From Bacteroidota bacterium (GTDB taxonomy: Bacteria; Bacteroidota; Bacteroidia; B-17B0; Aurantibacillaceae): a stretch of DNA of 64,000 bases. Made by a program: the position numbers and the translations under genes. Location: the NCBI GenBank assembly GCA_013697245.1, contig JACCXH010000001.1, positions 124,001 to 188,000 of the forward strand, given 5' to 3'. The notes below the pieces were generated by a model. That model ran no database searches. It saw nothing but the letters and a program-made list of their open reading frames with translations, and had not been told where the DNA came from. Positions 1-64,000 of the stretch are shown here, in pieces (positions within the stretch are counted from its first letter, which is position 1; each line of letters begins with the position of its first letter).

Positions 1-1
1 C

Positions 2-1411
2 ATAACCATTGGTCATAGTAAAATTCCTTATTCTAATGTTTCTTTCAAAGGGCTTATTGTAAGTCTTGACTCAAGCAGAACACAAGGAAATACAGAGAAA
101 GCAAAAATTATTTTTACAGATGTAAAGGGAAATCTTTATGATTTTCCATTTACAGCATCTATTACTGTTTCTAATTTTGATCATCCTTACATTAACATTA
201 ACTCCAAATTATTTATTACAGCTTCTAAAATTAATTTTAAGCCTGGCGAAGACCTTATTTTAAAGGGAAACTGCGTTGCCAGTGTTAAATACGAAGGGCC
301 AACAAATAAATTAAATAAAAAAGAATTTTTGGATGCGCCCATGATATTAAACGCAGGTTTATTCTTTAATGCTTTAAGTTACCAGGAAAAAGGTAAACCT
401 TATGTATACACTGTAAATGGCAATGCCAACATTTTTAATAAGGACCTACAATGCGAGAACTTATATTTAACTACCGACGCCGGTAATGTTATTTTACAAG
501 GTAACATTAAAGATTTTACAAATTATGCCCTTGGCTTTAGTAATGGGTTTAAAACAACACTCACTGCAAGGTCAGAAAGCTTTAATTTAAATCCCTATCT
601 AACCACCAAAAAGTCAGAAAAAAGTAAGGAAGCAACAACAAAGGCTGTAAAAAAAACCATAAAAGAAGAGCAGAGCAATTTTGATTTTAATGTTTCTTTA
701 TTTGCAAAAAAACTGTTTATTCGTAATGTAAAGGCTACAAACGCAAGCATTAATCTTTCATATAAAAACCAATTATTGGATGTTAAGTCTTTAAACATGA
801 ATGCGTGCGACGGCAAATTAGCTGCGAAAGGCACAGTATATGACCTTAATAAAATTACCGCTGAAGTAAAAATTGAAGGAATGGACGTGAATAAATTATT
901 TAAAGAATTCGAAAATTTTGGCCAAAAAGCAATAACCAGTGAGCAATTACAAGGCAATATTTTTATTGACGCAAATTTTAATACCGAACTGGACAATAAT
1001 ATGGAAGTAATAGGCAGCTCAATGGATGGGAAGATAAAAGTAAAATTAACGGATGGGCACTTGCTAAATTTCGAACCAATACAAAATATATCAGATTACG
1101 TTTTCCGTAACAGGGATTTTAAAGACGTGTCGTTTAGTGAAATTAATGAAACATGCACCATTAAAGGTTTTGAAATGCTGATACATGAAATGGAGATAGG
1201 CTCGAACGTTTTAAATTTATTTGTGAGCGGCAATTATAATTTTAAAGACAACTCAAATATTAATATCCTGGTACCGTGGAGTAATTTAAAAAAGCGCGGT
1301 AAAAATTTTATTCCAAAAAATAGCGGGCAAACAGCCGAAAACTCTAAAGGATTAAAACTTAATTATTCCGGTCCGCCAAAAAAATTAAAATTAAGTTTGG
1401 GGTATAAATAA
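2..1411 (+). CDS. AsmA-like family protein, C-terminal part (5' end outside window)
   Basis: The frame is open from base 2 with no stop, so this is the last 469 codons of a longer gene; the TTG at 329 and ATG at 341 are internal, not real starts. The product resembles the C-terminal region of AsmA/TamB-like envelope proteins: many short beta-strand-like segments, a low-complexity Lys/Thr/Ser stretch near bases 600-680, and a C-terminal part with the usual pattern (G-x-I-K-V-x-L-x-D-G-x-L-x-x-F near 1030-1070; L-x-V-x-G-x-Y near 1215). Such proteins are periplasmic, anchored in the inner membrane, and linked to lipid transport or outer-membrane homeostasis; the specific substrate cannot be told. 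Its stop abuts the stop of the opposing phosphatase gene with no intervening base. Confidence 0.72.
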   Translation: MTIGHSKIPYSNVSFKGLIVSLDSSRTQGNTEKAKIIFTDVKGNLYDFPFTASITVSNFDHPYININSKLFITASKINFKPGEDLILKGNCVASVKYEGPTNKLNKKEFLDAPMILNAGLFFNALSYQEKGKPYVYTVNGNANIFNKDLQCENLYLTTDAGNVILQGNIKDFTNYALGFSNGFKTTLTARSESFNLNPYLTTKKSEKSKEATTKAVKKTIKEEQSNFDFNVSLFAKKLFIRNVKATNASINLSYKNQLLDVKSLNMNACDGKLAAKGTVYDLNKITAEVKIEGMDVNKLFKEFENFGQKAITSEQLQGNIFIDANFNTELDNNMEVIGSSMDGKIKVKLTDGHLLNFEPIQNISDYVFRNRDFKDVSFSEINETCTIKGFEMLIHEMEIGSNVLNLFVSGNYNFKDNSNINILVPWSNLKKRGKNFIPKNSGQTAENSKGLKLNYSGPPKKLKLSLGYK

Positions 1412-3064
1412 TTATTTGAAGAAATTATTCAGCGGCTCGGCAACGGTTGAGTTAGGCTGATTGATCTTTAATAATTCACAAATGGTTGGCGCAATTTGCG
1501 TAATTGAAATGTAATTATAAGAAACACCTTTTTTTATACCGTTACCATAAAATAAAATTGGGATATGTGTATCGTAATTATAACCGGCACCATGCGTAGT
1601 GCCTTTTTCAGCATTGTTCATCCATGCTGGGGCAAACGAAAAACAAATATTGCCGCTTAGTTTATGATTATAACCGTTTTGTAAAAGTGACCGAAGATCA
1701 TTTTTCTCGAAAGATTCATTTTTCATAACTTTTGATGGATAAGCTTCAGCAATTCCATTTATGGTAATTAAAAATTCAGCCAGATTATCTTCTACTTCGT
1801 CTTTATTTAATTTTAAAGCCGCTAGTTTTTTTTCATTAATATAAACCTGTTCATTAATAACATGCGCTAAAAGCAAACTGTCGCCATAAGTAGTTTGAAG
1901 ATATGTTTTTAATTTTTTAATTACCTTCTCTTCTTTTAAATAACCTGCAGGAATCTTATTGTCAAGTAAGTGGTTTGGCACATCAGCTCCACCATGATCG
2001 GCAGTTAAAAAAACAGTGTAATTGTTTTTTCCTACTTCTTTATCTAATGCATTAAATAACTCTTCAAGATCTTTATCTAATCTTAAATAAACATCTTCAA
2101 TTTCTATAGACCTTGGGCCATAGGCATGCGCTACAATATCCGTACTTGAAAAACTTATACAGAAAAGATCGGTTTCATTATCTTTTCCAAGCTGTTCCTG
2201 TTTTATACATTCAATGGCAATATCTTTTGTGATTGAATTGCCATAAGGTGTTGCTTTTATAACACCAAATTTATTTTTAGCAAGTAATTGTTTATAGTCG
2301 TAAGGAAAAATTGCTTTCTCTTTTTTGGTTGGTGCCGTTTCATAATTATTTTCATCTGCGATAGAATTGCTGTAAGTTGCAATTGGATATAAAGTTGCCC
2401 AACCTTGTTCTAAGTATGTTTTCGCTGATTTTTTAGAATTAAAGTTTATTAACCATTGTGGTAATTCTTTGATGTACCAGGTAGAAGAAATAAAATTCCC
2501 CGTCGAATCATCAAACCAAAAAGCAGCGTTGGCCGCATGTCCTGCAGGAAGAATAGAGCTTCTGTCTTTTAACGCCACGCTAAATACTTTCCCTTTTTGA
2601 TTAGAACTCATTTTTAATTCGTCACCAATGGTAGAGCTCAATTGATTTTTTGGAGACATTAATCCACTTCGGCTTGCTGAGCCAACTGTTTTTACAAGTG
2701 TATCCTCACAGCAATAAACATGAGAAGAGGAACTCTTATCAAACCACTCATTGGCAATGATACCATGTGTTCTTGGCGTTGCGCCGGTATAGATACTAGA
2801 ATGGCCCGGTCCGGTATACGTTGGAATATAATTGTAGTGCGCGTCTTTAAAATAAAAACCATCGTTCACCAACCTTTTAAACCCACCGGCACTGTATCTA
2901 TCCCAATAACGATAAATGTAATCGTTTCGCATTTGATCAACCACAATTCCAACCACTAGTTTTGGCTTTGTATTGGCGGTTACCGATTTTGTGGTTTGTG
3001 AAAATAACGTTGAGGTTTTTGAGAGAAATGCAAAAAAAGCAAAAAGAAATAAAATGTTTTTCAT
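1412..3064 (-). CDS. PafA-like alkaline phosphatase (type I phosphodiesterase/AP superfamily)
   Basis: A 550-residue exported phosphatase of the alkaline phosphatase superfamily, with an N-terminal signal peptide (cleavage probably after the FSQ near residue 23). Metal-ligand motifs are in order: VVDQMR (Asp43), STDIVAH, TADHGG, and TTHGAGY near the C-terminus. The nucleophile is Thr84 in PTYTGPGH, followed by Asn105, and a K-D-R pair (Lys166, Arg168) at the spacing seen in the PafA monoesterases of Flavobacteria, which favours phosphate monoester hydrolysis over a diesterase. I chose ATG 3064 because the ORF's first codon at 3070 is a TTG and ATG 3064 follows the upstream stop by two bases. 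It is the last gene of the leftward unit that starts at deoC. Confidence 0.88.
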   Translation of the reverse strand: MKNILFLFAFFAFLSKTSTLFSQTTKSVTANTKPKLVVGIVVDQMRNDYIYRYWDRYSAGGFKRLVNDGFYFKDAHYNYIPTYTGPGHSSIYTGATPRTHGIIANEWFDKSSSSHVYCCEDTLVKTVGSASRSGLMSPKNQLSSTIGDELKMSSNQKGKVFSVALKDRSSILPAGHAANAAFWFDDSTGNFISSTWYIKELPQWLINFNSKKSAKTYLEQGWATLYPIATYSNSIADENNYETAPTKKEKAIFPYDYKQLLAKNKFGVIKATPYGNSITKDIAIECIKQEQLGKDNETDLFCISFSSTDIVAHAYGPRSIEIEDVYLRLDKDLEELFNALDKEVGKNNYTVFLTADHGGADVPNHLLDNKIPAGYLKEEKVIKKLKTYLQTTYGDSLLLAHVINEQVYINEKKLAALKLNKDEVEDNLAEFLITINGIAEAYPSKVMKNESFEKNDLRSLLQNGYNHKLSGNICFSFAPAWMNNAEKGTTHGAGYNYDTHIPILFYGNGIKKGVSYNYISITQIAPTICELLKINQPNSTVAEPLNNFFK

Positions 3065-3066
3065 TA

Positions 3067-4953
3067 TCAATCTAATTTTTGAAATATAGAATTGTTGCTT
3101 TTAAATTCAGGAACCAGGTCCTTCATACGCTGCACAATTAATTCGTTGTTTTGTGTGTTAAATAGTTTTATGAGCTCTTCAATAATGACTTTTACTTCTT
3201 CGTAATCGTATTCTCTTACTTTACCAATTAAGATCTGGTTATGATGTGTTGGTAAAGTATTTTCATTGTCGGCCAATAATTCTTCAAATAATTTTTCACC
3301 GGGCCTTAATCCAGTATAAACAATTTTAATGTCTCTGTTCTCTTTAAGCCCAGAGAGCAAGATCATTTTTCTTGCAAGATCAACTATCTTAACAGAGTTG
3401 CCCATATTAAACACAAAGATCTCGCCACCTTTACCAATGCTTCCCGCTTCAAGTACTAACTGACTGGCTTCCGGAATGGTCATAAAGTAACGGGTAATGT
3501 CAGGGTGTGTAATGGTGATTGGGCCACCAGCTTCTATTTGTTTTTTAAATCGTGGAATTACCGAACCGTTAGAGCCAAGTACATTTCCAAAACGGGTGGT
3601 AATAAATTTGGTTTTTGATTTTTTGCCTAAACTCTGAATATAAATTTCTGAAATACGTTTACTGGCACCCATAACATTTGTTGGGTTAACAGCTTTATCT
3701 GTACTAACAAAAACAAACCGTTCAACGGCGAATTCATTGGCAAGATCTGCTGTGTTTTTTGTACCTAAAATATTTGTATAGATCGATTCAGAAGGGTTGT
3801 TCTCCATCATTGGCACATGCTTATATGCTGCAGCATGAAAAACGATCTGAGGCTTGAACGAATTAAAAACATGTCTCATACGTTCTGTGTTCCTAACATC
3901 GGCCATTACCACTTCAAAAGATGTATTCTTAAATTTTTCGGCAAACTCCAGATCAAGTTCATGTAAAGGGCTCTCGGCCTGATCTAATAAATATATTTTT
4001 TTTGGCGAGTAGTTCGCGCATTGCCTTGCCAATTCACTTCCAATACTTCCGGCAGCACCGGTAATTAAAATTATTTTATTTTTAAGTTGCAGATTAATAA
4101 GATCATCATCTAATTTTATGGGATCGCGTTCTAAAAGATCTTCAATTCTAATACTTTTAATTTGATTAAAACTTAATTCTCCATTTATCCAACTTGTAAC
4201 CGGCGGAACAGTTAAAACTCTTATATTATTGTCTAAGCAAATATCGGTGATCTCGTTTTTCTTTTTAGGCGAGATCTTTTGAATGGAAATAATTACTAAT
4301 TCTATTTCGTTCTCTTTTATCAATTCAGCAAGCTTACTTTGGGGATAGACAAAGATGCCTTCAAGACTTCTGCCTAATTTTTCTTCATCGTCATCAATAA
4401 AAGCAACCACTTTATATTTTATGGCAGCGTCTCTATCTAATGTCCGTTTGGTAATAATTCCCGCTTCCCCGGCGCCATAAATAATCACATGCATTTTTTC
4501 TTTTGTAGGATTTTTGATCTCAAAGTACAATGCCTTCACCGCAAGTCGAGAGCTTATCATTATAAATAAAGTTACCAGGCCATCAATAATGATAATGGAG
4601 TTGGGAATAAAATAATATCCTAGAACAAAATTTAAAGAAATAATATTTAAAATAAAAAGTAAAGAACTACCGGCAAGGATCACTAAAAATATCCTGGTGG
4701 TATCGCGTGTACTGGTATATCTTACAACGCCTTTATAAGTTTTAGAAATAAAAAAAGAAATAAAACGAATACTTAAAACGATCAAAAAATCAAACGGCAA
4801 ATTTTCTTTATCTATTACCGACATAATAGAGTCGAAATAGAAACGAATAAAAAATGCAAGAGATAAAGCAAAGGCACAAACAAAAGTGTCAATAAAAAGT
4901 ATTGACCAACGGGGTAAATTATATTGCCAAAACAGCTTAAATAATCTGTACAT
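3067..4953 (-). CDS. FlaA1/CapD-type nucleotide-sugar 4,6-dehydratase/epimerase
   Basis: A 628-residue membrane-anchored protein of the large SDR class that includes WbpM, PglF and CapD, which convert UDP-GlcNAc-type sugars at the start of capsule, O-antigen or protein-glycan synthesis. Four hydrophobic segments fill residues 12-145, followed by a first Rossmann fold (GAGEAG near 160) and a second, catalytic one (TGAAGSIGSE at 298-307). The usual YxxxK is replaced by the Met/Lys form (PTNVMGASKR), characteristic of this long subfamily. A single gene without other sugar-modifying enzymes next to it means the final sugar cannot be predicted. It lies two bases upstream of the phosphatase and 18 bases after an exported unknown. 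Confidence 0.9.
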   Translation of the reverse strand: MYRLFKLFWQYNLPRWSILFIDTFVCAFALSLAFFIRFYFDSIMSVIDKENLPFDFLIVLSIRFISFFISKTYKGVVRYTSTRDTTRIFLVILAGSSLLFILNIISLNFVLGYYFIPNSIIIIDGLVTLFIMISSRLAVKALYFEIKNPTKEKMHVIIYGAGEAGIITKRTLDRDAAIKYKVVAFIDDDEEKLGRSLEGIFVYPQSKLAELIKENEIELVIISIQKISPKKKNEITDICLDNNIRVLTVPPVTSWINGELSFNQIKSIRIEDLLERDPIKLDDDLINLQLKNKIILITGAAGSIGSELARQCANYSPKKIYLLDQAESPLHELDLEFAEKFKNTSFEVVMADVRNTERMRHVFNSFKPQIVFHAAAYKHVPMMENNPSESIYTNILGTKNTADLANEFAVERFVFVSTDKAVNPTNVMGASKRISEIYIQSLGKKSKTKFITTRFGNVLGSNGSVIPRFKKQIEAGGPITITHPDITRYFMTIPEASQLVLEAGSIGKGGEIFVFNMGNSVKIVDLARKMILLSGLKENRDIKIVYTGLRPGEKLFEELLADNENTLPTHHNQILIGKVREYDYEEVKVIIEELIKLFNTQNNELIVQRMKDLVPEFKSNNSIFQKLD

Positions 4954-4971
4954 AAGGTAGCTTAAATTTAC

Positions 4972-5682
4972 TTATTTTTTTTGAGCTTGCGTTGTAGAAG
5001 TTGGGGTGGTTTTTGGAACAGAAGTAGTACCGGTTTTAGTTGCTTCTATGGGAGGTACTAATTTTAAAACGGGCTTAAAAGGCTTATCAGAAGCCACAAT
5101 TTCGCAGGAGGTGCAAATTTCTTTCCATTTTAATTCCATTTTGCAGGAAGTTGGCTGCACGTATATTTTTTTCATAGTGCTGTCGGGCATCATAAATTCC
5201 ATATCGGTTGCCATTGTTTTTGGGCCGTCAAATGCAAAAGGCTCTTTAAAATAATCCTCTAAGTGAATGTCTTTAATATGAACCTTTTTATTAAAAAGCA
5301 TAGTATAAAGCTCAAAAATGGCTCTTGAGATTTGTATAAAAATTAGATTTTTTTCGTTGTCGTAGGTAATTTTAACGTTGCCAACCACTTTCGTTTTATA
5401 GTCAAATGGACCAACATTTACCAAAGCATCGCAGGTAAAATCGCTGCTATCCGGACGGATATTTATTTTTGGGTTTTGCACCGTCCAATGATATTTTCCG
5501 GTTATTAGCAATACCTCGTAATCATTTGTTCCTTTAATATCTCCAATAGCGGCAATTATTTTATTTATTGCTTCTTCATGTAATACAACAGAAAAATCAT
5601 TGATAACGTTCTTCTGATTTTGAGCGAAGGAGATGGTATAAAATAAAACAAAAAATAGAATAATAAAAGATCTGTTCATCAT
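4972..5682 (-). CDS. Exported protein of unknown function
   Basis: 236 residues with a clear signal peptide (hydrophobic stretch ending in SFAQ). The mature part is a mixed alpha/beta domain with no catalytic motif I recognise, four Cys (including a CTSC pair near residue 190) and a Thr/Pro/Ser-rich C-terminal tail of about 30 residues. There are two adjacent start codons (5682 and 5679). Spacing to both neighbours is under 20 bases, so it is probably co-transcribed with the glycosyltransferases and the dehydratase, and a role at the cell envelope is plausible but unproven. Confidence 0.75.
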   Translation of the reverse strand: MMNRSFIILFFVLFYTISFAQNQKNVINDFSVVLHEEAINKIIAAIGDIKGTNDYEVLLITGKYHWTVQNPKINIRPDSSDFTCDALVNVGPFDYKTKVVGNVKITYDNEKNLIFIQISRAIFELYTMLFNKKVHIKDIHLEDYFKEPFAFDGPKTMATDMEFMMPDSTMKKIYVQPTSCKMELKWKEICTSCEIVASDKPFKPVLKLVPPIEATKTGTTSVPKTTPTSTTQAQKK

Positions 5683-5700
5683 TATAACAAATGTAATAAA

Positions 5701-7080
5701 TTAATATTCATCAATTCCTTGTTTGGCTTTATCTTCATCTGGGTGTTTTAAAAATTGTTCTCTTTCTGGATTTTTTGTGAGCCTTAAAAAGGCATCAAAG
5801 TATGCGTCCCTGGTCATGCTATCAAAATGTATCGTATTCCACTTTGCCTGCATGGTTTGAAATATATTTAAAAGAAGGAACAGAACCATTAACGTGTAAA
5901 CAACAGATCTTTTAAATATGCCCAAGCTTTGAACGTGTGCAACAAATGCTGCAAAGGGTAGAGCAAGTAACGGATAAATATCTATTAAAGCCCTCTGTCC
6001 GAATGAACCGCCATACCACCAGCACCACCAAGAAAAAACGACATACAAATAAATAGGTGTAAAAACGATAAGGGCTGTAAAAAATGCTTTAGTTGTTTTT
6101 CGTAAATAGTAAAAACCTATTAAAGAAAAAGCCATAATTGGCGTATAAATTAACCAGCCTTTTCTAAAACTAAATAAGCCATTAATTATATGGGGGTTGT
6201 TAAAATAAAAACGTTCGCCAACATAAGAATTTATAAAATAACTACCGCTTACCCATTTCCAATAAATTAATTGAGGTAGAAAAATAAGTATGCCCAATAA
6301 AACGATAAGAAGGATCTGCCTGTGATTCTCTAGCAATAACTTTATTTTTGCACTTAATTCTTTAATGGAATTAACCTCGTATAAAAAAAATGCAATAAAA
6401 ACCATAATATTTATTGGGCGGATAAGGGTGATCATGCCGCCAAGAACCCCGATCATAAATGCCGACCGGAATGTTTGTGTTTGGTGCCATTTAATGGTGT
6501 AATAAATAAATGCTGAAACAAAAGAAAACGTTGTTGCATGTGACATACCTGCGCCATTGGTTAAATAATAAATAATGTTAGTGCCAAAAACGATCAATAG
6601 GGCTGTGATAAATACTGTTTTATCATTGTAAAATAGTTTTAATACCCGCAGCAAGAATATTAGCCCGATTAAAAAATAAAATAAAGAAGCAAACTGGATT
6701 GCGAAATGATAAGGGTCTGAAAAACCGTTGGCGGGTTCGTTAACCAATTTACAATATACATGAGCTAAACCAAAAAATGGCAAATAAGTAAATGCCATAC
6801 CCATGGTCATTTTGATGACCTTATTTCCATGAACATCTTTATTTGGCCAGTAATAACGCTGTTCGGTCTGTTTATTTAAAGTGTCATTTAAAAAAGAAAG
6901 AGAAAGATCATGTTCGTAAAAAACTGCCGGCAAATAACTGTAATAATTGCCAACATCATAAGAGATAATATTGCCTTTTTGCCAGCGAACAATATTAAAA
7001 TTTACCCAGGTTATTGAGATCAGAGTGATAACAATAATCCAATTGGTATTTAATTTTTTTATTTTTTTAAATAATGACAA
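5701..7080 (-). CDS. Multi-pass membrane protein, probable GT-C glycosyltransferase
   Basis: 459 residues with about ten predicted transmembrane segments, an acidic/aromatic first periplasmic loop (YDVGNYYSYLP near residue 40) and a hydrophilic C-terminal tail. This is the organisation of GT-C (PMT/GT39-like) enzymes, which move sugars from polyprenyl-phosphate carriers on the periplasmic side. The classical DE motif is less clear than in the neighbouring gene, so the activity is tentative. No ATG exists in the N-terminal part; the start is TTG at 7080, nine bases after the preceding gene. It belongs to the same leftward unit as its neighbours. Confidence 0.75.
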   Translation of the reverse strand: MSLFKKIKKLNTNWIIVITLISITWVNFNIVRWQKGNIISYDVGNYYSYLPAVFYEHDLSLSFLNDTLNKQTEQRYYWPNKDVHGNKVIKMTMGMAFTYLPFFGLAHVYCKLVNEPANGFSDPYHFAIQFASLFYFLIGLIFLLRVLKLFYNDKTVFITALLIVFGTNIIYYLTNGAGMSHATTFSFVSAFIYYTIKWHQTQTFRSAFMIGVLGGMITLIRPINIMVFIAFFLYEVNSIKELSAKIKLLLENHRQILLIVLLGILIFLPQLIYWKWVSGSYFINSYVGERFYFNNPHIINGLFSFRKGWLIYTPIMAFSLIGFYYLRKTTKAFFTALIVFTPIYLYVVFSWWCWWYGGSFGQRALIDIYPLLALPFAAFVAHVQSLGIFKRSVVYTLMVLFLLLNIFQTMQAKWNTIHFDSMTRDAYFDAFLRLTKNPEREQFLKHPDEDKAKQGIDEY

Positions 7081-7089
7081 AATACTATT

Positions 7090-8577
7090 TTATTTTTTTA
7101 CCAATTCGTATACCTGATATTTTTCGGATGTTACCATGCCGGTGTTAAATTGCTTAAGACTAATAATATTAAAATCAGGTAAAATATCTCTCATTGAAAC
7201 ACCAAGATTTTCTTTGATATAACTATTATTTAATATTAATATGCAGGTATCATTTGTAATTACGGTACTTATTTTTTCTTTTAATTGATCTTTATTCAAT
7301 ATAAAGGGCCATGTATTCCATTTACAGAAAGAGTTCTTTTCTCCTGTTTCAAGATAAATAATTTTTTTATCTAAATACGCCGAAATTGCCGGGCCTGAAC
7401 TTAAATTTGAAAGATAGATTTCTTTTTGTTCTAATTTATTTTCTTTTAAATAATTTGCTACATTTTTTGCATTTGAAAAGGGTTGTTGCAGATCGGTCAC
7501 AAATAAATAAATGCCCGATAAAATATGTAATACTAAAATCGATAACACAATTGTTTTGTAGGATCCGTTTTCAACTATTTCGCCTGTATACAAGATATTT
7601 TGAAGCCAGAAAGCAAAAATTAGTATCACAAAAATAAATCCGCAATGCCTTGTTGCCACTAATATAGGCGAAAAATAAATGAACAAGCAAATGGCGAGCG
7701 TTGAAAAGTAAAAAAAGAAAAGCGCGATCTTTTCTTTTTTGAATATAAAAAAAGGAATGAGCGCGAAAATAAAGGAAAGTACAGTTGCCAAAATTTTTGA
7801 AAAAGAAACCATTAAATTGGTATTCCAGATCTTGGCAACAGTAAAGTCTGGAATGGGTAAAAAACCTTTTAAATAAACAGAGAAGGCCTTGCCAATGCGC
7901 TTAAAACTTAAATAATGATCTGTATCAAATTTGAACAGAAAATGATCAGCCGGAACTTTTAATGAAAAAAGAATTAGGGCAGTGATCAAAATAATACCTG
8001 CGTAAAGATATTTTAACTTCGAGTTTTTATTTTGTAAGATCAAAATTAAACACAAGGCTACCACAACAATAATAGAGTAGATGTGCGTTAACGATAAAAG
8101 CAATAAATAAAGCGACAGTAATAAATGGTTTTTTGCCGGTTTATTTAATTGTACAAAAACAAGTGTAAGAAATAAAACACTAATGGCATAATTCCTGCTG
8201 ATGACATGATATTCGTAAATAAAAAAATAGCCAAACACGATCAAAACAGAGATCAATTTTTTGAAAGGCGCGTGTTTTAAAAATAAAAATACCGTGGCAG
8301 ACATGATAATAACATTTAGCAACTGCATATAAAATACCGATGCGCTAAAACGAGTCAGCAAGAATAATAAACCATCCCAAAGCAGGGGATGGCCATCGTA
8401 TGCGGCGTTCCGATACAAGTCGATTAAACCGGAGCTGTCTTTAGCCAATAAAAAATGATGGGCCTCATCTAACCATATTTCGTGGTTAAGAATACCAATG
8501 ATCCCAATAATAAAATGAAGAAATGCTACAACAGCACAAAAAAGAAAGGTGTTAGTTTGTTTTTGAGAAATTATCAA
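7090..8577 (-). CDS. GT39/PMT-like membrane glycosyltransferase
   Basis: 495 residues, about eleven transmembrane segments. The first periplasmic loop carries WLDEAHHFL near residue 35, followed by GHPLLWDGLLF. This Asp-Glu signature is that of GT-C dolichyl/polyprenyl-phosphate-sugar transferases such as PMT and ArnT relatives. The likely job is transfer of a lipid-linked sugar to an envelope glycan or protein; donor and acceptor are unknown. The only usable start is TTG at 8577, four bases after the aldehyde dehydrogenase stop; an ATG overlapping the junction (8583) runs straight into a stop after one codon. It is co-directional with the second GT-C protein downstream. Confidence 0.82.
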   Translation of the reverse strand: MIISQKQTNTFLFCAVVAFLHFIIGIIGILNHEIWLDEAHHFLLAKDSSGLIDLYRNAAYDGHPLLWDGLLFLLTRFSASVFYMQLLNVIIMSATVFLFLKHAPFKKLISVLIVFGYFFIYEYHVISRNYAISVLFLTLVFVQLNKPAKNHLLLSLYLLLLSLTHIYSIIVVVALCLILILQNKNSKLKYLYAGIILITALILFSLKVPADHFLFKFDTDHYLSFKRIGKAFSVYLKGFLPIPDFTVAKIWNTNLMVSFSKILATVLSFIFALIPFFIFKKEKIALFFFYFSTLAICLFIYFSPILVATRHCGFIFVILIFAFWLQNILYTGEIVENGSYKTIVLSILVLHILSGIYLFVTDLQQPFSNAKNVANYLKENKLEQKEIYLSNLSSGPAISAYLDKKIIYLETGEKNSFCKWNTWPFILNKDQLKEKISTVITNDTCILILNNSYIKENLGVSMRDILPDFNIISLKQFNTGMVTSEKYQVYELVKK

Positions 8578-8581
8578 AACA

Positions 8582-10042
8582 TTAAAACTTTAAATATGGC
8601 ATTAAGCCATGTAAGCCGCCCTCTCTTCCAAAGCCACTTTCTTTATATCCGCCAAACGGCGAAGTTGGGTCAAATTTATTATAAGTATTTGCCCAAATAA
8701 CACCGGCTCTTAATTTTGTAGTAAGGTTAAATATTTTAGAACCTTTGTCGGTCCAAACACCGGCGCTTAAGCCATAAGGAATGTTATTTGCTTTTTCTAT
8801 CACTTCTTCAATTGTTCTGAATGTTTGGATGGTTAATACCGGGCCAAATATTTCTTCCTGTACAACGCGGTTACTTTGCGCCGCACCAATAAATAAAGTG
8901 GGCTTACAATAAAAACCTTTTTTAGGAACGGCCGCAGAGGTTTGAAATAATTCTAAACCTTCTTTTACACCTATCTTTAAATATTCGTTTATTTTGTCAA
9001 GTTGCTCTTTGCTATTGATCGCACCAATATCTGTATTCTTATCTAATGGGTCGCCAACTATTAAAGTTTGCATACGTGCTTTTAGTTTTTGAATCACTTC
9101 TTCTGCCACATTTTCCTGCACAAATAAACGTGAGCCCGCGCAACAAACATGGCCCTGGTTAAAAAAGATACCGTTCACAATGCCTTCTACAGCCTGGTTA
9201 ATGGGCGCATCATCAAAAATAATATTGGCCGCTTTTCCGCCTAATTCTAATGTTGCTTTTTTATTGGTGCCTGCAATTGCTTTCTGAATTATTTTTCCAA
9301 CATCAGTACTTCCTGTAAAAGCAATTTTATTTACTAAGGGATGCGCTACCATTGCTGCGCCTGCATCGCCAAAACCGGTTATAATATTTACAACTCCCGG
9401 TGGCAGATCGCATTCCTGTATAATCTCGGCCAACTTTAATGCAGTCAAGGAAGTACTTTCGGCAGGTTTTAAAACTACCGTATTTCCTGTAGCCAATGCC
9501 GGCGCTATTTTCCAGGCTGCCATTAATAAAGGAAAATTCCACGGAATAATTTGTGCGGCAACACCAAGCGATTCGGGTTTCCTGTTTGGAAAAGCATAGT
9601 CCAATTTATCTGCCCAGCCTGCATAATAAAAAAAATGATTGGCAGCTGTTGGCACATCAAAATCACGGCTTTCACGAATTGGTTTGCCGCCATCCATACT
9701 TTCAATAACTCCCAGTTCGCGGGCACGTTCTTGTATTACACGCGCAATTCTAAAAATGTATTTTGCCCTTTCTTTTGCCGGCATTTTTTTCCAGGTTTTA
9801 TCATAAGCTGTTTTTGCAGCTGTTACAGCACTATCAACATCTTTTGCATTTGCTTGTGCAATGGAAGCTATTTTTTCTTCGGTACTAGGATTGACCGTAT
9901 CAAAATATTTTTTGCTATTTGGTTTTACGAATTTTCCATTAATGAAAAGATCGTACTGTGTTTTTAATTTAATATGATCCTTTGCTTCCGGTGCAGGAGC
10001 GTACTTCCAATCAAAACCCGTTGTTATATCTTCAGTTTTCAT
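8582..10042 (-). CDS. NAD(P)-dependent aldehyde dehydrogenase
   Basis: 486 residues, full length for the ALDH superfamily. Visible landmarks: PWNFPLLMAAWKIAPAL, the cofactor loop FTGSTDVG, the general-base Glu in LELGGKAA, the catalytic Cys in GHVCCAGSR, and the C-terminal EEIFGPV and PFGGYKESGFGREGG. It lies 19 bases downstream of deoC, so its substrate may be the acetaldehyde released when 2-deoxyribose 5-phosphate is split, yielding acetate; that is inference from context, since the family's substrates vary widely. Long antisense ORFs over this gene are shadows of its codon pattern. Confidence 0.9.
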   Translation of the reverse strand: MKTEDITTGFDWKYAPAPEAKDHIKLKTQYDLFINGKFVKPNSKKYFDTVNPSTEEKIASIAQANAKDVDSAVTAAKTAYDKTWKKMPAKERAKYIFRIARVIQERARELGVIESMDGGKPIRESRDFDVPTAANHFFYYAGWADKLDYAFPNRKPESLGVAAQIIPWNFPLLMAAWKIAPALATGNTVVLKPAESTSLTALKLAEIIQECDLPPGVVNIITGFGDAGAAMVAHPLVNKIAFTGSTDVGKIIQKAIAGTNKKATLELGGKAANIIFDDAPINQAVEGIVNGIFFNQGHVCCAGSRLFVQENVAEEVIQKLKARMQTLIVGDPLDKNTDIGAINSKEQLDKINEYLKIGVKEGLELFQTSAAVPKKGFYCKPTLFIGAAQSNRVVQEEIFGPVLTIQTFRTIEEVIEKANNIPYGLSAGVWTDKGSKIFNLTTKLRAGVIWANTYNKFDPTSPFGGYKESGFGREGGLHGLMPYLKF

Positions 10043-10061
10043 TCTATTAACTAATTACTAC

Positions 10062-10958
10062 TTAATCTATACTTATATAATCCTTACTATAATAAACCCC
10101 TTTTTGCTCTTTACCCAATTGTAAAACAATATCATTTGCTAAACTACTTGCACCAAAACGAAACCATTCATTGCTCATCCATTTTGGTCCGAGTGTTTCA
10201 TAAAGCATTACCAAATATTGCAAAGCATTTTTAGCGGTAGAAATTCCTCCTGCTGGTTTCATCCCAATCATTACATTTGTTTTTAAGTAATGATCTTTGA
10301 TCGCTTCAAGCATAACCAAAGTTACCGGCATTGTTGCAGCAGGTTGGATCTTACCGGTAGAGGTCTTTATAAAATCGGCTCCGGCTAAAATGGCAATATC
10401 GCTGGCTTTTCTTACATTATCAAGGGTGGAGAGTTCGCCCGTTTCTAAAATAACTTTTAACCTTACCTTGCCACAGGCATTTTTGATCGCAGCTATCTCG
10501 TCAAACACAAAATTGTAATTGCCTTTTAAAAACTCACCGCGGCTAATTACCATGTCTACTTCATCCGCCCCACTATCAATTGCAAGTTTAGTATCATCCA
10601 ATTTAATTTTTAAGGTCGAATTTCCACTTGGAAAAGCAGTAGCTACAGAGGCTATTTTTACCTGACTGTTTTTTAAAACCTGTTTTGCGGTTTTAACATG
10701 GTTGGGGTATACGCAAACCGCGGCTACGGTTGGCAAGCCGGGAAGATCATCTGCTACATGCATGGCCTTGTAACACATTTGTTTTACCTTTCCTTCGGTA
10801 TCTTTACCTTCCAAAGTGGTAAGGTCTATCATGTTCAAGGCTAGTTTTAATCCGCTTAACTTGCTCTCTTTTTTTATACTGCGTGTATTAAAACGGGCCA
10901 CACGCTCTTCAATTCCAACCTGGTCAACGGCAGGACTATGTTTAAAATCATGCTTCAT
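10062..10958 (-). CDS. deoC: Deoxyribose-phosphate aldolase
   Basis: Class I aldolase that splits 2-deoxy-D-ribose 5-phosphate into glyceraldehyde 3-phosphate and acetaldehyde in deoxynucleoside salvage. Family motifs: VCVYPNHV, ATAFPSGNS, EVDMVISRG, KVILETGEL and the Schiff-base lysine in ADFIKTSTGK. ATG 10958 gives 298 residues; the ORF also opens at TTG 10982, but those extra eight residues are not conserved-looking. It is longer than the 220-260 residues of short DeoC forms and fits the longer form. It heads the leftward unit; the upstream sequence holds an imperfect -7 box (TATATTTA) rather than a consensus one. Confidence 0.93.
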   Translation of the reverse strand: MKHDFKHSPAVDQVGIEERVARFNTRSIKKESKLSGLKLALNMIDLTTLEGKDTEGKVKQMCYKAMHVADDLPGLPTVAAVCVYPNHVKTAKQVLKNSQVKIASVATAFPSGNSTLKIKLDDTKLAIDSGADEVDMVISRGEFLKGNYNFVFDEIAAIKNACGKVRLKVILETGELSTLDNVRKASDIAILAGADFIKTSTGKIQPAATMPVTLVMLEAIKDHYLKTNVMIGMKPAGGISTAKNALQYLVMLYETLGPKWMSNEWFRFGASSLANDIVLQLGKEQKGVYYSKDYISID

Positions 10959-11072
10959 AATTGATGATTTAAATATACTCAATTTTAAAACTGTAGTTTA
11001 AAAATATTTAATGTTTTTTAATAACCACTTTGGCATATTAGAACGATTTAAATTAGTAATTTTAACTAAATT

Positions 11073-12326
11073 ATGTTTGCTTTTTGTAAACCCGTTTCCT
11101 CAAAAAAAAGATTTTTACCATTTAGAAGCCTGAATGAGGACTTTTCGTTTTCTCTTTACGAAAAAGCAAGTGCTTTACCGGAAAAGGATTGGGAAGCCAT
11201 AAGCAAAAAGAACACTATTTTTTTAGAGAAAGAGTTCTTAAAAATTGTTGAGACCGGTGAATATACAAAATTAATGTCACGTTATGTGATCGTTTATTTT
11301 AAAGGCGAGCCCTGCGGCATTATTTATTTTCAAATTGTAGATTTTAAGGCGGGTGTTTTTGGTAACTTGTTAGATCACCAGGTTGAAAGCATACGATCAA
11401 AACGTTTAAACTTATTTGAAAAATACATCGATTCAAACAAAGATGAAGTGTTACTGCGTTTATTTACCTGCGGCAATAATCTTGTAAGTGGCGAATATGG
11501 TTTTTTATTTGATAAAAAGATCTCTAAAGATCAGGCGCATGCACTTTTATTGAAGATAACCGATATAGTTTCGAAAGAAGAAAAACTGGCAAGAACGATC
11601 TCGGCCATTTTATTGAAAGATTTTCACTCACCCTTAATGCCTACTGAATTGTTTGAGGACGAAGGTTATTCTGATTTTTTTGTGGAACCGAATTTGATCG
11701 TTGAGATCCCTGAAAATGTTGATTCTGTTAGTGCTTACACAGCTTTGTTCTCAAAAAAATACCGGAACAGGGCAAAATCTATCTTTAAAAGCATTGAAGG
11801 TGTTGAAATAAAATACTTGAACAAAAACGAGATCAAACTGCACGAAAAAGAATTGTATAAATTGTACGAAGGTATTTTTGAAAAGGCAAAATTTAAATTA
11901 ATTAAATTGCCGCAAAATTATTTTAGCAGCGTTAAAACTATTTACGAAAATGATTTTACGGTAAAAGCATTTTTTCACGAAAATAAAATAATAGCTTTTG
12001 CCAGTAGTTTTTTAATGCCTGATAAGTCTTTAGAAGCACATTATATTGGTTTTGATTACGAGTTGAACAACCAATTTAATTTATACCAGAATATTTTATA
12101 CGCCATGCTGGACGAGGCGATAAAAAATAAACGTACAAAAGTAAATTTAGGAAGAACTGCCGCGGAAATTAAAACTACAGTTGGTGCTAAAGCAGAAAAT
12201 CTTATCTGTTATATTAAACCGCAAAACACGATCTCAAAATTAATTCAAAAACCGTTTATTTCTTTTTTGCAACCTGCTAAATGGGTGCCGCGCAATCCAT
12301 TTAAGGAAGAGGGTGTAGAGAAATAA
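11073..12326 (+). CDS. GNAT/FemAB-like acyltransferase-fold protein
   Basis: 417 residues, cytoplasmic, no signal peptide. The C-terminal half has the pattern of the BioF2-like/peptidoglycan-related GNAT superfamily: a strand with KIIAFASSFL, then HYIGFDYELN, NLYQNILYAMLDEAI and the closing LGRTAAEIKTTVGA. Related proteins transfer acyl or aminoacyl groups, often in cell-envelope synthesis, but several are uncharacterised. It stands alone between divergent deoC and the convergent ALDH7 gene (17 bases between stops). A degenerate promoter (TTTG at 11029, TAATTTTA at 11057) is possible. The exact substrate is not inferable. Confidence 0.75.
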   Translation: MFAFCKPVSSKKRFLPFRSLNEDFSFSLYEKASALPEKDWEAISKKNTIFLEKEFLKIVETGEYTKLMSRYVIVYFKGEPCGIIYFQIVDFKAGVFGNLLDHQVESIRSKRLNLFEKYIDSNKDEVLLRLFTCGNNLVSGEYGFLFDKKISKDQAHALLLKITDIVSKEEKLARTISAILLKDFHSPLMPTELFEDEGYSDFFVEPNLIVEIPENVDSVSAYTALFSKKYRNRAKSIFKSIEGVEIKYLNKNEIKLHEKELYKLYEGIFEKAKFKLIKLPQNYFSSVKTIYENDFTVKAFFHENKIIAFASSFLMPDKSLEAHYIGFDYELNNQFNLYQNILYAMLDEAIKNKRTKVNLGRTAAEIKTTVGAKAENLICYIKPQNTISKLIQKPFISFLQPAKWVPRNPFKEEGVEK

Positions 12327-12343
12327 GTTTTTTCATTGGTAAT

Positions 12344-13870
12344 TTACCCAAGATCAAACTTAATACCTTGTGCTAAAGGTAAAGTATTGCCCCAGTTAAG
12401 TGTGTTTGTTTGCCTACGCATATAAGCTTTCCAGGCATCAGAACCGCTTTCGCGTCCGCCACCGGTTTCTTTTTCGCCGCCAAATGCACCGCCAATTTCT
12501 GCACCGCTGGTTCCAATATTTACATTGGCAATTCCGCAATCACTACCTGCAGCACTTAAAAATAATTCTGCTTCGCGCATATTCAAGGTCATAATAGCAC
12601 TCGAAAGTCCTTGTGGTACGCCATTTTGCAAAGCAATGGCCTCTTCCAGTGTTTGATATTTCATTAAATATAAAATAGGTGCAAAGGTTTCATGTTGCAC
12701 AATGGCCATTTCGTTTTTTGCTTCGGCAATTGCCGGTTTTACATAACAACCGCTTTCATAACCTTTACCTTCTAATACACCACCGGGTACAATAATTTTT
12801 CCGCCTTCGGTTATCACACGTTCTAACGCACTCATATAACCTCTAACAGCATCTTTATCGATTAACGGACCAACATGATTTTTTTCATCCAAGGGATCTC
12901 CGATCTTCAATTGTGAATATGCTTTTACCAAACTGTCTTTTACTTTTTGATAAATGTTTTCATGAATAATTAATCTCCTGGTTGAAGTACAACGTTGACC
13001 TGCGGTACCAACAGCACCAAATACAGCCCCTACAAGGGTGGTATCAAGGTCGGCATTTTCTGTAATGATAATGGCATTGTTACCACCTAATTCTAAAATA
13101 CTTTTTCCAAAACGCTCTGCTACTTTAGTGCCAACAATTTTTCCCATTCGGGTTGAACCGGTTGCCGATATTAAGGCCACATGCGTATCTTCGGTTAAAT
13201 ATTCACCTATCTTATGATCACCATTAACAAGGCATGAAATACCTTCCGGTAAATTATTTTCTTTTGCTACTTCATTCCAGATATTTTGACAAGCAATAGA
13301 ACATAAAGGCGTTTTTTCCGATGGTTTCCAGATGCAAACATCCCCGCAGATCCATGCAAGGGTTGTGTTCCAGGCCCAAACAGCAACCGGAAAATTAAAC
13401 GCACTTATTATACCAACAATTCCCAATGGGTGCCATTGTTCCATCATACGGTGGTTAGGACGTTCGCTGTGCAGTTGTAAACCATATAATTGGCGAGAAA
13501 GTCCAACAGCAAAATCGCAGATATCGATCATTTCCTGTACTTCGCCCAAACCTTCCTGAAATGATTTACCCATTTCATAAGAAACCAATTTGCCCAACTC
13601 GGTTTTTTTGGCGCGTAATTTATCACCAAATTGTCGCACGTATTCACCACGCTTAGGTGCCGGAATGGTGCGCCAGTATTTAAAAGCATCGCTGGCAGCA
13701 GATATCGCCTTTTGATAATCGGCTTTATTAGCAGTTTTTATTTTTCCAATTAATTTGCCGTCAACCGGACTATATGATTCAAGTATTTCACCATTAGCAA
13801 ACCAATTTTTGCCGGTTGAACAACCTTCGTTTATTTCTTTTAGACCAAGAGCTTTTAATGTGTTTTGCAT
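12344..13870 (-). CDS. ALDH7-type dehydrogenase (alpha-aminoadipic semialdehyde / piperideine-6-carboxylate)
   Basis: 508 residues. Its signatures are those of ALDH7: LELGGNNAII around the general base and GTAGQRCTSTRRL around the catalytic Cys, plus FNFPVAVWAWN and FGGEKETGGGRESGSDAW. ALDH7 enzymes oxidise 2-aminoadipate 6-semialdehyde to 2-aminoadipate in lysine breakdown; they may also detoxify other aldehydes. The ORF opens at TTG 13891, but a consensus -7 box (13889-13896) covers that codon, so ATG 13870 is the start. No other lysine-catabolic gene is nearby. Confidence 0.9.
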   Translation of the reverse strand: MQNTLKALGLKEINEGCSTGKNWFANGEILESYSPVDGKLIGKIKTANKADYQKAISAASDAFKYWRTIPAPKRGEYVRQFGDKLRAKKTELGKLVSYEMGKSFQEGLGEVQEMIDICDFAVGLSRQLYGLQLHSERPNHRMMEQWHPLGIVGIISAFNFPVAVWAWNTTLAWICGDVCIWKPSEKTPLCSIACQNIWNEVAKENNLPEGISCLVNGDHKIGEYLTEDTHVALISATGSTRMGKIVGTKVAERFGKSILELGGNNAIIITENADLDTTLVGAVFGAVGTAGQRCTSTRRLIIHENIYQKVKDSLVKAYSQLKIGDPLDEKNHVGPLIDKDAVRGYMSALERVITEGGKIIVPGGVLEGKGYESGCYVKPAIAEAKNEMAIVQHETFAPILYLMKYQTLEEAIALQNGVPQGLSSAIMTLNMREAELFLSAAGSDCGIANVNIGTSGAEIGGAFGGEKETGGGRESGSDAWKAYMRRQTNTLNWGNTLPLAQGIKFDLG

Positions 13871-13888
13871 AAAATTATTTTTGAGCCA

Positions 13889-13896
13889 CAAAGATA
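13889..13896 (-). promoter_or_regulatory. -7 promoter box of the ALDH7 gene
   Basis: On the minus strand this reads TATCTTTG, a full match to the Bacteroidota -7 consensus TAnnTTTG. A TTTTC about 17-18 bases upstream could be a weak -33 box. With transcription starting about four bases after the G, the leader would be about 15 bases. It decides the start codon in favour of ATG 13870. Confidence 0.6.
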
Positions 13897-13938
13897 ATTA
13901 TTATTTGTGTAGTGAAAACCTGCAAAAGCACATAATAT

Positions 13939-16131
13939 TTATTCCTTAAGGAATTTTATAAACGTTCCGCCGGTATTGGTTAAGATTCTTATACTATATA
14001 AACCGGCAGAAAAAGCACTAACGTCAATTGATAGAGCGGATCTTGAAGACTTCTCAGAATACACCAGTTTACCTTCCGGACTGTAAACATCCAATTTGTA
14101 TTCTAAAGAATTATTATTGATATTAATTTTTAATTCATTTTGAACAGGGTTAGGAAAAACGCTTACTATATTATCTTGTAATTGCTCTTTAAGCCCGGTA
14201 CATAAACTCACCGTTACGGTTTTAATATCGGTATTTGAACAATTATTTGTATTAGTGTAACTATAGGTTATGCTAAAACTTCCTGCACCAGCAGTTGATG
14301 GATTGAATGTATTACCGCTTATACCTGGGCCGGAGAAAGAGCCGCCGGCCGGAGATCCGCTTAATAAAATGGTTGGGCTATTTACACAAACAGGACTGCT
14401 TATAGAATTTAAGGTAACAGAAGGCAAAGCATTCACAACAACAATACTTGTGTTTGTAGCAATTACAGGGCAACCCGGCGCAAGGCCACTAACCGTATAA
14501 TTAGTTGTTACCGAAGGGCTGGGCGTTATATTGGCAGAGTTTGATCCCGTGCTCCATGTGAAGGAAGATACACCTGATGCGGTTAATGTTGTCGTATTTC
14601 CTACACATATAGTGGCGGAGTTTACAGTGATATTTGGGACGCTTACTATATTTACGTTTGTTGTAGCAGAATTTGAACAACCTTGTACAGAAGTACCGCT
14701 TATTGTGTAATTTGTTGAAACGCTGGGTGTAACAATAATAGAGGAAGAATTGCTGCTTGTGTTCCAGGTATAGGTATTTGCCCCGGATGCAGTAAGCGTA
14801 GCACTTCCGCCATTACAAGTACTTGCAGAATTTACAGAAATAGTTGGTAATGGATTTATTATTAATGACGCAGAAGCAGTTAAAGTGCCGCAACCGTTTG
14901 AAACTGTAACCGAATAATTTCCTGTGGAAGCATTAGTAACTGTTGGGTTTTTTACCGAATTAGAACTAAAAGATCCGGAGCCTGTCCATGAATAAGTAAA
15001 CGGAGCCGTACCCGTTGGATTTACATCAAGCGTTAATAATTGATTTGCACAAATCGGAGCATTGTTTAGTATAGAAGTTGCCTGAGGCGCTGTACAATAA
15101 GGTGAAAAAGCAATACCTCTAAAAAGTGTGTTAGGGTCAGAAGTGGCCAAGGTGGAGGCAGGAGAAGCCGCGCCAACATCTGCAATGGAAATTATCCTGT
15201 TTCCCACAGCTTCAGAAGTTGTAGCATAAACCTTTACGTTTGGCGTAGAAAAATCGGCAATTACCCCCCTTGCACCTACAGTTGATGTGGCGCCTGTACC
15301 AAGAGTATATGCCAAAGTCCATGTGTTGACACTATAAACCCATTTTTGAATTCCCCCGCCATTGGCAATAGATCTGTCATCCGCTATATAACAAACCGTT
15401 TGCGCCGGGTTAAAGTAAAATGAATAAGGACTAGGTGTTCCTATTCCTGTACCCATGGTGCTAATAATATTGCTGTTGGTTTGCGCAGATGTAACTGGTA
15501 AGCCTGTGCCCACCTGGTAAACACCAATAAGTGTACCAGAGCCGGTAGAGAAATATAAATTACTATTAAAGATACAAACGCTCCTCGTATTTGTATTTCC
15601 ATTCTGCACATTTGTTGTTGCACTTACAACGCCTAAATAATCAGTACCGTCATTTCCTCCTGCACACCAGTAGTTGTCGTTTCCATCAGATGTTGCACTA
15701 CGAATATTATTTCCCGAATAAAATGTGCTACTTGTAGCAACACGTGAATAACTTCCGGGAACACTAACAACCCCAACTCCCCTGCTTATTAAGGATGATG
15801 CAGAACCCGCCAATGCAGTTGCATTTGGCACCGATTGTGCATAACCGGCAAACACAAGATACTTTCCATTAGGTGATAACGAAAGCCCGCCTTCGGAGGA
15901 AGCGGAACCGCTTATTATTAAGGGATTTACACTTGTTGAAATAGCAACAGAAAACGCGGGCGAACCCACTGGCGTATATTCTTTTAAGATAATTTGATTT
16001 CCCGTATTTGTTAAAGTCGATACACCGTCGCCTGCTTGCAAAACAACTAAATTCCCTGAAGTAAATTGCCCAAAAAATGCTGTACAGCTAAAAATAAAAA
16101 TTGCAACTAAAAAGTGTTTGTTAATATTCAT
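13939..16131 (-). CDS. Secreted T9SS cargo: propeller-like domain, Ig-like repeats, C-terminal sorting domain
   Basis: 730 residues. Residues 1-22 are a signal peptide ending in FFGQ. Residues 25-350 form a Ser/Gly/Thr-rich, probably beta-propeller region; about 355-640 hold Ig-like repeats of the type common in Bacteroidota adhesins, two of which are close copies (each with a SATxTxxGxxxTLTASG core and a WxxxSxSxxIxxxPSVxTNY motif). The last 75 residues are a type A T9SS sorting domain (VFPNPVQNEL, LDVYSPEGKLV, AFSAGLYSIRI). The protein should be secreted through the T9SS and attached to the surface or released. Its natural role is unknown. It is monocistronic. Confidence 0.88.
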   Translation of the reverse strand: MNINKHFLVAIFIFSCTAFFGQFTSGNLVVLQAGDGVSTLTNTGNQIILKEYTPVGSPAFSVAISTSVNPLIISGSASSEGGLSLSPNGKYLVFAGYAQSVPNATALAGSASSLISRGVGVVSVPGSYSRVATSSTFYSGNNIRSATSDGNDNYWCAGGNDGTDYLGVVSATTNVQNGNTNTRSVCIFNSNLYFSTGSGTLIGVYQVGTGLPVTSAQTNSNIISTMGTGIGTPSPYSFYFNPAQTVCYIADDRSIANGGGIQKWVYSVNTWTLAYTLGTGATSTVGARGVIADFSTPNVKVYATTSEAVGNRIISIADVGAASPASTLATSDPNTLFRGIAFSPYCTAPQATSILNNAPICANQLLTLDVNPTGTAPFTYSWTGSGSFSSNSVKNPTVTNASTGNYSVTVSNGCGTLTASASLIINPLPTISVNSASTCNGGSATLTASGANTYTWNTSSNSSSIIVTPSVSTNYTISGTSVQGCSNSATTNVNIVSVPNITVNSATICVGNTTTLTASGVSSFTWSTGSNSANITPSPSVTTNYTVSGLAPGCPVIATNTSIVVVNALPSVTLNSISSPVCVNSPTILLSGSPAGGSFSGPGISGNTFNPSTAGAGSFSITYSYTNTNNCSNTDIKTVTVSLCTGLKEQLQDNIVSVFPNPVQNELKININNNSLEYKLDVYSPEGKLVYSEKSSRSALSIDVSAFSAGLYSIRILTNTGGTFIKFLKE

Positions 16132-16477
16132 CGTTATTTTTTTTAATTAATAGTTTTAAGATTTATTATTCGTTATAATAATTCCTGCGAAATTAATAGA
16201 GGATTATTATTGAATTGTTCACCCGGCGTTTCGCAAACATTAACAAAATATTAAGCACAAGAATAAAAGTGTTTAATGTGCACTGCCAATAAATTAACTT
16301 TCGATGCGCCTTGTAAACTCTAGGTAAAATTAAAGTATGTTTTTTTGGTTTTAAACCTACAATTTATAAGCGCATAATTCAAACTCGCTTAATATTGATC
16401 AATAAATCATAACCTAAAAGTAAGCTTAGCTTAAATCTTTAAATACATTATAAAGTCAAATTTGTAAAACTCTTTTA
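16132..16477. other. 346-bp intergenic region between divergent genes
   Basis: No ORF of credible coding character is seen. It must hold the promoters of the T9SS cargo gene (leftward) and the phosphoesterase gene (rightward). The best -7 candidate for the right-hand gene is CAAATTTG at 16457-16464, one mismatch from consensus, ending 13 bases before its ATG. A short palindrome, GGTTTTAAACC, lies at 16346-16356. No consensus -7 box is visible for the left-hand gene. Confidence 0.5.
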
Positions 16478-17308
16478 ATGAAGACATTCTATAAAACCAT
16501 TGTTCTATCCGACATACACTTAGGTATTAAAGCAAGTAAAGCAAAAGAAGTCGTTAACTTTTTAAAACATCACAAATGCGAAACACTTATTCTTAATGGT
16601 GATATTATTGATGGATGGCAGCTTCGCAAAAATGGAAAATGGAAAAAACAGCACAGTAATTTTTTTAAACATATTATTAATCTTATCTCAAAAAGTAAAT
16701 GCAATGAGATCATATATATAAGAGGTAATCACGATGATTTTTTAGATGAGATACTACCATTTACAATGGGTAATTTCAAAATAAAAAAACATCACGTGCA
16801 TTATGGTGTAGAAAAAAAATATTTTGTAACACATGGTGATATTTTTGACAACATTACTACAAAGTTTGCCTGGATCGCCAAACTCGGAGATGTGGGTTAT
16901 ACATTTTTACTTTGGTTAAACCGTCATTATAACACTTACCGCGAAAAAAAAGGTTTACCATATTATTCTTTGTCACAGGTTGTAAAAGCAAAAGTAAAAT
17001 CAGCGGTTTCATTTATAAATGATTATGAGAACCAATTGGTAAAAGTTGCTAAAGCACGAAAGTGTCACGGCATTATTTGCGGCCACATTCATCAACCGGC
17101 CATAAAAACAATTAATGGTATCGAGTATTTGAATTCTGGTGATTGGGTGGAAAGTTTGACGGCACTGGCAGAAGATACAGAAGGGAACTGGAAAATAATT
17201 TATTATCAGGATTGGTTATCCGGTCTTGCGCCGAAAACCAAAAAAAGTAAAACAGAGTCGATAGAAGAAATTTTGCCGCAAGGCGTAACCATAAATAAAA
17301 ATGACTAG
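16478..17308 (+). CDS. LpxH-like metallophosphoesterase (UDP-2,3-diacylglucosamine diphosphatase family)
   Basis: 276 residues with all five calcineurin-like metal motifs in order: SDIHLGIK (residue 12), LNGDIIDGWQ, IRGNHDDF, THGDIFDN and CGHIHQPAI. This pattern matches the LpxH/YbbF-like branch acting on UDP-2,3-diacylglucosamine in lipid A synthesis, although Bacteroidota encode several such paralogs and this one may act on another lipid pyrophosphate. Its last codons overlap the next gene by eight bases, so it is translated with a glycosyltransferase and a lipid kinase, supporting an envelope-lipid role. Confidence 0.85.
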   Translation: MKTFYKTIVLSDIHLGIKASKAKEVVNFLKHHKCETLILNGDIIDGWQLRKNGKWKKQHSNFFKHIINLISKSKCNEIIYIRGNHDDFLDEILPFTMGNFKIKKHHVHYGVEKKYFVTHGDIFDNITTKFAWIAKLGDVGYTFLLWLNRHYNTYREKKGLPYYSLSQVVKAKVKSAVSFINDYENQLVKVAKARKCHGIICGHIHQPAIKTINGIEYLNSGDWVESLTALAEDTEGNWKIIYYQDWLSGLAPKTKKSKTESIEEILPQGVTINKND

Positions 17309-18398
17309 CGAACCAAAAAAATATATTTTAGCCGTTCAGGGCGAAGGCCGGGGGCACATGACGCAAGCCATGACCGTTTATGATATGCTTCTTGAGCAGG
17401 GTCATACCGTTTGCGCTGTTTTATTGGGCTCCAGTGGAACAAGAGATATTCCTAAATTCTTTTTTGAAAAGGTAAAAGCACCTATCATTCAATTGCAAAG
17501 CCCCAATTTTGTAACCGATAAAAAAAATAAAAGCATTAATGTCACCAGATCGGTGATACATAATTTCAGGAAAATTAAAACATTCAAAAAAAGTTTAAGA
17601 ACCATTGATGAGCTGATGAAAGAACATCAGCCGGATGTTGTAATTAATTTTTTTGATCTTTTAATTGGGCTTTATTATCGTTTTTATAAGCCAAAAGCAA
17701 AGATGATCTGCGTGGCTCACCAATATATTTATTTTCATCCTGATTTTGAGTTTCCCGAAGGGCGCTGGCTGGATAAAGCATCTATAAAATATTTTACTAA
17801 GCTAACAGCCTCGCGATCTACAAAAAATCTTGCGCTTTCATTTTATAAAATTCATACTAACAACGAAGATGTTGTTGTTGTACCTCCTTTATTAAGAAAA
17901 GAGATCTTTGAATTAGAAACCAAACACGACGATTTTTATTTAGTATACCTGGTAAATAACGGTTATTTTGAAGAGTTGTTAGAATGGCATAAGGCTAATT
18001 CAAATATAGAGATCCATTGTTTTACTGATCAGCCGGATAAAATTTATACGGCTTACCAATTCGACAAAGAAAAATTATTTGTACACGCCATTAACGATAC
18101 TTTATTTTTAGAGATGATGAGTAAAGCCCGTGGCCTTGCCAGCAGCGCTGGTTTTGAAAGTGTTTGTGAAGCTATGTACCTCGGAAAACCTGTTTTAATG
18201 GTGCCTATACAAGGTCATTACGAGCAGTTTTGCAATTCGCGTGATGCCTATAAGGCCGGCGCAGGAATTTTCGCGGATAAATTTGACCTCACAAAACTTG
18301 CCAATTTTTCTATTACATTTGATGGATCAAATCCCTGGTTTAAAAATTGGATAGCAAATGCAAAACACAGAATCTATAACGAAATCATCAGCATCTGA
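17301..18398 (+). CDS. GT-B glycosyltransferase (MurG/GT1-like)
   Basis: 365 residues. The N-terminus has the Gly-rich acceptor loop GEGRGHMTQA of GT-B enzymes and the C-terminal domain has the donor-binding pattern GFESVCEAMYLGKPVLMVP followed by QFCNSRDA, as in MurG and glycolipid transferases. Flanked by an LpxH-like phosphoesterase (8-bp overlap) and a YegS-like lipid kinase (one base apart), it probably glycosylates a membrane lipid. Donor sugar and acceptor are unknown. Confidence 0.82.
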   Translation: MTSEPKKYILAVQGEGRGHMTQAMTVYDMLLEQGHTVCAVLLGSSGTRDIPKFFFEKVKAPIIQLQSPNFVTDKKNKSINVTRSVIHNFRKIKTFKKSLRTIDELMKEHQPDVVINFFDLLIGLYYRFYKPKAKMICVAHQYIYFHPDFEFPEGRWLDKASIKYFTKLTASRSTKNLALSFYKIHTNNEDVVVVPPLLRKEIFELETKHDDFYLVYLVNNGYFEELLEWHKANSNIEIHCFTDQPDKIYTAYQFDKEKLFVHAINDTLFLEMMSKARGLASSAGFESVCEAMYLGKPVLMVPIQGHYEQFCNSRDAYKAGAGIFADKFDLTKLANFSITFDGSNPWFKNWIANAKHRIYNEIISI

Positions 18399-18399
18399 A

Positions 18400-19290
18400 A
18401 TGCCGCGTAAACTATTATTTATTGTTAATCCAAATGCCGGAAAAAAAATTTCAGGTCGGCTTATCGGCACAATAAAGAAAGAGTTTCCTCAAAATATTTA
18501 TTACCAGATCGTGATCTGGAAAGACCGTGACCATTTTAAAGAAGTTCTCGATATTTTACATTCGCAGGATTATACAGATGCAATTGCTGTTGGAGGTGAT
18601 GGAACCGTTAATGCGGTTGCCAAGAGTATCATTGGCACTAATATTACTTTAGGAATTGTGCCGGCAGGCTCAGGCAATGGCCTGGCGCGAAGTCTTGGCC
18701 TGTCAATGCAAGTAGAAGAAGCAATAAAGCAAATAGCCACCGGTAAAAAAACAAAGATCGATCATGGTACAGTAAATGGCATTCCGTTTTTTTGTACCAG
18801 CGGCATTGGTTTTGACGCACATATCGGAAATTTATTTGCAACTTCTGTTAAGCGTGGTTTGCAGAGTTATGTAAAAATTACTTTGCGCGAAATCTTTAAG
18901 TACAAAGCAAAAGATTATACTTTAACTTTTAACGGACAAACAATAAAACGAAAAGCATTTTTAATAACGGTAGCTAATGCCGGACAATATGGAAACGATT
19001 TTTATATTGCGCCACAAGCAAGTATGCAAGACGGCCTGTTTCATATTGTTGTTGTAAAACCTTTTAATGCTTTTGTCGCGCCGGGTCTTTTAGGCAAATT
19101 GTTAAAGCGTAAAGCACATCTAAGTAAATATATCGAAACATTTTCTTCTGATAAGATCACCATTACGCGAGATGGGAAAGATACCATTCATTTTGATGGT
19201 GAACCGGAAGTAGAAAGCAAAGAAGTTGTTTTCGAAAACAAACACAACTCTTTAAATGCAATCATTGGTGATGAGTTTAAAGTTTCCTGA
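18400..19290 (+). CDS. Diacylglycerol/sphingosine kinase-like lipid kinase (YegS/DagK family)
   Basis: The kinase motifs are plain: LLFIVNPNAGK at the N-terminus, GGDGTVNAVAK and VPAGSGNGLARSLG, with IHFDGEPE near the C-terminus. The family phosphorylates diacylglycerol, sphingosine or related lipids with ATP. The frame is open upstream to ATG 18358 inside the preceding gene, but ATG 18400 begins right before the conserved core and one base after the upstream stop, so I use it (296 residues). The 3' end overlaps the convergent mqnA gene by 14 bases. Confidence 0.87.
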   Translation: MPRKLLFIVNPNAGKKISGRLIGTIKKEFPQNIYYQIVIWKDRDHFKEVLDILHSQDYTDAIAVGGDGTVNAVAKSIIGTNITLGIVPAGSGNGLARSLGLSMQVEEAIKQIATGKKTKIDHGTVNGIPFFCTSGIGFDAHIGNLFATSVKRGLQSYVKITLREIFKYKAKDYTLTFNGQTIKRKAFLITVANAGQYGNDFYIAPQASMQDGLFHIVVVKPFNAFVAPGLLGKLLKRKAHLSKYIETFSSDKITITRDGKDTIHFDGEPEVESKEVVFENKHNSLNAIIGDEFKVS

Positions 19291-20023
19291 TATATTCCAA
19301 AAACAAATTCAAGGCTTTCTTTTTATCTGCATTTAAATTATAATCAATTCGCGCAGTTAAATATTCAATAGTTTGTTCTTTTGATAAATTTTTATTTGTA
19401 TAATCAGTATCTACTGCTTTCGAAATATTATCTACGCCAAACTTTAAAACAGTATTAAATTCAGAAATGAATTCAGGATTAAGTTTTTCGGTACTTACCC
19501 ATGCTGCAAAAACAAATGGCAGTGCTGTAAACTTTTTCCATTCGTTAGCAAGGTCATATTCATATTTATACTTTCCGTTTAATGTAAAAGTTCTATCGCC
19601 AATTATAACAGCGGCGTTTGTATTTTTAATGTCATTTTCAAAACCAGGTTTAGCATCTAAAAAACTAACATCTAATTTCCAAAAAAATTTAAACAATACT
19701 TTTGTTAAAGTAATGGATGATTTGGAATGGTAATCAAGCACTACCGTCTTTATTTCGTTCAAAGGCACATTGCTGTATAATTTTACACTGTCTACTTTTC
19801 CATTCGCCCCAATACAAAAGTCAGTTTCAATAAAATAAGTGTCTAATTCAGCCAGTAAGGCAACAGGTACAAGGGCCAGGTCAACCTGCTTGAATTTTAG
19901 TTTTTGTGCACAAATACTTGGAATATCCTCCTGCAGATTGATCTTTTCAAGCAGCTTACTGTGCTTTAAGGCCCATTTAAATGGCAAAGTGTTGGTATAA
20001 TTAACAATAGATATTCTGATCAT
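19277..20023 (-). CDS. mqnA: Chorismate dehydratase of the futalosine menaquinone pathway
   Basis: 248 residues, a two-lobed periplasmic-binding-protein-like fold used by MqnA/MqnD. The N-terminus (ISIVNYTNTLPFKWAL) and the internal VDLALVPVALLAEL and VVLDYHSKSSITLTKVL fit MqnA, which makes 3-enolpyruvylbenzoate from chorismate; MqnD is a close relative and the main alternative. Its presence suggests menaquinone is made by the futalosine route; no other mqn gene is in the window. A near-ideal promoter precedes it. Confidence 0.82.
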   Translation of the reverse strand: MIRISIVNYTNTLPFKWALKHSKLLEKINLQEDIPSICAQKLKFKQVDLALVPVALLAELDTYFIETDFCIGANGKVDSVKLYSNVPLNEIKTVVLDYHSKSSITLTKVLFKFFWKLDVSFLDAKPGFENDIKNTNAAVIIGDRTFTLNGKYKYEYDLANEWKKFTALPFVFAAWVSTEKLNPEFISEFNTVLKFGVDNISKAVDTDYTNKNLSKEQTIEYLTARIDYNLNADKKKALNLFLEYIRKL

Positions 20024-20042
20024 CTGTTTATTTGCGGCTGTG

Positions 20043-20071
20043 CAAAAATAAACAATATATATAAATTCAAA
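20043..20071 (-). promoter_or_regulatory. mqnA promoter
   Basis: Minus-strand TTTG (20071-20068), 17-base spacer, then TATTTTTG (20050-20043): both boxes match the Bacteroidota consensus. The predicted leader is about 16 bases. It overlaps the region needed by the divergent purM promoter. Confidence 0.65.
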
Positions 20072-20075
20072 TATT

Positions 20076-20083
20076 TATCTTTG
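20076..20083 (+). promoter_or_regulatory. purM -7 box
   Basis: TATCTTTG is a perfect TAnnTTTG box, nine bases before ATG 20093; no TTTG is found at the proper upstream distance. The predicted leader is only about six bases. It lies just five bases from the -33 box of mqnA on the other strand. Confidence 0.55.
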
Positions 20084-20092
20084 AGCAATATT

Positions 20093-21295
20093 ATGAGCGA
20101 TAACAAATATAATCTTCGTGGTGTTTCAGCATCTAAAGAAGATGTGCATGCCGCCATTGCTAATTTAGATAAAGGACTGTTTCCAAAAGCATTTTGCAAG
20201 ATAGTACCCGATCATTTGAGTGGAAGTAAAGATCATTGTTTAGTAATGCATGCCGATGGGGCCGGCACCAAATCTGCGTTGGCTTATATGTATTGGAAAG
20301 AGACAGGCGATCTTGGCGTTTGGAAAGGGATAGCGCAAGACGCAGTTATTATGAACCTGGACGATCTTATTTGTGTTGGCGCAACCGATAATATTTTATT
20401 ATCATCTACCATCGGTAGGAACAAGAATTTAATTACTGGCGAAGTTATTTCTGCAATTATAAATGGAACCGAAGAAGTACTAAAGAATTTAAGGGAAAAC
20501 GGGATATCTATTTCATCCACCGGTGGAGAAACCGCTGATGTGGGCGACCTTGTAAGAACATTAATAGTGGATAGTACCGTTATTTGCAGGATGGAAAGAA
20601 ATAAGGTTATTTCTAACGATGCAATTAAGGCAGGCAATGTCATTATAGGTTTGTGTAGTTACGGCAAAGCCAGTTACGAATCTGAATATAATGGTGGGAT
20701 GGGAAGTAACGGATTAACAAGTGCCAGGCACGATGTTTTTAATAAGAACCTTGCAAAAAATTTTCCTGAAAGTTTTGACGCAAGTTTGCCTGAAAGTGTA
20801 GTTTATACCGGCGGCCTAAACCTGACCGATAAAATTGAAGTGAGTTATACAAATTTAACCGGACAAATAATACAAGAAAAAATTGATGCCGGAAAATTGG
20901 TTTTATCGCCAACACGCACCTATGCACCAATTATTAAAAAAATTATTTCAGATCTTGGAAAAGAAATAGACGGCATTGTGCATTGCAGTGGGGGCGCACA
21001 AACCAAAGTATTGCATTTTTTAAATGAAGGCTTGCATGTAATTAAAGATAATTTATTTGAAGTGCCGCCTTTATTTAAAACCATACAAGAACAAAGTCAT
21101 ACTGAATATAAAGAAATGTATAAGGTCTTTAACATGGGGCACCGCATGGAAATTTATGCGGATGAAAAGTCTGCTGAAAAGATCATTGCCATTAGCAAAA
21201 GTTTTAATGTCGATGCAAAGATAATTGGCAGGGTAGAGAAGGGCGAAGGCAAAAAAGTAACTATAAATTCCGAATTCGGTACTTTTATTTACTAA
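20093..21295 (+). CDS. purM: Phosphoribosylformylglycinamidine cyclo-ligase (AIR synthase)
   Basis: 400 residues. It converts formylglycinamidine ribonucleotide to aminoimidazole ribonucleotide with ATP in purine synthesis. Recognised by MHADGAGTKSALAYMY, DLICVGATDNILLSSTIGRN, STGGETADVGDLVRT and VHCSGGAQTKVLHF. The ORF opens at TTG 20081, but that codon lies within the -7 box, so ATG 20093 is the start. Its last four bases overlap the convergent gene on the other strand. No other pur gene is adjacent. Confidence 0.92.
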   Translation: MSDNKYNLRGVSASKEDVHAAIANLDKGLFPKAFCKIVPDHLSGSKDHCLVMHADGAGTKSALAYMYWKETGDLGVWKGIAQDAVIMNLDDLICVGATDNILLSSTIGRNKNLITGEVISAIINGTEEVLKNLRENGISISSTGGETADVGDLVRTLIVDSTVICRMERNKVISNDAIKAGNVIIGLCSYGKASYESEYNGGMGSNGLTSARHDVFNKNLAKNFPESFDASLPESVVYTGGLNLTDKIEVSYTNLTGQIIQEKIDAGKLVLSPTRTYAPIIKKIISDLGKEIDGIVHCSGGAQTKVLHFLNEGLHVIKDNLFEVPPLFKTIQEQSHTEYKEMYKVFNMGHRMEIYADEKSAEKIIAISKSFNVDAKIIGRVEKGEGKKVTINSEFGTFIY

Positions 21296-23889
21296 AGTGC
21301 CACACAGTTTAACCTGAGGCCATCGGTTACGATCAAATATTTTTTATTATCGTTAAATAAATTACTGATGTACGGGAGCGCTGTTGCATGGAACGATTTT
21401 AATTTCTGTTTCAGCTGATCTAATAAGAACACTTCTTGTTTAGTATTACTGAATGCCAAAAACAAAGCATGGTTCTCATCACTATAAAAATCTGTTTGGC
21501 TTAATTCACTCTCAATTGTTTTTTCAAATAATAAATTACCATTTAAATTATACGCTAAGATCCCGTTTGGTTTGGTTACAATTACATCTATTGCTTTATT
21601 ATCATCAACAGCGCTAAATTTAATGGTTGAAGAGCCAATCTCTGCACCCAATTTTTCAATTACTTTTTTGTCAGAGAAAGAAATTTTATTTATTAAATTG
21701 TTCTTATCATCAATATAAATTAAATAGGTTGAGTTAATATTGTTGGTGGCGTCTACATAAAATGCCGGGCAATTCTCTATAGTTTTATTCTTTAAGCCAA
21801 TGCGGGCTTCGCCTTTCCTGCTGAAGGTGTATATCCTTCCTTCCTTGTCCGCGGTAATTAAATAATCGCTTAATCCTACTTTTGCATATTGAACTGAGAG
21901 AACAACCTCTCCGTCCGTTTTAACGGGAACAAACTTATCCACCTTTACTCCAAAAATAGAATAGTTATAGATCATTTTATTTTTGCAGGCAATAAATAAA
22001 CGATAATCCTTATCGTTATCATAATCCAATAAAGATAATTCAGAACTTGCGGCCGCAGGAAGTTTAACCGGATAACCGTTGACATAATTCCCGTTCCTGT
22101 CAATTAAATGCAGGTAATTCTCAGAGCTAAATAATAATTGGTATTTGTTATTTTTAAAAATGTCAACGGTAAAAATTTTAGAATTTATTTTTTCTTTTAG
22201 TTTTTTCTGCCACAAAATAGTTCCTTTTGCATTTATGAGATAAAACATTTTTTCATCATCCTGCACTACCAGTTCGTTCTCTTTTGTGAGGTGGTTTACA
22301 AAACCAGTGCCCGGCATGCTGGCGGGGGCATCCAGGTTTAGGGTCCACAGAACATTTTGCTCTTTGTTAACAGTTTCGGCTTCGTTCATTAAATGCCAGC
22401 GAAATTTAAAATTATTCTTATTGTTACTTACCGAGAAAGAAAAATGTTTAAAATTCTCGAAAGGATTTTTTTGTTCGCTAAGCCCGAAATTAAAAAAAGA
22501 AGTTATTTCACGTTTATTTTTATTTGGGGCCATATAAACCAGGTAATTAAAATCTTCAGAAATATTTTGATTCTTGTAAACAATAAAATTTTCATTTTTG
22601 GAAATAATAATTTCGTTCTTTAGATCAAAAAGTAAACGCAAAAGCTCTTCTTTGTTTTCTGAAAATATTAAATGCGAACGATATAGTGCAGCGTAATTTG
22701 TAAAGGCGCTAAAGAATGTTCCAAATAATTTTAGGTTTTTCGTTTTTAACTTATAAATAAAAACAGAATCATCCGCTACCAGCGAATCGCTCATAAAACC
22801 CAGGTGCTCAGCTGCTTTTGTGGTATCTGACACCTTAAGGAGAACAAATTTTTCGCCGGGTATCTTTGATTCAAAATTTACTAGGTAATTTTGTGCATTC
22901 TTGTAAAATTCATTTTCAACATTAAAAAGTGCTGTATCAGTTACGAGTTTCCAAAATTTAGAATTTTGAGCCGTCGTTATTTTATTTAAGTTCTTATTTA
23001 AATTTTCAAAAGAACTAAAGCCAAAAGCTTTAAATGAAGTTGTATTATTTGGTAAAAAATTCAAGAAATCCGCGCTTTGTGGATCCTGGTTGTATAGAGC
23101 GGAAATAATTTCTGAACTATCAGGCATTAAGTAACCGTTAAGCGTTAGCTGTGAAGGTTCAATATTAAAGTTACCTGCCGAAAAGGCGTTCTTACAAATT
23201 AGCGACAGATTTAATTTTATTGACGCCTTACTTTTGGCATACACCCGATGATCTAAATAAATGGACAATAAATTATTTTCTTCCAAAGTATTTTTAAAAG
23301 CAAGAAACGCTTTATTTTTATGAAGTTTAGGCTTTGCTTTATTTAAAGCAAGCTCAATAGTTGCAGGCATATTTGATATAAGAACGATACCCGAGTTTAA
23401 TGTAAAATAGAATTTATCTTTTTTATTTAAATTAAAACTATAAATATCATTTTCTGTTTTTTGTGCGTTTAAAATTTTAGCAAATTCGCCAATGATCAGT
23501 TCCTGGTTGCCTAATCGTTTGATGTTAAATGCAGCCAACCAGCTCAAATTTTTTTCATACAGCGCAAAGTGGATGTTGGTATTTTTCATCATTTGCGCAA
23601 GTAAACTATTGGCGGTAAAAACCGAATCAAAGGCGTTAAGGGTGTTGCAAAACAAATTGACATCGCTAAATAGTTTTAATTTATCGGCAATTAAACTTTG
23701 AGAATTTATTTTTTTATTTAGTTCAAAAAAATTGCCGGTGCTTAAATACACCAAACAATTGTCAGGTAAAACAGAAAGGGCTTCGACGGTTGGTTTTTTG
23801 CTATTCTTTAAGTCAATATATGCCCAGGTAGCAAATATCAATGCCGAAACAACAAACAAACTAAAAAGTATTTTTTTAAAGAGAGACAC
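21292..23889 (-). CDS. Large membrane-anchored protein with C-terminal beta-propeller-like region
   Basis: 865 residues with a GTG start (23889). One transmembrane helix near residues 5-25 is followed by a periplasmic region. Residues about 40-500 look like a domain scored against stress or envelope proteins of unknown function (many Phe/Asn-Lys repeats, no catalytic motif). From about 505 a WTLNLDAPASMPG start and repeated strands (ILWQKKL, YQLLFSS, YLITADKEGRIYTFSRKG) resemble a PQQ/WD-like propeller. Function is unknown; it is probably a periplasmic scaffold or sensor. It stands alone, convergent with purM. Confidence 0.75.
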   Translation of the reverse strand: MSLFKKILFSLFVVSALIFATWAYIDLKNSKKPTVEALSVLPDNCLVYLSTGNFFELNKKINSQSLIADKLKLFSDVNLFCNTLNAFDSVFTANSLLAQMMKNTNIHFALYEKNLSWLAAFNIKRLGNQELIIGEFAKILNAQKTENDIYSFNLNKKDKFYFTLNSGIVLISNMPATIELALNKAKPKLHKNKAFLAFKNTLEENNLLSIYLDHRVYAKSKASIKLNLSLICKNAFSAGNFNIEPSQLTLNGYLMPDSSEIISALYNQDPQSADFLNFLPNNTTSFKAFGFSSFENLNKNLNKITTAQNSKFWKLVTDTALFNVENEFYKNAQNYLVNFESKIPGEKFVLLKVSDTTKAAEHLGFMSDSLVADDSVFIYKLKTKNLKLFGTFFSAFTNYAALYRSHLIFSENKEELLRLLFDLKNEIIISKNENFIVYKNQNISEDFNYLVYMAPNKNKREITSFFNFGLSEQKNPFENFKHFSFSVSNNKNNFKFRWHLMNEAETVNKEQNVLWTLNLDAPASMPGTGFVNHLTKENELVVQDDEKMFYLINAKGTILWQKKLKEKINSKIFTVDIFKNNKYQLLFSSENYLHLIDRNGNYVNGYPVKLPAAASSELSLLDYDNDKDYRLFIACKNKMIYNYSIFGVKVDKFVPVKTDGEVVLSVQYAKVGLSDYLITADKEGRIYTFSRKGEARIGLKNKTIENCPAFYVDATNNINSTYLIYIDDKNNLINKISFSDKKVIEKLGAEIGSSTIKFSAVDDNKAIDVIVTKPNGILAYNLNGNLLFEKTIESELSQTDFYSDENHALFLAFSNTKQEVFLLDQLKQKLKSFHATALPYISNLFNDNKKYLIVTDGLRLNCVAL

Positions 23890-23999
23890 GATTTATCTAA
23901 ACTACAAAAATTTGCATTTCAAAAATGGAATAAAATAAATGAGTTTTACAGAAAATTTGTGCATTACTCTTTTTCCAATTCAAAGCCCGTGTCATATTA

Positions 24000-24602
24000 T
24001 TATTCAATATCCAATTCTAACTGTTTTGGCAATAACTGAAAAGTTAGTCGGTGTATAGGCGTTACGCCATGCTGTCGTATTGCCTCCCTGTGTTTTTTTG
24101 TGGGGTAACCCATATTGCTTTCCCAACTATATTGTGGATAGTTAACGGCCATTGTTTTCATAAGATCATCCCGGTATGTTTTTGCAAGGATGCTGGCTGC
24201 GGCGATACTTAAAAATTTCGCATCGCCCTTAATAATGCATTGATGTGGAATGTCTTTGTAAACTTTAAATCGATTACCATCTATCAGTAATAGCTCGGGC
24301 TTTACCTGCAGCCGATCAACTGCGCGGTGCATTCCTAAGAAAGAAGCGTTTAAGATATTTATCTCGTCAATTTCTTTATGGTCAACAACCCCTACAGCCC
24401 ATGCCAGTGCTGCGTTTTCAATTTCAGGCCGCAATTCGTAACGATCAACATCACTTAATTTTTTACTGTCGTTTAACCATTTATTCTTATATTTTTTTGG
24501 CAGAATTACAGCTGCAGCATAAACAGGGCCTGCCAGGCAACCCCTTCCGGCCTCATCGCAGCCGGCTTCCACTAAATTTTTATCGAAGTATGACTTAAGC
24601 AA
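24000..24602 (-). CDS. rnhB: Ribonuclease HII
   Basis: 200 residues, normal for RNase HII, which nicks RNA in RNA-DNA hybrids and removes misincorporated ribonucleotides. Active-site motif [19 protein letters not shown] gives Asp16 and Glu17; LLIDGNRF and [11 protein letters not shown] supply the remaining acidic residues. The start is TTG 24602 (no nearby ATG), three bases after the stop of the peroxiredoxin gene, so the two are probably translated together. Confidence 0.92.
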
Positions 24603-24605
24603 GAT

Positions 24606-25076
24606 CTACTTTAGTTTTTCTAAACAAGCCTTTATGGCTTCAAAGTTAGGTAGATCGGTTGCTTTTTCTAATACTTCTGAGTATTGCACCATTCCGTTTT
24701 TATCCACCAAAAAGGCCGAACGCTTACTTACACCCTTCATTCCAAAAATAAAATCATCGTATAAGCAGCCATATGCTTCAGATGCTGTTTTATTAAAATC
24801 GCTTAAAAGATCAAAATTTAACTTTTGTTCTTCTTTATACTTGCCTAAAACAAATAAAGAGTCGATAGAAATGCCTAACACCAAGGCATTGAGGCTACTA
24901 TACATGTCTAAATTATCACGTACAGAACATAGTTCGGCGGTACAAGTGCCTGTGAATGCTAACGGAAAAAACAGTAAAAGCACATTTTTCCCTTTGTTTT
25001 CGCTTAATGTAACTTCTTTTTTTGCGGTATTAAATAATTTAAAATCGGGGGCGGGTTTATTAACTTCTATACTCAT
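24606..25076 (-). CDS. Peroxiredoxin of the AhpE/BCP-like type
   Basis: 156 residues with a thioredoxin fold. The peroxidatic site is FTGTCTAELCSVRDN: Thr-x-x-Cys, followed by a second Cys five residues on. It reduces hydroperoxides using a thiol partner. The short form without a C-terminal resolving domain points to the 1-Cys/atypical AhpE-like class. It is divergent from the second peroxiredoxin gene across 107 bases and overlapped by a same-length antisense ORF that I regard as a shadow. Confidence 0.88.
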   Translation of the reverse strand: MSIEVNKPAPDFKLFNTAKKEVTLSENKGKNVLLLFFPLAFTGTCTAELCSVRDNLDMYSSLNALVLGISIDSLFVLGKYKEEQKLNFDLLSDFNKTASEAYGCLYDDFIFGMKGVSKRSAFLVDKNGMVQYSEVLEKATDLPNFEAIKACLEKLK

Positions 25077-25183
25077 ACTAATAATTGTTAACTTGGTTAA
25101 TTTTAGGCAATAATACTTTAAATCTGTTTAAAAAGTAATTTATACTTTTACACAATATATTAAATCAATTAAAAATTATAAAT

Positions 25184-25816
25184 ATGTCAAGTTTAGTAGG
25201 AAAAAAAGCACCGTTCTTTAGAGCAGGCGCAGTTGTTAAAGGTGGAGAGATAGTTGCAGACTTCTCTTTAGACCAATATCTTGGAAAAAAACATGTCGTT
25301 TTCTTCTTTTACCCAAAAGATTTCACTTTTGTTTGCCCAACAGAGTTACATGCTTTTCAGGAAAAATTAAAAGAGTTCGAAAGCCGCAATTGTGCGGTAG
25401 TTGGTTGCAGTACGGATACTGAAGAAAGCCACTGGGGCTGGTTACAAATGGAGAAAAAAGCCGGTGGTATTAAAGGTGTTACTTATCCAATTGTTGCTGA
25501 CACTACAAAAACCATTTCGCTTAGTTATGGTACTTTGTTTGGCGATTACGATGTAAATGAAGATGGGGATCTTATCGCAACCGGACCTATGATCGCTTTT
25601 AGAGGTTTGTATTTGATCGATAAAGAAGGAACAGTTCGCCATCAATTGATCAATGATCTTCCTTTAGGACGCAATGTTGATGAGACTTTACGCATGGTAG
25701 ATGCTTTACAGTTCTTTGAACAAAATGGTGAGGTTTGCCCAGCCAACTGGACAAAAGGCAGCGAAGGTTTAAAAGATACCCACGCAGGTGTGGCAGATTA
25801 TTTAAGCAAACATTAA
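25184..25816 (+). CDS. Typical 2-Cys peroxiredoxin (AhpC/Tsa)
   Basis: 210 residues. The peroxidatic Cys lies in KDFTFVCPTELHAF and the resolving Cys in GEVCPANWTKG near residue 188, so this is a typical 2-Cys peroxiredoxin that reduces hydrogen peroxide and alkyl hydroperoxides as dimers or decamers. No ahpF is adjacent, so the reductant is likely thioredoxin or another system. Only a one-mismatch -7 sequence (TACTTTTA) is visible upstream. A good intrinsic terminator follows. Confidence 0.92.
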   Translation: MSSLVGKKAPFFRAGAVVKGGEIVADFSLDQYLGKKHVVFFFYPKDFTFVCPTELHAFQEKLKEFESRNCAVVGCSTDTEESHWGWLQMEKKAGGIKGVTYPIVADTTKTISLSYGTLFGDYDVNEDGDLIATGPMIAFRGLYLIDKEGTVRHQLINDLPLGRNVDETLRMVDALQFFEQNGEVCPANWTKGSEGLKDTHAGVADYLSKH

Positions 25817-25835
25817 ATATTAAAAAGATCAATTT

Positions 25836-25870
25836 AAAGCCAGACAGAAATGTTTGGCTTTTTTTGTTTT
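25836..25870 (+). terminator. Intrinsic terminator after the 2-Cys peroxiredoxin
   Basis: A stem AAAGCCAGAC / GTTTGGCTTT (one G-T wobble) with a six-base loop is followed by TTTTGTTTT. It ends transcription 20-50 bases after the peroxiredoxin stop. An ATG at 25850 lies within the hairpin, which argues against it as start of the next gene. Confidence 0.75.
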
Positions 25871-25888
25871 AAGTGGTATTTTCAATAC

Positions 25889-26590
25889 ATGAAATTACTT
25901 CTTTTAGTGATCTTTCAATTTAGCCTGACCTTTGCTTTTAGCCAGGAGATAGAAGTACTTAAAATATCTTCGTTTAAACACGATTATATTGTTACCGATC
26001 TTCAGTATCTCGAAGACATAAAAGATACAGCCAGAGTAGAATTTATTAAAGAAATTAAACTGAGCGGCGATCATCAGGATCTTTTAATAAATAACTGGTT
26101 CAATGCACTAAGATCAAAATCAAAGGAAAGTGGCGCTAATTTATATTATATAGAAGAAGTAACAGGAAATGAAACGACATACAGTATTACCATAAAACTT
26201 TTTTTTGCTGGTATCAATTTTATGAAAATAAATAAAACAAAGGCCAATAAGAATACGATCTATATTTTTAACCAAGGCCGTTCAAAAAATGATACTGCTA
26301 TTTTTTTTCTAAATCAAAAAAAGATTATTTTTGAGAACAAAAAATATTATGCTATTGCAACAAAACCGTATCAACTATATAACATTTCCCTAACTGCTAA
26401 AAAAAATTTCAAACATAATCATAGCTTTCCAAGAGATGCGGCATCTGTTTTTTACATTTTACCGGCCGACAAAAAAAGTGTCATAACAAACGGTGCGATT
26501 AATACACAGGGCTCAATTAATTTTAATAAAAAAAAACCAATTGAATGTGATTATAATTTGGGAAGATTTTTACTGGAGATCTACAAATAA
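25889..26590 (+). CDS. Exported protein of unknown function
   Basis: ATG 25889 gives 233 residues beginning with a signal peptide (LLLVIFQFSLTFAFSQ). The mature part is Lys/Asn/Ile-rich with no motif I recognise. The ORF can be extended to 25850, but that start is in the terminator stem of the previous gene. The hairpin repeat cluster begins right at its stop codon. No promoter match is obvious. Confidence 0.65.
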   Translation: MKLLLLVIFQFSLTFAFSQEIEVLKISSFKHDYIVTDLQYLEDIKDTARVEFIKEIKLSGDHQDLLINNWFNALRSKSKESGANLYYIEEVTGNETTYSITIKLFFAGINFMKINKTKANKNTIYIFNQGRSKNDTAIFFLNQKKIIFENKKYYAIATKPYQLYNISLTAKKNFKHNHSFPRDAASVFYILPADKKSVITNGAINTQGSINFNKKKPIECDYNLGRFLLEIYK

Positions 26591-26751
26591 TATTTCGTCC
26601 CTACGGGACTTCTCAATTTTTGTATTTGTTGCTACCTATATTTTGTCCCTACGGGACAAAAATTAATATGTTAATCTTTTTTAAATCCCATTAGGGATTA
26701 AATATTGTAGAACTAGAATGAAGGTGGCATTAAGTCCCGTAGGGACGAAAT
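26591..26751. repeat. Cluster of four short palindromes (REPIN-like)
   Basis: Four hairpins lie between two convergent genes. Units 1 (26597-26609), 2 (26645-26657) and 4 (26734-26746) share the core GTCCC-3 bases-GGGAC; unit 4 is the reverse complement of unit 1, the match extending over 20 bases (26592-26611 against 26732-26751). Unit 2 is flanked by TTTT/AAAA so the stem reaches nine pairs. Unit 3 (26684-26699) is a related AATCCC/GGGATT hairpin. Inverted pairs of this kind resemble REP/REPIN elements, which RAYT transposases mobilise; no such gene is in the window. Confidence 0.75.
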
Positions 26752-26764
26752 AAATAAACTTAAA

Positions 26765-27829
26765 TTAGGCATCGTAATCAATAACCACTTTTTCCGTTAA
26801 AGGGTGTGACTGGCAGGTTAAAATAAAACCTTCTTCTACCTCTGCATCTGTTAATGCAAAATTAGCATCCATTTTTACTTTGCCTTCTAAAACTTTTGCG
26901 CGACAAGTGCAACAAACTGCCCCTTTACAGCTAAAAGGGGCGTCAACACCGGCCTCTATGGCGGCATCTAAAATAGTGATACTACTTGTTTTTAATTCAA
27001 AGTTAGTTTCAATGCCATACTGCATTACGGTAATCTTTGATTTCACATCAGCGCCAAGCGCATTGTTTTCTGCTTTATTAACCGCATCAATTACAGCCGT
27101 AAAATATTCGATATGAATTTTTTCTTTCGCAATTTTTAAACTTTCTAAAGTAGTTTTTACATTTTCCATCATCGGCCCTGGACCACAAATAAAATAGTCA
27201 TCGGCATTTATACCGCCAAAACTCTCTATTAAAGCTATGGCTTTGTCTGGCGTAATAATTCCTGTTTGTAGATCAGAAATTTTAGTTTGTGGCTTATCAA
27301 AAACATAAGCCACTTTTAAATTTGGATTATTATTTGCTAAAGCATCTATTTCTGTTTTAAAAATTGTTGATGCTTCGTCTTTATTTGCATAGATCAATGT
27401 AACGGTACTTTGTTTTTCAACATATAAAATGCTTTTAACAATGCTCATCATAGGTGTAATTCCACTTCCACCGGCAAACAAAACATATTTTTTCTTATTT
27501 CCACCCGAAAGAACAGAATAGAAAGAACCCATAGGCGTCATCACATCTATAGTAGCACCAACTTTTAATTCGCCGTTAATGTACGTTGACATTTTACCGC
27601 CTTTTACCGCTTTTATGGCAACACGCAATTCCTTTTCATATGGACTTGAGCATAAACTGTAAGAACGGCGGATCTCTTCTCCGCCAACGGTCATTTTTAA
27701 GGTAATATATTGCCCTTGCTTAAACTGGTATTCAGGTTGTTGCTGAGGAGGAACTTCAAAAGCCACCGAAACCGCATCAGAAGTTTCGCGCTTAATATCT
27801 TTAACCTTTAAGGTGTGAAAACGTGCCAT
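26765..27829 (-). CDS. paaE: Phenylacetyl-CoA epoxidase reductase subunit
   Basis: 354 residues: an N-terminal ferredoxin-reductase FAD domain (RRSYSLCSSP, KGGKMSTYIN), an NAD(P)H-binding domain (FAGGSGITPMMSI, DYFICGPGPMM) and a C-terminal plant-type [2Fe-2S] domain with SCKGAVCCTCRAK and a final Cys in ILTCQSHP. It passes electrons from NADPH to the diiron site of the PaaAC core during epoxidation of phenylacetyl-CoA. Unlike the paaABCDE order of enteric bacteria, paaE is transcribed away from paaABC, from its own promoter across a 150-bp gap. Confidence 0.93.
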   Translation of the reverse strand: MARFHTLKVKDIKRETSDAVSVAFEVPPQQQPEYQFKQGQYITLKMTVGGEEIRRSYSLCSSPYEKELRVAIKAVKGGKMSTYINGELKVGATIDVMTPMGSFYSVLSGGNKKKYVLFAGGSGITPMMSIVKSILYVEKQSTVTLIYANKDEASTIFKTEIDALANNNPNLKVAYVFDKPQTKISDLQTGIITPDKAIALIESFGGINADDYFICGPGPMMENVKTTLESLKIAKEKIHIEYFTAVIDAVNKAENNALGADVKSKITVMQYGIETNFELKTSSITILDAAIEAGVDAPFSCKGAVCCTCRAKVLEGKVKMDANFALTDAEVEEGFILTCQSHPLTEKVVIDYDA

Positions 27830-27848
27830 AATTTTGATAAATAGTGTG

Positions 27849-27856
27849 CAAAAATA
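27849..27856 (-). promoter_or_regulatory. paaE -7 box
   Basis: Minus-strand TATTTTTG, a perfect TAnnTTTG, 19 bases before ATG 27829 (leader about 16 bases). No exact TTTG is seen at the -33 distance. Confidence 0.55.
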
Positions 27857-27903
27857 GGGCTTTAGGAGGGATAAAAAAATTTATTTGATAATACGACCAA
27901 GGT

Positions 27904-27948
27904 ACCGTATAAATCCACCAATTTTTTGGATTAAAACCGCATAAATCC
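27904..27948 (+). promoter_or_regulatory. Direct-repeat candidate operator of paaA
   Basis: ACCGTATAAATCC (27904-27916) and ACCGCATAAATCC (27936-27948) differ at one of 13 positions and start 32 bases apart, about three helical turns. One copy precedes the -33 box, the other fills the spacer up to the -7 box. A short inverted pair, ATACG/CGTAT (27891-27895, 27906-27910), overlaps the first copy. This placement is what a transcription factor binding site would show. Confidence 0.5.
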
Positions 27949-27956
27949 TATCTTTG
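27925..27956 (+). promoter_or_regulatory. paaA promoter
   Basis: TTTG (27925-27928), 20-base spacer, TATCTTTG (27949-27956): full match to the Bacteroidota consensus. The start point should fall near 27960, giving a leader of about 20 bases before ATG 27980. The TTG at 27971 is therefore less likely as the start. Confidence 0.7.
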
Positions 27957-27979
27957 TAGGAACTATTACCTTGTTAAAT

Positions 27980-28921
27980 ATGGGAGTTATAAATTTTGAA
28001 GAGCTTTTTGAGTCCAAATTGGCCAAAAACGATATAATTGAACCAAAGGATTGGATGCCTGATAATTACCGTAAGCATTTGATCCGTCAAATATCACAAC
28101 ATGCGCATAGCGAAATTGTTGGTATGTTGCCGGAAGGTAATTGGATAACCCGTGCCCCAAGCTTGCGTGCCAAATTGGTGCTTTTAGCAAAGGTGCAGGA
28201 TGAAGGCGGACATGGATTATATTTATACACAGCAGCCGAATCGCTTGGCACAAGCCGCGATGAGATGTTAGACGCTTTACTTACCGGAAAAGCAAAATAT
28301 TCTTCTATTTTTAATTACCCCACTTTAACCTGGGCTGATGTTGGCGCAGTGGGTTGGTTGGTAGATGGCGCAGCCATTATGAATCAGGTAATGTTACAAC
28401 GTACATCTTACGGGCCTTATGCCCGTGCAATGGTGCGTATTTGTAAAGAAGAAAGTTTTCACCAACGCCAGGGATATGAATTAATGACGCATTTGGCTTT
28501 TGGTACGCCGGCTCAAAAAGAAATGGCGCAGGATGCTTTAAACCGTTGGTGGTACCCGACGTTAATGATGTTTGGCCCGCCGGATGTTGAAAGTCCCAAT
28601 AGCGAAAATGCAATTAAATGGCGTATCAAGCGCGAAACAAATGATGAATTACGTCAGCGTTTTGTGAATCAAAGCATGCCTCAAATAGAATATTTAGGAT
28701 TAACAGTTCCGGATAAGAATTTAAAATGGAACGAAACAAAAAAAGGCTACGATTTTAGTGAGCCGGATTGGACAGAATTCAAAGCAGTGATAAAAGGTAA
28801 CGGGCCTTGTAACAAAGAACGTTTGGCGTCGCGCAATAAATCTCATAATGAAGGCGCATGGGTAAGAGAAGCAGCAACTGCTTACGCAAAAAAACAAAAT
28901 GAAAATTACGAAGCGGCGTAA
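27980..28921 (+). CDS. paaA: 1,2-phenylacetyl-CoA epoxidase catalytic subunit A
   Basis: 313 residues from ATG 27980. PaaA is the diiron oxygenase subunit that epoxidises the ring of phenylacetyl-CoA. Diiron ligand helices are visible: the [13 protein letters not shown] region, [13 protein letters not shown] (Glu and His) and [13 protein letters not shown] (Glu and His), along with [14 protein letters not shown], which is highly conserved in PaaA. paaB follows after 41 bases. Confidence 0.95.
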
Positions 28922-28962
28922 GAAATAATTAAAAGAAAAGGTTTAGATACCACGAAAATAAT

Positions 28963-29253
28963 ATGAGTAACGATTCTCAAGGCCCATTATGGGAAGTATT
29001 TGTACAAAAAAAAGCGGGACAACCGTTTGTACATTGCGGCAATTTACACGCTTACGATAAAGAAATGGCTTTGCAAAACGCGCGCGATCTATATACGCGT
29101 CGTGGCGAAGGAATGGCGCTTTGGGTTGTGCCAAGTAGTGCTATTGTTTCAAGCAGTCCCGAAGATATGGGGTCGTTCTTTGAACCATCAAACGATAAAA
29201 TTTATCGTCACCCAACTTTTTATCAAATTCCCGACGGTGTCGGACATATGTAA
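28963..29253 (+). CDS. paaB: 1,2-phenylacetyl-CoA epoxidase subunit B
   Basis: 96 residues; normal length for PaaB, a small subunit needed by the epoxidase complex, probably as a bridge. Recognised by PLWEVFVQKKAGQPFVHCG, the heptad ALQNARDLYTRRGEG and the closing SIWVV-like segment LWVVPSSAI. paaC starts three bases after its stop; a longer ORF in another frame is a shadow. Confidence 0.93.
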   Translation: MSNDSQGPLWEVFVQKKAGQPFVHCGNLHAYDKEMALQNARDLYTRRGEGMALWVVPSSAIVSSSPEDMGSFFEPSNDKIYRHPTFYQIPDGVGHM

Positions 29254-29256
29254 TTT

Positions 29257-30015
29257 ATGACATCACAGGAAGCATTATTTAATTATAATTTAAGATTAGG
29301 CGATACAAGTTTAATTCTCGCGCAACGTTTAAGCGAGTGGACAGGACATGGCCCTTTTTTAGAAGAAGACCTTGCGCTAACAAATATTGCTTTAGATATT
29401 TTTGGTCGCGGAAAAGCATTATTGGAATATGCTGCAAAAACTGAAGGTAAAGGAAGAACAGAAGATGACCTTGCTTTTTTTAGGAACGACCGCGAATATT
29501 TTAATGCATTAATTACCGAGCAACCAAACGGTGACTATGCAAAAACAATTGTAAGGCAAGCACTCATCGATTGTTTTGACCTTGCATTTTATTCAGAACT
29601 CTCAAAAAGTAAAGACGAAACTTTAGCCGGCATTGCCGCTAAATCAATTAAAGAAATTACGTATCACAAACGTCATAGTTTTTCTTGGGTTAACCGTTTT
29701 GGAAATGGTACCGAAGAAAGTTTTAACCGTTTGCAAAATGGCTTAAATGAGATCTGGCCATATGCCGGCGAATTATTTGAAATGAACGAAGTGGACGCTC
29801 TCTTAATAAAAGAAGGCATTGCGGTTGATCTAAGCATGCTAAAAGCCAATTGGGAAAAAGAAATTAGCCAGTTGCTTGCAAAAGCAAATTTGGTAGCGCC
29901 CGAAGGTACATATGTACAAACCGGGAGCCGTAAAGGGTTACATGGCGAACATTTAAGTTATATTTTAGCTGAGATGCAATCGTTGCCCCGCATGCACCCA
30001 ACGGCAAAGTGGTAA
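29257..30015 (+). CDS. paaC: 1,2-phenylacetyl-CoA epoxidase structural subunit C
   Basis: 252 residues, a ferritin-like four-helix protein paired with PaaA. Typical stretches: LRLGDTSLILAQRLSEWTGH, DLALTNIALDIFGR, EDDLAFFRNDREYFN, KEITYHKRHS and the C-terminal GLHGEHLSYILAEMQ. PaaC lacks the full set of metal ligands and helps bind the CoA substrate. A 33-codon ORF follows after 13 bases. Confidence 0.95.
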   Translation: MTSQEALFNYNLRLGDTSLILAQRLSEWTGHGPFLEEDLALTNIALDIFGRGKALLEYAAKTEGKGRTEDDLAFFRNDREYFNALITEQPNGDYAKTIVRQALIDCFDLAFYSELSKSKDETLAGIAAKSIKEITYHKRHSFSWVNRFGNGTEESFNRLQNGLNEIWPYAGELFEMNEVDALLIKEGIAVDLSMLKANWEKEISQLLAKANLVAPEGTYVQTGSRKGLHGEHLSYILAEMQSLPRMHPTAKW

Positions 30016-30028
30016 AGTAATTTTCGAG

Positions 30029-30130
30029 ATGAAAGATACCTGGAAAAAACTTTCGCCTTATTTCGTTGACGTTTGGCAATACCTTGTAATTATTGTGATC
30101 ATGATCGTTGCTGCTATTTGGATTCTTTAA
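30029..30130 (+). CDS. Small single-TM protein ORF in the paa operon
   Basis: ATG 30029 to TAA 30130, 33 residues: a charged, aromatic N-terminus (MKDTWKKLSPYF) then a hydrophobic helix of about 17 residues rich in Val/Ile (YLVIIVIMIVAAIWIL). It would sit as a tail-anchored or N-in single-span membrane peptide. It lies 13 bases after the paaC stop, on the same strand, and is too short for usual ORF cut-offs. No homologue is known to me. It could tether the epoxidase complex to the membrane or be a chance ORF. Confidence 0.5.
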   Translation: MKDTWKKLSPYFVDVWQYLVIIVIMIVAAIWIL

Positions 30131-30135
30131 GCTTA

Positions 30136-30294
30136 CCACTAAGGCACGAAGTTCACTTAGAATAACTAAGATGGATTTTTTCTTTTCGGATCTTTGTTTT
30201 CAAACGCTTTAGTGGCAAATACCTTCACTTGTAAATACTAATATTGATTTTTCTTTTTTCTTAGTGTACCTTTGTGTTCTTAGTGTCTTAGTGG
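30136..30294. repeat. Dispersed-repeat array, class A (CTTAGTG/CACTAAG heptads)
   Basis: The left arm starts with CCACTAAGGCACGAAG (30136-30151); the right arm carries CTTAGTG-type heptads at 30260, 30270 (CTTTGTG), 30279 and 30287, ending CTTAGTGG (30294). The arms are inverted to each other with about 120 bases between. Heptads recur every 8-10 bases. A TACCTTTG (30267-30274) within it fits a -7 box for paaD, but this may be chance. A second copy of the class is at 60864-60888. Confidence 0.6.
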
Positions 30295-30302
30295 TTTAAA
30301 AA

Positions 30303-30788
30303 ATGCAAACAAAAGAAAATATCTTTTCGCTCCTTTCTGAAATTCCTGATCCGGAAATTCCGGTTATTTCTATTGTAGAGTTGGGTGTGATTCGCGATGT
30401 TACTTTTGATGAAAAAAATATTGAAGTAAAAATTACGCCAACATACAGTGGTTGTCCTGCCATGAAACAAATGGAGGACGATGTAAGAAAAAAATTAATA
30501 GAGAACGGCTTTGAAACTGTAAAAATTAATACTGTTTATACGCCGGCCTGGACAACCGATTGGTTAAGTGCTGAAGCGAAAATAAAATTACAGAAATACG
30601 GTATTGCACCACCAGAAGAATCTACCAACGATAAATCTTTTTTAACCGGTAAAACAAAAAACATTACTTGTCCGCGTTGCAAAAGTAAAAATACAATGAT
30701 GGTCTCGCAATTTGGAAGTACAGCTTGTAAAGCGCTTTATAAGTGCAACGATTGTTTAGAGGCTTTTGATTATTTTAAATGTATTTGA
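30303..30788 (+). CDS. paaD: Phenylacetyl-CoA epoxidase accessory subunit D (DUF59/MIP18-type)
   Basis: 161 residues. The N-terminal MIP18/DUF59 domain (IPDPEIPVISIVELGVIRDV, PTYSGCPAMKQMEDDV) is followed by a C-terminal zinc-ribbon-like segment (CPRCKSKN... ACKALYKCNDCLEAFDYF). PaaD is thought to help assemble iron-sulfur or diiron centres of the epoxidase rather than take part in catalysis. It is separated from the small ORF by 172 bases filled by the class A repeat, so it may have its own promoter or be read through. Confidence 0.93.
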   Translation: MQTKENIFSLLSEIPDPEIPVISIVELGVIRDVTFDEKNIEVKITPTYSGCPAMKQMEDDVRKKLIENGFETVKINTVYTPAWTTDWLSAEAKIKLQKYGIAPPEESTNDKSFLTGKTKNITCPRCKSKNTMMVSQFGSTACKALYKCNDCLEAFDYFKCI

Positions 30789-30818
30789 TTTTTCAATTGT
30801 ATATTAATTTTAAAGAAC

Positions 30819-31322
30819 ATGGATAAAATAGAAATTAGTACAAAATTGAATATTAATGATTATATCAAAGCCACCTTTCAGCTTTTTTACCGGAAGTGGT
30901 CGATGATTTTATTAACTGTAATAGGAATTAGCATGCTGTTAATGATTCCGGCATCAAATAATTTTTTCAATAAATTTCCGATCGGGCAATTAGTCTTCGG
31001 CCTTATTTTTACTGTAGCGCTTCCGATTCTAATATATATAAACGCTCGAAAAAATTATAGGTCAAACAAAAGAATTAGCGAAACTATAAATTATGAATTT
31101 GATAACACCGAGATCAGATTGAACGGTGAATCTTTCAGCGCAAATTTAACCTGGGATAAAACTTATTCTGTTACTGAAAATAATTATTGGATTTTAATTT
31201 GGCAAAATAAACAAGTGGTCAATATTATCCCGAAAAAGGATTTTACTGTTGAGAAATTGAATTTTTTTAAAGAAATCGTAAATAAGCAAACGGGCCTTAA
31301 AAATAAGTTGAAGCGTGATTAA
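30819..31322 (+). CDS. YcxB-like membrane protein
   Basis: 167 residues, two transmembrane helices (about 28-45 and 55-75) and a C-terminal soluble domain of the YcxB type (INYEFDNTEIRLNGES, LTWDKTYSVTENNYWILIW, IIPKKDFT). Function of the family is unknown. It sits 30 bases after paaD on the same strand but has no evident metabolic link; read-through from paa is possible. Confidence 0.75.
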   Translation: MDKIEISTKLNINDYIKATFQLFYRKWSMILLTVIGISMLLMIPASNNFFNKFPIGQLVFGLIFTVALPILIYINARKNYRSNKRISETINYEFDNTEIRLNGESFSANLTWDKTYSVTENNYWILIWQNKQVVNIIPKKDFTVEKLNFFKEIVNKQTGLKNKLKRD

Positions 31323-31347
31323 TCTCAACAGTAGACTATTTCTATCT

Positions 31348-32220
31348 CTACTTCAACATATAATTTCTATTCTCCCCAACCCGCCAACCGGTTAATTTCT
31401 CAACCCAAAATAAAAATTGGTATTTAAAATTGGTTTTTACTTTTGTTTTATCGTAAACAAAATTCCAATTGGCTTTTTTAATTCGTTCTTCAAAAACTTT
31501 TGGATGCGGGCCTTTGTATGTTCCTAAAAAATCAATATTGCTATAATCAAATTCTTCTACTTTAGGAATATTACTTTTCATCCATTCGTCATCGTGCCAC
31601 ATTTTATGAAAACTGGCTTGCTTGGCCTGTTGCGCTTGTGGCGGCTTAACCCAGCCGTAATGGTAAATGAAGGCTCCCGTTCTTTTAACGCGCAATTTTT
31701 TATCATTAACCGTTCTAAAACCTTGCGCATCTTTATATGAACGTATGTGCTTGTTATTTTTTATGATCCGAATTTCATGTTTGTACCACCTTCGGCCAAT
31801 ACCAATGTAATTATATGCGCCATAAAAATGTTTATATTCAAATAAAAGTCCGTCCACATCAATATCATTTTCATAAAGCTCCATCGCGCTTTTTATTTTT
31901 GGCAGATCTGTTTCGTGCACGCATTCATCGCTCTGGATATAAAAACACCAATCAAATTCTTTTGGGATGGCGTCAAATACTTTATTTGTTTCTATTGATA
32001 AGATCTTTCCGCCTTCGCGTAATGTATCATCCCAAACGGTATCAATAATTATTATTTTATCGGAAGAAATATTTTCAATTAATTTTCGCGTGGCATCATC
32101 GCTATTTCCAACCCCGACAAAAAATTTATCACATATGGGTAAAATAGAAGTGATGGCCTCTACAACAGGGTAGTCGAACTTTATAGCGTTTCTTATGATT
32201 GTAAAACCTGCAACTTTCAT
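31348..32220 (-). CDS. GT2-like glycosyltransferase
   Basis: 290 residues from ATG 32220 (the preceding TTG at 32223 is less likely). A GT-A-like fold is suggested by AGFTIIRNAIKFDYPVVEAI at the start, IIIDTVWDDTLREGG, and the acidic motif FYIQSDECVHE in the place of the DxD metal site. Related genes are annotated as family 2 glycosyltransferases of unknown acceptor. It lies nine bases downstream of tamL, so both are likely in one transcript. Confidence 0.75.
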   Translation of the reverse strand: MKVAGFTIIRNAIKFDYPVVEAITSILPICDKFFVGVGNSDDATRKLIENISSDKIIIIDTVWDDTLREGGKILSIETNKVFDAIPKEFDWCFYIQSDECVHETDLPKIKSAMELYENDIDVDGLLFEYKHFYGAYNYIGIGRRWYKHEIRIIKNNKHIRSYKDAQGFRTVNDKKLRVKRTGAFIYHYGWVKPPQAQQAKQASFHKMWHDDEWMKSNIPKVEEFDYSNIDFLGTYKGPHPKVFEERIKKANWNFVYDKTKVKTNFKYQFLFWVEKLTGWRVGENRNYMLK

Positions 32221-32229
32221 CAAGCAAAA

Positions 32230-34779
32230 TTAAAAAGGATATCCAATTCCAAAGTTAGCAACAATTTGTTTGTATGGTTTTTTATCATAGGTCCACCTGT
32301 CGCCAACTGCATATTTTGGATCTTTTACCGGTGCTGCAAGATCAAGACGCAGTACAAAAAAACCAAGGTCCCAACGGATGCCAACGCCGCTACCAATGGC
32401 AATTTGATCGGCAAATTTCGACGCCACAAATTCTCCATCGGGTTTAGTCTCGTCTTTTTTCAAACGCCAGATATTTCCTGCATCTACAAAAAATGCACCA
32501 TTAAAAGATTTAATGATGTGAAAGCGGTATTCAAAATTTGCTTCCAATAAAATATCACCAATCTTATCAAATCGGGTTGAGCTGTTGCTTGGATCATAAC
32601 CGCCCGGACCTAAAGTACGCGCACGCCATGCTCTTACACTGTTTGGACCGCCGCTAAAATAACTTTGCTCATACGGTAAACCGCTTAAGTTCTTTAACGG
32701 TTTTCCAATGCCGCCGGCAATGCGATACACGATCCTGCTTTTTGTCCTAACAGGAATATAGATCCTGTAATCTATATCTGTTTTTATAAATTGTGCAAAA
32801 GGGATCTTAAATAAAAGATAGCGGTCTAAAGAATCCGGCTTTACACCTCTTGCTTTAAAATATTCGCGCAGTATAGATCCGGAAGAGGCAATCGTCCATT
32901 TAAGATAATAAACCGTTTTGCGGCTTGTGTTTGAATTTTCTTTGGATGTATACGTTAAACTGTATTTGCTTAAAGTGGTAATGTGGTCGCGAAACGAATT
33001 CAATAAAAATGCATCGTTAAGGTCTCCTAAACTTTTTTCAAACGACTCTAATAATTTTGCGCGAACAAGGTAAGCTTCAAAAGGGATAAAATCGTGTCTT
33101 AATCTTCCTTTATTACTTCTAAAACTAAAACCATAATCAATGTTGGTAATAACCCTGCTAAACTCCGGCCTGGCTTGATAATTAAGCGATGTTTTAACAT
33201 AAGTACGCGGTAGCTGATCTTTTTTAAATGGCAATAATGAAAACGGAAAAAAAGCACGGGGTACAGAAAAAGTAAATTCAGGGCCAAACTGAATCGTATT
33301 GAATGTGCGTTGCAAACGGTTAAGATCTACCGCATCATTTACAGAGTTAATGTAAGAAGTATCTTTTGATAATTGTTTTTGCGCTGAGATAGCTGCCTGC
33401 AATCTAAGTTCTATCAATTCACCACCTCTAAAAAAATTCTTATTCTGGTAAACAATACTGCCATCAATACCCAGGTTACCACTGGTGTTTGTTCCTTCTG
33501 TTTCGGCAGTTAGAGACTGTTTAAATAATGGATTGCAAATAATGTAACAATCTAAACGGTTAGTGTGATCTTCATTTTTTAAGAACTGGATGGTTACGTT
33601 CTTAAATATGCCAAGGCCTAATAATTGTTTGTAGGTTTGCTCAGAAGTGTCTTTTCTAAACCATTGGCCCCTGTAGATATCCGTATTATTTATTAGTATA
33701 GGCTGGCGATAGGCCAAATGGGAGTTTAATAAAAAAACAGTGCCATCTCTTTTTGTTTTTAAAGTGTCTTTAAATTTCGCTTCTTTAACAGGTGTGTATA
33801 CCGGTTCGGTAATAATGAAAACGTTTTCCACTTTCATTCTTGGGTGGTTAACATAGATCAAAGAATCGTTTGATGAGCTGTAAGATTTTGCAAACTTCTT
33901 TAAATTAATGGCAACTGAAACAGAATGGTTATTATAATTAGAGTCCACATCAAAATTCACAAATGCATTTTCAAAATAAAAATACCCGTTGTTTAATGCA
34001 AAGTCTGTAATACGTTGTCTTTCTGCCTGTAATTTGTCAGTATCGTATTGCATTCCAACTTTTAGCAAAGTGTTTATTGTATCATTTAAGATCATAGCGC
34101 CCAGTTTTTCGTCTTCCATAATATAGGTGATCTTATTTACAGTGTATGGATCTTTTGGGTAAAGAATATATTTAACGGTGGCGCGTTTTGAATCTTTACT
34201 AAATCCAACAGAGTCAATCACTTTATTATTAAAATAACCTTTGCTGAATAAGAACTTAACCATCTGCATTCGGGTCTGTTCTGTAAGAGTTGAATCAAAT
34301 ATTACGGCAGGCTCTCCAATATCGCGAATACTTTCAACAAGCAATTGGCTGGATTTGTCTTTTAATTTAGGTGTTTTAGGCGCCTTGCCTTTTTTAACTC
34401 TTTCTTCATTCTTTTTTTCATACAATAAAACTCTGTCTGAATTTATTTTATCGTATTTTAAATTGCGGGTAATTCTTTTTTGTCTAATTTTTTCTTCATC
34501 AAACAAATTATACCACCACACAAAAAAGTGAATGCTTCTAAATAATTTACGATTTGGTTTCTGTCTGAAAAAAGCTTCAAAGCTTTCTTTTGGCTGGTTG
34601 GTTTGTTTGGTATTAATTATTTCTGCTTTTTCAAGCAAATATTCATGCGGTAATAATTTTTTTGTGGGATTGCATGAAATAAAGATCTCAGCAACAAAAA
34701 AAATTAAAACGGCAGCAATTATTTTTTTTAAATCCGGTCTGTTAGGTATTTTTGTAAACAATTTCAACTCTTTAAACAA
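32230..34779 (-). CDS. tamL: TamL-like BamA/TamA-family outer-membrane protein with lipoprotein signal
   Basis: 849 residues. Residues 17-36 form a hydrophobic stretch ending in a lipobox (FISC, Cys36), as in the lipoprotein-type TamA homologue TamL of Bacteroidota. Then come POTRA-like domains and a C-terminal beta-barrel with the family signature around GPNSVRAWRARTLGPGG and a final ...ANFGIGYPF ending in Phe. It should pair with TamB in moving lipids or outer-membrane proteins. The start is TTG 34779; a TAG lies one codon upstream, and no ATG is available near the signal. Confidence 0.87.
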   Translation of the reverse strand: MFKELKLFTKIPNRPDLKKIIAAVLIFFVAEIFISCNPTKKLLPHEYLLEKAEIINTKQTNQPKESFEAFFRQKPNRKLFRSIHFFVWWYNLFDEEKIRQKRITRNLKYDKINSDRVLLYEKKNEERVKKGKAPKTPKLKDKSSQLLVESIRDIGEPAVIFDSTLTEQTRMQMVKFLFSKGYFNNKVIDSVGFSKDSKRATVKYILYPKDPYTVNKITYIMEDEKLGAMILNDTINTLLKVGMQYDTDKLQAERQRITDFALNNGYFYFENAFVNFDVDSNYNNHSVSVAINLKKFAKSYSSSNDSLIYVNHPRMKVENVFIITEPVYTPVKEAKFKDTLKTKRDGTVFLLNSHLAYRQPILINNTDIYRGQWFRKDTSEQTYKQLLGLGIFKNVTIQFLKNEDHTNRLDCYIICNPLFKQSLTAETEGTNTSGNLGIDGSIVYQNKNFFRGGELIELRLQAAISAQKQLSKDTSYINSVNDAVDLNRLQRTFNTIQFGPEFTFSVPRAFFPFSLLPFKKDQLPRTYVKTSLNYQARPEFSRVITNIDYGFSFRSNKGRLRHDFIPFEAYLVRAKLLESFEKSLGDLNDAFLLNSFRDHITTLSKYSLTYTSKENSNTSRKTVYYLKWTIASSGSILREYFKARGVKPDSLDRYLLFKIPFAQFIKTDIDYRIYIPVRTKSRIVYRIAGGIGKPLKNLSGLPYEQSYFSGGPNSVRAWRARTLGPGGYDPSNSSTRFDKIGDILLEANFEYRFHIIKSFNGAFFVDAGNIWRLKKDETKPDGEFVASKFADQIAIGSGVGIRWDLGFFVLRLDLAAPVKDPKYAVGDRWTYDKKPYKQIVANFGIGYPF

Positions 34780-34813
34780 GCTCTAAATAAAATATGCTAA
34801 TTTAGGGTAAATT

Positions 34814-35578
34814 ATGCTTAGTAAAAATCAAATAAAGGAAATACAATCGTTACACTTAAAAAAACAAAGGGATAATCAAAAATTATTTATTGTTGAAGGT
34901 GTAAAGTCTGTTTTAGAGGTATTGTTGCAAAAGGCTGGTGTTATCTCGGTAGTTTACGCAACCAAAGAATTTCTTTTAAACTATTCTAATGATCTGCAGC
35001 GTTTAAAGATCGAACTTCTTGAAATAACTGATGAAGAATTGCAAAAAATTAGTTTACAAAGCAACCCCAATCAGGTTTTGGCACTCTGTAGTTATTTTCA
35101 GGAAGCGAAACACGCATTTGATTTTAAAAAAGACTTCACCTTTTATCTTGATGATATTCGCGATCCGGGAAATTTTGGCACAATTATTCGCTTGGCCGAT
35201 TGGTATGGAATAAAAAATATTTTTTGTTCGCCTGCCAGCTGCGATTTTTATAACCCAAAAGTAATACAGGCCACTATGGGAGCATTTATGCGTGTAAACG
35301 TTGTGTATTGCGAATTAGATGAGCTTTTAAAGACAGAAGGAATTGAGAATATTTATGGCGCGGTTTTAAACGGAGAAACTGTTTATAAAAATAAATTAGA
35401 TAATGGTTTAATAATTATTGGAAACGAAGCTAATGGAATTAGCGAGAATAATTTAAAATTGATAAATAAACCTATTACTATTCCATCGCATCAAAACAAT
35501 GGAACCGAATCTTTAAATGCTGCAATGGCAACGGCAATAATTGCTTCAGAATTTTACAGACAACTTAAGATAAGCTAA
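34814..35578 (+). CDS. SpoU/TrmH-family RNA 2'-O-methyltransferase
   Basis: 254 residues. An N-terminal substrate-binding part (QRDNQKLFIVEGVKSVLEVL) precedes the SPOUT knot with its three motifs: DDIRDPGNFGTIIRLADWYG, IIIGNEANGIS and PSHQNNGTESLNAAMATAII. It methylates a ribose in rRNA or tRNA with S-adenosylmethionine; the exact site cannot be told, with RlmB/TsnR-like as options. It is divergent from tamL (about 35 bases between starts). Confidence 0.88.
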   Translation: MLSKNQIKEIQSLHLKKQRDNQKLFIVEGVKSVLEVLLQKAGVISVVYATKEFLLNYSNDLQRLKIELLEITDEELQKISLQSNPNQVLALCSYFQEAKHAFDFKKDFTFYLDDIRDPGNFGTIIRLADWYGIKNIFCSPASCDFYNPKVIQATMGAFMRVNVVYCELDELLKTEGIENIYGAVLNGETVYKNKLDNGLIIIGNEANGISENNLKLINKPITIPSHQNNGTESLNAAMATAIIASEFYRQLKIS

Positions 35579-35646
35579 AATGTAAAGGGAAAATCGAATA
35601 GATTGACTTCATTTTACATGTGCCATCCTAACTTTTCCATTGTTTG

Positions 35647-36006
35647 TTATTTCCTCAAAACAATGCCTTTGTATCTTATTTTTGCGGGCGATTTTGGATC
35701 ATTACTTTTTACCAGCACAACCCTGTCTTGCCGGTCGTAAACAGTTTTGGTATCAAAGCTCACAATAACTTTAGCCGATTGACCCGGTGCAATGGGCTGT
35801 TTTGGAAAATCTACCGTGGTGCAGGAACAGCTTACTTCAACATCCGTAATAAGTAACGGTTCGGTACCTGTATTTGTAAAGTCATAATCTAGTTTTACAA
35901 CTTCTCCTTTTTTTACCATGCCAAAACTTTTCTTGGCATCCTTTATTTCCATTTTTGCCTGCGAGAAAGTGGATGCAAACGTTAGGCATAGCAAATAGCT
36001 TAGCAC
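35647..36006 (-). CDS. DUF1573 protein (third of a tandem trio)
   Basis: From GTG 36006 it has 119 residues: signal peptide (LSYLLCLTFASTFSQ) and one DUF1573 immunoglobulin-like domain (SCSCTTVDFPKQPIAPGQSAKV). The frame stays open to 36141 inside the upstream gene, but that extension would put a charged stretch before the signal peptide and crosses a terminator-like hairpin. Exported DUF1573 proteins are frequent in Bacteroidota; function is unknown. It diverges from its two neighbours in lacking the GCGCT cysteines. Confidence 0.78.
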   Translation of the reverse strand: MLSYLLCLTFASTFSQAKMEIKDAKKSFGMVKKGEVVKLDYDFTNTGTEPLLITDVEVSCSCTTVDFPKQPIAPGQSAKVIVSFDTKTVYDRQDRVVLVKSNDPKSPAKIRYKGIVLRK

Positions 36007-36015
36007 CTTCTTAAA

Positions 36016-36053
36016 ACAAAAAATCCCCTTGGTAAAACCGAGAGGATCTTTTA
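36016..36053 (-). terminator. Terminator-like hairpin between DUF1573 genes
   Basis: On the minus strand a GC-rich stem (CCTCTCGG / CCAAGGGG, one mismatch, with flanking A/T pairs) is followed by six T residues. It lies between the second and third DUF1573 genes, just before GTG 36006. It may stop most transcripts, so the third gene is expressed by read-through or another promoter. Confidence 0.6.
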
Positions 36054-36067
36054 AAAATGTATTAATA

Positions 36068-36508
36068 TTAGTTTTCACCGGTTGCAGGTTTACCTTTAAT
36101 TTCACCTTTAATGCGAATTTTTTTAGTTGCAAATTTTGCATTTGATGTTACGGTAACGTTCTTTTCAAAACGGCCTTCGCGCTTGGTGTCGTATTTTACT
36201 TTTATTACACCGCTTTTTCCGGGCAAAATTGGCTCGGTTGGCCAACCCGGCTTACCGTCAATAGTAGTAGCAGTACAGCCGCACTCGCCGGTTACAGAGG
36301 TAATAGTTAAAGGGGTTTTTCCTGAATTAGTAAATTTAAATTCACGAATTCCATTAGCATCGTAATCTATAACACCATAATCCAATACTTCGTTCTCAAA
36401 CTTAAGATCTGGTGCGTTTGGATCAGGATTAGGAATAGTAGATTCCTGAGAACTTAAACCAAAATTTAAGCCTAATACCATTACTAATAAAGAAAATAGC
36501 TTTTTCAT
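36068..36508 (-). CDS. DUF1573 exported protein (second of trio)
   Basis: 146 residues from ATG 36508 (the TTG at 36514 is less likely). Signal peptide MKKLFSLLVMVLGLNFGLSSQ, then a DUF1573 domain: LDYGVIDYDANGIREFKFTN, the Cys-rich loop GECGCTATTI and PILPGKSGVIKVKYDTKREGRF. The domain resembles periplasmic Ig-like folds; no role is known. It lies 21 bases after the first trio member. Confidence 0.85.
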   Translation of the reverse strand: MKKLFSLLVMVLGLNFGLSSQESTIPNPDPNAPDLKFENEVLDYGVIDYDANGIREFKFTNSGKTPLTITSVTGECGCTATTIDGKPGWPTEPILPGKSGVIKVKYDTKREGRFEKNVTVTSNAKFATKKIRIKGEIKGKPATGEN

Positions 36509-36529
36509 GTTCAAATTGGTTTTTTAGTA

Positions 36530-37036
36530 TTAACCTTTCTTTTCAACCGGAGCACCAGTAGGTGTTTGGTTTTCAGGAAAAGCAACGTCTACAGGCTTAG
36601 CCTCAATGTTACCTTTGATAGTTAAAGTTTGAGTACCGCTTTTTGCGTTTGAATTTACAGTTACAGTTTTGTAAATGCCTCCAACACGTTGTGTATCATA
36701 CTTCACTTTAATAATACCGCTTTTACCCGGCAATATTGGTTCTTTAGGGCATTGTGGCACAGTACAACCGCAACTTCCCATACAATTTGTAATAACCAAA
36801 GGCTCTTTACCATTGTTTACGAATTTAAACTCACATTCACCATTATCACCTTGTTTAAGGTTACCATAATCATGGGTAGTTTTGTCTAATTTAATATCAG
36901 CTAAACTAGTAGGCTGTACATTGTCAGTTGTTGCAGCTCCGTGGCCATGGCCATCATTTGCATTGTGCACCTCTTGTGCAATAGTTAATGCAGATAAACC
37001 TGCTACTAATCCTAGTGTTAAAATTAATTTTTTCAT
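36530..37036 (-). CDS. DUF1573 exported protein (first of trio)
   Basis: 168 residues from ATG 37036; the ORF can be extended upstream but a lysine-led signal peptide (MKKLILTLGLVAGLSALTIAQ) fixes the start. After a His/Asn linker (HNANDGHGHG) comes the DUF1573 domain with DYGNLKQGDNGECEFKFVN, MGSCGCTVPQCPKEPILPG. The His-rich linker and five Cys might bind metal, which is inference. It is divergent from valS across about 120 bases. Confidence 0.87.
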   Translation of the reverse strand: MKKLILTLGLVAGLSALTIAQEVHNANDGHGHGAATTDNVQPTSLADIKLDKTTHDYGNLKQGDNGECEFKFVNNGKEPLVITNCMGSCGCTVPQCPKEPILPGKSGIIKVKYDTQRVGGIYKTVTVNSNAKSGTQTLTIKGNIEAKPVDVAFPENQTPTGAPVEKKG

Positions 37037-37113
37037 AATAATGTTTTTTTGTTGTTGTAAATTTATACCATAAATCGTGCCATAAAGATATAACATCAAC
37101 CCAATTGTTTGCG

Positions 37114-37121
37114 TATTTTTG
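37114..37121 (+). promoter_or_regulatory. valS -7 box
   Basis: TATTTTTG is a perfect TAnnTTTG. Its predicted start point leaves a leader of about 31 bases to ATG 37156. No consensus -33 TTTG is at the right distance. Confidence 0.5.
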
Positions 37122-37155
37122 CGAAATTTAACATAATAATTTTTGATACTTTAAC

Positions 37156-39801
37156 ATGGAGATTGCTAAAACATATAATCCCGGGGAGGCTGAAAGCAAG
37201 TGGTATCCTTATTGGACAGAGAAAAACTTTTTCAAATCAACACCCGATCATCGCAAGGCATACACTATTGTCATTCCTCCGCCTAACGTTACCGGCGTTC
37301 TTCACATGGGCCATATGCTTAATAATACAATACAGGATGTATTAATTCGCCGTGCCAGAATGATGGGCTTTAATGCCTGCTGGGTGCCGGGCACCGACCA
37401 TGCCAGCATTGCCACAGAAGCTAAAGTTGTAAAATTATTGGCCAACCAAGGCATAAAAAAATCTGATCTCTCCCGCGAAGATTTCCTTAAACACGCCTGG
37501 GGCTGGAAAGAGAAGTATGGCGGCATAATTTTAGAACAGCTAAAATATTTAGGCGCCAGTTGCGATTGGAGCCGAACGCGCTTTACCATGGAGCCCGAGC
37601 TAAGCGATGCGGTGATAGATGTGTTTATTGATCTTTATAATAAAAAACAAATTTACCGCGGTGTGCGTATGGTTAATTGGGACCCGCAAGGCCTTACCGC
37701 AGTTAGTGATGAAGAGGTTATTCACAAAGAGACAAATAGCAAGCTGGTATATGTAAAATATAAGATCGAAAATTCTGATGACTTTATAACCGTTGCCACC
37801 ACCCGTCCGGAGACCATTATGGGCGATACCGCTGTATGTGTTAATCCTCATGATGAACGTTACACAAAACTAAAAGGTAAAAATATAATTGTGCCCGTAG
37901 TGAATAGAGTTGTGCCAATTATTTTTGATGAATATGTTGATGCAAGTTTTGGTACCGGTGCCTTGAAAGTAACGCCTGCACATGACATCAACGATTTTAA
38001 CCTTGGCCAAAAATATAAATTACCTATAATTGATGCCTTAACACAAGATGGTAAAATTAGCGAAGCTGCCGGTGCATATGTTGGTATGGATAGGTTTGCT
38101 TGCCGTAAACAAATTATTAAAGACCTGCAAGAGCAAGGTTTGGTTGAAAAAATAGAAGAGATAAAAAATAAAGTAGGTTATAGCGAACGTACAGATGCTG
38201 TGATAGAGCCACGTTTGAGCATGCAATGGTTCTTAAAGATGGAAGACATTAGCAAGCCTGCCCTGGAAGCTATTTTAAATAACGATGTAAAATTAATTCC
38301 CGAAAAATTCATTAATACCTATAAACACTGGATGGAAAACGTGCATGATTGGTGCATTAGTCGCCAGTTGTGGTGGGGACAGCAGATTCCGGCATGGTAT
38401 GATAATAAAGGCAATACAGTAGTTTGCAAAACAAAACAAGAAGCATTTGAAAAATTAAAAGAACAAAATGCAGAAGTTAAATTTTTAGATATTAAACAGG
38501 ATGAAGATGTGCTGGATACCTGGTTCTCTTCATGGCTGTGGCCTCTAACGGTTTTCGATCCAAACATTATTAAGAATGGTTGGGAGAATGCCAATGCAGA
38601 TCTTAAATATTATTACCCAACAAACGATCTTGTTACTGCTCCTGAAATTTTATTTTTCTGGGTAGCACGCATGATTATTGCAGGTAAAGAATATACAGGC
38701 CTTAAACCTTTTGACAATGTTTATTTAACCGGTATCGTTCGCGATAAACAAGGTAGAAAAATGAGTAAACAATTGGGAAATTCTCCTGATCCATTAGAAC
38801 TGATTACCAAGTATGGCGCTGATGGCGTCCGCGTTGGCATGTTATTATGTTCGCCGGCTGGTAATGATTTAATGTTTGACGAAAGTTACTGCGAGCAGGG
38901 AAGGAATTTTGCCAATAAAGTTTGGAATGCATTTCGCTTAATACAAGGTTTTGAAGTGAGTGCTGCTGTAAAGCAGCCGGAATCAAGCAAAACAGCCATT
39001 GAATGGTTTGGAAATAGGTTATCTGAACAATTAGAGATAATAAACGATCATTATTCTAAATACAGAATGAGTGATGCGTTAATGGCCACTTACAAATTAG
39101 TTTGGGACGATTTTTGCGCCTGGTATTTAGAGGTAATTAAGCCTGAGTTTATTGATGGTAAAGCACAACCAATAGATAAAATAACGTTTGATGCAACGCT
39201 CAATTATTTAGAATCACTTTTAAAAATTATGCATCCATGGATGCCATTTATTACAGAAGAGATCTGGCATTTAACCAAAGAAAGAGCCGAGATGGATTGC
39301 ATTATTGTAGCGGAATGGCCCGCAGTAAATGTACAAAACAAAGAAAGTTTGACAGCTTTTGAAGTGGTAAAAGAAGTGGTAACACAAGTTCGTAATATTC
39401 GCCAGCAAAAAAATATTTCACCAAAAGAAAAACTGGAAGTTAAAGAAAGATCAGATATTGGTGAAAAGTTCAATCGTTTCGATAGCGTTGTAATTAAGTT
39501 GGCAAACCTATCTTCTTATTCTTACATAAAAGAAAAGGTAGAAGGTGCTTTTGGTTTTATGGTTTTAAACGCTGAGTTTTTTGTACCGTTAAGCGGTAAC
39601 ATCAATGTAGCCGAAGAAAAAGAACGTTTAGCAAAAGAGTTAGAGTACAACAAAGGTTTTTTAAGGTCGGTGCAAATAAAATTATCTAACGAACGTTTTG
39701 TGGCTAATGCCAAACCCGAAATTATTGAGGTAGAGCGTAAGAAAGAGAGCGACACCTTAAATAAAATTAAATCAATAAAAGAGCAACTGGCCTCTTTGTA
39801 A
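37156..39801 (+). CDS. valS: Valyl-tRNA synthetase
   Basis: 881 residues, class I synthetase charging tRNA-Val. The HIGH motif appears as NVTGVLHMGHML near residue 45, the editing domain has TTRPETIMGDTAV, and the KMSKS loop reads RKMSKQLGNSPDP, with Gln in place of the second Ser. The anticodon-binding and C-terminal coiled-coil arm (EKERLAKELEYNKGFL) are complete. It stands alone after its own promoter. Confidence 0.97.
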   Translation: MEIAKTYNPGEAESKWYPYWTEKNFFKSTPDHRKAYTIVIPPPNVTGVLHMGHMLNNTIQDVLIRRARMMGFNACWVPGTDHASIATEAKVVKLLANQGIKKSDLSREDFLKHAWGWKEKYGGIILEQLKYLGASCDWSRTRFTMEPELSDAVIDVFIDLYNKKQIYRGVRMVNWDPQGLTAVSDEEVIHKETNSKLVYVKYKIENSDDFITVATTRPETIMGDTAVCVNPHDERYTKLKGKNIIVPVVNRVVPIIFDEYVDASFGTGALKVTPAHDINDFNLGQKYKLPIIDALTQDGKISEAAGAYVGMDRFACRKQIIKDLQEQGLVEKIEEIKNKVGYSERTDAVIEPRLSMQWFLKMEDISKPALEAILNNDVKLIPEKFINTYKHWMENVHDWCISRQLWWGQQIPAWYDNKGNTVVCKTKQEAFEKLKEQNAEVKFLDIKQDEDVLDTWFSSWLWPLTVFDPNIIKNGWENANADLKYYYPTNDLVTAPEILFFWVARMIIAGKEYTGLKPFDNVYLTGIVRDKQGRKMSKQLGNSPDPLELITKYGADGVRVGMLLCSPAGNDLMFDESYCEQGRNFANKVWNAFRLIQGFEVSAAVKQPESSKTAIEWFGNRLSEQLEIINDHYSKYRMSDALMATYKLVWDDFCAWYLEVIKPEFIDGKAQPIDKITFDATLNYLESLLKIMHPWMPFITEEIWHLTKERAEMDCIIVAEWPAVNVQNKESLTAFEVVKEVVTQVRNIRQQKNISPKEKLEVKERSDIGEKFNRFDSVVIKLANLSSYSYIKEKVEGAFGFMVLNAEFFVPLSGNINVAEEKERLAKELEYNKGFLRSVQIKLSNERFVANAKPEIIEVERKKESDTLNKIKSIKEQLASL

Positions 39802-39809
39802 AAAATAAG

Positions 39810-39846
39810 CCGCAGATTTCGGCGATCTAAAAGATTTTAAAAATCT
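39810..39846. repeat. Class B dispersed repeat fragment and palindrome
   Basis: CCGCAGATTTC (39810-39820) matches the left arm of the larger repeat at 42053. AGATTTT-A-AAAATCT (39832-39846) is a perfect 15-base palindrome. The site lies between valS and the convergent cytochrome-like gene, where it could end both transcripts. Confidence 0.45.
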
Positions 39847-39892
39847 GAGAGAATGTGTGAAACCTTAGGCTAAAAATAAATTAAATTTTTTA

Positions 39893-40258
39893 TTAATCAT
39901 TCGGCGCACCTCTGTCTAGCCAGCATTTAATGCTATCCAGTTTCGGTTTAGATAACTGTCCCGATGCCGGCATCGGGCCAGGGTTTGCATCTATTACTCT
40001 TGCTTTAAATTTACCGTTGGTTATCTTGCTATTAAGACCGGCATAAGTTGTAAAATCACCACTTGAAAAACCTGCCACGTGGCAACCCGGAAAAGCACAA
40101 TTTGCTAATATAATTGGTTTTATATGTGCACTATATTTTATACTGTCACATACGTTTACAACGGCTTTTGGAGCAACAAACCTGCCTACTTTATTCTCGC
40201 AAGAAGGTAATACTGCGGCAATAAAAAATCCAAAAAATATAATTAAGTTTTTATTCAT
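39893..40258 (-). CDS. Small cytochrome c-like lipoprotein with CX4CH motif
   Basis: 121 residues with a lipoprotein signal (AAVLPSC, Cys20). The core is PIILANCAFPGCHVAGFSSGDF: Cys, four residues, Cys-His, which resembles the heme-binding region of cytochrome c-like domains of Planctomycetes/Bacteroidota type, with a later Met (GPMPASGQLS) as a candidate axial ligand and a closing LDSIKCWLDRGAPND. The extra residues between the two Cys differ from standard CXXCH, so heme attachment is uncertain. It may be a redox lipoprotein in the outer membrane or periplasm. Confidence 0.7.
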   Translation of the reverse strand: MNKNLIIFFGFFIAAVLPSCENKVGRFVAPKAVVNVCDSIKYSAHIKPIILANCAFPGCHVAGFSSGDFTTYAGLNSKITNGKFKARVIDANPGPMPASGQLSKPKLDSIKCWLDRGAPND

Positions 40259-40397
40259 AAATAATAACGGCGCTGCTTTAATTATTAAAAATACTAAACT
40301 CTGGGTTTACATGATAAAGTTAAAAAAACTTTTCTATAAAATAACGGCCTATCTTAAAATTTTATTTGTATTTTAGATTTCGTTACAAATTAACATT

Positions 40398-42038
40398 ATG
40401 AAGAAATATTTAATCATATTCCTGGCGCTCTCTTTAGCATCAACTGCTCAAACAACAGAACCGGAAAAAAAAGATAAAAAAACCAATGTCTTTACCGATG
40501 CCGGAGATGCCGCAAAAATAGTTATTGCCAAGCAAAAAATGTATGCCGGCGACTTTGTTGGGGCCATTAATACTTATCGCGAGGTTGAGAAAAATAACCC
40601 GAAAAACGCTACGGTGTTATATTATATCGGCTTTTGCCATTTTAATTTAAAACAAAATGATAAGGCAAAAGAATATCTCTTAAAAAGTATTGAAGCCAAT
40701 GCCACCGAAAAGCCGGAAGCACACATTACTCTTGGCCGTATCTATCATGCCGAAAGTAATTTTGATAAAGCTATTGAAGAGATCTCTGCTTTTAAATCTG
40801 CTGCAAATACAGATAAAGAAAGTAATGAAGATGCTGATCTTTATTTAAAGCAAGCGCAAAACGCAAAGGCTATGACCACAGCGCCCTTAAACGTAACTGT
40901 TGAGAATTTAGGCACCGGAATTAACAGTAAATACAACGATAAAAACCCTTGTCTTACTGCCGACGGCTCTAAATTGGTGTTTACAACCAATCGTCCTGAA
41001 GGTACAAATGCCGTGGTAGATATTGAAGGAGATGGTAAATATTTTGAGGACATTTATATTGCAGGCTATGATTCGGCCACTAAAAATTTTGCTAAGGCAG
41101 CTGAGGTTCCGGGTTCTGTAAATACAAAAGCACACGATGCAGTCAGCAGTATTTCGCCGGACGGAAAGCAGATCTTTATTTATAAAAATGACATTAAAGA
41201 TAAAGAATCACGCGGCGGCGATATATTTATTAGTAAAATAAATAATGGTAAATGGAAAACGCCAGAGCCTATTGGCAAGCCTGTGGCATCCAGCTATTGG
41301 GAAGGTGGCGCCTGTATCTCTCCTGATGGAAAAAAATTATTTTTCTTTAGCGAACGTGATGGTGGTATGGGAAGAAGCGATATTTATATGGTAGAAAAGA
41401 TCAATAAAAAAGAATATGGTAAACCTGTAAACCTTGGCCCTACTGTTAATACAAGCTATGATGAAGCGGGAATGTTTTTAGCGCCGGATGGTAAAACACT
41501 TTTCTTTTGTAGCGATGGTCCCGGAAGCATGGGAAGTTACGATGTATTTAAAACCGTTTTTGAAAATGGAAAATGGACTGCCCCGGTAAACGTTGGATAC
41601 CCGATCAACAGTATTGGAAAAGAAGGTCAGTTAACCTTAAGCGCAGACGCTAAGTATGCTTATATATCAAGTGATAGAGCCGGTGGATTAGGCGAAAGCG
41701 ATATCTATAAAATTGATCTTAAAGATTACGCTATTCTTGAAAAAGACGGTAAAAAAATAAAAAGCAATGGCCTTAGTATTTTAAAAGGTACTGTGCGAGA
41801 TGGTTATGAAGGATACGGATTGCCGGATGTAGAAGTTGTTTTAGCCGATGCTTCAGGAGCTCAAGTGGCTTCAACTACTACAAATGAGAATGGCGAATAC
41901 TTTTTTACTTTAAAAGGCGGCAATTATAAGCTAACTATTAATAAAAAAGGATTTAAACAAATAAGCGAAGAAATAGTTTTAAAAATAAGCGATAAAGAAA
42001 CAGTTTCGCTTGAAAAAGGTTATTTGCTTAAGAAGTAA
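40398..42038 (+). CDS. TPR - PD40 propeller - carboxypeptidase-regulatory-like protein
   Basis: 546 residues with a signal peptide. Residues about 35-150 are tetratricopeptide repeats (GDFVGAINTYREVEK, ATVLYYIGFCHFNL), 170-440 a WD40-like PD40 propeller with repeated SPDGKxLFF/ISxDR motifs, and 455-546 a CarboxypepD_reg-like beta domain (LKGTVRDGYEGYGLPDVEV). This is the layout of PorE-type T9SS envelope proteins, but the C-terminal OmpA peptidoglycan-binding domain is missing. Possible roles: T9SS accessory or periplasmic scaffold. Only an imperfect promoter is seen. Confidence 0.82.
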   Translation: MKKYLIIFLALSLASTAQTTEPEKKDKKTNVFTDAGDAAKIVIAKQKMYAGDFVGAINTYREVEKNNPKNATVLYYIGFCHFNLKQNDKAKEYLLKSIEANATEKPEAHITLGRIYHAESNFDKAIEEISAFKSAANTDKESNEDADLYLKQAQNAKAMTTAPLNVTVENLGTGINSKYNDKNPCLTADGSKLVFTTNRPEGTNAVVDIEGDGKYFEDIYIAGYDSATKNFAKAAEVPGSVNTKAHDAVSSISPDGKQIFIYKNDIKDKESRGGDIFISKINNGKWKTPEPIGKPVASSYWEGGACISPDGKKLFFFSERDGGMGRSDIYMVEKINKKEYGKPVNLGPTVNTSYDEAGMFLAPDGKTLFFCSDGPGSMGSYDVFKTVFENGKWTAPVNVGYPINSIGKEGQLTLSADAKYAYISSDRAGGLGESDIYKIDLKDYAILEKDGKKIKSNGLSILKGTVRDGYEGYGLPDVEVVLADASGAQVASTTTNENGEYFFTLKGGNYKLTINKKGFKQISEEIVLKISDKETVSLEKGYLLKK

Positions 42039-42052
42039 TTTTAAGGTTTAGT

Positions 42053-42113
42053 CGCAGATTTCGCCGATTCGCGCTAATGTTTTTATTTGTCTGTATCATC
42101 TGTGAAATCTGCG
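42053..42113. repeat. Class B dispersed repeat, stem-loop
   Basis: CGCAGATTTC (42053-42062) and GAAATCTGCG (42104-42113) pair perfectly over ten bases with a 41-base loop. The right end, ATCTGTGAAATCTGCGGC, has two similar nine-base units. It lies between two rightward genes; it may be a terminator or a dispersed repeat. Confidence 0.6.
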
Positions 42114-42178
42114 GCTTTTTGTTTACCCATTATTTTCTTCATTCACCTCCTGTTTAATTCCGTTTACCGATTTACTGT

Positions 42179-42208
42179 TTTGCAGTTCTTGTGATGTTCA
42201 TACATTTG
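42179..42208 (+). promoter_or_regulatory. Promoter of the LiaF-like/LytSR operon
   Basis: TTTG (42179-42182), 18-base spacer, TACATTTG (42201-42208): full consensus. A start near 42212 excludes the GTG/ATG codons at 42191-42209 and favours ATG 42224 with a 12-base leader. Confidence 0.68.
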
Positions 42209-42223
42209 ATGAAAATTAAGCGC

Positions 42224-43009
42224 ATGACAACTTTAGAGGAACAATTTAAGAACGACCCTGAATTTAATGATTGGCAAAAGAGCCAAAGGAGAGGCCGTGT
42301 GATAGCTGGTATTTTTATAATAATTGCCGGTCTTGTTTATATGTTCAAGCAAATGGGATATTTTATTCCTGACTGGTTCTTTCAATGGCCAACTATTTTA
42401 ATAGCTGTTGGTATTATTGTTCTAATTAAAAATAATTTTTATAGCGCAAAAGGATTAATATTGATCTTAATAGGTGCTTTGTTTTTATCAGGGCTTGCGT
42501 TTCCGGAGATAGCAATAATTCAGTATAAAATACCAATCGTCTTATTTCTTATTGGTATAGTTTTAATTTTTAAACCAAAGAACAAATATAAAGACTACGG
42601 AAAATTTGGTTGTAAAAAAAACCGGTTTAATCAATTTGCTAAAGAAACCATGCAAACCTCAAGTAATGAGGATTATATTTTTGCGAATAATATTTTTGCC
42701 GGCACAGATAAAAATGTTTTTAGTAAGGATTTTAAAGGTGGTGAAATAAAAAACACATTTGGAGGTTGTAAATTAAATTTAATGCAGGCCGAAATTGTTA
42801 CCGAAGCTGTTATTACAATTAAACAGCAATTTGGCGGCGTTAAGCTTATCATTCCTCCAAATTGGGTCATTAAATCTGATATTGAATGCGTGTTTGCAGG
42901 TATCGAGGATAAGCGCCCCTTACTAAATGTGAATGATGCTACACAGAAAAAAACACTAATCCTTAACGGACACATTTTTATGTCGGGTATAGAAATAGTT
43001 TCTTATTAA
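42224..43009 (+). CDS. LiaF/LiaI-like membrane protein
   Basis: 261 residues from ATG 42224. Four hydrophobic segments (residues about 25-120) resemble the LiaI-LiaF transmembrane region; the C-terminal part (about 150-261) has the beta-helical LiaF-like pattern FKGGEIKNTFGGCKLNL, IKQQFGGVKLIIPPNWVI. LiaF-type proteins in Firmicutes restrain a cell-envelope stress kinase. Here the gene heads an operon with a LytS kinase and LytR regulator, suggesting a membrane-stress sensor input. Alternatives: general membrane protein without signalling role. Confidence 0.78.
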   Translation: MTTLEEQFKNDPEFNDWQKSQRRGRVIAGIFIIIAGLVYMFKQMGYFIPDWFFQWPTILIAVGIIVLIKNNFYSAKGLILILIGALFLSGLAFPEIAIIQYKIPIVLFLIGIVLIFKPKNKYKDYGKFGCKKNRFNQFAKETMQTSSNEDYIFANNIFAGTDKNVFSKDFKGGEIKNTFGGCKLNLMQAEIVTEAVITIKQQFGGVKLIIPPNWVIKSDIECVFAGIEDKRPLLNVNDATQKKTLILNGHIFMSGIEIVSY

Positions 43010-43026
43010 TATTAAAAAATAAAATT

Positions 43027-43374
43027 ATGAATTGGTATTTAACAAAATTGGTTTTCAGCATCGATGTTTGCGAATCAACCGTAAAATCAGAATTTGATGA
43101 GCAGTTTCGCTTAATAAAAGCGAGCAATGAAGAAGAAGCTTATTATAAAGCAAAAAGCCTTGGAAAAAGCCTGCAAAGCTCTTTTTATAATGCAAATAAT
43201 AAATTGGTTAATTGGCGTTTTATTGATGCAAGTGAATTAAATTTAATTAACGAACTTTCGGACGGTGTTGAAATTTATTCAAATACGATAGAAACAAAAG
43301 AAAAAGAAAGTTTTATAAATTCTGTACTTCAAAAAGCAATGGGTATTCAGGCAAAGAACCTTACTTTTTATTAA
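43027..43374 (+). CDS. DUF4288 protein
   Basis: 115 residues, cytoplasmic and small. Pattern WYLTKLVFSID, FDEQFRLIKASNEEEAYYKAKSLGK, NWRFIDASEL, DGVEIYSNTI fits DUF4288, a family of unknown function. It lies 17 bases after the LiaF-like gene and nine before the kinase, so it is likely co-expressed with the two-component system; a role as adaptor is only a guess. Confidence 0.75.
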   Translation: MNWYLTKLVFSIDVCESTVKSEFDEQFRLIKASNEEEAYYKAKSLGKSLQSSFYNANNKLVNWRFIDASELNLINELSDGVEIYSNTIETKEKESFINSVLQKAMGIQAKNLTFY

Positions 43375-43383
43375 TGTATTATT

Positions 43384-44421
43384 ATGACAGTAGACAAACT
43401 TCCAACCAGAATGCAATTAATTGCCGCGCTAATTTCGTGGTTCATCATTTGGTGGGGTTTACAATGTTTTGTTATTTTTCAGATCTTCAACAATATAAAC
43501 TTCGCGTTTATTGACGCCAGCATCTCTCTGGGTTTAACTTTAATAGGCATTTCTATTATTTATTTTGTTCAAAAGTATAGCGGTAGCTATATTAATAATT
43601 ATGGTACAAGGTTTTTTTTTATTATTGCCATCATTGCAGGAATAATTTTTTCCGAAAGATTGATATTAACCGGACTGTATTCAGGATCTGATTTTGAAAC
43701 GATGTTTAATACAACAATTACTATCAGGTTAGTTGCGGCTTTTTTACAAATAACTTTTTTTTCAGCAGTGTTATGGTTCTTATACTTTGTTAAGGTGCAA
43801 AATGAAAAGAATAGCTTGAAATTTGATGCAGAAACTACTTTAAGGCAAGCCGAGTTAATAAAATTAAGGCAGCAGTTGCAGCCTCACTTTTTATTCAACA
43901 GTTTAAACTCTATAAATGCTTTGGTTGTTTCGGAACCGCAGCAGGCCCGTAAAATGATCCAAAATCTTTCTGATTTTTTAAGGGGCACGTTAAAAAAGGA
44001 CGAGAACAAAAATGTGCCTTTTAGTGAAGAGATAAATTTATTAAAACTGTATTTAGAAATTGAAAAAGTAAGATTTGGCCATCGTTTAGCGGTTAATTTT
44101 AATATTAGCGAGGATACTTTAAATTTAAAGCTTCCGCCTTTATTACTTCAGCCAATAGTTGAAAATGCGGTTAAATTTGGTTTATACAATGTTTTAAACC
44201 AGGTAGAAATTTCAGTCAACGCACACGTAAAAAATAATTTACTGGCAATAGTTATTACGAATCCGTTTGATGAAAGTACGGCGCAATCAATGAAGGGTGA
44301 AGGTTTTGGATTATCTTTAATTCAAAAACGTTTACATCTAATTTATCACCGTACAGATCTTTTAGTGATCGAAAAGAACAATTCAATTTTTACAACTATT
44401 ATTTTAATACCACAGGCATGA
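43384..44421 (+). CDS. LytS-type sensor histidine kinase
   Basis: 345 residues. Four or five transmembrane helices occupy residues 10-140; then comes a coiled linker and the His_kinase (LytS) domain with LRQQLQPHFLFNSLNSINAL, His168 being the phospho-acceptor. A C-terminal ATPase domain has the N-box PIVENAVKFGL and the glycine loop GEGFGLSLIQKRL. Its stop overlaps the start of the response regulator gene by four bases (ATGA). No periplasmic sensory domain exists, so the signal is probably sensed within the membrane or via the LiaF-like partner. Confidence 0.92.
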   Translation: MTVDKLPTRMQLIAALISWFIIWWGLQCFVIFQIFNNINFAFIDASISLGLTLIGISIIYFVQKYSGSYINNYGTRFFFIIAIIAGIIFSERLILTGLYSGSDFETMFNTTITIRLVAAFLQITFFSAVLWFLYFVKVQNEKNSLKFDAETTLRQAELIKLRQQLQPHFLFNSLNSINALVVSEPQQARKMIQNLSDFLRGTLKKDENKNVPFSEEINLLKLYLEIEKVRFGHRLAVNFNISEDTLNLKLPPLLLQPIVENAVKFGLYNVLNQVEISVNAHVKNNLLAIVITNPFDESTAQSMKGEGFGLSLIQKRLHLIYHRTDLLVIEKNNSIFTTIILIPQA

Positions 44422-45191
44422 CCAAAGTAATATTAATTGATGATGAGCCATTGGCCAGACAAATTGTGAAAGAGTATCTTGCTGCTTTTAAAGAAATAGA
44501 AATAGTTGCTGAGTGCGGTGATGGTTTTGAAGCCGTGAAAGCAATTCAACAACATAATCCGTCTTTAATATTTTTAGATATTCAAATGCCAAAAATAAAT
44601 GGTTTTGAAACTTTAGAGCTCATCGAAAAAAAACCTGCTGTTATATTTACAACCGCTTTTGATGAGTACGCTTTAAAAGCGTTTGAACAAAATGCAGTAG
44701 ATTATTTATTGAAACCATTTAACCAGGAAAGATTTGAAAAAGCAGTTAAAAAATTCATAAATAGTAATTCCACTTTAGAAAAGGGGCTGAGGGGGATTGA
44801 TAACTATAGTTCGAATCAACAAATAGAGCAATTAGAGTCTGTTCCAAAAAAACACAGCGAAGAAGCGCATCGTGTAGTTGTAAAAAACGGCACCAGCATT
44901 CTTATTTTACCAACCGCTCAAATTATTTATATTGAAGCTTATGATGATTATGTAAAAATATTTAATAACGAAACGTTTTATTTAAAGAAGAAAACGATGA
45001 GCTATTATGAGGAGGTATTAGATCCAATGCAATTTATTCGTGTGCACAGATCGTTTATTTTAAATCTTAATTACCTAACAAAGATCGAAGCGCTGGATAA
45101 AAATAATAACCTGGCTTTATTAAAAACAGGGGCAAAAATTCCTCTCAGTAGAAGTGGTTATTCCAAATTAAAAGAAATATTGAACCTTTAA
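44418..45191 (+). CDS. LytTR-type response regulator
   Basis: 257 residues. Receiver domain 1-120 with Asp8/Asp9, phospho-acceptor Asp54 (IFLDIQMP), and the TTAFDEYALKAF and DYLLKPF motifs; then a linker and a C-terminal LytTR DNA-binding domain (IIYIEAYDDYVKIF, FIRVHRSFILNLNYL, KIPLSRSGYSKLKEIL). It binds direct repeats upstream of its targets in known relatives; targets here are unknown. The final 63 bases are homologous to a decayed copy at 45653. Confidence 0.93.
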   Translation: MTKVILIDDEPLARQIVKEYLAAFKEIEIVAECGDGFEAVKAIQQHNPSLIFLDIQMPKINGFETLELIEKKPAVIFTTAFDEYALKAFEQNAVDYLLKPFNQERFEKAVKKFINSNSTLEKGLRGIDNYSSNQQIEQLESVPKKHSEEAHRVVVKNGTSILILPTAQIIYIEAYDDYVKIFNNETFYLKKKTMSYYEEVLDPMQFIRVHRSFILNLNYLTKIEALDKNNNLALLKTGAKIPLSRSGYSKLKEILNL

Positions 45192-45224
45192 TCAAATCAA
45201 TAAAAAACAAGCCGCTTATTTTGT

Positions 45225-45232
45225 TATTTTTG
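45225..45232 (+). promoter_or_regulatory. -7 box immediately before the lipoprotein gene
   Basis: TATTTTTG, perfect TAnnTTTG, ending three bases before ATG 45236. The predicted start point is the A of the ATG, so the transcript would have no leader. No -33 TTTG is apparent. Confidence 0.5.
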
Positions 45233-45235
45233 CAA

Positions 45236-45649
45236 ATGTGTCATCAAAAATTATCTTTTGTAAGTATTATATTATTTACGATCCTTCTCTTTGGATCTTA
45301 TAGTTGTATAAAGAAAAAAAAGAACATACCGGCAGATATTAATTGTGATGAAGCACAATTGTGTGTTGGAAATTTAACAAACGATACGATTTTTTTTGAT
45401 TGGAATTCGAATACATTAGGCGATACTCTATTACCGGGCGAAGTAACCTGCATGAACACAGGGCCAATTCATATTACCTACGATAAAAGAACCGGCGAAG
45501 AAAAAAACGAAACGAGTTATGTTCACATGATAAATTCTTCGGCAGGTGGATGGTTTATTGAATTAAAAAAATGCTACAAAAGATCAAATTTTGAATATGA
45601 CGCTAAAAACCCTTCCTCCGGTTTAATTCAGCTTTATTCTGAAGAATAA
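45236..45649 (+). CDS. Lipoprotein of unknown function
   Basis: 137 residues from ATG 45236 (TTG 45221 overlaps the -7 box and is unlikely). The signal ends in a lipobox (FGSYSC, Cys24). The mature part has four further Cys (NCDEAQLC, EVTC, KKC) and beta-rich segments resembling small exported Ig-like proteins. It lies between the LytTR gene and the decayed second LytTR end, as if inserted there. No motif tells its function; it may be a target or accessory of the signalling system. Confidence 0.72.
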   Translation: MCHQKLSFVSIILFTILLFGSYSCIKKKKNIPADINCDEAQLCVGNLTNDTIFFDWNSNTLGDTLLPGEVTCMNTGPIHITYDKRTGEEKNETSYVHMINSSAGGWFIELKKCYKRSNFEYDAKNPSSGLIQLYSEE

Positions 45650-45652
45650 TAA

Positions 45653-45724
45653 GGGGTAAAAATTCCCCTTAGCGCAAGCGCTTATTGTAAATTAAAAGAA
45701 ATATTAACCTTTAGTCGATTTTAA
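45653..45724 (+). pseudogene. Remnant of the 3' end of a second LytTR response-regulator gene
   Basis: The segment reads in frame GVKIPLSASAYCKLKEILTF, close to the intact C-terminus GAKIPLSRSGYSKLKEILNL (14 of 20 residues identical) and then runs to a stop at 45724. DNA of 45652-45715 aligns with 45128-45193 with one one-base gap, and most base differences are synonymous (CCT/CCC, CTC/CTT, AGT/AGC), so the copy diverged while coding. Upstream homology stops exactly at the lipoprotein stop codon. Confidence 0.7.
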
Positions 45725-45811
45725 ATCCGAATTGATAGAAAAAACGTTAATTAAAGGGTGTCTAAAGCAATTTCAAACGCTCCTTAACGTTTAAAATTTA
45801 ATTATTTTTTT

Positions 45812-45819
45812 TATATTTG
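45812..45819 (+). promoter_or_regulatory. dxs -7 box
   Basis: TATATTTG, perfect TAnnTTTG, five bases before ATG 45825, with TTTA (45790-45793) 18 bases upstream as a one-mismatch -33 box. The predicted leader is about two bases. Confidence 0.6.
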
Positions 45820-45824
45820 TATCA

Positions 45825-47780
45825 ATGGAAATTGTAAAAGGTTCAGGTTTTATTCCAGGAGAATTACTAGCTAAGATAAATTCGCCTTCCGATTTAAAAA
45901 AATTAACTGAAGATCAATTAGAGCAAATCAGCGCAGAGCTCCGTCAATATATTATTGACCTTGTATCTGTTAAGGGCGGTCACTTTGGCGCCTCTCTCGG
46001 CGTTGTAGAATTAACCGTTGCGCTTCATTATATTTTTAATACACCTTACGATCAGTTGGTTTGGGATGTTGGCCATCAGGCATACGGCCACAAGATCTTA
46101 ACTGGCCGCAGGGATGTTTTTCATACAAACCGCGTTTACAAAGGCTTGAGCGGCTTTCCAAAACGCAGCGAGAGTGAATATGATACTTTTGGCGTTGGCC
46201 ATTCATCCACCTCTATAAGTGCAGCTTTAGGTATGGCGGTTGCCAGCAAATACAATAATTTAAAAGATAAAAACCATATTGCTGTAATTGGCGATGGCTC
46301 TATGACTGCGGGCTTAGCCTTTGAAGGTTTAAATCATGCCGGTGTTACAAATGCAAACCTATTAGTTGTTTTAAATGATAATTGCATGAGCATTGATCCC
46401 AATGTTGGGGCTCTGAAAGAATATTTAACGGATATAACCACATCCCATACCTACAACAAAGCGAAAGATAAAGTGTGGGAATTATTGGGTAAAATAAGCA
46501 AGTTTGGCCCTAATGCGCAGGAAATTGCGAGCAAGGTAGAAAATGCTGTAAAAACATCATTGTTAAAACAAAGTAATTTATTTGAATCTTTAAAATTTCG
46601 CTATTTTGGGCCGGTTGATGGGCACGATGTCGTGCGGTTAACAAAAGTTTTAGCTGATCTTAAAGATATTCCGGGACCAAAATTATTACATGTTCTTACC
46701 AAAAAAGGTAAAGGTTATAAATTTAGCGAAGAAGGAAATGAAACCGTATGGCACTCTCCGGGCTTGTTCAATAAAGAAACCGGCGAGATCATTAAAGTAA
46801 TTCCTAAAACTCCGCAACCGCCAAAGTATCAGGATGTATTTGGACATACGATGGTGGAGTTAGCCGAAAAGAATTTAAGAATTACAGGAATAACTCCTGC
46901 CATGCCATCAGGCTGTTCGTTGAACATTATGATGAAAGCCATGCCGGATCGCGCTTTTGATGTGGGTATTGCCGAACAACACGCGGTTACTTTTAGTGCA
47001 GGCTTAGCTACACAGGGTTTAATACCGTATTGCAATATATACTCCTCCTTTATGCAACGCGCTTATGACCAGGTGTTGCACGACGTTGCATTACAAAATT
47101 TAAAAGTTGTTTTTTGTTTAGATCGTGGTGGCCTTGCAGGTGCTGATGGCCCTACCCATCATGGGGCATATGATCTTGCTTATTTCCGTTGTATACCCAA
47201 TATGATCGTTAGCGCGCCCATGAATGAGGAAGAACTAAGGAATTTAATGTACACCGCACAACTGGATGAAGTAACCGGCCCCTTCAGCATTCGCTATCCT
47301 CGCGGGCAGGGTGTAATGGTTGAATGGAAAACACCTTTCAAGAAAATTGAAATTGGTACTGGCAGAAAAATAAAAGATGGAACAAAAGTTGCTATCTTAT
47401 CTATTGGCCATCCCGGTAATTTAGTTACTCAAGCACTTGAACAATTAAAAGCACAAGGTATTGAGCCGGCTCATTACGATATGCGTTTTGTAAAACCGAT
47501 CGATGAGGCGCTATTGCACGAAATTTTTAGTAAATACAAAAAAATAATTACTGTAGAAGATGGTTGCATCATGGGTGGCATGGGAAGTGCAGTGTTAGAG
47601 TTCATGGCGGATAATAATTATTCAGCTCAACTCGTAAGATTGGGAATTCCCGATAATTTTATTGAACACGGCGAGCAGGCAGAATTATATGAAGAGTGTG
47701 GATTTTCTCCAAACAAAATTGCGGCCTCTGTTGTCGAAATTTTAAAAGAGAAAAAAGAAGACTTAAAAAATCACGCGTAA
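45825..47780 (+). CDS. dxs: 1-deoxy-D-xylulose-5-phosphate synthase
   Basis: 651 residues, full length. It joins pyruvate and glyceraldehyde 3-phosphate with thiamine diphosphate in the MEP route to isoprenoids. Seen: GGHFGASLGVVELTVALHY, GDGSMTAGLAFEGLNHAG...NDNCMSI (TPP binding), EQHAVTFSAGLA and LDRGGLAGADGPTHHGAYDL in the transketolase domain, and the C-terminal domain EDGCIMGGMGSAV. It heads a run with an AHSA1-type gene and clpX (gaps of 15-18 bases). Confidence 0.97.
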   Translation: MEIVKGSGFIPGELLAKINSPSDLKKLTEDQLEQISAELRQYIIDLVSVKGGHFGASLGVVELTVALHYIFNTPYDQLVWDVGHQAYGHKILTGRRDVFHTNRVYKGLSGFPKRSESEYDTFGVGHSSTSISAALGMAVASKYNNLKDKNHIAVIGDGSMTAGLAFEGLNHAGVTNANLLVVLNDNCMSIDPNVGALKEYLTDITTSHTYNKAKDKVWELLGKISKFGPNAQEIASKVENAVKTSLLKQSNLFESLKFRYFGPVDGHDVVRLTKVLADLKDIPGPKLLHVLTKKGKGYKFSEEGNETVWHSPGLFNKETGEIIKVIPKTPQPPKYQDVFGHTMVELAEKNLRITGITPAMPSGCSLNIMMKAMPDRAFDVGIAEQHAVTFSAGLATQGLIPYCNIYSSFMQRAYDQVLHDVALQNLKVVFCLDRGGLAGADGPTHHGAYDLAYFRCIPNMIVSAPMNEEELRNLMYTAQLDEVTGPFSIRYPRGQGVMVEWKTPFKKIEIGTGRKIKDGTKVAILSIGHPGNLVTQALEQLKAQGIEPAHYDMRFVKPIDEALLHEIFSKYKKIITVEDGCIMGGMGSAVLEFMADNNYSAQLVRLGIPDNFIEHGEQAELYEECGFSPNKIAASVVEILKEKKEDLKNHA

Positions 47781-47795
47781 AATTTAGAAAGAAAA

Positions 47796-48188
47796 GTGGA
47801 AAAGATTAAGGTATCGGTAAAATTAAATTGTACTCCAAAAGAAGTGTTCTCGGGATGGTTGAATGATAAAACACATTCAGCTTTTACAGGAGGTTCGCCG
47901 GCAAAAACAAGTACAAGTGAAGGTGGAAAATTTTCAGCATGGGATGGCTATATTACGGGAACAAATGTGGAAATCTTCCCTCATAAAAGAATTATTCAAA
48001 AGTGGCGTACTACAGATTTTGCAGAAACAGATGAAGATTCGGTAGTGGAATTATTTTTTACATACAAAGATGATTTTACGTTATTGACAATTACGCATAC
48101 AAACATTCCTGACGACCAGGGAGAGAATTATAAAAAAGGATGGAAAGACCATTACTTTACTTATATGAAAAAATATTTCGAAAAATAA
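47796..48188 (+). CDS. AHSA1/SRPBCC-domain protein
   Basis: 130 residues with GTG start 47796 (15 bases after dxs). The pattern KIKVSVKLNCTPKEVFSGWLNDKTHSAFTGG... WDGYITGTNVEIFPHKRIIQKWRTTDF... GWKDHYFTYMKKYF is that of small AHSA1-like SRPBCC proteins, a hydrophobic-cavity fold. In eukaryotes the related domain stimulates Hsp90; in bacteria the function is mostly unknown. Its place between dxs and clpX may be chance. Confidence 0.8.
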   Translation: MEKIKVSVKLNCTPKEVFSGWLNDKTHSAFTGGSPAKTSTSEGGKFSAWDGYITGTNVEIFPHKRIIQKWRTTDFAETDEDSVVELFFTYKDDFTLLTITHTNIPDDQGENYKKGWKDHYFTYMKKYFEK

Positions 48189-48206
48189 TTGTATTAATAT
48201 ATTACA

Positions 48207-49451
48207 ATGGCAAAAGAAACAACCCTGCGCTGCTCCATGTGCGGGAAAGATAAAAAAGAAGCAAAGATCCTGATAGCTGGTATTAACGGACATATCTGCG
48301 ACAATTGTATTAACCAGGCCTTTAATTTAATTAAAGAAGAGGCTATGGGCGAACAAAAACAACAGCTTCAACAAGCGTTAAATTTATTAAAGCCGCTTGC
48401 CATAAAAGAAAAGCTCGATGAATATGTAATAGGGCAGGACGATGCTAAGAAAGTTTTAGCGGTTGCTGTTTACAATCATTTTAAACGTATCGCTCACGTT
48501 CAAAAAAATAACAAAGAAGAGGTTGAAATAGATAAATCAAATTTAATTTTAGTTGGTGAAACTGGTACAGGTAAAACATTATTGGCGCGTACCATTGCCA
48601 CCATGTTGAATGTTCCTTTTTGTATAGCCGATGCAACAGTTCTTACAGAAGCGGGTTATGTTGGCGAAGATGTTGAAAGTATCTTAACGCGTTTATTGCA
48701 GGCAGCAGATTACGATGTAGCTGCCGCGGAAAAAGGAATTGTTTTTATTGATGAATTGGATAAGATCGCCCGCAAAAGCGATAACCCATCTATTACCCGC
48801 GATGTAAGCGGTGAAGGTGTTCAACAAGCGATGTTAAAGTTATTGGAAGGTACCATTGTAAATGTGCCACCACAAGGGGGACGAAAACATCCTGATGCTA
48901 AAATGATAGCGGTTAACACCAAAAATATTTTATTTATTTGCGGCGGAGCTTTTGATGGTATCGAGAAAAAAATTGCACAACGTTTAAATACACAAGCAGT
49001 TGGTTATGCTTCTTCTGTTAATGAAGAAGATTACGACAAAGGAAATTTATTACAATATGTTTCGCCGCAGGATCTTAAATCTTTTGGTTTAATCCCTGAG
49101 CTAATTGGCCGTTTACCGGTGTTAACCTATTTAAAACCATTAGACAGAAGTGCGCTTCGTCAAATTTTAACCGATCCAAAAAATGCTTTAATTAAACAAT
49201 ACAAACAATTATTTAAAATGGAAGGCACTAAGCTGGACATTGATGATGATGTTTTAAATTTAATCGTAGACAAGGCCCTTGAATTTAAATTGGGCGCGCG
49301 TGGCCTTCGTGGTTTATGCGAAGCCATTATGACGGATATTATGTACAGCCTCCCTAGCGAAGAAAAGCCAATAAAACAATTTACTGTTACGATGGATTAT
49401 GCTTTGGATAAACTTAAAAAAGCAAAACTCAGTCAGTTAAAGGTTGCTTAA
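48207..49451 (+). CDS. clpX: ATP-dependent Clp protease ATP-binding subunit ClpX
   Basis: 414 residues. An N-terminal zinc-binding domain ([17 protein letters not shown]...CDNCI) is followed by the AAA+ module: Walker [12 protein letters not shown], the pore loop AGYVGEDVE, Walker [10 protein letters not shown], sensor segments and a [13 protein letters not shown] box 2. It unfolds proteins and feeds them to ClpP; no clpP is next to it here. Its stop is two bases from the convergent gene's stop. Confidence 0.97.
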
Positions 49452-49453
49452 TT

Positions 49454-50137
49454 CTACCTTGTAATTATTAGTTTACGAATTGCCGTTCCTTTTTCAGAGT
49501 TTAGTTTCAAAAAATAAATTCCTGGCTCTATATTGTAATTTAAAATAATTTTTTCTGCAGATTCTTCATTAAAAGAGAAAGCCATTTCTTTGCCGGATAA
49601 ATCAAAAATAGTTATATCATTTTTTGAATAAGAAATATTTTTATTTTCAATGGTAAGTGAATTTACACTTGGGTTTGGAAAAATAGTATTCTCATAAACT
49701 ATATTTTCCTTTATGTCGGTTTCAACATTTGGCAAAACAGTTACCGTTCTGGTATTTGCCGGAAAATAATAACCTTGAAACAATGCCTGGTAATCACCTG
49801 GAAGAAGAGTTGTGTAAAAGGATTGGTAAATATAGTTACCAGTCACAGTTGTTGGAGTGCCGCTTGCTATTAGAACCCCGTTTCTATACCATTCAACAAC
49901 TAAAGGGTTAATCAAAGTGTGGCAGTTATAATTAAACTGAGCTTCCAGCAATACGCCACCGCTTATGGGTAGGTATAATGTATCATGCCAAGTAGTAAAA
50001 AAACCAACATTAACGGGTTGAACAGGATTTGGCTTGGTTATATGAATACCCTGACAACTTAATGACTTTGGCCTTTGCGCTTTTGCTGAAATAACAATAA
50101 ACAGAGACAGTGCGAAAATTAATTTGATCTTTTTCAT
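49454..50137 (-). CDS. T9SS cargo protein with C-terminal sorting domain
   Basis: 227 residues. Signal peptide (IKLIFALSLFIVISAKAQ), a beta-rich middle domain with a few Cys (SCQGIH, YNCHTL), and a type A T9SS sorting domain in the last 75 residues (IFPNPSVNSLTIEN, ITIFDLSGKEMAFSF, IEPGIYFLKLNSEKG). The mature region is probably an Ig-like domain; its target is unknown. The 5' gap of 257 bases to pepT holds no other ORF. Confidence 0.85.
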   Translation of the reverse strand: MKKIKLIFALSLFIVISAKAQRPKSLSCQGIHITKPNPVQPVNVGFFTTWHDTLYLPISGGVLLEAQFNYNCHTLINPLVVEWYRNGVLIASGTPTTVTGNYIYQSFYTTLLPGDYQALFQGYYFPANTRTVTVLPNVETDIKENIVYENTIFPNPSVNSLTIENKNISYSKNDITIFDLSGKEMAFSFNEESAEKIILNYNIEPGIYFLKLNSEKGTAIRKLIITR

Positions 50138-50394
50138 TTTGCGATTTGTTGTTTAATTATTAAACGAAAAGGCGCTACAAAAAGTTGTTTAAATAGACGT
50201 GTATTTAATAAATATTAAATATTCGTATACGTTTTATAAATATTCGCAGGTAAGAGTTATAAATTTGACTAATGATAAATTTCAAGTTTTGGTAATAAAG
50301 GGCGTTTTCCGGACTAAAAGAGTGTAAATATCAAATTAAAATAAATTCGTAGATTATCTAAATTAATGTAATTTTATATTTTCTATAAATATTT

Positions 50395-51651
50395 ATGACT
50401 ATGAATTTCTCTCATTACAATTTTACCGTAACCGATCGTTTTGTTAAGTATGCAAAGATAGATACACAATCTGATCCAACTTCTTCAACTTGTCCAAGTA
50501 CCGAAAAACAAAAGAACTTAGGAAAAGTTTTAGTAGAAGAACTAAAACAAATGGGAATTAAGGATGCTGAAATGGATGAGCATGGCTACATATATGCAAC
50601 CATTGAAAGCAATACTACAAAAAAGGTTCCTGCTATTTGTTTTTGTTCGCATATGGATACATCTCCCGATTGTAGTGGTACGAATGTGAACCCGGTAATT
50701 CATAAAAATTATAATGGTAAAGATATTGTTTTGCCTAACGATCAATCGCAGGTAATTAAATTTAATGAACACCCAGCCTTAGCGGCGCAAATTGGAAATG
50801 ATATTGTAACAGCAGACGGAACTACATTGCTTGGCGCTGATAACAAAGCCGGCCTGGCGGAAATAATGGACGCTGCAAATTATTTAATGCAACATCCCGA
50901 AATTAAACATGGTAAAATCAGATTATTATTTACACCGGACGAAGAAATTGGCAGAGGTGCAGATAAAGTAAACATAAAAAAACTAGATGCAGAATTTGGT
51001 TACACAATGGATGGTGAAACATTGGGTCATGTAGAGAATGAAACGTTTAGTGCAGATGGTGTAAGTATTAAGATTAAAGGGTTTCCAACCCATCCGGGTT
51101 TTGCAAAAGACAAAATGCAGCATGCCATCAAAATCGCATCACAAATTGTAAATAAAATTCCGCACGATAAAACGCCTGAAACAACCGAAAAGAAGCAACC
51201 TTTTATGCACCCGGTTGCAATTAATGGTGGATTGGAAGAAGTAGAAATCAAATTTATTATCCGCGCTTTTGATACTGCCACACTTTTAGCGCTTGAAGAA
51301 GAATTGCGGCAAATAGTAATTGGGGTATTGGCACATTATGATAAATGTTCTTACGAATTTGCGGTAACACAACAATATCGTAACATGAAAGATGTATTGG
51401 CAACGTGTCCACAAGTGGTTGAATATGCTTTGGAAGCTATTAAAAGAACCGGCGTTGAGCCTGTTTTATCAAGTATTAGAGGTGGCACCGACGGATCTCG
51501 CTTATCATTTATGGGCTTACCTTGTCCAAATATTTATGCGGGCGAACATGCTTTTCACAGCAAGCAGGAATGGGTGAGTGTTTATGATATGCAAAAAGCA
51601 ACGGAGACTATTGTGAATTTAGCGAGCATCTGGGAAGAAAAATCTAATTAG
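50395..51651 (+). CDS. pepT: Peptidase T (tripeptide aminopeptidase)
   Basis: 418 residues, an M20 zinc metallopeptidase cleaving N-terminal residues from tripeptides. Zinc and catalytic motifs: CFCSHMDTSPD, LLGADNKAGLAEIMDAA, LLFTPDEEIGRGAD, MDGETLGHVENETF and the C-terminal SIRGGTDGSRLSF, GEHAFHSKQEWVS. The two ATGs at 50395 and 50401 are both possible. A consensus -7 sequence (TAAATTTG, 50260-50267) is about 130 bases upstream. Confidence 0.93.
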   Translation: MTMNFSHYNFTVTDRFVKYAKIDTQSDPTSSTCPSTEKQKNLGKVLVEELKQMGIKDAEMDEHGYIYATIESNTTKKVPAICFCSHMDTSPDCSGTNVNPVIHKNYNGKDIVLPNDQSQVIKFNEHPALAAQIGNDIVTADGTTLLGADNKAGLAEIMDAANYLMQHPEIKHGKIRLLFTPDEEIGRGADKVNIKKLDAEFGYTMDGETLGHVENETFSADGVSIKIKGFPTHPGFAKDKMQHAIKIASQIVNKIPHDKTPETTEKKQPFMHPVAINGGLEEVEIKFIIRAFDTATLLALEEELRQIVIGVLAHYDKCSYEFAVTQQYRNMKDVLATCPQVVEYALEAIKRTGVEPVLSSIRGGTDGSRLSFMGLPCPNIYAGEHAFHSKQEWVSVYDMQKATETIVNLASIWEEKSN

Positions 51652-51706
51652 TTAATAGATTATTTCAAGTGTAAAATTGGCAATCCTTAAATCGTAAATA
51701 AGTATA

Positions 51707-52648
51707 ATGATTCAATATCATCCTGTGATAACCCGTTTAAATTATCATGATCTTAATATGGATGTTTTGCGTTTAGACCTTATCGATCAGGTAGTTGGTG
51801 GAAATAAATGGTTCAAATTAAAAAAAAATATTAAAAAGGCCCGGCAAGACGAACAGCGCACTATTATTACCTTTGGTGGACCATACTCTAACCATATAGC
51901 TGCTACAGCTGCCGCTTGTAGATCATTAAAGTTAAATTCTATTGCAGTTATCCGTGGCGAACAAACGCCTGTCTTAAATCCAACCTTGCAAGCTGCAAAA
52001 GAAAAAGGCATGCAGTTCTATTTTGTTGACAGAGAAACTTATTCTACAAAAGAAAGCCTCGAATTTAAAAAACATTTAAACCAAAAATTTGGCCCTCATT
52101 ATTTAATTCCGGAGGGCGGAAATAATAAAGAAGGTGTTTTGGGTTGTACTGAGATCTTAAAACCGGAATGGGAAAACGATCTGGTATTTTGCGCCTGTGG
52201 CACTGCCGCTACTTATGCCGGTATTGTGGCATCCTGTAAGCCCGATCAAAAAGTAATTGGTATTAGTGTTTTAAAAGGAGAAAATAAATTACCGGAAGAA
52301 ACGCTAGAGAAATTAAAAACTATTTTCCCTGAAAAAAATATTCTCATACATGGGAATGAAGAGTTGAACAAATTGCAGATCGAAAATAATTGTATCAGCA
52401 ATAAGTATTGTTTTAACGGGTATGCAAAAATGGATAAAAAATTAGTTGAGTTTAAGAACAATTTTGAAAACGAGTTTAATATCCCATTAGATCATATCTA
52501 TACGGCAAAATTATTTTATGCTGTTTTTGATCTTATTAATTTAAAAAAAATAAAACCCTGGTCAAAAATTCTAATTGTTCATAGTGGCGGCTTACAGGGC
52601 AATAAAGGCTTTGAAGCCCGGTATAACCTGAAGAGTAGTTTTTTATGA
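51707..52648 (+). CDS. PLP-dependent ACC deaminase / D-cysteine desulfhydrase family protein
   Basis: 313 residues of the tryptophan-synthase-beta-like fold II PLP family. The PLP lysine lies in VVGGNKWFKLKKNI and the following TFGGPYSNHIAATAAACR binds the substrate, with IPEGGNNKEGVLGC and a C-terminal IVHSGGLQGNKG. Relatives either open ACC or cleave D-cysteine to pyruvate, ammonia and sulfide; residues alone do not decide. It is followed by a hairpin before the convergent gene. Confidence 0.85.
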   Translation: MIQYHPVITRLNYHDLNMDVLRLDLIDQVVGGNKWFKLKKNIKKARQDEQRTIITFGGPYSNHIAATAAACRSLKLNSIAVIRGEQTPVLNPTLQAAKEKGMQFYFVDRETYSTKESLEFKKHLNQKFGPHYLIPEGGNNKEGVLGCTEILKPEWENDLVFCACGTAATYAGIVASCKPDQKVIGISVLKGENKLPEETLEKLKTIFPEKNILIHGNEELNKLQIENNCISNKYCFNGYAKMDKKLVEFKNNFENEFNIPLDHIYTAKLFYAVFDLINLKKIKPWSKILIVHSGGLQGNKGFEARYNLKSSFL

Positions 52649-52734
52649 ACCCGTTCCCAAAAGAAAGCCCCAATTGCACCAATTTCTCAAATTGCTCTTT
52701 GATTAACTGTATTTTTTTATTTGTGTAATTTATT

Positions 52735-52756
52735 TTTTAGCGAAACATCGCTAAAA
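52735..52756. terminator. Strong hairpin between convergent genes
   Basis: TTTTAGCGA - AACA - TCGCTAAAA is a perfect nine-pair stem with a four-base loop. It lies between the PLP gene and the convergent barrel-protein gene and could end both transcripts, though no long T-run follows it on either strand. A smaller CAATTT/AAATTG hairpin lies at 52680-52694. Confidence 0.5.
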
Positions 52757-52762
52757 GAATTA

Positions 52763-52815
52763 TTTCACCAATCGAGATAAACAAAAAAATTGGCATCATT
52801 AGTGAAATTAGTGGC
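52763..52815. repeat. Dispersed repeat, class C
   Basis: TTTCACCAAT (52763-52772) is inverted, with one mismatch, in ATTAGTGAAA (52798-52807), and the right end holds the doubled unit CATTAGTGAAATTAGTGGC (52797-52815). Its skeleton is like classes A and B: two units of the xTxxGTGx type in tandem, ending in GG or GGC. It adjoins the 3' end of the downstream gene. Confidence 0.5.
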
Positions 52816-52855
52816 TATTTTTTACATCAAAAATGGAAAAGATTAATTAAAGATA

Positions 52856-53614
52856 TTACCATTTAACGCCTATTCTGTAATTTACACTAAATGAAGCATA
52901 AGATTGTTTTGGACTTATTACTGCGCCGGCCGGCGATGATAAAATTCGAACTACACCAAAACCAAAGGCTAAATGCTGTACAACAGCTTTTTCCGGTTTC
53001 CCTATCCTCCAACCAAATTGTGTTTGTACCGTATAAGCTTCAGTTCCTTTTGCGAACATATCTGTTCCATAACGAATTCTTGGTCCAACAAAGAATTGCG
53101 AATTTTTTTTTCTGCCAACATAAAAATTTACATCAATTCCTCCAATAAAATTTACACCACTTAATCTTTTTACTGCATTTTTGCTGGTATCTATTCTTGA
53201 ATTATAAAGTTTGCCGCTTGGATCAAAAGTAATTGACAAAGGAAAAACAAAACCAATCTTATTATCTTTTGTAAAACGCTCGTATGCGAAAGTAATTCTT
53301 CCCATAAAAACACCTAAAGGCTGAATGCCTATGGCGTTTCTTTTATAAAGGGTTAATTCAGTTTTTGCAGTTTCAACCTCTTTTTTTGCTTCTGAAAATA
53401 TAAAGATCTCTCCCTTATAATTTTCTAACAAAAGCAATTCTGTTTTCGGGATCTGTTGTGTACGTGCAGAAGTATCCGAAGTTTTGTAAAACACAACATC
53501 TTTTGCAATAGAAATAACTACTCCTTTTTTTACGGTACCATTCTTAAAAAAAAGTTTGTCCTGCGCCTTTAAGCTGATCGTAAAAAGAAAAAATAGTATG
53601 TATATTTTTTGCAT
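52856..53614 (-). CDS. Exported protein with predicted beta-barrel, paralogue of next gene
   Basis: 252 residues. Signal peptide (LFFLFTISLKAQ), then a short N-terminal domain (DKLFFKNGTVKKGVVISIAKD...IPKTELLLLENYKGEIFIF) that is shared with the upstream gene, and a C-terminal antiparallel-strand region (FAYERFTKDNKIGFVFPLSITF, VNFYVGRKKNSQFFVGPRIRYG) ending in a strand with a terminal Trp (NYRIGVKW), a sign of an outer-membrane barrel. Function unknown. The start overlaps the upstream stop by one base (TAATG). Confidence 0.78.
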   Translation of the reverse strand: MQKIYILFFLFTISLKAQDKLFFKNGTVKKGVVISIAKDVVFYKTSDTSARTQQIPKTELLLLENYKGEIFIFSEAKKEVETAKTELTLYKRNAIGIQPLGVFMGRITFAYERFTKDNKIGFVFPLSITFDPSGKLYNSRIDTSKNAVKRLSGVNFIGGIDVNFYVGRKKNSQFFVGPRIRYGTDMFAKGTEAYTVQTQFGWRIGKPEKAVVQHLAFGFGVVRILSSPAGAVISPKQSYASFSVNYRIGVKW

Positions 53615-54495
53615 TATAACTTAAATCCAATATTTATTCCAAAATAAAATTTGGGCAAGGTATTATAAGTTAACGGTTTGTTATTTTGCCCTTGGTTATT
53701 CGTATTATTTTGATTGACGATCATATTAAATTGACTTTTGTAATCGCCACGCAGTTTAAAAGCGCCAAGGCCAAAGATCGTTTTAATAAAAAAATTCTTG
53801 GTAATATCACTATGGGTGCCAACTGTAAATATTGTAGCCAGCTGGCTTCCCTTAGCAGGCGTATAACTAATATTTACCGAAACAACATTTCCAACCTTCG
53901 TGCTATCTTCTTTCAGGCTACTATAGCTAAAAGAAGTATATTTTACCATGGCGCCAAAATATAAGTAAGTTCTTTTATCTGTTCTTCCTGAATAAAAATT
54001 TATATATGCACCAAGATCATAGTTCTTTTTGGCATTGTTTAAGATCGCTAAAAAGGCATTGGAAGAATTTACATACAAATTAAAATTATAAGCTCCCATA
54101 ACACCCAGGCCAATTTTTTTCGAATGTAAAAGGCGTTCATAAAAAGCGGCTATATCTGCATTACATAATGCAAGACTGTTTAAAGACACACGGTTATAAT
54201 TGTAAAATTCTTTTTCTTGTTGTTTGTAATGAAAATTTTCTTTTTTATCCGGCGAGGCGATCACATTTTTTTCAGGCGTATTTATTTTTTCAAAAGAACC
54301 ATCCGCAAATTCGATCAGCAAAATAGTTGACCGAGGAAATTCGGTTTTCTCATAATCGGCTCTTAAAATGATCTGTTCAGGACCAATTTCAAGTACTTTC
54401 CCGGTTTTGGTTGTGCCATCTAAAAAAAACAATTTATCCTGGCCTTTAAAAACAAAAGCAAACAAGATGAACAGATATAACAAAGGTTGTCTCAA
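53614..54495 (-). CDS. Exported barrel-like protein, first of a paralogous pair
   Basis: 293 residues beginning at TTG 54495, with no ATG near. After the signal peptide (YLFILFAFVFKGQ) comes DKLFFLDGTTKTGKVLEIGPEQI...RSTILLIEFADGSFEKI, a domain homologous to the next gene's, and then repeated aromatic strands (KIGLGVMGAYNFNLY, KRTYLYFGAMVKY) ending in FYFGINIGFKL. Both are likely surface or outer-membrane proteins. A -7 box abuts the start codon. Confidence 0.75.
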   Translation of the reverse strand: MRQPLLYLFILFAFVFKGQDKLFFLDGTTKTGKVLEIGPEQIILRADYEKTEFPRSTILLIEFADGSFEKINTPEKNVIASPDKKENFHYKQQEKEFYNYNRVSLNSLALCNADIAAFYERLLHSKKIGLGVMGAYNFNLYVNSSNAFLAILNNAKKNYDLGAYINFYSGRTDKRTYLYFGAMVKYTSFSYSSLKEDSTKVGNVVSVNISYTPAKGSQLATIFTVGTHSDITKNFFIKTIFGLGAFKLRGDYKSQFNMIVNQNNTNNQGQNNKPLTYNTLPKFYFGINIGFKL

Positions 54496-54500
54496 TCCTT

Positions 54501-54508
54501 CAAAGATA
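54501..54508 (-). promoter_or_regulatory. -7 box before the 293-residue barrel protein
   Basis: Minus-strand TATCTTTG, perfect TAnnTTTG, ending five bases before TTG 54495, so the leader would be about two bases. No -33 TTTG is seen at the right distance. Confidence 0.5.
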
Positions 54509-54576
54509 GGAAAAAACCTAAAGACTTTACGGTCATACGAATGCGTTGGAGAGGTATTTCGAGGTTAATTCCCCCT

Positions 54577-54608
54577 TTTGGATTTAACTGCCAAAATCTG
54601 TATCTTTA
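54577..54608 (+). promoter_or_regulatory. ricT promoter
   Basis: TTTG (54577-54580), 20-base spacer, TATCTTTA (54601-54608), one mismatch in the last -7 base. The predicted leader is about 15 bases. Confidence 0.55.
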
Positions 54609-54626
54609 GGCATAAATTTTTGAACT

Positions 54627-56039
54627 ATGGGATGTAGTAGTGGCGGATGCGGAACCGAAAAGAATGGAATTCCGGCCGGCTGTAATAATAACGGTTCTTG
54701 TGGCACTGCAGATGGTTGCAACAAGCTAACTGTATTTGATTGGTTGGGAAATATGAATTTACCCGAAGGTCAAAGTCAATTTGATATTGTAGAAGTGCGC
54801 TTTAAAAATTCGAGAAAAGAATTTTTCAGGAATCTTAATAGTTTATCGTTAAGTGTTGGAGAGGTCATTGCTGTAGAAGCATCTCCGGGGCATGATATTG
54901 GAACTGTTTCCTTAACAGGTGAATTGGTAAAACTTCAGCTTAAGAAAAAGAACATTAATTTTGATAGTGAAGAGATCAGGAAAGTTTACCGCAAAGCAAA
55001 ACAAAGCGATATTGATAAATGGAAAGAAGCGCAATCGCTGGAAGTAAATACGATGTTTCGTGCCAGAACAATTGCCTTAAAGCTTGGTTTGGAAATGAAG
55101 TTAAGTGATGTTGAGTTTCAGGGAGATAAATCGAAAGCTATATTTTATTATACTGCCGATGCGCGTGTTGATTTTAGAGAGCTTATAAAAGTTTTAGCAG
55201 AGGAATTTAAAGTACGTGTTGAAATGCGCCAGATAGGTGCCAGGCAAGAAGCCGCAAGGCTTGGTGGAATTGGCGCTTGTGGCAGAGAATTATGCTGCAG
55301 CACCTGGTTAACCGATTTTAGAACTGTTAGCACATCTGCGGCAAGGTACCAACAGTTATCTTTAAATCCACTTAAATTAGCGGGACAATGCGGAAAATTA
55401 AAGTGCTGTTTAAATTACGAGTTGGATAGTTATGTAGATGCTTTAAAAGAATTTCCGGATATGGATGGTAAAAAATTACTGACCAAAAAAGGAGAAGCTT
55501 TTTTACAAAAAACAGATATTTTCCGTCGGATGATGTGGTTTAGCTACCGTCACGATCCGGGTGTATTTATTCCTTTAAATGTAAAAACGGTGCATTCGGT
55601 GTTGGAAGCAAATGCAAAAGGTGATCTGCCGGACGATATTAAATCGGCAATTGTTTCTGAAGCCATGGCAAAGGCGATTGATCTGCCGGCCTTTGAAAAT
55701 GTGGTTGGCCAGGATAGTTTAACGCGTTTTGACAAAAAGCCTAAAGCTAAACAGCACAATAAACCAAACAGGAATAACAAACCAAATAACAATCCTAACC
55801 AGAAACCAAACAACAACCCAAACGCAAAAACAAATACGAATCCAAATCAAAAGACTAACCTAAACCCAAATCAAAAACCGAAGATACAAGGGGCCGGTAA
55901 CACTAAACCAAATAACAATCCAAACAACAAGAACAATAATCCAAATAGGAATCAAAATAACCCCAACAAAAAAATTAATAAGCCTAATAATGATAATAAG
56001 AACACGCCTAAGAACGATCCTCCAAAGACCGATACTTAA
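54627..56039 (+). CDS. ricT: PSP1/RicT (YaaT)-like protein with Cys-rich N-terminus and Asn/Lys/Pro tail
   Basis: 470 residues. The PSP1 core (about residues 40-350) carries the Cys pattern of RicT: GGIGACGRELCCSTWL (Cys218, Cys223, Cys224) and GQCGKLKCCLNYELD (Cys255, Cys260, Cys261), which in Bacillus binds an iron-sulfur cluster with partners RicA and RicF. The first 31 residues hold five additional Cys (3, 8, 19, 25, 31) in a Gly/Ser/Asn-rich stretch. From about residue 368 a 100-residue low-complexity tail of Asn, Lys and Pro follows, whose last 50 bases overlap gldH. RicA/RicF are not in the window. Function in Bacteroidota is uncertain. Confidence 0.85.
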   Translation: MGCSSGGCGTEKNGIPAGCNNNGSCGTADGCNKLTVFDWLGNMNLPEGQSQFDIVEVRFKNSRKEFFRNLNSLSLSVGEVIAVEASPGHDIGTVSLTGELVKLQLKKKNINFDSEEIRKVYRKAKQSDIDKWKEAQSLEVNTMFRARTIALKLGLEMKLSDVEFQGDKSKAIFYYTADARVDFRELIKVLAEEFKVRVEMRQIGARQEAARLGGIGACGRELCCSTWLTDFRTVSTSAARYQQLSLNPLKLAGQCGKLKCCLNYELDSYVDALKEFPDMDGKKLLTKKGEAFLQKTDIFRRMMWFSYRHDPGVFIPLNVKTVHSVLEANAKGDLPDDIKSAIVSEAMAKAIDLPAFENVVGQDSLTRFDKKPKAKQHNKPNRNNKPNNNPNQKPNNNPNAKTNTNPNQKTNLNPNQKPKIQGAGNTKPNNNPNNKNNNPNRNQNNPNKKINKPNNDNKNTPKNDPPKTDT

Positions 56040-56499
56040 AAAGACTGTATTGTTTTGTATGGCAATTTTTTTATTGTCATCTTGCAATAATAACCTTGTT
56101 TACAGTAAGTACCAGAAGTTTAACGAGAACGAATGGTATGCGAAAGATAAAGCGGTATTTGATATTGAAATAACTGATACGGTTACCTTAAATAATATTT
56201 CGCTAATGGTGCGCCATGCGGATGCTTACCCTTACAGAAATTTATTTGTATTTGTAACCACAAAATATCCCGACGGCAAAACGCTTACAGATACCATGGA
56301 AGTTATTTTAGCCGACGAAAAAGGAAAATGGCAGGGAAGTGGTGCCGGAGATATTTTTGATTTTAAAATTCCTATCAAAAAAAATGTACGCTTTCCGTTA
56401 GCAGGAAAATATCAATTCTCATTTGAACACGGCATGCGTGTCGATCCTTTACCATTAATAATGGATTTTGGATTTGAGATAGAGAAGAGCAAAAAGTGA
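55990..56499 (+). CDS. gldH: Gliding motility lipoprotein GldH
   Basis: 169 residues. The lipobox lies after a hydrophobic stretch (LFCMAIFLLSSC), and the body matches GldH: NEWYAKDKAVFDIEITDT, ISLMVRHADAYPYRNLFVFVTTKYPDGK, DFKIPIKKNVRFPLAGKYQFSFEHGMRVDPL. GldH is needed for gliding motility and chitin use in Flavobacterium, but it also occurs in non-gliders. I use ATG 55990; it overlaps ricT by 50 bases, and the next ATG (56059) lies inside the signal. With two T9SS cargoes nearby it indicates an intact T9SS/gliding context. Confidence 0.88.
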   Translation: MIIRTRLRTILQRPILKKTVLFCMAIFLLSSCNNNLVYSKYQKFNENEWYAKDKAVFDIEITDTVTLNNISLMVRHADAYPYRNLFVFVTTKYPDGKTLTDTMEVILADEKGKWQGSGAGDIFDFKIPIKKNVRFPLAGKYQFSFEHGMRVDPLPLIMDFGFEIEKSKK

Positions 56500-56514
56500 T
56501 TATAAAAAAATTAT

Positions 56515-56685
56515 TTATTTGATTTCTCTTGCAGCATCGTGAATTATTAAGAATGGCAATCTCTCCTTTGCCTCTCTCATTCCTTCGTCAATTTTTTCAA
56601 ATATCATTAGGTGTTCAAGAAAGCCGTCAAGATTAAAGTTTTTAGAAAGCTCGTTTAAGGCTTGTATGATTGTAGGTTTTTGCAT
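56515..56685 (-). CDS. Orphan small antitoxin-like protein
   Basis: 56 residues from ATG 56685. It has the shape of addiction-module antitoxin components (PTIIQALNELSKNFNLDGFLEHLMIFEKIDEGMREAKE), but the usual end (E-G-x-T-I-x-H-x-E-A-K-x-x-I-K-x-W) is replaced by RLPFLIIHDAAREIK, so it may be a decaying copy. No toxin gene follows; the gene is co-directional with the three others in the island. A consensus -7 box is 12 bases upstream of the ATG. Confidence 0.45.
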   Translation of the reverse strand: MQKPTIIQALNELSKNFNLDGFLEHLMIFEKIDEGMREAKERLPFLIIHDAAREIK

Positions 56686-56696
56686 GATATAATTTA

Positions 56697-56704
56697 CAAA
56701 AATA
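56697..56704 (-). promoter_or_regulatory. -7 box of the orphan antitoxin-like gene
   Basis: Minus-strand TATTTTTG, perfect TAnnTTTG, ending 11 bases before ATG 56685. A TTTG upstream (56719-56716) is too close to serve as -33. Confidence 0.45.
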
Positions 56705-56943
56705 ATGGAATTAATCAAATGTCTTTCGTCGAGATCTGTCTGAATTATTTGCTCACCGGTTTTCGGCTTGTCGTTGGGCGGATTAAAAAACTGTCAATTT
56801 TTTTTTTACAACCGAAAACTTAATTTAAGATAAAAAACTTTTTATTTTTTTGAATTAAATTTTTACCGTCAGCAGGTAAAATAAAACAAAAAATACCACA
56901 AAGACTTCTTGACCATTAGTCGCTGTTACTGACAGTGTTTTGT

Positions 56944-57354
56944 TTACTTTTGTAATTCTATTTTGTTAATGTTATTTAAGTTAATTGGTTTTATACTAAT
57001 ACCTAAAAAATGATCGTTTTTACCTGTTATTGTGCTATCCTCGATAATTAACGTGTCAAAATAAAATGTTTTTCGTTTTCCGTCTTTTTTTGTAATTCTT
57101 ACGCCTGTATGATGCGTCACAGGAATTATACACTCCTTTTCATATTTGTCTAAAACCTTAACTTCATTTAATGAATTACCTGTGACGATACCAGGAAAAA
57201 AGAAAGGAAAAGCAATAATTACATTTACTTTTTTTTCTTTTTCTGTGTTCGCCAATTGTTCTAATAAACTTTTTGTTGTCATATGATATGTCTGACAACT
57301 TGTTAAGATTAAAAATGGAATAATAAGCCCGTAGATTGTTTTGTTAACCGTCAT
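56944..57354 (-). CDS. Small lipoprotein of unknown function
   Basis: 136 residues with a lipoprotein signal (FLILTSC, Cys20). The mature domain is basic, beta-rich (VNVIIAFPFFFPGIVTGNSLNEVKVLDKYEKE, TFYFDTLIIEDSTITG), and contains no known motif. It lies 225 and 271 bases away from its neighbours, an unusual isolation in this gene-dense window. Confidence 0.6.
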   Translation of the reverse strand: MTVNKTIYGLIIPFLILTSCQTYHMTTKSLLEQLANTEKEKKVNVIIAFPFFFPGIVTGNSLNEVKVLDKYEKECIIPVTHHTGVRITKKDGKRKTFYFDTLIIEDSTITGKNDHFLGISIKPINLNNINKIELQK

Positions 57355-57625
57355 TTTATTTTTTATGTTTTGAATGTCTACATTACTACTAGCGATTTGG
57401 GACTTACGTTCCCGATAACTATTGTAGTACTGTCTATGCCCTAAAATATTTATTAAATGTACAAATGTTTGTTAGCAAAGCAAAATGGGCAAAGTCCTTT
57501 GGTAATGCTAGCTATCGGGATTGAGCTGGCTTGCGCAAAGCTTTAATTGAGCCGGCCAGACAATAAATTACGATGTACTTTTCCGCTTGCTGAAGCAAAT
57601 GCGCCGTGTTATAGCTATGCTTTTG

Positions 57626-58681
57626 TCATTTTTTATTTAAAATAACTTCAACTCTTCGATTCAGTTGCTTGCACTCGTCTGTATCGTTTGAGTTGATTGG
57701 TTTTGCACTACCATAACCAATATATTTTATCCTTATTTTGTCAATTTGTTTTGAACTCAAATAGTCGGATACTGCTTTCGCTCGTGCTTCAGAAAGAGTT
57801 TTATTTTGATGTTCATTTCCTGTGTTGTCTGTATGTCCGCTAATAATGATAGTTGTGGCAGAGTCTTTATTTAAATACTGAACTAATTTATCTAGCTCTG
57901 AGAATGATTGTGATAATAATTCAGCTTTGTTCGTTTCGAAGAATATATTTTTTAGAGTTACTGCCTCACCGAATTTTGGTGAAAATAGTTTTGGAATTGA
58001 ATCCACCACTTTTGTTAATATAAGGGAATTATTTTTCTTTTCTACCAATGTTACTGTTACATCATCGATATAATAATGCGTCATACCCGAATAACCTTTC
58101 GGCTGGTCGTAATTAAAATAACCTAAAATTAAAGCCGCTTCATAACCTTCAGCTGTATATATGGCGGAAAGCTTTATCCAGTCGTCTTTGTTTTTGTAAC
58201 CGCTGGGGTTTGTAAAATCTACATTGGGTTTATGTGGTATGCCCTTAATATCGAACCCACGTCTTACTTTGTCGGCGAATAAAATACCAAATTCGTTAAC
58301 GCTTGTAAGTGCCTTCTCTGCCTTACTGATATAAAACTCAATTAAGTAATTTTCGCCTTTTATTAAAGTAGAAGTCAATTTTGTTTCTATGTATTCAATA
58401 AAATCGCCTTGAATACAGATTCCAGCATATCCACTTCCCGAATGCGGTTCTTGATTACCGAAAGTGTTTTTTGGAACACCTCCATGCTTTCCTTTAGCAG
58501 CAATATTGTAATAATCCGCATTGGTTAAGTTGGGTGGAACCCAGTTTTTTGTACAGTAAATATAGTTAGTCTCTTTGCTTGGAATTATTTGCATCATTTC
58601 GAAACCTGGGTCTGGAACGAGGTTTTGTCCAGCCAGATTAAATGAAACAAAAGAAAGTAGAAGCAGTTGAGTTGTTTTCAT
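57626..58681 (-). CDS. OmpA-family protein with N-terminal carbohydrate-binding-like domain
   Basis: 351 residues. Signal peptide (LLLLSFVSFNLAG), then a jelly-roll-like domain of about 195 residues starting LVPDPGFE, a family usually seen in carbohydrate-binding modules, and a C-terminal OmpA domain (residues about 240-351) with IFFETNKAELL, SGHTDNTGNEHQNKTLSEARAKAVSDYL and RRVEVIL, which binds peptidoglycan. The protein could anchor something to the cell wall. It is separated from neighbours by 217 and 271 bases of GC-richer, inverted-repeat sequence. Confidence 0.8.
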   Translation of the reverse strand: MKTTQLLLLSFVSFNLAGQNLVPDPGFEMMQIIPSKETNYIYCTKNWVPPNLTNADYYNIAAKGKHGGVPKNTFGNQEPHSGSGYAGICIQGDFIEYIETKLTSTLIKGENYLIEFYISKAEKALTSVNEFGILFADKVRRGFDIKGIPHKPNVDFTNPSGYKNKDDWIKLSAIYTAEGYEAALILGYFNYDQPKGYSGMTHYYIDDVTVTLVEKKNNSLILTKVVDSIPKLFSPKFGEAVTLKNIFFETNKAELLSQSFSELDKLVQYLNKDSATTIIISGHTDNTGNEHQNKTLSEARAKAVSDYLSSKQIDKIRIKYIGYGSAKPINSNDTDECKQLNRRVEVILNKK

Positions 58682-58776
58682 TTGTCATGCTATAATTTGT
58701 TGCTATAATTATAAATTGTCTAAAAGTTACAAACCTGTTAAAGTTTTTTTTATTGAGAAGTCGCCCTTAAGAATTA

Positions 58777-58869
58777 GCTACAACGGTTTTCAAGCAGGCG
58801 TTTTGCTAAGCCAAAGTTATGTATTTGAGCGTTAACAGGCAACAAATTACGCTTGCTTGCTGTTATAGG
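58777..58869. other. attC-like recombination-site candidate
   Basis: Two pairs of arms lie in nested inverted order: GCTACAAC (58777-58784) pairs with GTTATAGG (58862-58869) with mismatches or wobble only at the edges, and CAAGCAGGCGT (58791-58801) pairs with ACGCTTGCTTG with one mismatch. The inner spacers differ (six and two bases), giving the asymmetric bulge typical of integron attC sites. GTTGGGC (56773-56779) and GTTATAGC (57608-57615) are candidate core half-sites in the other gaps. No integrase is present. Confidence 0.35.
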
Positions 58870-58898
58870 TTGTAATCGCTATAGAGCTTATATTCTAT

Positions 58899-59330
58899 TT
58901 ATTTATTAGTGAGTTCTAAAAACAAACATGTCAGGGCAGTCATTAATACTAATTGAGTAATCCCCATAATTAGAAGATAATGTGTAACATAATTGTATTC
59001 TCTTTGCCTACCTGATTTATTTGTTATTTGCTTAGATATAATATATGTTGAAGCTGTAATAATTAGTGAAGCGATCGCGGATATTAATATAAAATTCATG
59101 TTTATGTCACCAACACAAGTTATCGCGTGAAAGCAAAGGCCTAACGTCGGTAAACAAATTAGTAGAAACATTTTCAATATTTTTGGTTTAATTTTTTTTT
59201 CGAAATGAAGTAAGTCTTCATCTGAAAGTTTTTTCTTTTGTCGAATGGCATAAAAAAATACCGAAAAGGTCAATATAAAAGCAATTACAAATAAAATATT
59301 ACTTAATATTTGACTACTTTCAAATGTCAT
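58899..59330 (-). CDS. Small multi-pass membrane protein of unknown function
   Basis: 143 residues with four probable transmembrane helices (about 10-28, 53-70, 76-95, 118-138) and a charged cytoplasmic loop after the first (RQKKKLSDEDLLHFEKKIK). No homologue recognised. It lies in the leftward orphan cluster, 217 bases from the OmpA gene, and 89 bases from thiL. TATATTTT lies immediately before the ATG, too close to be its -7 box. Confidence 0.6.
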   Translation of the reverse strand: MTFESSQILSNILFVIAFILTFSVFFYAIRQKKKLSDEDLLHFEKKIKPKILKMFLLICLPTLGLCFHAITCVGDINMNFILISAIASLIITASTYIISKQITNKSGRQREYNYVTHYLLIMGITQLVLMTALTCLFLELTNK

Positions 59331-59419
59331 AAAATATAAATTTTTATCGTGTCAACTACTATTGCTACTAACTTCTTATTAGGAAATTTTTTCTCGTCCT
59401 GGTCGTTTTATTTACTACT

Positions 59420-60466
59420 TTACTTTTTCAATAAAGCGTTCCAGCCTTGCGCTTTCAGATCATGCACAGAACCGGCCCTTGCCACCATTAAGCGGCCTTT
59501 TGCTTCGTTGGTAATATGGCCAATGATGGTAAAATCAGGCAGGTTCTTTACTTTTTCGTAATCGCCAATATCGATGGTAAATAGTAATTCGTAATCTTCG
59601 CCACCGCTTAAAACACAAAGGGTAGGATCCAAATTAAATTCCATAGCGGTATCATACGTTAATGGATCGATCGGAATTTTATCTTCGTATAACTCAACGC
59701 CTACATTAGATTGTGTGCATAGGTGTAATATTTCTGAAGATAAACCATCGCTTACATCGATCATGGATGTTGGCTGCAATTTTAATTTTTTAAATAATTC
59801 AAAAATATCTTTTCTTGCTTCGGGTTTTAACTGGCGTTCTAATATATAATCTTTTCCTTCCAGATCGGGTTGTAAATTGGGGTTCTCTTTAAAAACAGAT
59901 CTTTCTCTTTCTAAAATTTGTAAGCCCATGTATGCGCCGCCAAGATCGCCGGTGACACATAATAAATTGCTTTCTTTGGCGCCATCGCGGTAAACAAGTT
60001 CTTCTTTTTTTGCAGCACCAATAGCGGTAATGCTTATTACCAGGCCTGTTAAGCTGGACGTGGTATCGCCACCAATAAGATCTACATTATATTTTTTGCA
60101 GGCCAATAACATACCTGCATATAACTCTTCAATAGCGCTTAATTTAAAGCGGTTGGAGATAGCAATAGAAACCACTATTTGTCTGGGCTCCGCATTCATA
60201 GCATAGATATCGCTTAGGTTAACCACTACACTTTTGTAACCTAAATGTTTTAAAGGCACATAAGTAAGATCGAAGTGAACACCTTCTACCAGCATATCGG
60301 TGGAGATAACGGTTTCTAATTTGCCGTTATTAATAATAGCAGCGTCATCGCCAACTCCTTTAATGGTTGAGTCGTGATTTAATTCGATGTGTTGTGTTAA
60401 ATGTTTAATTAAACCAAATTCTCCTAATTCGGAAAGTTCGGTATCTCCTGTGTTGTCAAAATCCAT
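59420..60466 (-). CDS. thiL: Thiamine-monophosphate kinase
   Basis: 348 residues of the PurM-like ATP-binding fold, with [10 protein letters not shown] near the start, [43 protein letters not shown], the GGDTTSS loop, [22 protein letters not shown] and [11 protein letters not shown]. It phosphorylates thiamine phosphate to thiamine pyrophosphate. It overlaps the preceding pterin dehydratase gene by 11 bases, so both are translated from the same message. Confidence 0.92.
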
Positions 60467-60752
60467 TCGCTAAAATTTTATCTATTTTTTTTGCCAGTTT
60501 AAAATCCAATTCTGTTAAGCCACCGGCATCGTGTGTGCTTAAAGTAATAGAAACCTTGTTGTAAACGTTCTTCCAATCCGGGTGATGGTCTAATTTTTCA
60601 GCTTCTAATGCAACCTGCGTTATAAAACCAAAAGCCTGTACAAAATTCTTAAACACAATTTCTTTGGAAAGACTTTTGCCGTTAAGTGTCCAATCTTTTA
60701 AGTTTAAAAATTCGGTATCAATTTCCTGCTGCGTGTATGCCTTTGGCCTCAT
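60456..60752 (-). CDS. Pterin-4a-carbinolamine dehydratase family protein
   Basis: 98 residues, the usual size. [11 protein letters not shown]-like start, then [51 protein letters not shown], where the two His and Asp of LDHHPDW form the catalytic pocket. The enzyme removes water from 4a-hydroxytetrahydrobiopterin, which is made by aromatic amino acid hydroxylases; no such hydroxylase is in the window. It may also help as a transcription cofactor in other organisms, but that is unproven here. Confidence 0.85.
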
Positions 60753-60756
60753 GCGT

Positions 60757-60764
60757 TAAAGATA
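60757..60764 (-). promoter_or_regulatory. -7 box of the pterin dehydratase/thiL genes
   Basis: Minus-strand TATCTTTA, one mismatch from consensus, ends four bases before ATG 60752, so a start point would lie one base upstream of the ATG. Confidence 0.4.
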
Positions 60765-60863
60765 CGATTTATATTAAAATTAGAAAGTTGGAAAGTTTAG
60801 AAGGTTGAAAATCCGTAATACGATACATTTCTTATGATCGACGTGACTTTATTCTTCGCGTTT

Positions 60864-60888
60864 CTTAGTGCTCTCTATGTCTTAGTGG
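60864..60888 (-). repeat. Class A dispersed repeat copy
   Basis: CTTAGTGC (60864-60871) and CTTAGTGG (60881-60888) recur 17 bases apart, preceded by TTCTTCGCG; the same heptads occur at 30260-30294. It lies between folB and the pterin dehydratase gene. Confidence 0.45.
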
Positions 60889-60894
60889 TAAAGG

Positions 60895-61248
60895 CTAATC
60901 CTTAATAACAACAGACACCCTTTCAACATCTCCATTCATAGGCGGCAACAGCTTGGTAACTTTAACTTCAAGGGATTTTAGGGCAGAGAACTCTTTTCTT
61001 ATTTTTTTGTGGATGCGTTCACAAACTTGTTCAATCAACTTGCTTCTAATGGCCATTTCGGCTTTACTGATCTCGTAAACGGTACAATAATCTAAGGTTT
61101 TTGTAAGATCATCGGTTTTAGCTGCTTCCGAAAAATCGGTAGTCATATAAACATCCACAATATAATGTGCGCCAATTCTTGCTTCCTCTTCCAAACAACC
61201 ATGGTAAGCATATAATTTTATTCCTTCAATATTTATTTCGTGTGTCAT
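60895..61248 (-). CDS. folB: Dihydroneopterin aldolase
   Basis: 117 residues. It releases glycolaldehyde from dihydroneopterin in folate synthesis. Typical pattern: IEGIKLYAYHGCLEEEARIGAHYIVDVYM, KTLDYCTVYEI, LIEQVCERIHKKI, LEVKVTKLLPPMNGDVERVSV, with the catalytic Glu in the LEEE and Lys in the KLLPPM stretch. It is six bases after the outer-membrane barrel gene on the same strand; the two are likely co-transcribed without an obvious functional link. Confidence 0.92.
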   Translation of the reverse strand: MTHEINIEGIKLYAYHGCLEEEARIGAHYIVDVYMTTDFSEAAKTDDLTKTLDYCTVYEISKAEMAIRSKLIEQVCERIHKKIRKEFSALKSLEVKVTKLLPPMNGDVERVSVVIKD

Positions 61249-61254
61249 AAAAAA

Positions 61255-63777
61255 TTATTTACCAAAGTCTAATCCATCGCTATTACCCTGGTTTTGATCT
61301 AAGCCTTTTAATTGTTTTCCGCGTTTAAAGATGGATGCATCCATTTTTCCGAATAAATGTGTAATACTTAATTTTACAAAACGGCTTTCTCTTCTTCTTG
61401 AAAGATCTTGTGTGTAATAAGGCGTTTCATAATGTGCACCCATCCTGCGGGTATTAAAAGCATCGCTTAAGGTAGCGTTTATGATCCATTTTGTACCTAT
61501 CATTTTGTTTAAAGATACATCCATTGAATAAATAGGATTACTGGCGCCTAACAATAAAACTTTTGGCGATTCGTAATTACCGTTTACCTGCAACGTTAAT
61601 TGTTTCGGAAAACGATATGATAAAGTACCTTTTGTATTAAAAGCATAGCCTTCTGCTTTTACATCAGGCTGCCCCGGCACAACGGTGCCATTAATATAGA
61701 TATAAAAGATATTGGCATTTAACGTTGCATCTAAATTTTTAAAGAAAGTATATTTAATAGTGTGTTCCATGCCATAACGCACGCTGTTCTTTCCATTTAC
61801 TGTTGTGTTTACTAAAACAGTTGGATCAAATTGTGAAGGATAGGCAACATCCACTATTGGCTGTTCTTCGTAACGAAAATAACCGGAACCTAAATAACTT
61901 CCTTTAGTATAAGTTTTGTTATAGTTTAACTCGGCAATATTTTTAAATTCAGGTTTTAATTGCGGGTTACCAATACGGTAATTCTGTTTATCGGCAAACA
62001 TAACAAAAGGCATTAACTGGAAAAAATTGGGGCGGTTGATCTTACGGCTAAAATTTAGCTGCAGTTCCTGGCTCTTTTTTAATTTCTTCGAAAAATAAAT
62101 TCCGGGAAATAAAGATTTTAAAAGATCAGCAGAAGAAGAAGGATAGTTATATGAAAAACTTTGTTTCTTATCGGTGATGGTGCCTTTGTAATACGATTGC
62201 TCAAAACGTAAACCTGCCTGGTAAGAAATATCCCAAAATGTTTTAGAGTTATAGTTCACATAAGCGGCATTTACCATATCATCTATTACATAATGGTTAC
62301 TCATAATGCTATCGTGTGTATAATTATCCTGGTTGGAAACAGCATTTGAGGTATTATTTTCGCTGATGGATTTTTTATAAAAGAATTTTGCCCCGGCCTC
62401 AAATTTTTTTGTTTCGCTGATGGGGTTCACATAATCTACCTGAAATACGCCTTGGCCGGCATTACTTTTGCCAATGTTCTTTTGATAGCTATTTGGAATG
62501 GAAAGTGTATCGGGATTTGTATGTGTGGTTGTAGTAAACAGGTAACCGTTATGCGAATCGGTATAATTGTAACTTCCATCCATCGTTAATTCTTTACCGG
62601 CTTTTGGATAGGTTTTTTTGTATACCACCTGGGCGTTATAGTTTTGAAAGGCCGCGTTCTGCTCATTTAAACGGCCGCCATACAAACGTTGCGTAGCATT
62701 TTTATCTAATATTTCGTAATTCTGACTATCGTTGGTTTTAAATTGCCCGGCAACGATCATTCCATTCAAAGAAATAGTATTGCGGTTATTGATACTGTAA
62801 TCAGCTCCCAGTCTTCCAAAATGAAAAGCGTTGGCAAAATTGGTATTGTTGTTTTGATTAAAATAACCTGTTGGATTTTTTAAGCTATCTAATTGCTTAC
62901 GGTAAGTATAACCCAAAGTTTTATTAATGGCCTGGTTGTAAGAATACATGCTTGAAAAATTCCACTTACCTTCTTTTAAATTAAGCATTACCATGCCGCC
63001 ATATCGGTCGCCGGTACCGGCATTGCCCATGATCATTCCGTTATAACCTGGCTTAAGGTTCTTTTTCATAATAATATTTAAAATACCACCGGTTGTGTTG
63101 GCATCAAACTTAACAGATGGGTTGGTAATAATTTCTACCCGGTCTATTTGATCGGCTGGGATCTGAACCAAAGTAAGGTTGGTTGGTCTTCCATCAACAA
63201 ATATAGTTGGACTTTGATTTCTTAATTGCGCATTACCATCGGCATCCATGGTTACACCGGGTACGTTTTTCATAACGTCTGCCGCTGTGCCGCCTTTAAT
63301 GGAGATATCCTTATCCACATTATAAGTGCGTTTATCAATTGACATGACAACTGTATTTTTTTCGGCGGTTACTTCTACTTCATTTAAGAGTTTTTGATCG
63401 ATCTCAAATGTTATATCGCCCAGATCTTGCTCCGGTTTATTTGGTAATTGAATGTATATTTTGGTCTCGTAGGGCTTATAACCTATTTGCGTAGCCCTAA
63501 ACCTAAATCCACCCATGGGGGGAAGATTTTCAATATTAAATTCGCCATTCTCTTTTGTTAAAGAGCCGCCCAATAAACTATCTTTATTGTACCACAATAC
63601 AACTACAGAAGCAAATTCTACCGGTTTTTTTGTTTTAGCATCAATTATTTTTCCGTAAACCCGGCCTTTAATGTCTTTTAATGCCTTCATCATATCCTTG
63701 TTTCCACCGGCCGGTGGACCTTGGCCACGGAAAGTAAGTGATAGGATGAGAACAAAAAAAAGTAAGATTTTTTTCAT
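61255..63777 (-). CDS. TonB-receptor-like outer-membrane beta-barrel protein
   Basis: 840 residues. Signal peptide (ILLFFVLILSLTFRGQ), then a CarboxypepD_reg-like domain (about 35-125: VYGKIIDAKTKKPVEFASVVV, PPMGGFRFRATQIGYKPYETKIY), a plug (GGTAADVMKNVPGVTMDADGNAQLRNQSPTIFVDGRPT) and a large barrel ending in the outer membrane. Such receptors of the OMP_b-brl_3 type are seen in Bacteroidota as TonB-linked transporters of unknown substrate. No SusD partner lies next to it. Promoter: a perfect TAATTTTG 13 bases before the start. Confidence 0.88.
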   Translation of the reverse strand: MKKILLFFVLILSLTFRGQGPPAGGNKDMMKALKDIKGRVYGKIIDAKTKKPVEFASVVVLWYNKDSLLGGSLTKENGEFNIENLPPMGGFRFRATQIGYKPYETKIYIQLPNKPEQDLGDITFEIDQKLLNEVEVTAEKNTVVMSIDKRTYNVDKDISIKGGTAADVMKNVPGVTMDADGNAQLRNQSPTIFVDGRPTNLTLVQIPADQIDRVEIITNPSVKFDANTTGGILNIIMKKNLKPGYNGMIMGNAGTGDRYGGMVMLNLKEGKWNFSSMYSYNQAINKTLGYTYRKQLDSLKNPTGYFNQNNNTNFANAFHFGRLGADYSINNRNTISLNGMIVAGQFKTNDSQNYEILDKNATQRLYGGRLNEQNAAFQNYNAQVVYKKTYPKAGKELTMDGSYNYTDSHNGYLFTTTTHTNPDTLSIPNSYQKNIGKSNAGQGVFQVDYVNPISETKKFEAGAKFFYKKSISENNTSNAVSNQDNYTHDSIMSNHYVIDDMVNAAYVNYNSKTFWDISYQAGLRFEQSYYKGTITDKKQSFSYNYPSSSADLLKSLFPGIYFSKKLKKSQELQLNFSRKINRPNFFQLMPFVMFADKQNYRIGNPQLKPEFKNIAELNYNKTYTKGSYLGSGYFRYEEQPIVDVAYPSQFDPTVLVNTTVNGKNSVRYGMEHTIKYTFFKNLDATLNANIFYIYINGTVVPGQPDVKAEGYAFNTKGTLSYRFPKQLTLQVNGNYESPKVLLLGASNPIYSMDVSLNKMIGTKWIINATLSDAFNTRRMGAHYETPYYTQDLSRRRESRFVKLSITHLFGKMDASIFKRGKQLKGLDQNQGNSDGLDFGK

Positions 63778-63790
63778 GGTAATTACGGTG

Positions 63791-63798
63791 CAAAATTA
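63791..63798 (-). promoter_or_regulatory. -7 box of the outer-membrane barrel gene
   Basis: Minus-strand TAATTTTG, perfect TAnnTTTG; predicted leader about nine bases to ATG 63777. No TTTG at the -33 distance. Confidence 0.5.
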
Positions 63799-63916
63799 CG
63801 AGATTTTAAGGTTTTATTGGCTTTATTTTATTAGTGGTAACCGTTAAGGATGGCTGGGTGTTTTTATAGTATGTTAACTATAATTTAATGAGCTTATGAA
63901 ATCGGACGATTTGTTT

Positions 63917-63924
63917 TATATTTG
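63917..63924 (+). promoter_or_regulatory. gmk -7 box
   Basis: TATATTTG, perfect TAnnTTTG, ends three bases before ATG 63928; the predicted start point is the A of the ATG. Confidence 0.5.
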
Positions 63925-63927
63925 TGA

Positions 63928-64000
63928 ATGCATAGCGGCAAACTTATTATATTTTCAGCGCCTTCCGGATCGGGTAAAACAACCCTTGTTAGGCATATTT
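63928..64000 (+). CDS. gmk: Guanylate kinase, N-terminal part (3' end outside window)
   Basis: The first 24 codons are visible: MHSGKLIIFSAPSGSGKTTL, the P-loop GxxGxGK(T) of guanylate kinase with its IIFSAPSG lead. Guanylate kinase phosphorylates GMP to GDP. The gene is truncated by the window end. Its start codon directly follows a -7 box. Confidence 0.85.
   Translation, partial: MHSGKLIIFSAPSGSGKTTLVRHI

Follow-up and report, generated by a model that had tools for sequence, protein, structure and literature searches.

In the window analysed here (the whole stretch of 64,000 nucleotides, positions 124,001 to 188,000 of contig JACCXH010000001.1 from a bacterium of the Aurantibacillaceae), a LytTR response regulator gene is followed by a small lipoprotein-like gene and, directly behind that, by a short piece of DNA which reads like the end of the regulator gene itself. 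How did a second end of the LytTR gene come to lie beyond another gene, and which of the two ends is the older resident of the locus?

The repeated end of the LytTR gene

The features of the locus, which belongs to a 4.4 Mb genome (G000), are collected in Table 1. The kinase and LytTR genes overlap by 4 nt, and only one ORF of any size, the lipoprotein-like gene, lies between the two copies of the gene end. The motif TAnnTTTG, a candidate for which precedes that gene, is taken here to be the Bacteroidota -7 promoter element.

Table 1. Features of the LytTR-dxs locus, in window positions
Feature	Positions	Strand	Remarks
LytS-type sensor histidine kinase gene	43384..44421	+	Pfam His_kinase PF06580, E 3.4e-26
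LytTR response regulator gene	44418..45191	+	intact; Pfam Response_reg 2.2e-25, LytTR 1.2e-22
Copy A of the repeat, present LytTR gene end	45128..45193	+	probably arrived with the insertion (direction from G019 and G007)
Candidate -7 promoter element TAnnTTTG	45225..45232	+	upstream of the lipoprotein gene; weak
Small lipoprotein-like gene	45236..45649	+	137 aa; intact and under selection; stop at 45647-45649
Hairpin AAGGGG-N8-CCCCTT	45651..45670	+	within the remnant
Copy B of the repeat, remnant	45652..45717	+	probable displaced LytTR gene end; frame broken by a 1-nt deletion
dxs	45825..47780	+	constant right-hand neighbour across close species

The repeat of the LytTR gene end behind the lipoprotein gene is confirmed. 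It runs directly (45128-45188 and 45652-45712) over 61 nt with 79% identity at a spacing of 524, and its score was reached by none of 1000 dinucleotide shuffles. The downstream copy is a decayed version of the last 20 LytTR codons and, when searched against the whole genome, finds the LytTR gene end as its sole convincing match besides itself (E 5e-11; next match, E 0.013). As a control, ORF ends were compared with the 2.5 kb downstream of each, using stop-to-stop frames of at least 100 codons on both strands of the window and of loci L042-L128 (931 kb, with some loci overlapping). The LytTR gene end ranked second among 1623 ORF ends for a downstream self-copy, the first rank being held by a simple tandem repeat.

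The preliminary description had read GVKIPLSASAYCKLKEIL in frame from the remnant and had placed the boundary of homology at the end of the lipoprotein gene. Both statements are correct: the frame is kept over 18 codons, after which a 1-nt deletion near the end of the remnant puts the stop codon out of frame, and the copy begins 2 nt past the lipoprotein stop. Its alignment of 45652-45715 with the LytTR gene end also stands as far as the likeness is concerned, but the differences are not mainly synonymous, as had been stated, since about five synonymous and five non-synonymous changes are found across 51 nt. Across the remnants described below, non-synonymous change is in excess relative to other gene ends.

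The putative lipoprotein has a hydrophobic N-terminus and a loose lipobox, with Cys24 invariant in all five aligned members; the family has no Pfam match and nothing above the cut-off in NCBIfam. Relatives are scattered, with 7 of 60 near genomes matching at E<=0.01 and 9 of 87 genomes of the order at E<=1e-5. Between G000 and a second species of the genus, G019, the lipoprotein is 77% identical, with a pN of 0.18 and a pS of 0.75; because this pS is saturated, the nominal dN/dS of 0.05 is set aside and the claim is limited to a pN far below pS. By this measure the gene is under selection. Neighbouring genes give pS values of 0.42-0.74 for the same pair, i.e. the lipoprotein gene is equally diverged, with saturated synonymous sites, and thus no recent transfer between G000 and G019 is seen. 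From its position behind the LytS/LytTR pair, the protein may have an accessory role for that pair in the envelope.

Occupied, scar and empty sites in related species

LytTR protein identity is 86-93% in five species of the same genus (G026, G007, G006, G019 and G021), and the order kinase-LytTR-dxs is kept in all six close species, G000 included. The lipoprotein gene is present at the LytTR-dxs site in G000 and G019 only, and in G019 it is accompanied by a remnant, as in G000. The G019 remnant is in frame with the gene end of its sister species through to TGA; the refuting outcome named in the preliminary description, a relative that has the lipoprotein gene but a 3' similarity absent or out of frame, thus did not arise. 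In G007 a remnant lies directly after the LytTR stop and there is no lipoprotein gene. The unoccupied site anticipated in that description is found in G026, G021 and G006, in which the gap between LytTR and dxs is about 110 nt and holds no remnant (209 to 974 of 1000 shuffles reach the score; for G006 the tails of G026 and G021 were the only queries). No remnant was found in the outgroup G022 either (439 to 741 of 1000); the corresponding counts in G003 are 38, 70 and 161 of 1000. Together, the empty, occupied and scar states show the addition of a gene beside a signalling operon without the operon being broken.

The short spacer of G007, ATTAGTTAAC, recurs immediately upstream of the lipoprotein start in G019, a hint that the lipoprotein gene was once present in G007 and has been lost. 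A donor type, in which LytTR and the lipoprotein gene would stand together without a remnant, was not found among the relatives examined, and none of the papers searched names this locus.

Origin of the two copies

Insertion with duplication of the gene end was one of two histories put forward in the preliminary description. Its outcome agrees with the three states of the site; the roles of the copies are to be refined, since the end that was there first is probably the downstream piece, and the one now borne by the gene probably came with the insertion. In G019 the intergenic stretch matches the gene end of the sister species G021 (score 35, reached by 0 of 1000 shuffles) and does not match its own (score 19, 517 of 1000). 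The remnant is 70% identical to the G021 gene end and 68% to that of G006, compared with 58% to its own, and has T and K codons at the positions of RETLKL in G021 and G006; gene ends of the KEILNL type are found in the G019 gene itself, in G000, in G026 and, nearly so, in G007. Furthermore, the G019 LytTR gene diverges from G021 at column 716 (2-log-unit range 639-725) and from G006 at column 704 (range 622-731), with 1 of 500 codon shuffles in each case, and both change points fall upstream of the start of the repeat at column 738. No change point was detected between G021 and G006 (257 of 500 shuffles), G007 and G026 (234 of 500) or G000 and G026 (453 of 500). A remnant that resembles the sister's gene end, combined with a gene that turns foreign-looking before the repeat, supports the downstream copy as the resident end in G019 and the present gene end as the foreign one.

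For G007 the shuffle test by itself points, less firmly, to the same assignment of resident and foreign ends, the intergenic stretch matching the gene end of G026 (score 37, 0 of 1000 shuffles) and not its own (score 19, 203 of 1000). The G000 remnant has 82% identity to its own gene end and a nearly equal 80% to that of G026, so that the direction is undecided for the copies in the window. A clade of the G019 remnant with the G021 and G006 gene ends has a FastTree support of 0.86 and an IQ-TREE bootstrap of 52, on short tails, and the likeness between remnants and empty-site gene ends is inflated by the old hairpin letters that they have in common.

We consider it probable, with a fair measure of doubt, that the remnant is the scar of a displacement in which an incoming LytTR 3' end, together with the lipoprotein gene, pushed the old end downstream. 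The source would be DNA of a related bacterium in which the 3' part of a LytTR gene was followed by the small lipoprotein gene. Its left join would have been made by homologous recombination inside the resident LytTR gene and its right join immediately upstream of the GGGG in that gene's last 20 codons. The regulator would thereby have stayed in frame with a new end, with the lipoprotein gene next behind it, and the old end would have been stranded between the lipoprotein gene and dxs, decaying there. The repeat, the three states of the site and the selection on the lipoprotein gene are observed, and the direction of displacement and the one-sided homology are what we infer. Insertion by one-sided homology would account for the inserted gene, for a gene end that is foreign and a resident end that is displaced, and for the fact that no recombinase is seen; displacement would also explain why a piece of protein can be read in frame between two genes, which is otherwise a puzzle.

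Independently of the remnant, exchange between species at the LytTR locus is likely from the gene trees. The LytTR tree places G000 with G026 (0.94), whereas the dxs and clpX trees place it with G006, G019 and G021 (1.00 and 0.94, respectively), a conflict that indicates inter-species exchange at the locus; the kinase tree places it firmly with neither group (0.82 with the outgroup). Other neighbours besides dxs and clpX also group G000 with G006, G019 and G021, unlike LytTR. As to the number of events, TATTGT is common to the remnants of G000 and G019 and GGGGTAAAAATTCCCC to those of G000 and G007, and such common letters favour one old event; the sister-like remnants favour several exchanges. 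A single old insertion would fit, and would need several later losses. Dating by synonymous sites, as proposed in the preliminary description, was rejected: the tail has about 11 such sites, and between species these sites are near saturation.

Duplication of the gene end in place, by slippage or unequal exchange, with the lipoprotein gene inserted afterwards between the copies, would agree with the two G000 copies being near-best matches of each other (82%) and with the few letters past the stop codon that are common to both. It would, however, require two events at the same point, and the remnants of G019 and G007 are unlike their own gene ends; we judge it unlikely.

Integrative elements that use the 3' ends of genes restore the gene end and leave the old end at their far side. 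A site-specific element of half a kilobase, with its own attachment copy and a recombinase encoded elsewhere, might likewise have entered the palindrome at the LytTR 3' end: the gene end is restored, a scar is seen in G007 and the right junction at GGGG is identical in all three species with a remnant, although one old event gives the same junction too. Unlike such elements, the LytTR insert is about 0.5 kb long and is without an integrase, no recombinase lies between the repeats and no free or mobile relative was found. The lipoprotein has no match in the plasmid, phage and viral-contig collections searched, and no gene-end repeat flanks its relatives at L036, L037, L038 and L041, the four loci that the flank check covered (the weaker relatives at L039, L040 and L130-L133 fall outside it). 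A mobile lipoprotein cassette was rejected on these grounds, and entry of a site-specific element has, in our estimate, a low probability.

The other history in the preliminary description, a complete tandem LytTR gene of which the lipoprotein gene replaced all but the tail, would suit a remnant that is in frame and partly retains coding character but is improbable and unsupported by the locus, as the six close species have neither a second LytTR gene between LytTR and dxs, as looked for in relatives, nor a longer LytTR remnant. Of the 60 genomes searched, 25 have a LytTR match at E<=1e-60, and always a single one (a strongly diverged paralogue would escape this limit), and the G019 remnant resembles the end of its sister's only LytTR gene.

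Comparable loci and the hairpin

The scar is real and well supported; as the displacement of a resident gene end by an incoming one it would be of a known kind, that of rhs and T6SS loci, in a new setting. Most discussion of the corresponding route of gene addition has so far concerned rhs loci and those of secretion effectors. Recombination with circular intermediates has been proposed for rhs tips (Jackson et al. 2009, PMC2935791) and homology-facilitated illegitimate recombination for Vibrio T6SS effector genes, the same idea being cited for rhs loci (Kirchberger et al. 2017, PMC5361080). The LytTR locus resembles the displacement of rhs C-terminal tips in that a new 3' end is recombined, the gene stays intact and the old end lies dissociated downstream; it differs in that the new and old ends are homologous, only about 60 nt of the old end is left, a single end is displaced where rhs loci have an array, and a signalling regulator is concerned (PMC2935791). 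It resembles the T6SS case in a module anchored by one-sided homology, with the old gene or 3' end moved downstream, and differs in lacking effector and immunity genes, in its cargo of a small lipoprotein gene and in its occurrence in Bacteroidota (PMC5361080). Small variable segments of bacterial genomes, as described in PMC2884548, are likewise short extra segments, sometimes with direct repeats at the base, at sites that are empty in relatives; those, however, vary within species and have repeats mostly <30 bp, whereas here about 61-66 nt derive from a gene end and the comparison is between species.

The preliminary description also held that the GGGG/CCCC hairpin looks like a terminator. 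It is not a canonical one: no T-run follows it on the + strand, a terminator scan lists a site on the - strand only, and the fold z-score for 45640-45720 is -1.31, little better than shuffles. GGGG-N8-CCCC lies within the GAKIPL coding sequence in G026, G021, G006 and G003, and the hairpin was thus already part of the coding sequence. Its stem is kept in the end copy closest to dxs, be it a gene or a dead remnant, in six of six close species. The gene copy has lost the stem in all three species with a remnant and kept it in the three without, and all three remnants have it; that of G019 reads GGGGAGAAAACTCCCC, with two additional inner pairs.

A role of the hairpin in cis is possible. The chance of the eight arm positions remaining unchanged is, depending on the reference, 0.15 or 0.07 for G000 and 0.05 or 0.04 for G019, values that are suggestive only because the remnants were recognised partly by the hairpin letters; the joint codon chance of GGG and CCC is about 0.01 (window codon use, GGG 7.2% and CCC 14.9%). 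It is improbable that GGGG-N8-CCCC is also a site at which half-kilobase cassettes, each with a gene end of its own, enter repeatedly, the hairpin being kept as a working cis element before dxs: stem and remnant are both missing from the outgroup G022, and the few remnants are related to one another. If the pattern were true in more species, a coding-sequence hairpin would have survived as a non-coding element.

With at most one mismatch, GGGGNAAAAATTCCCC occurs at 11 places in eight genomes, seven of them at the LytTR-dxs locus; with so few places, and most of them at one locus, it is not a common repeat, and a dispersed palindrome was rejected as its nature. The remaining places include one exact copy, an intergenic GGGGCAAAAATTCCCC in the outgroup G003 (L134, G003:C2, about 1447-1462), far from LytTR and ~80 nt before an ORF start. 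A palindromic repeat that is dispersed, about 34 bp long, has one copy in the LytTR linker (44765-44800), in frame (NSPFEKGVRGI-like in G026); a search with the G026 LytTR linker at E<=0.001 gave 10, 10 and 16 places in G000, G026 and G021, respectively.
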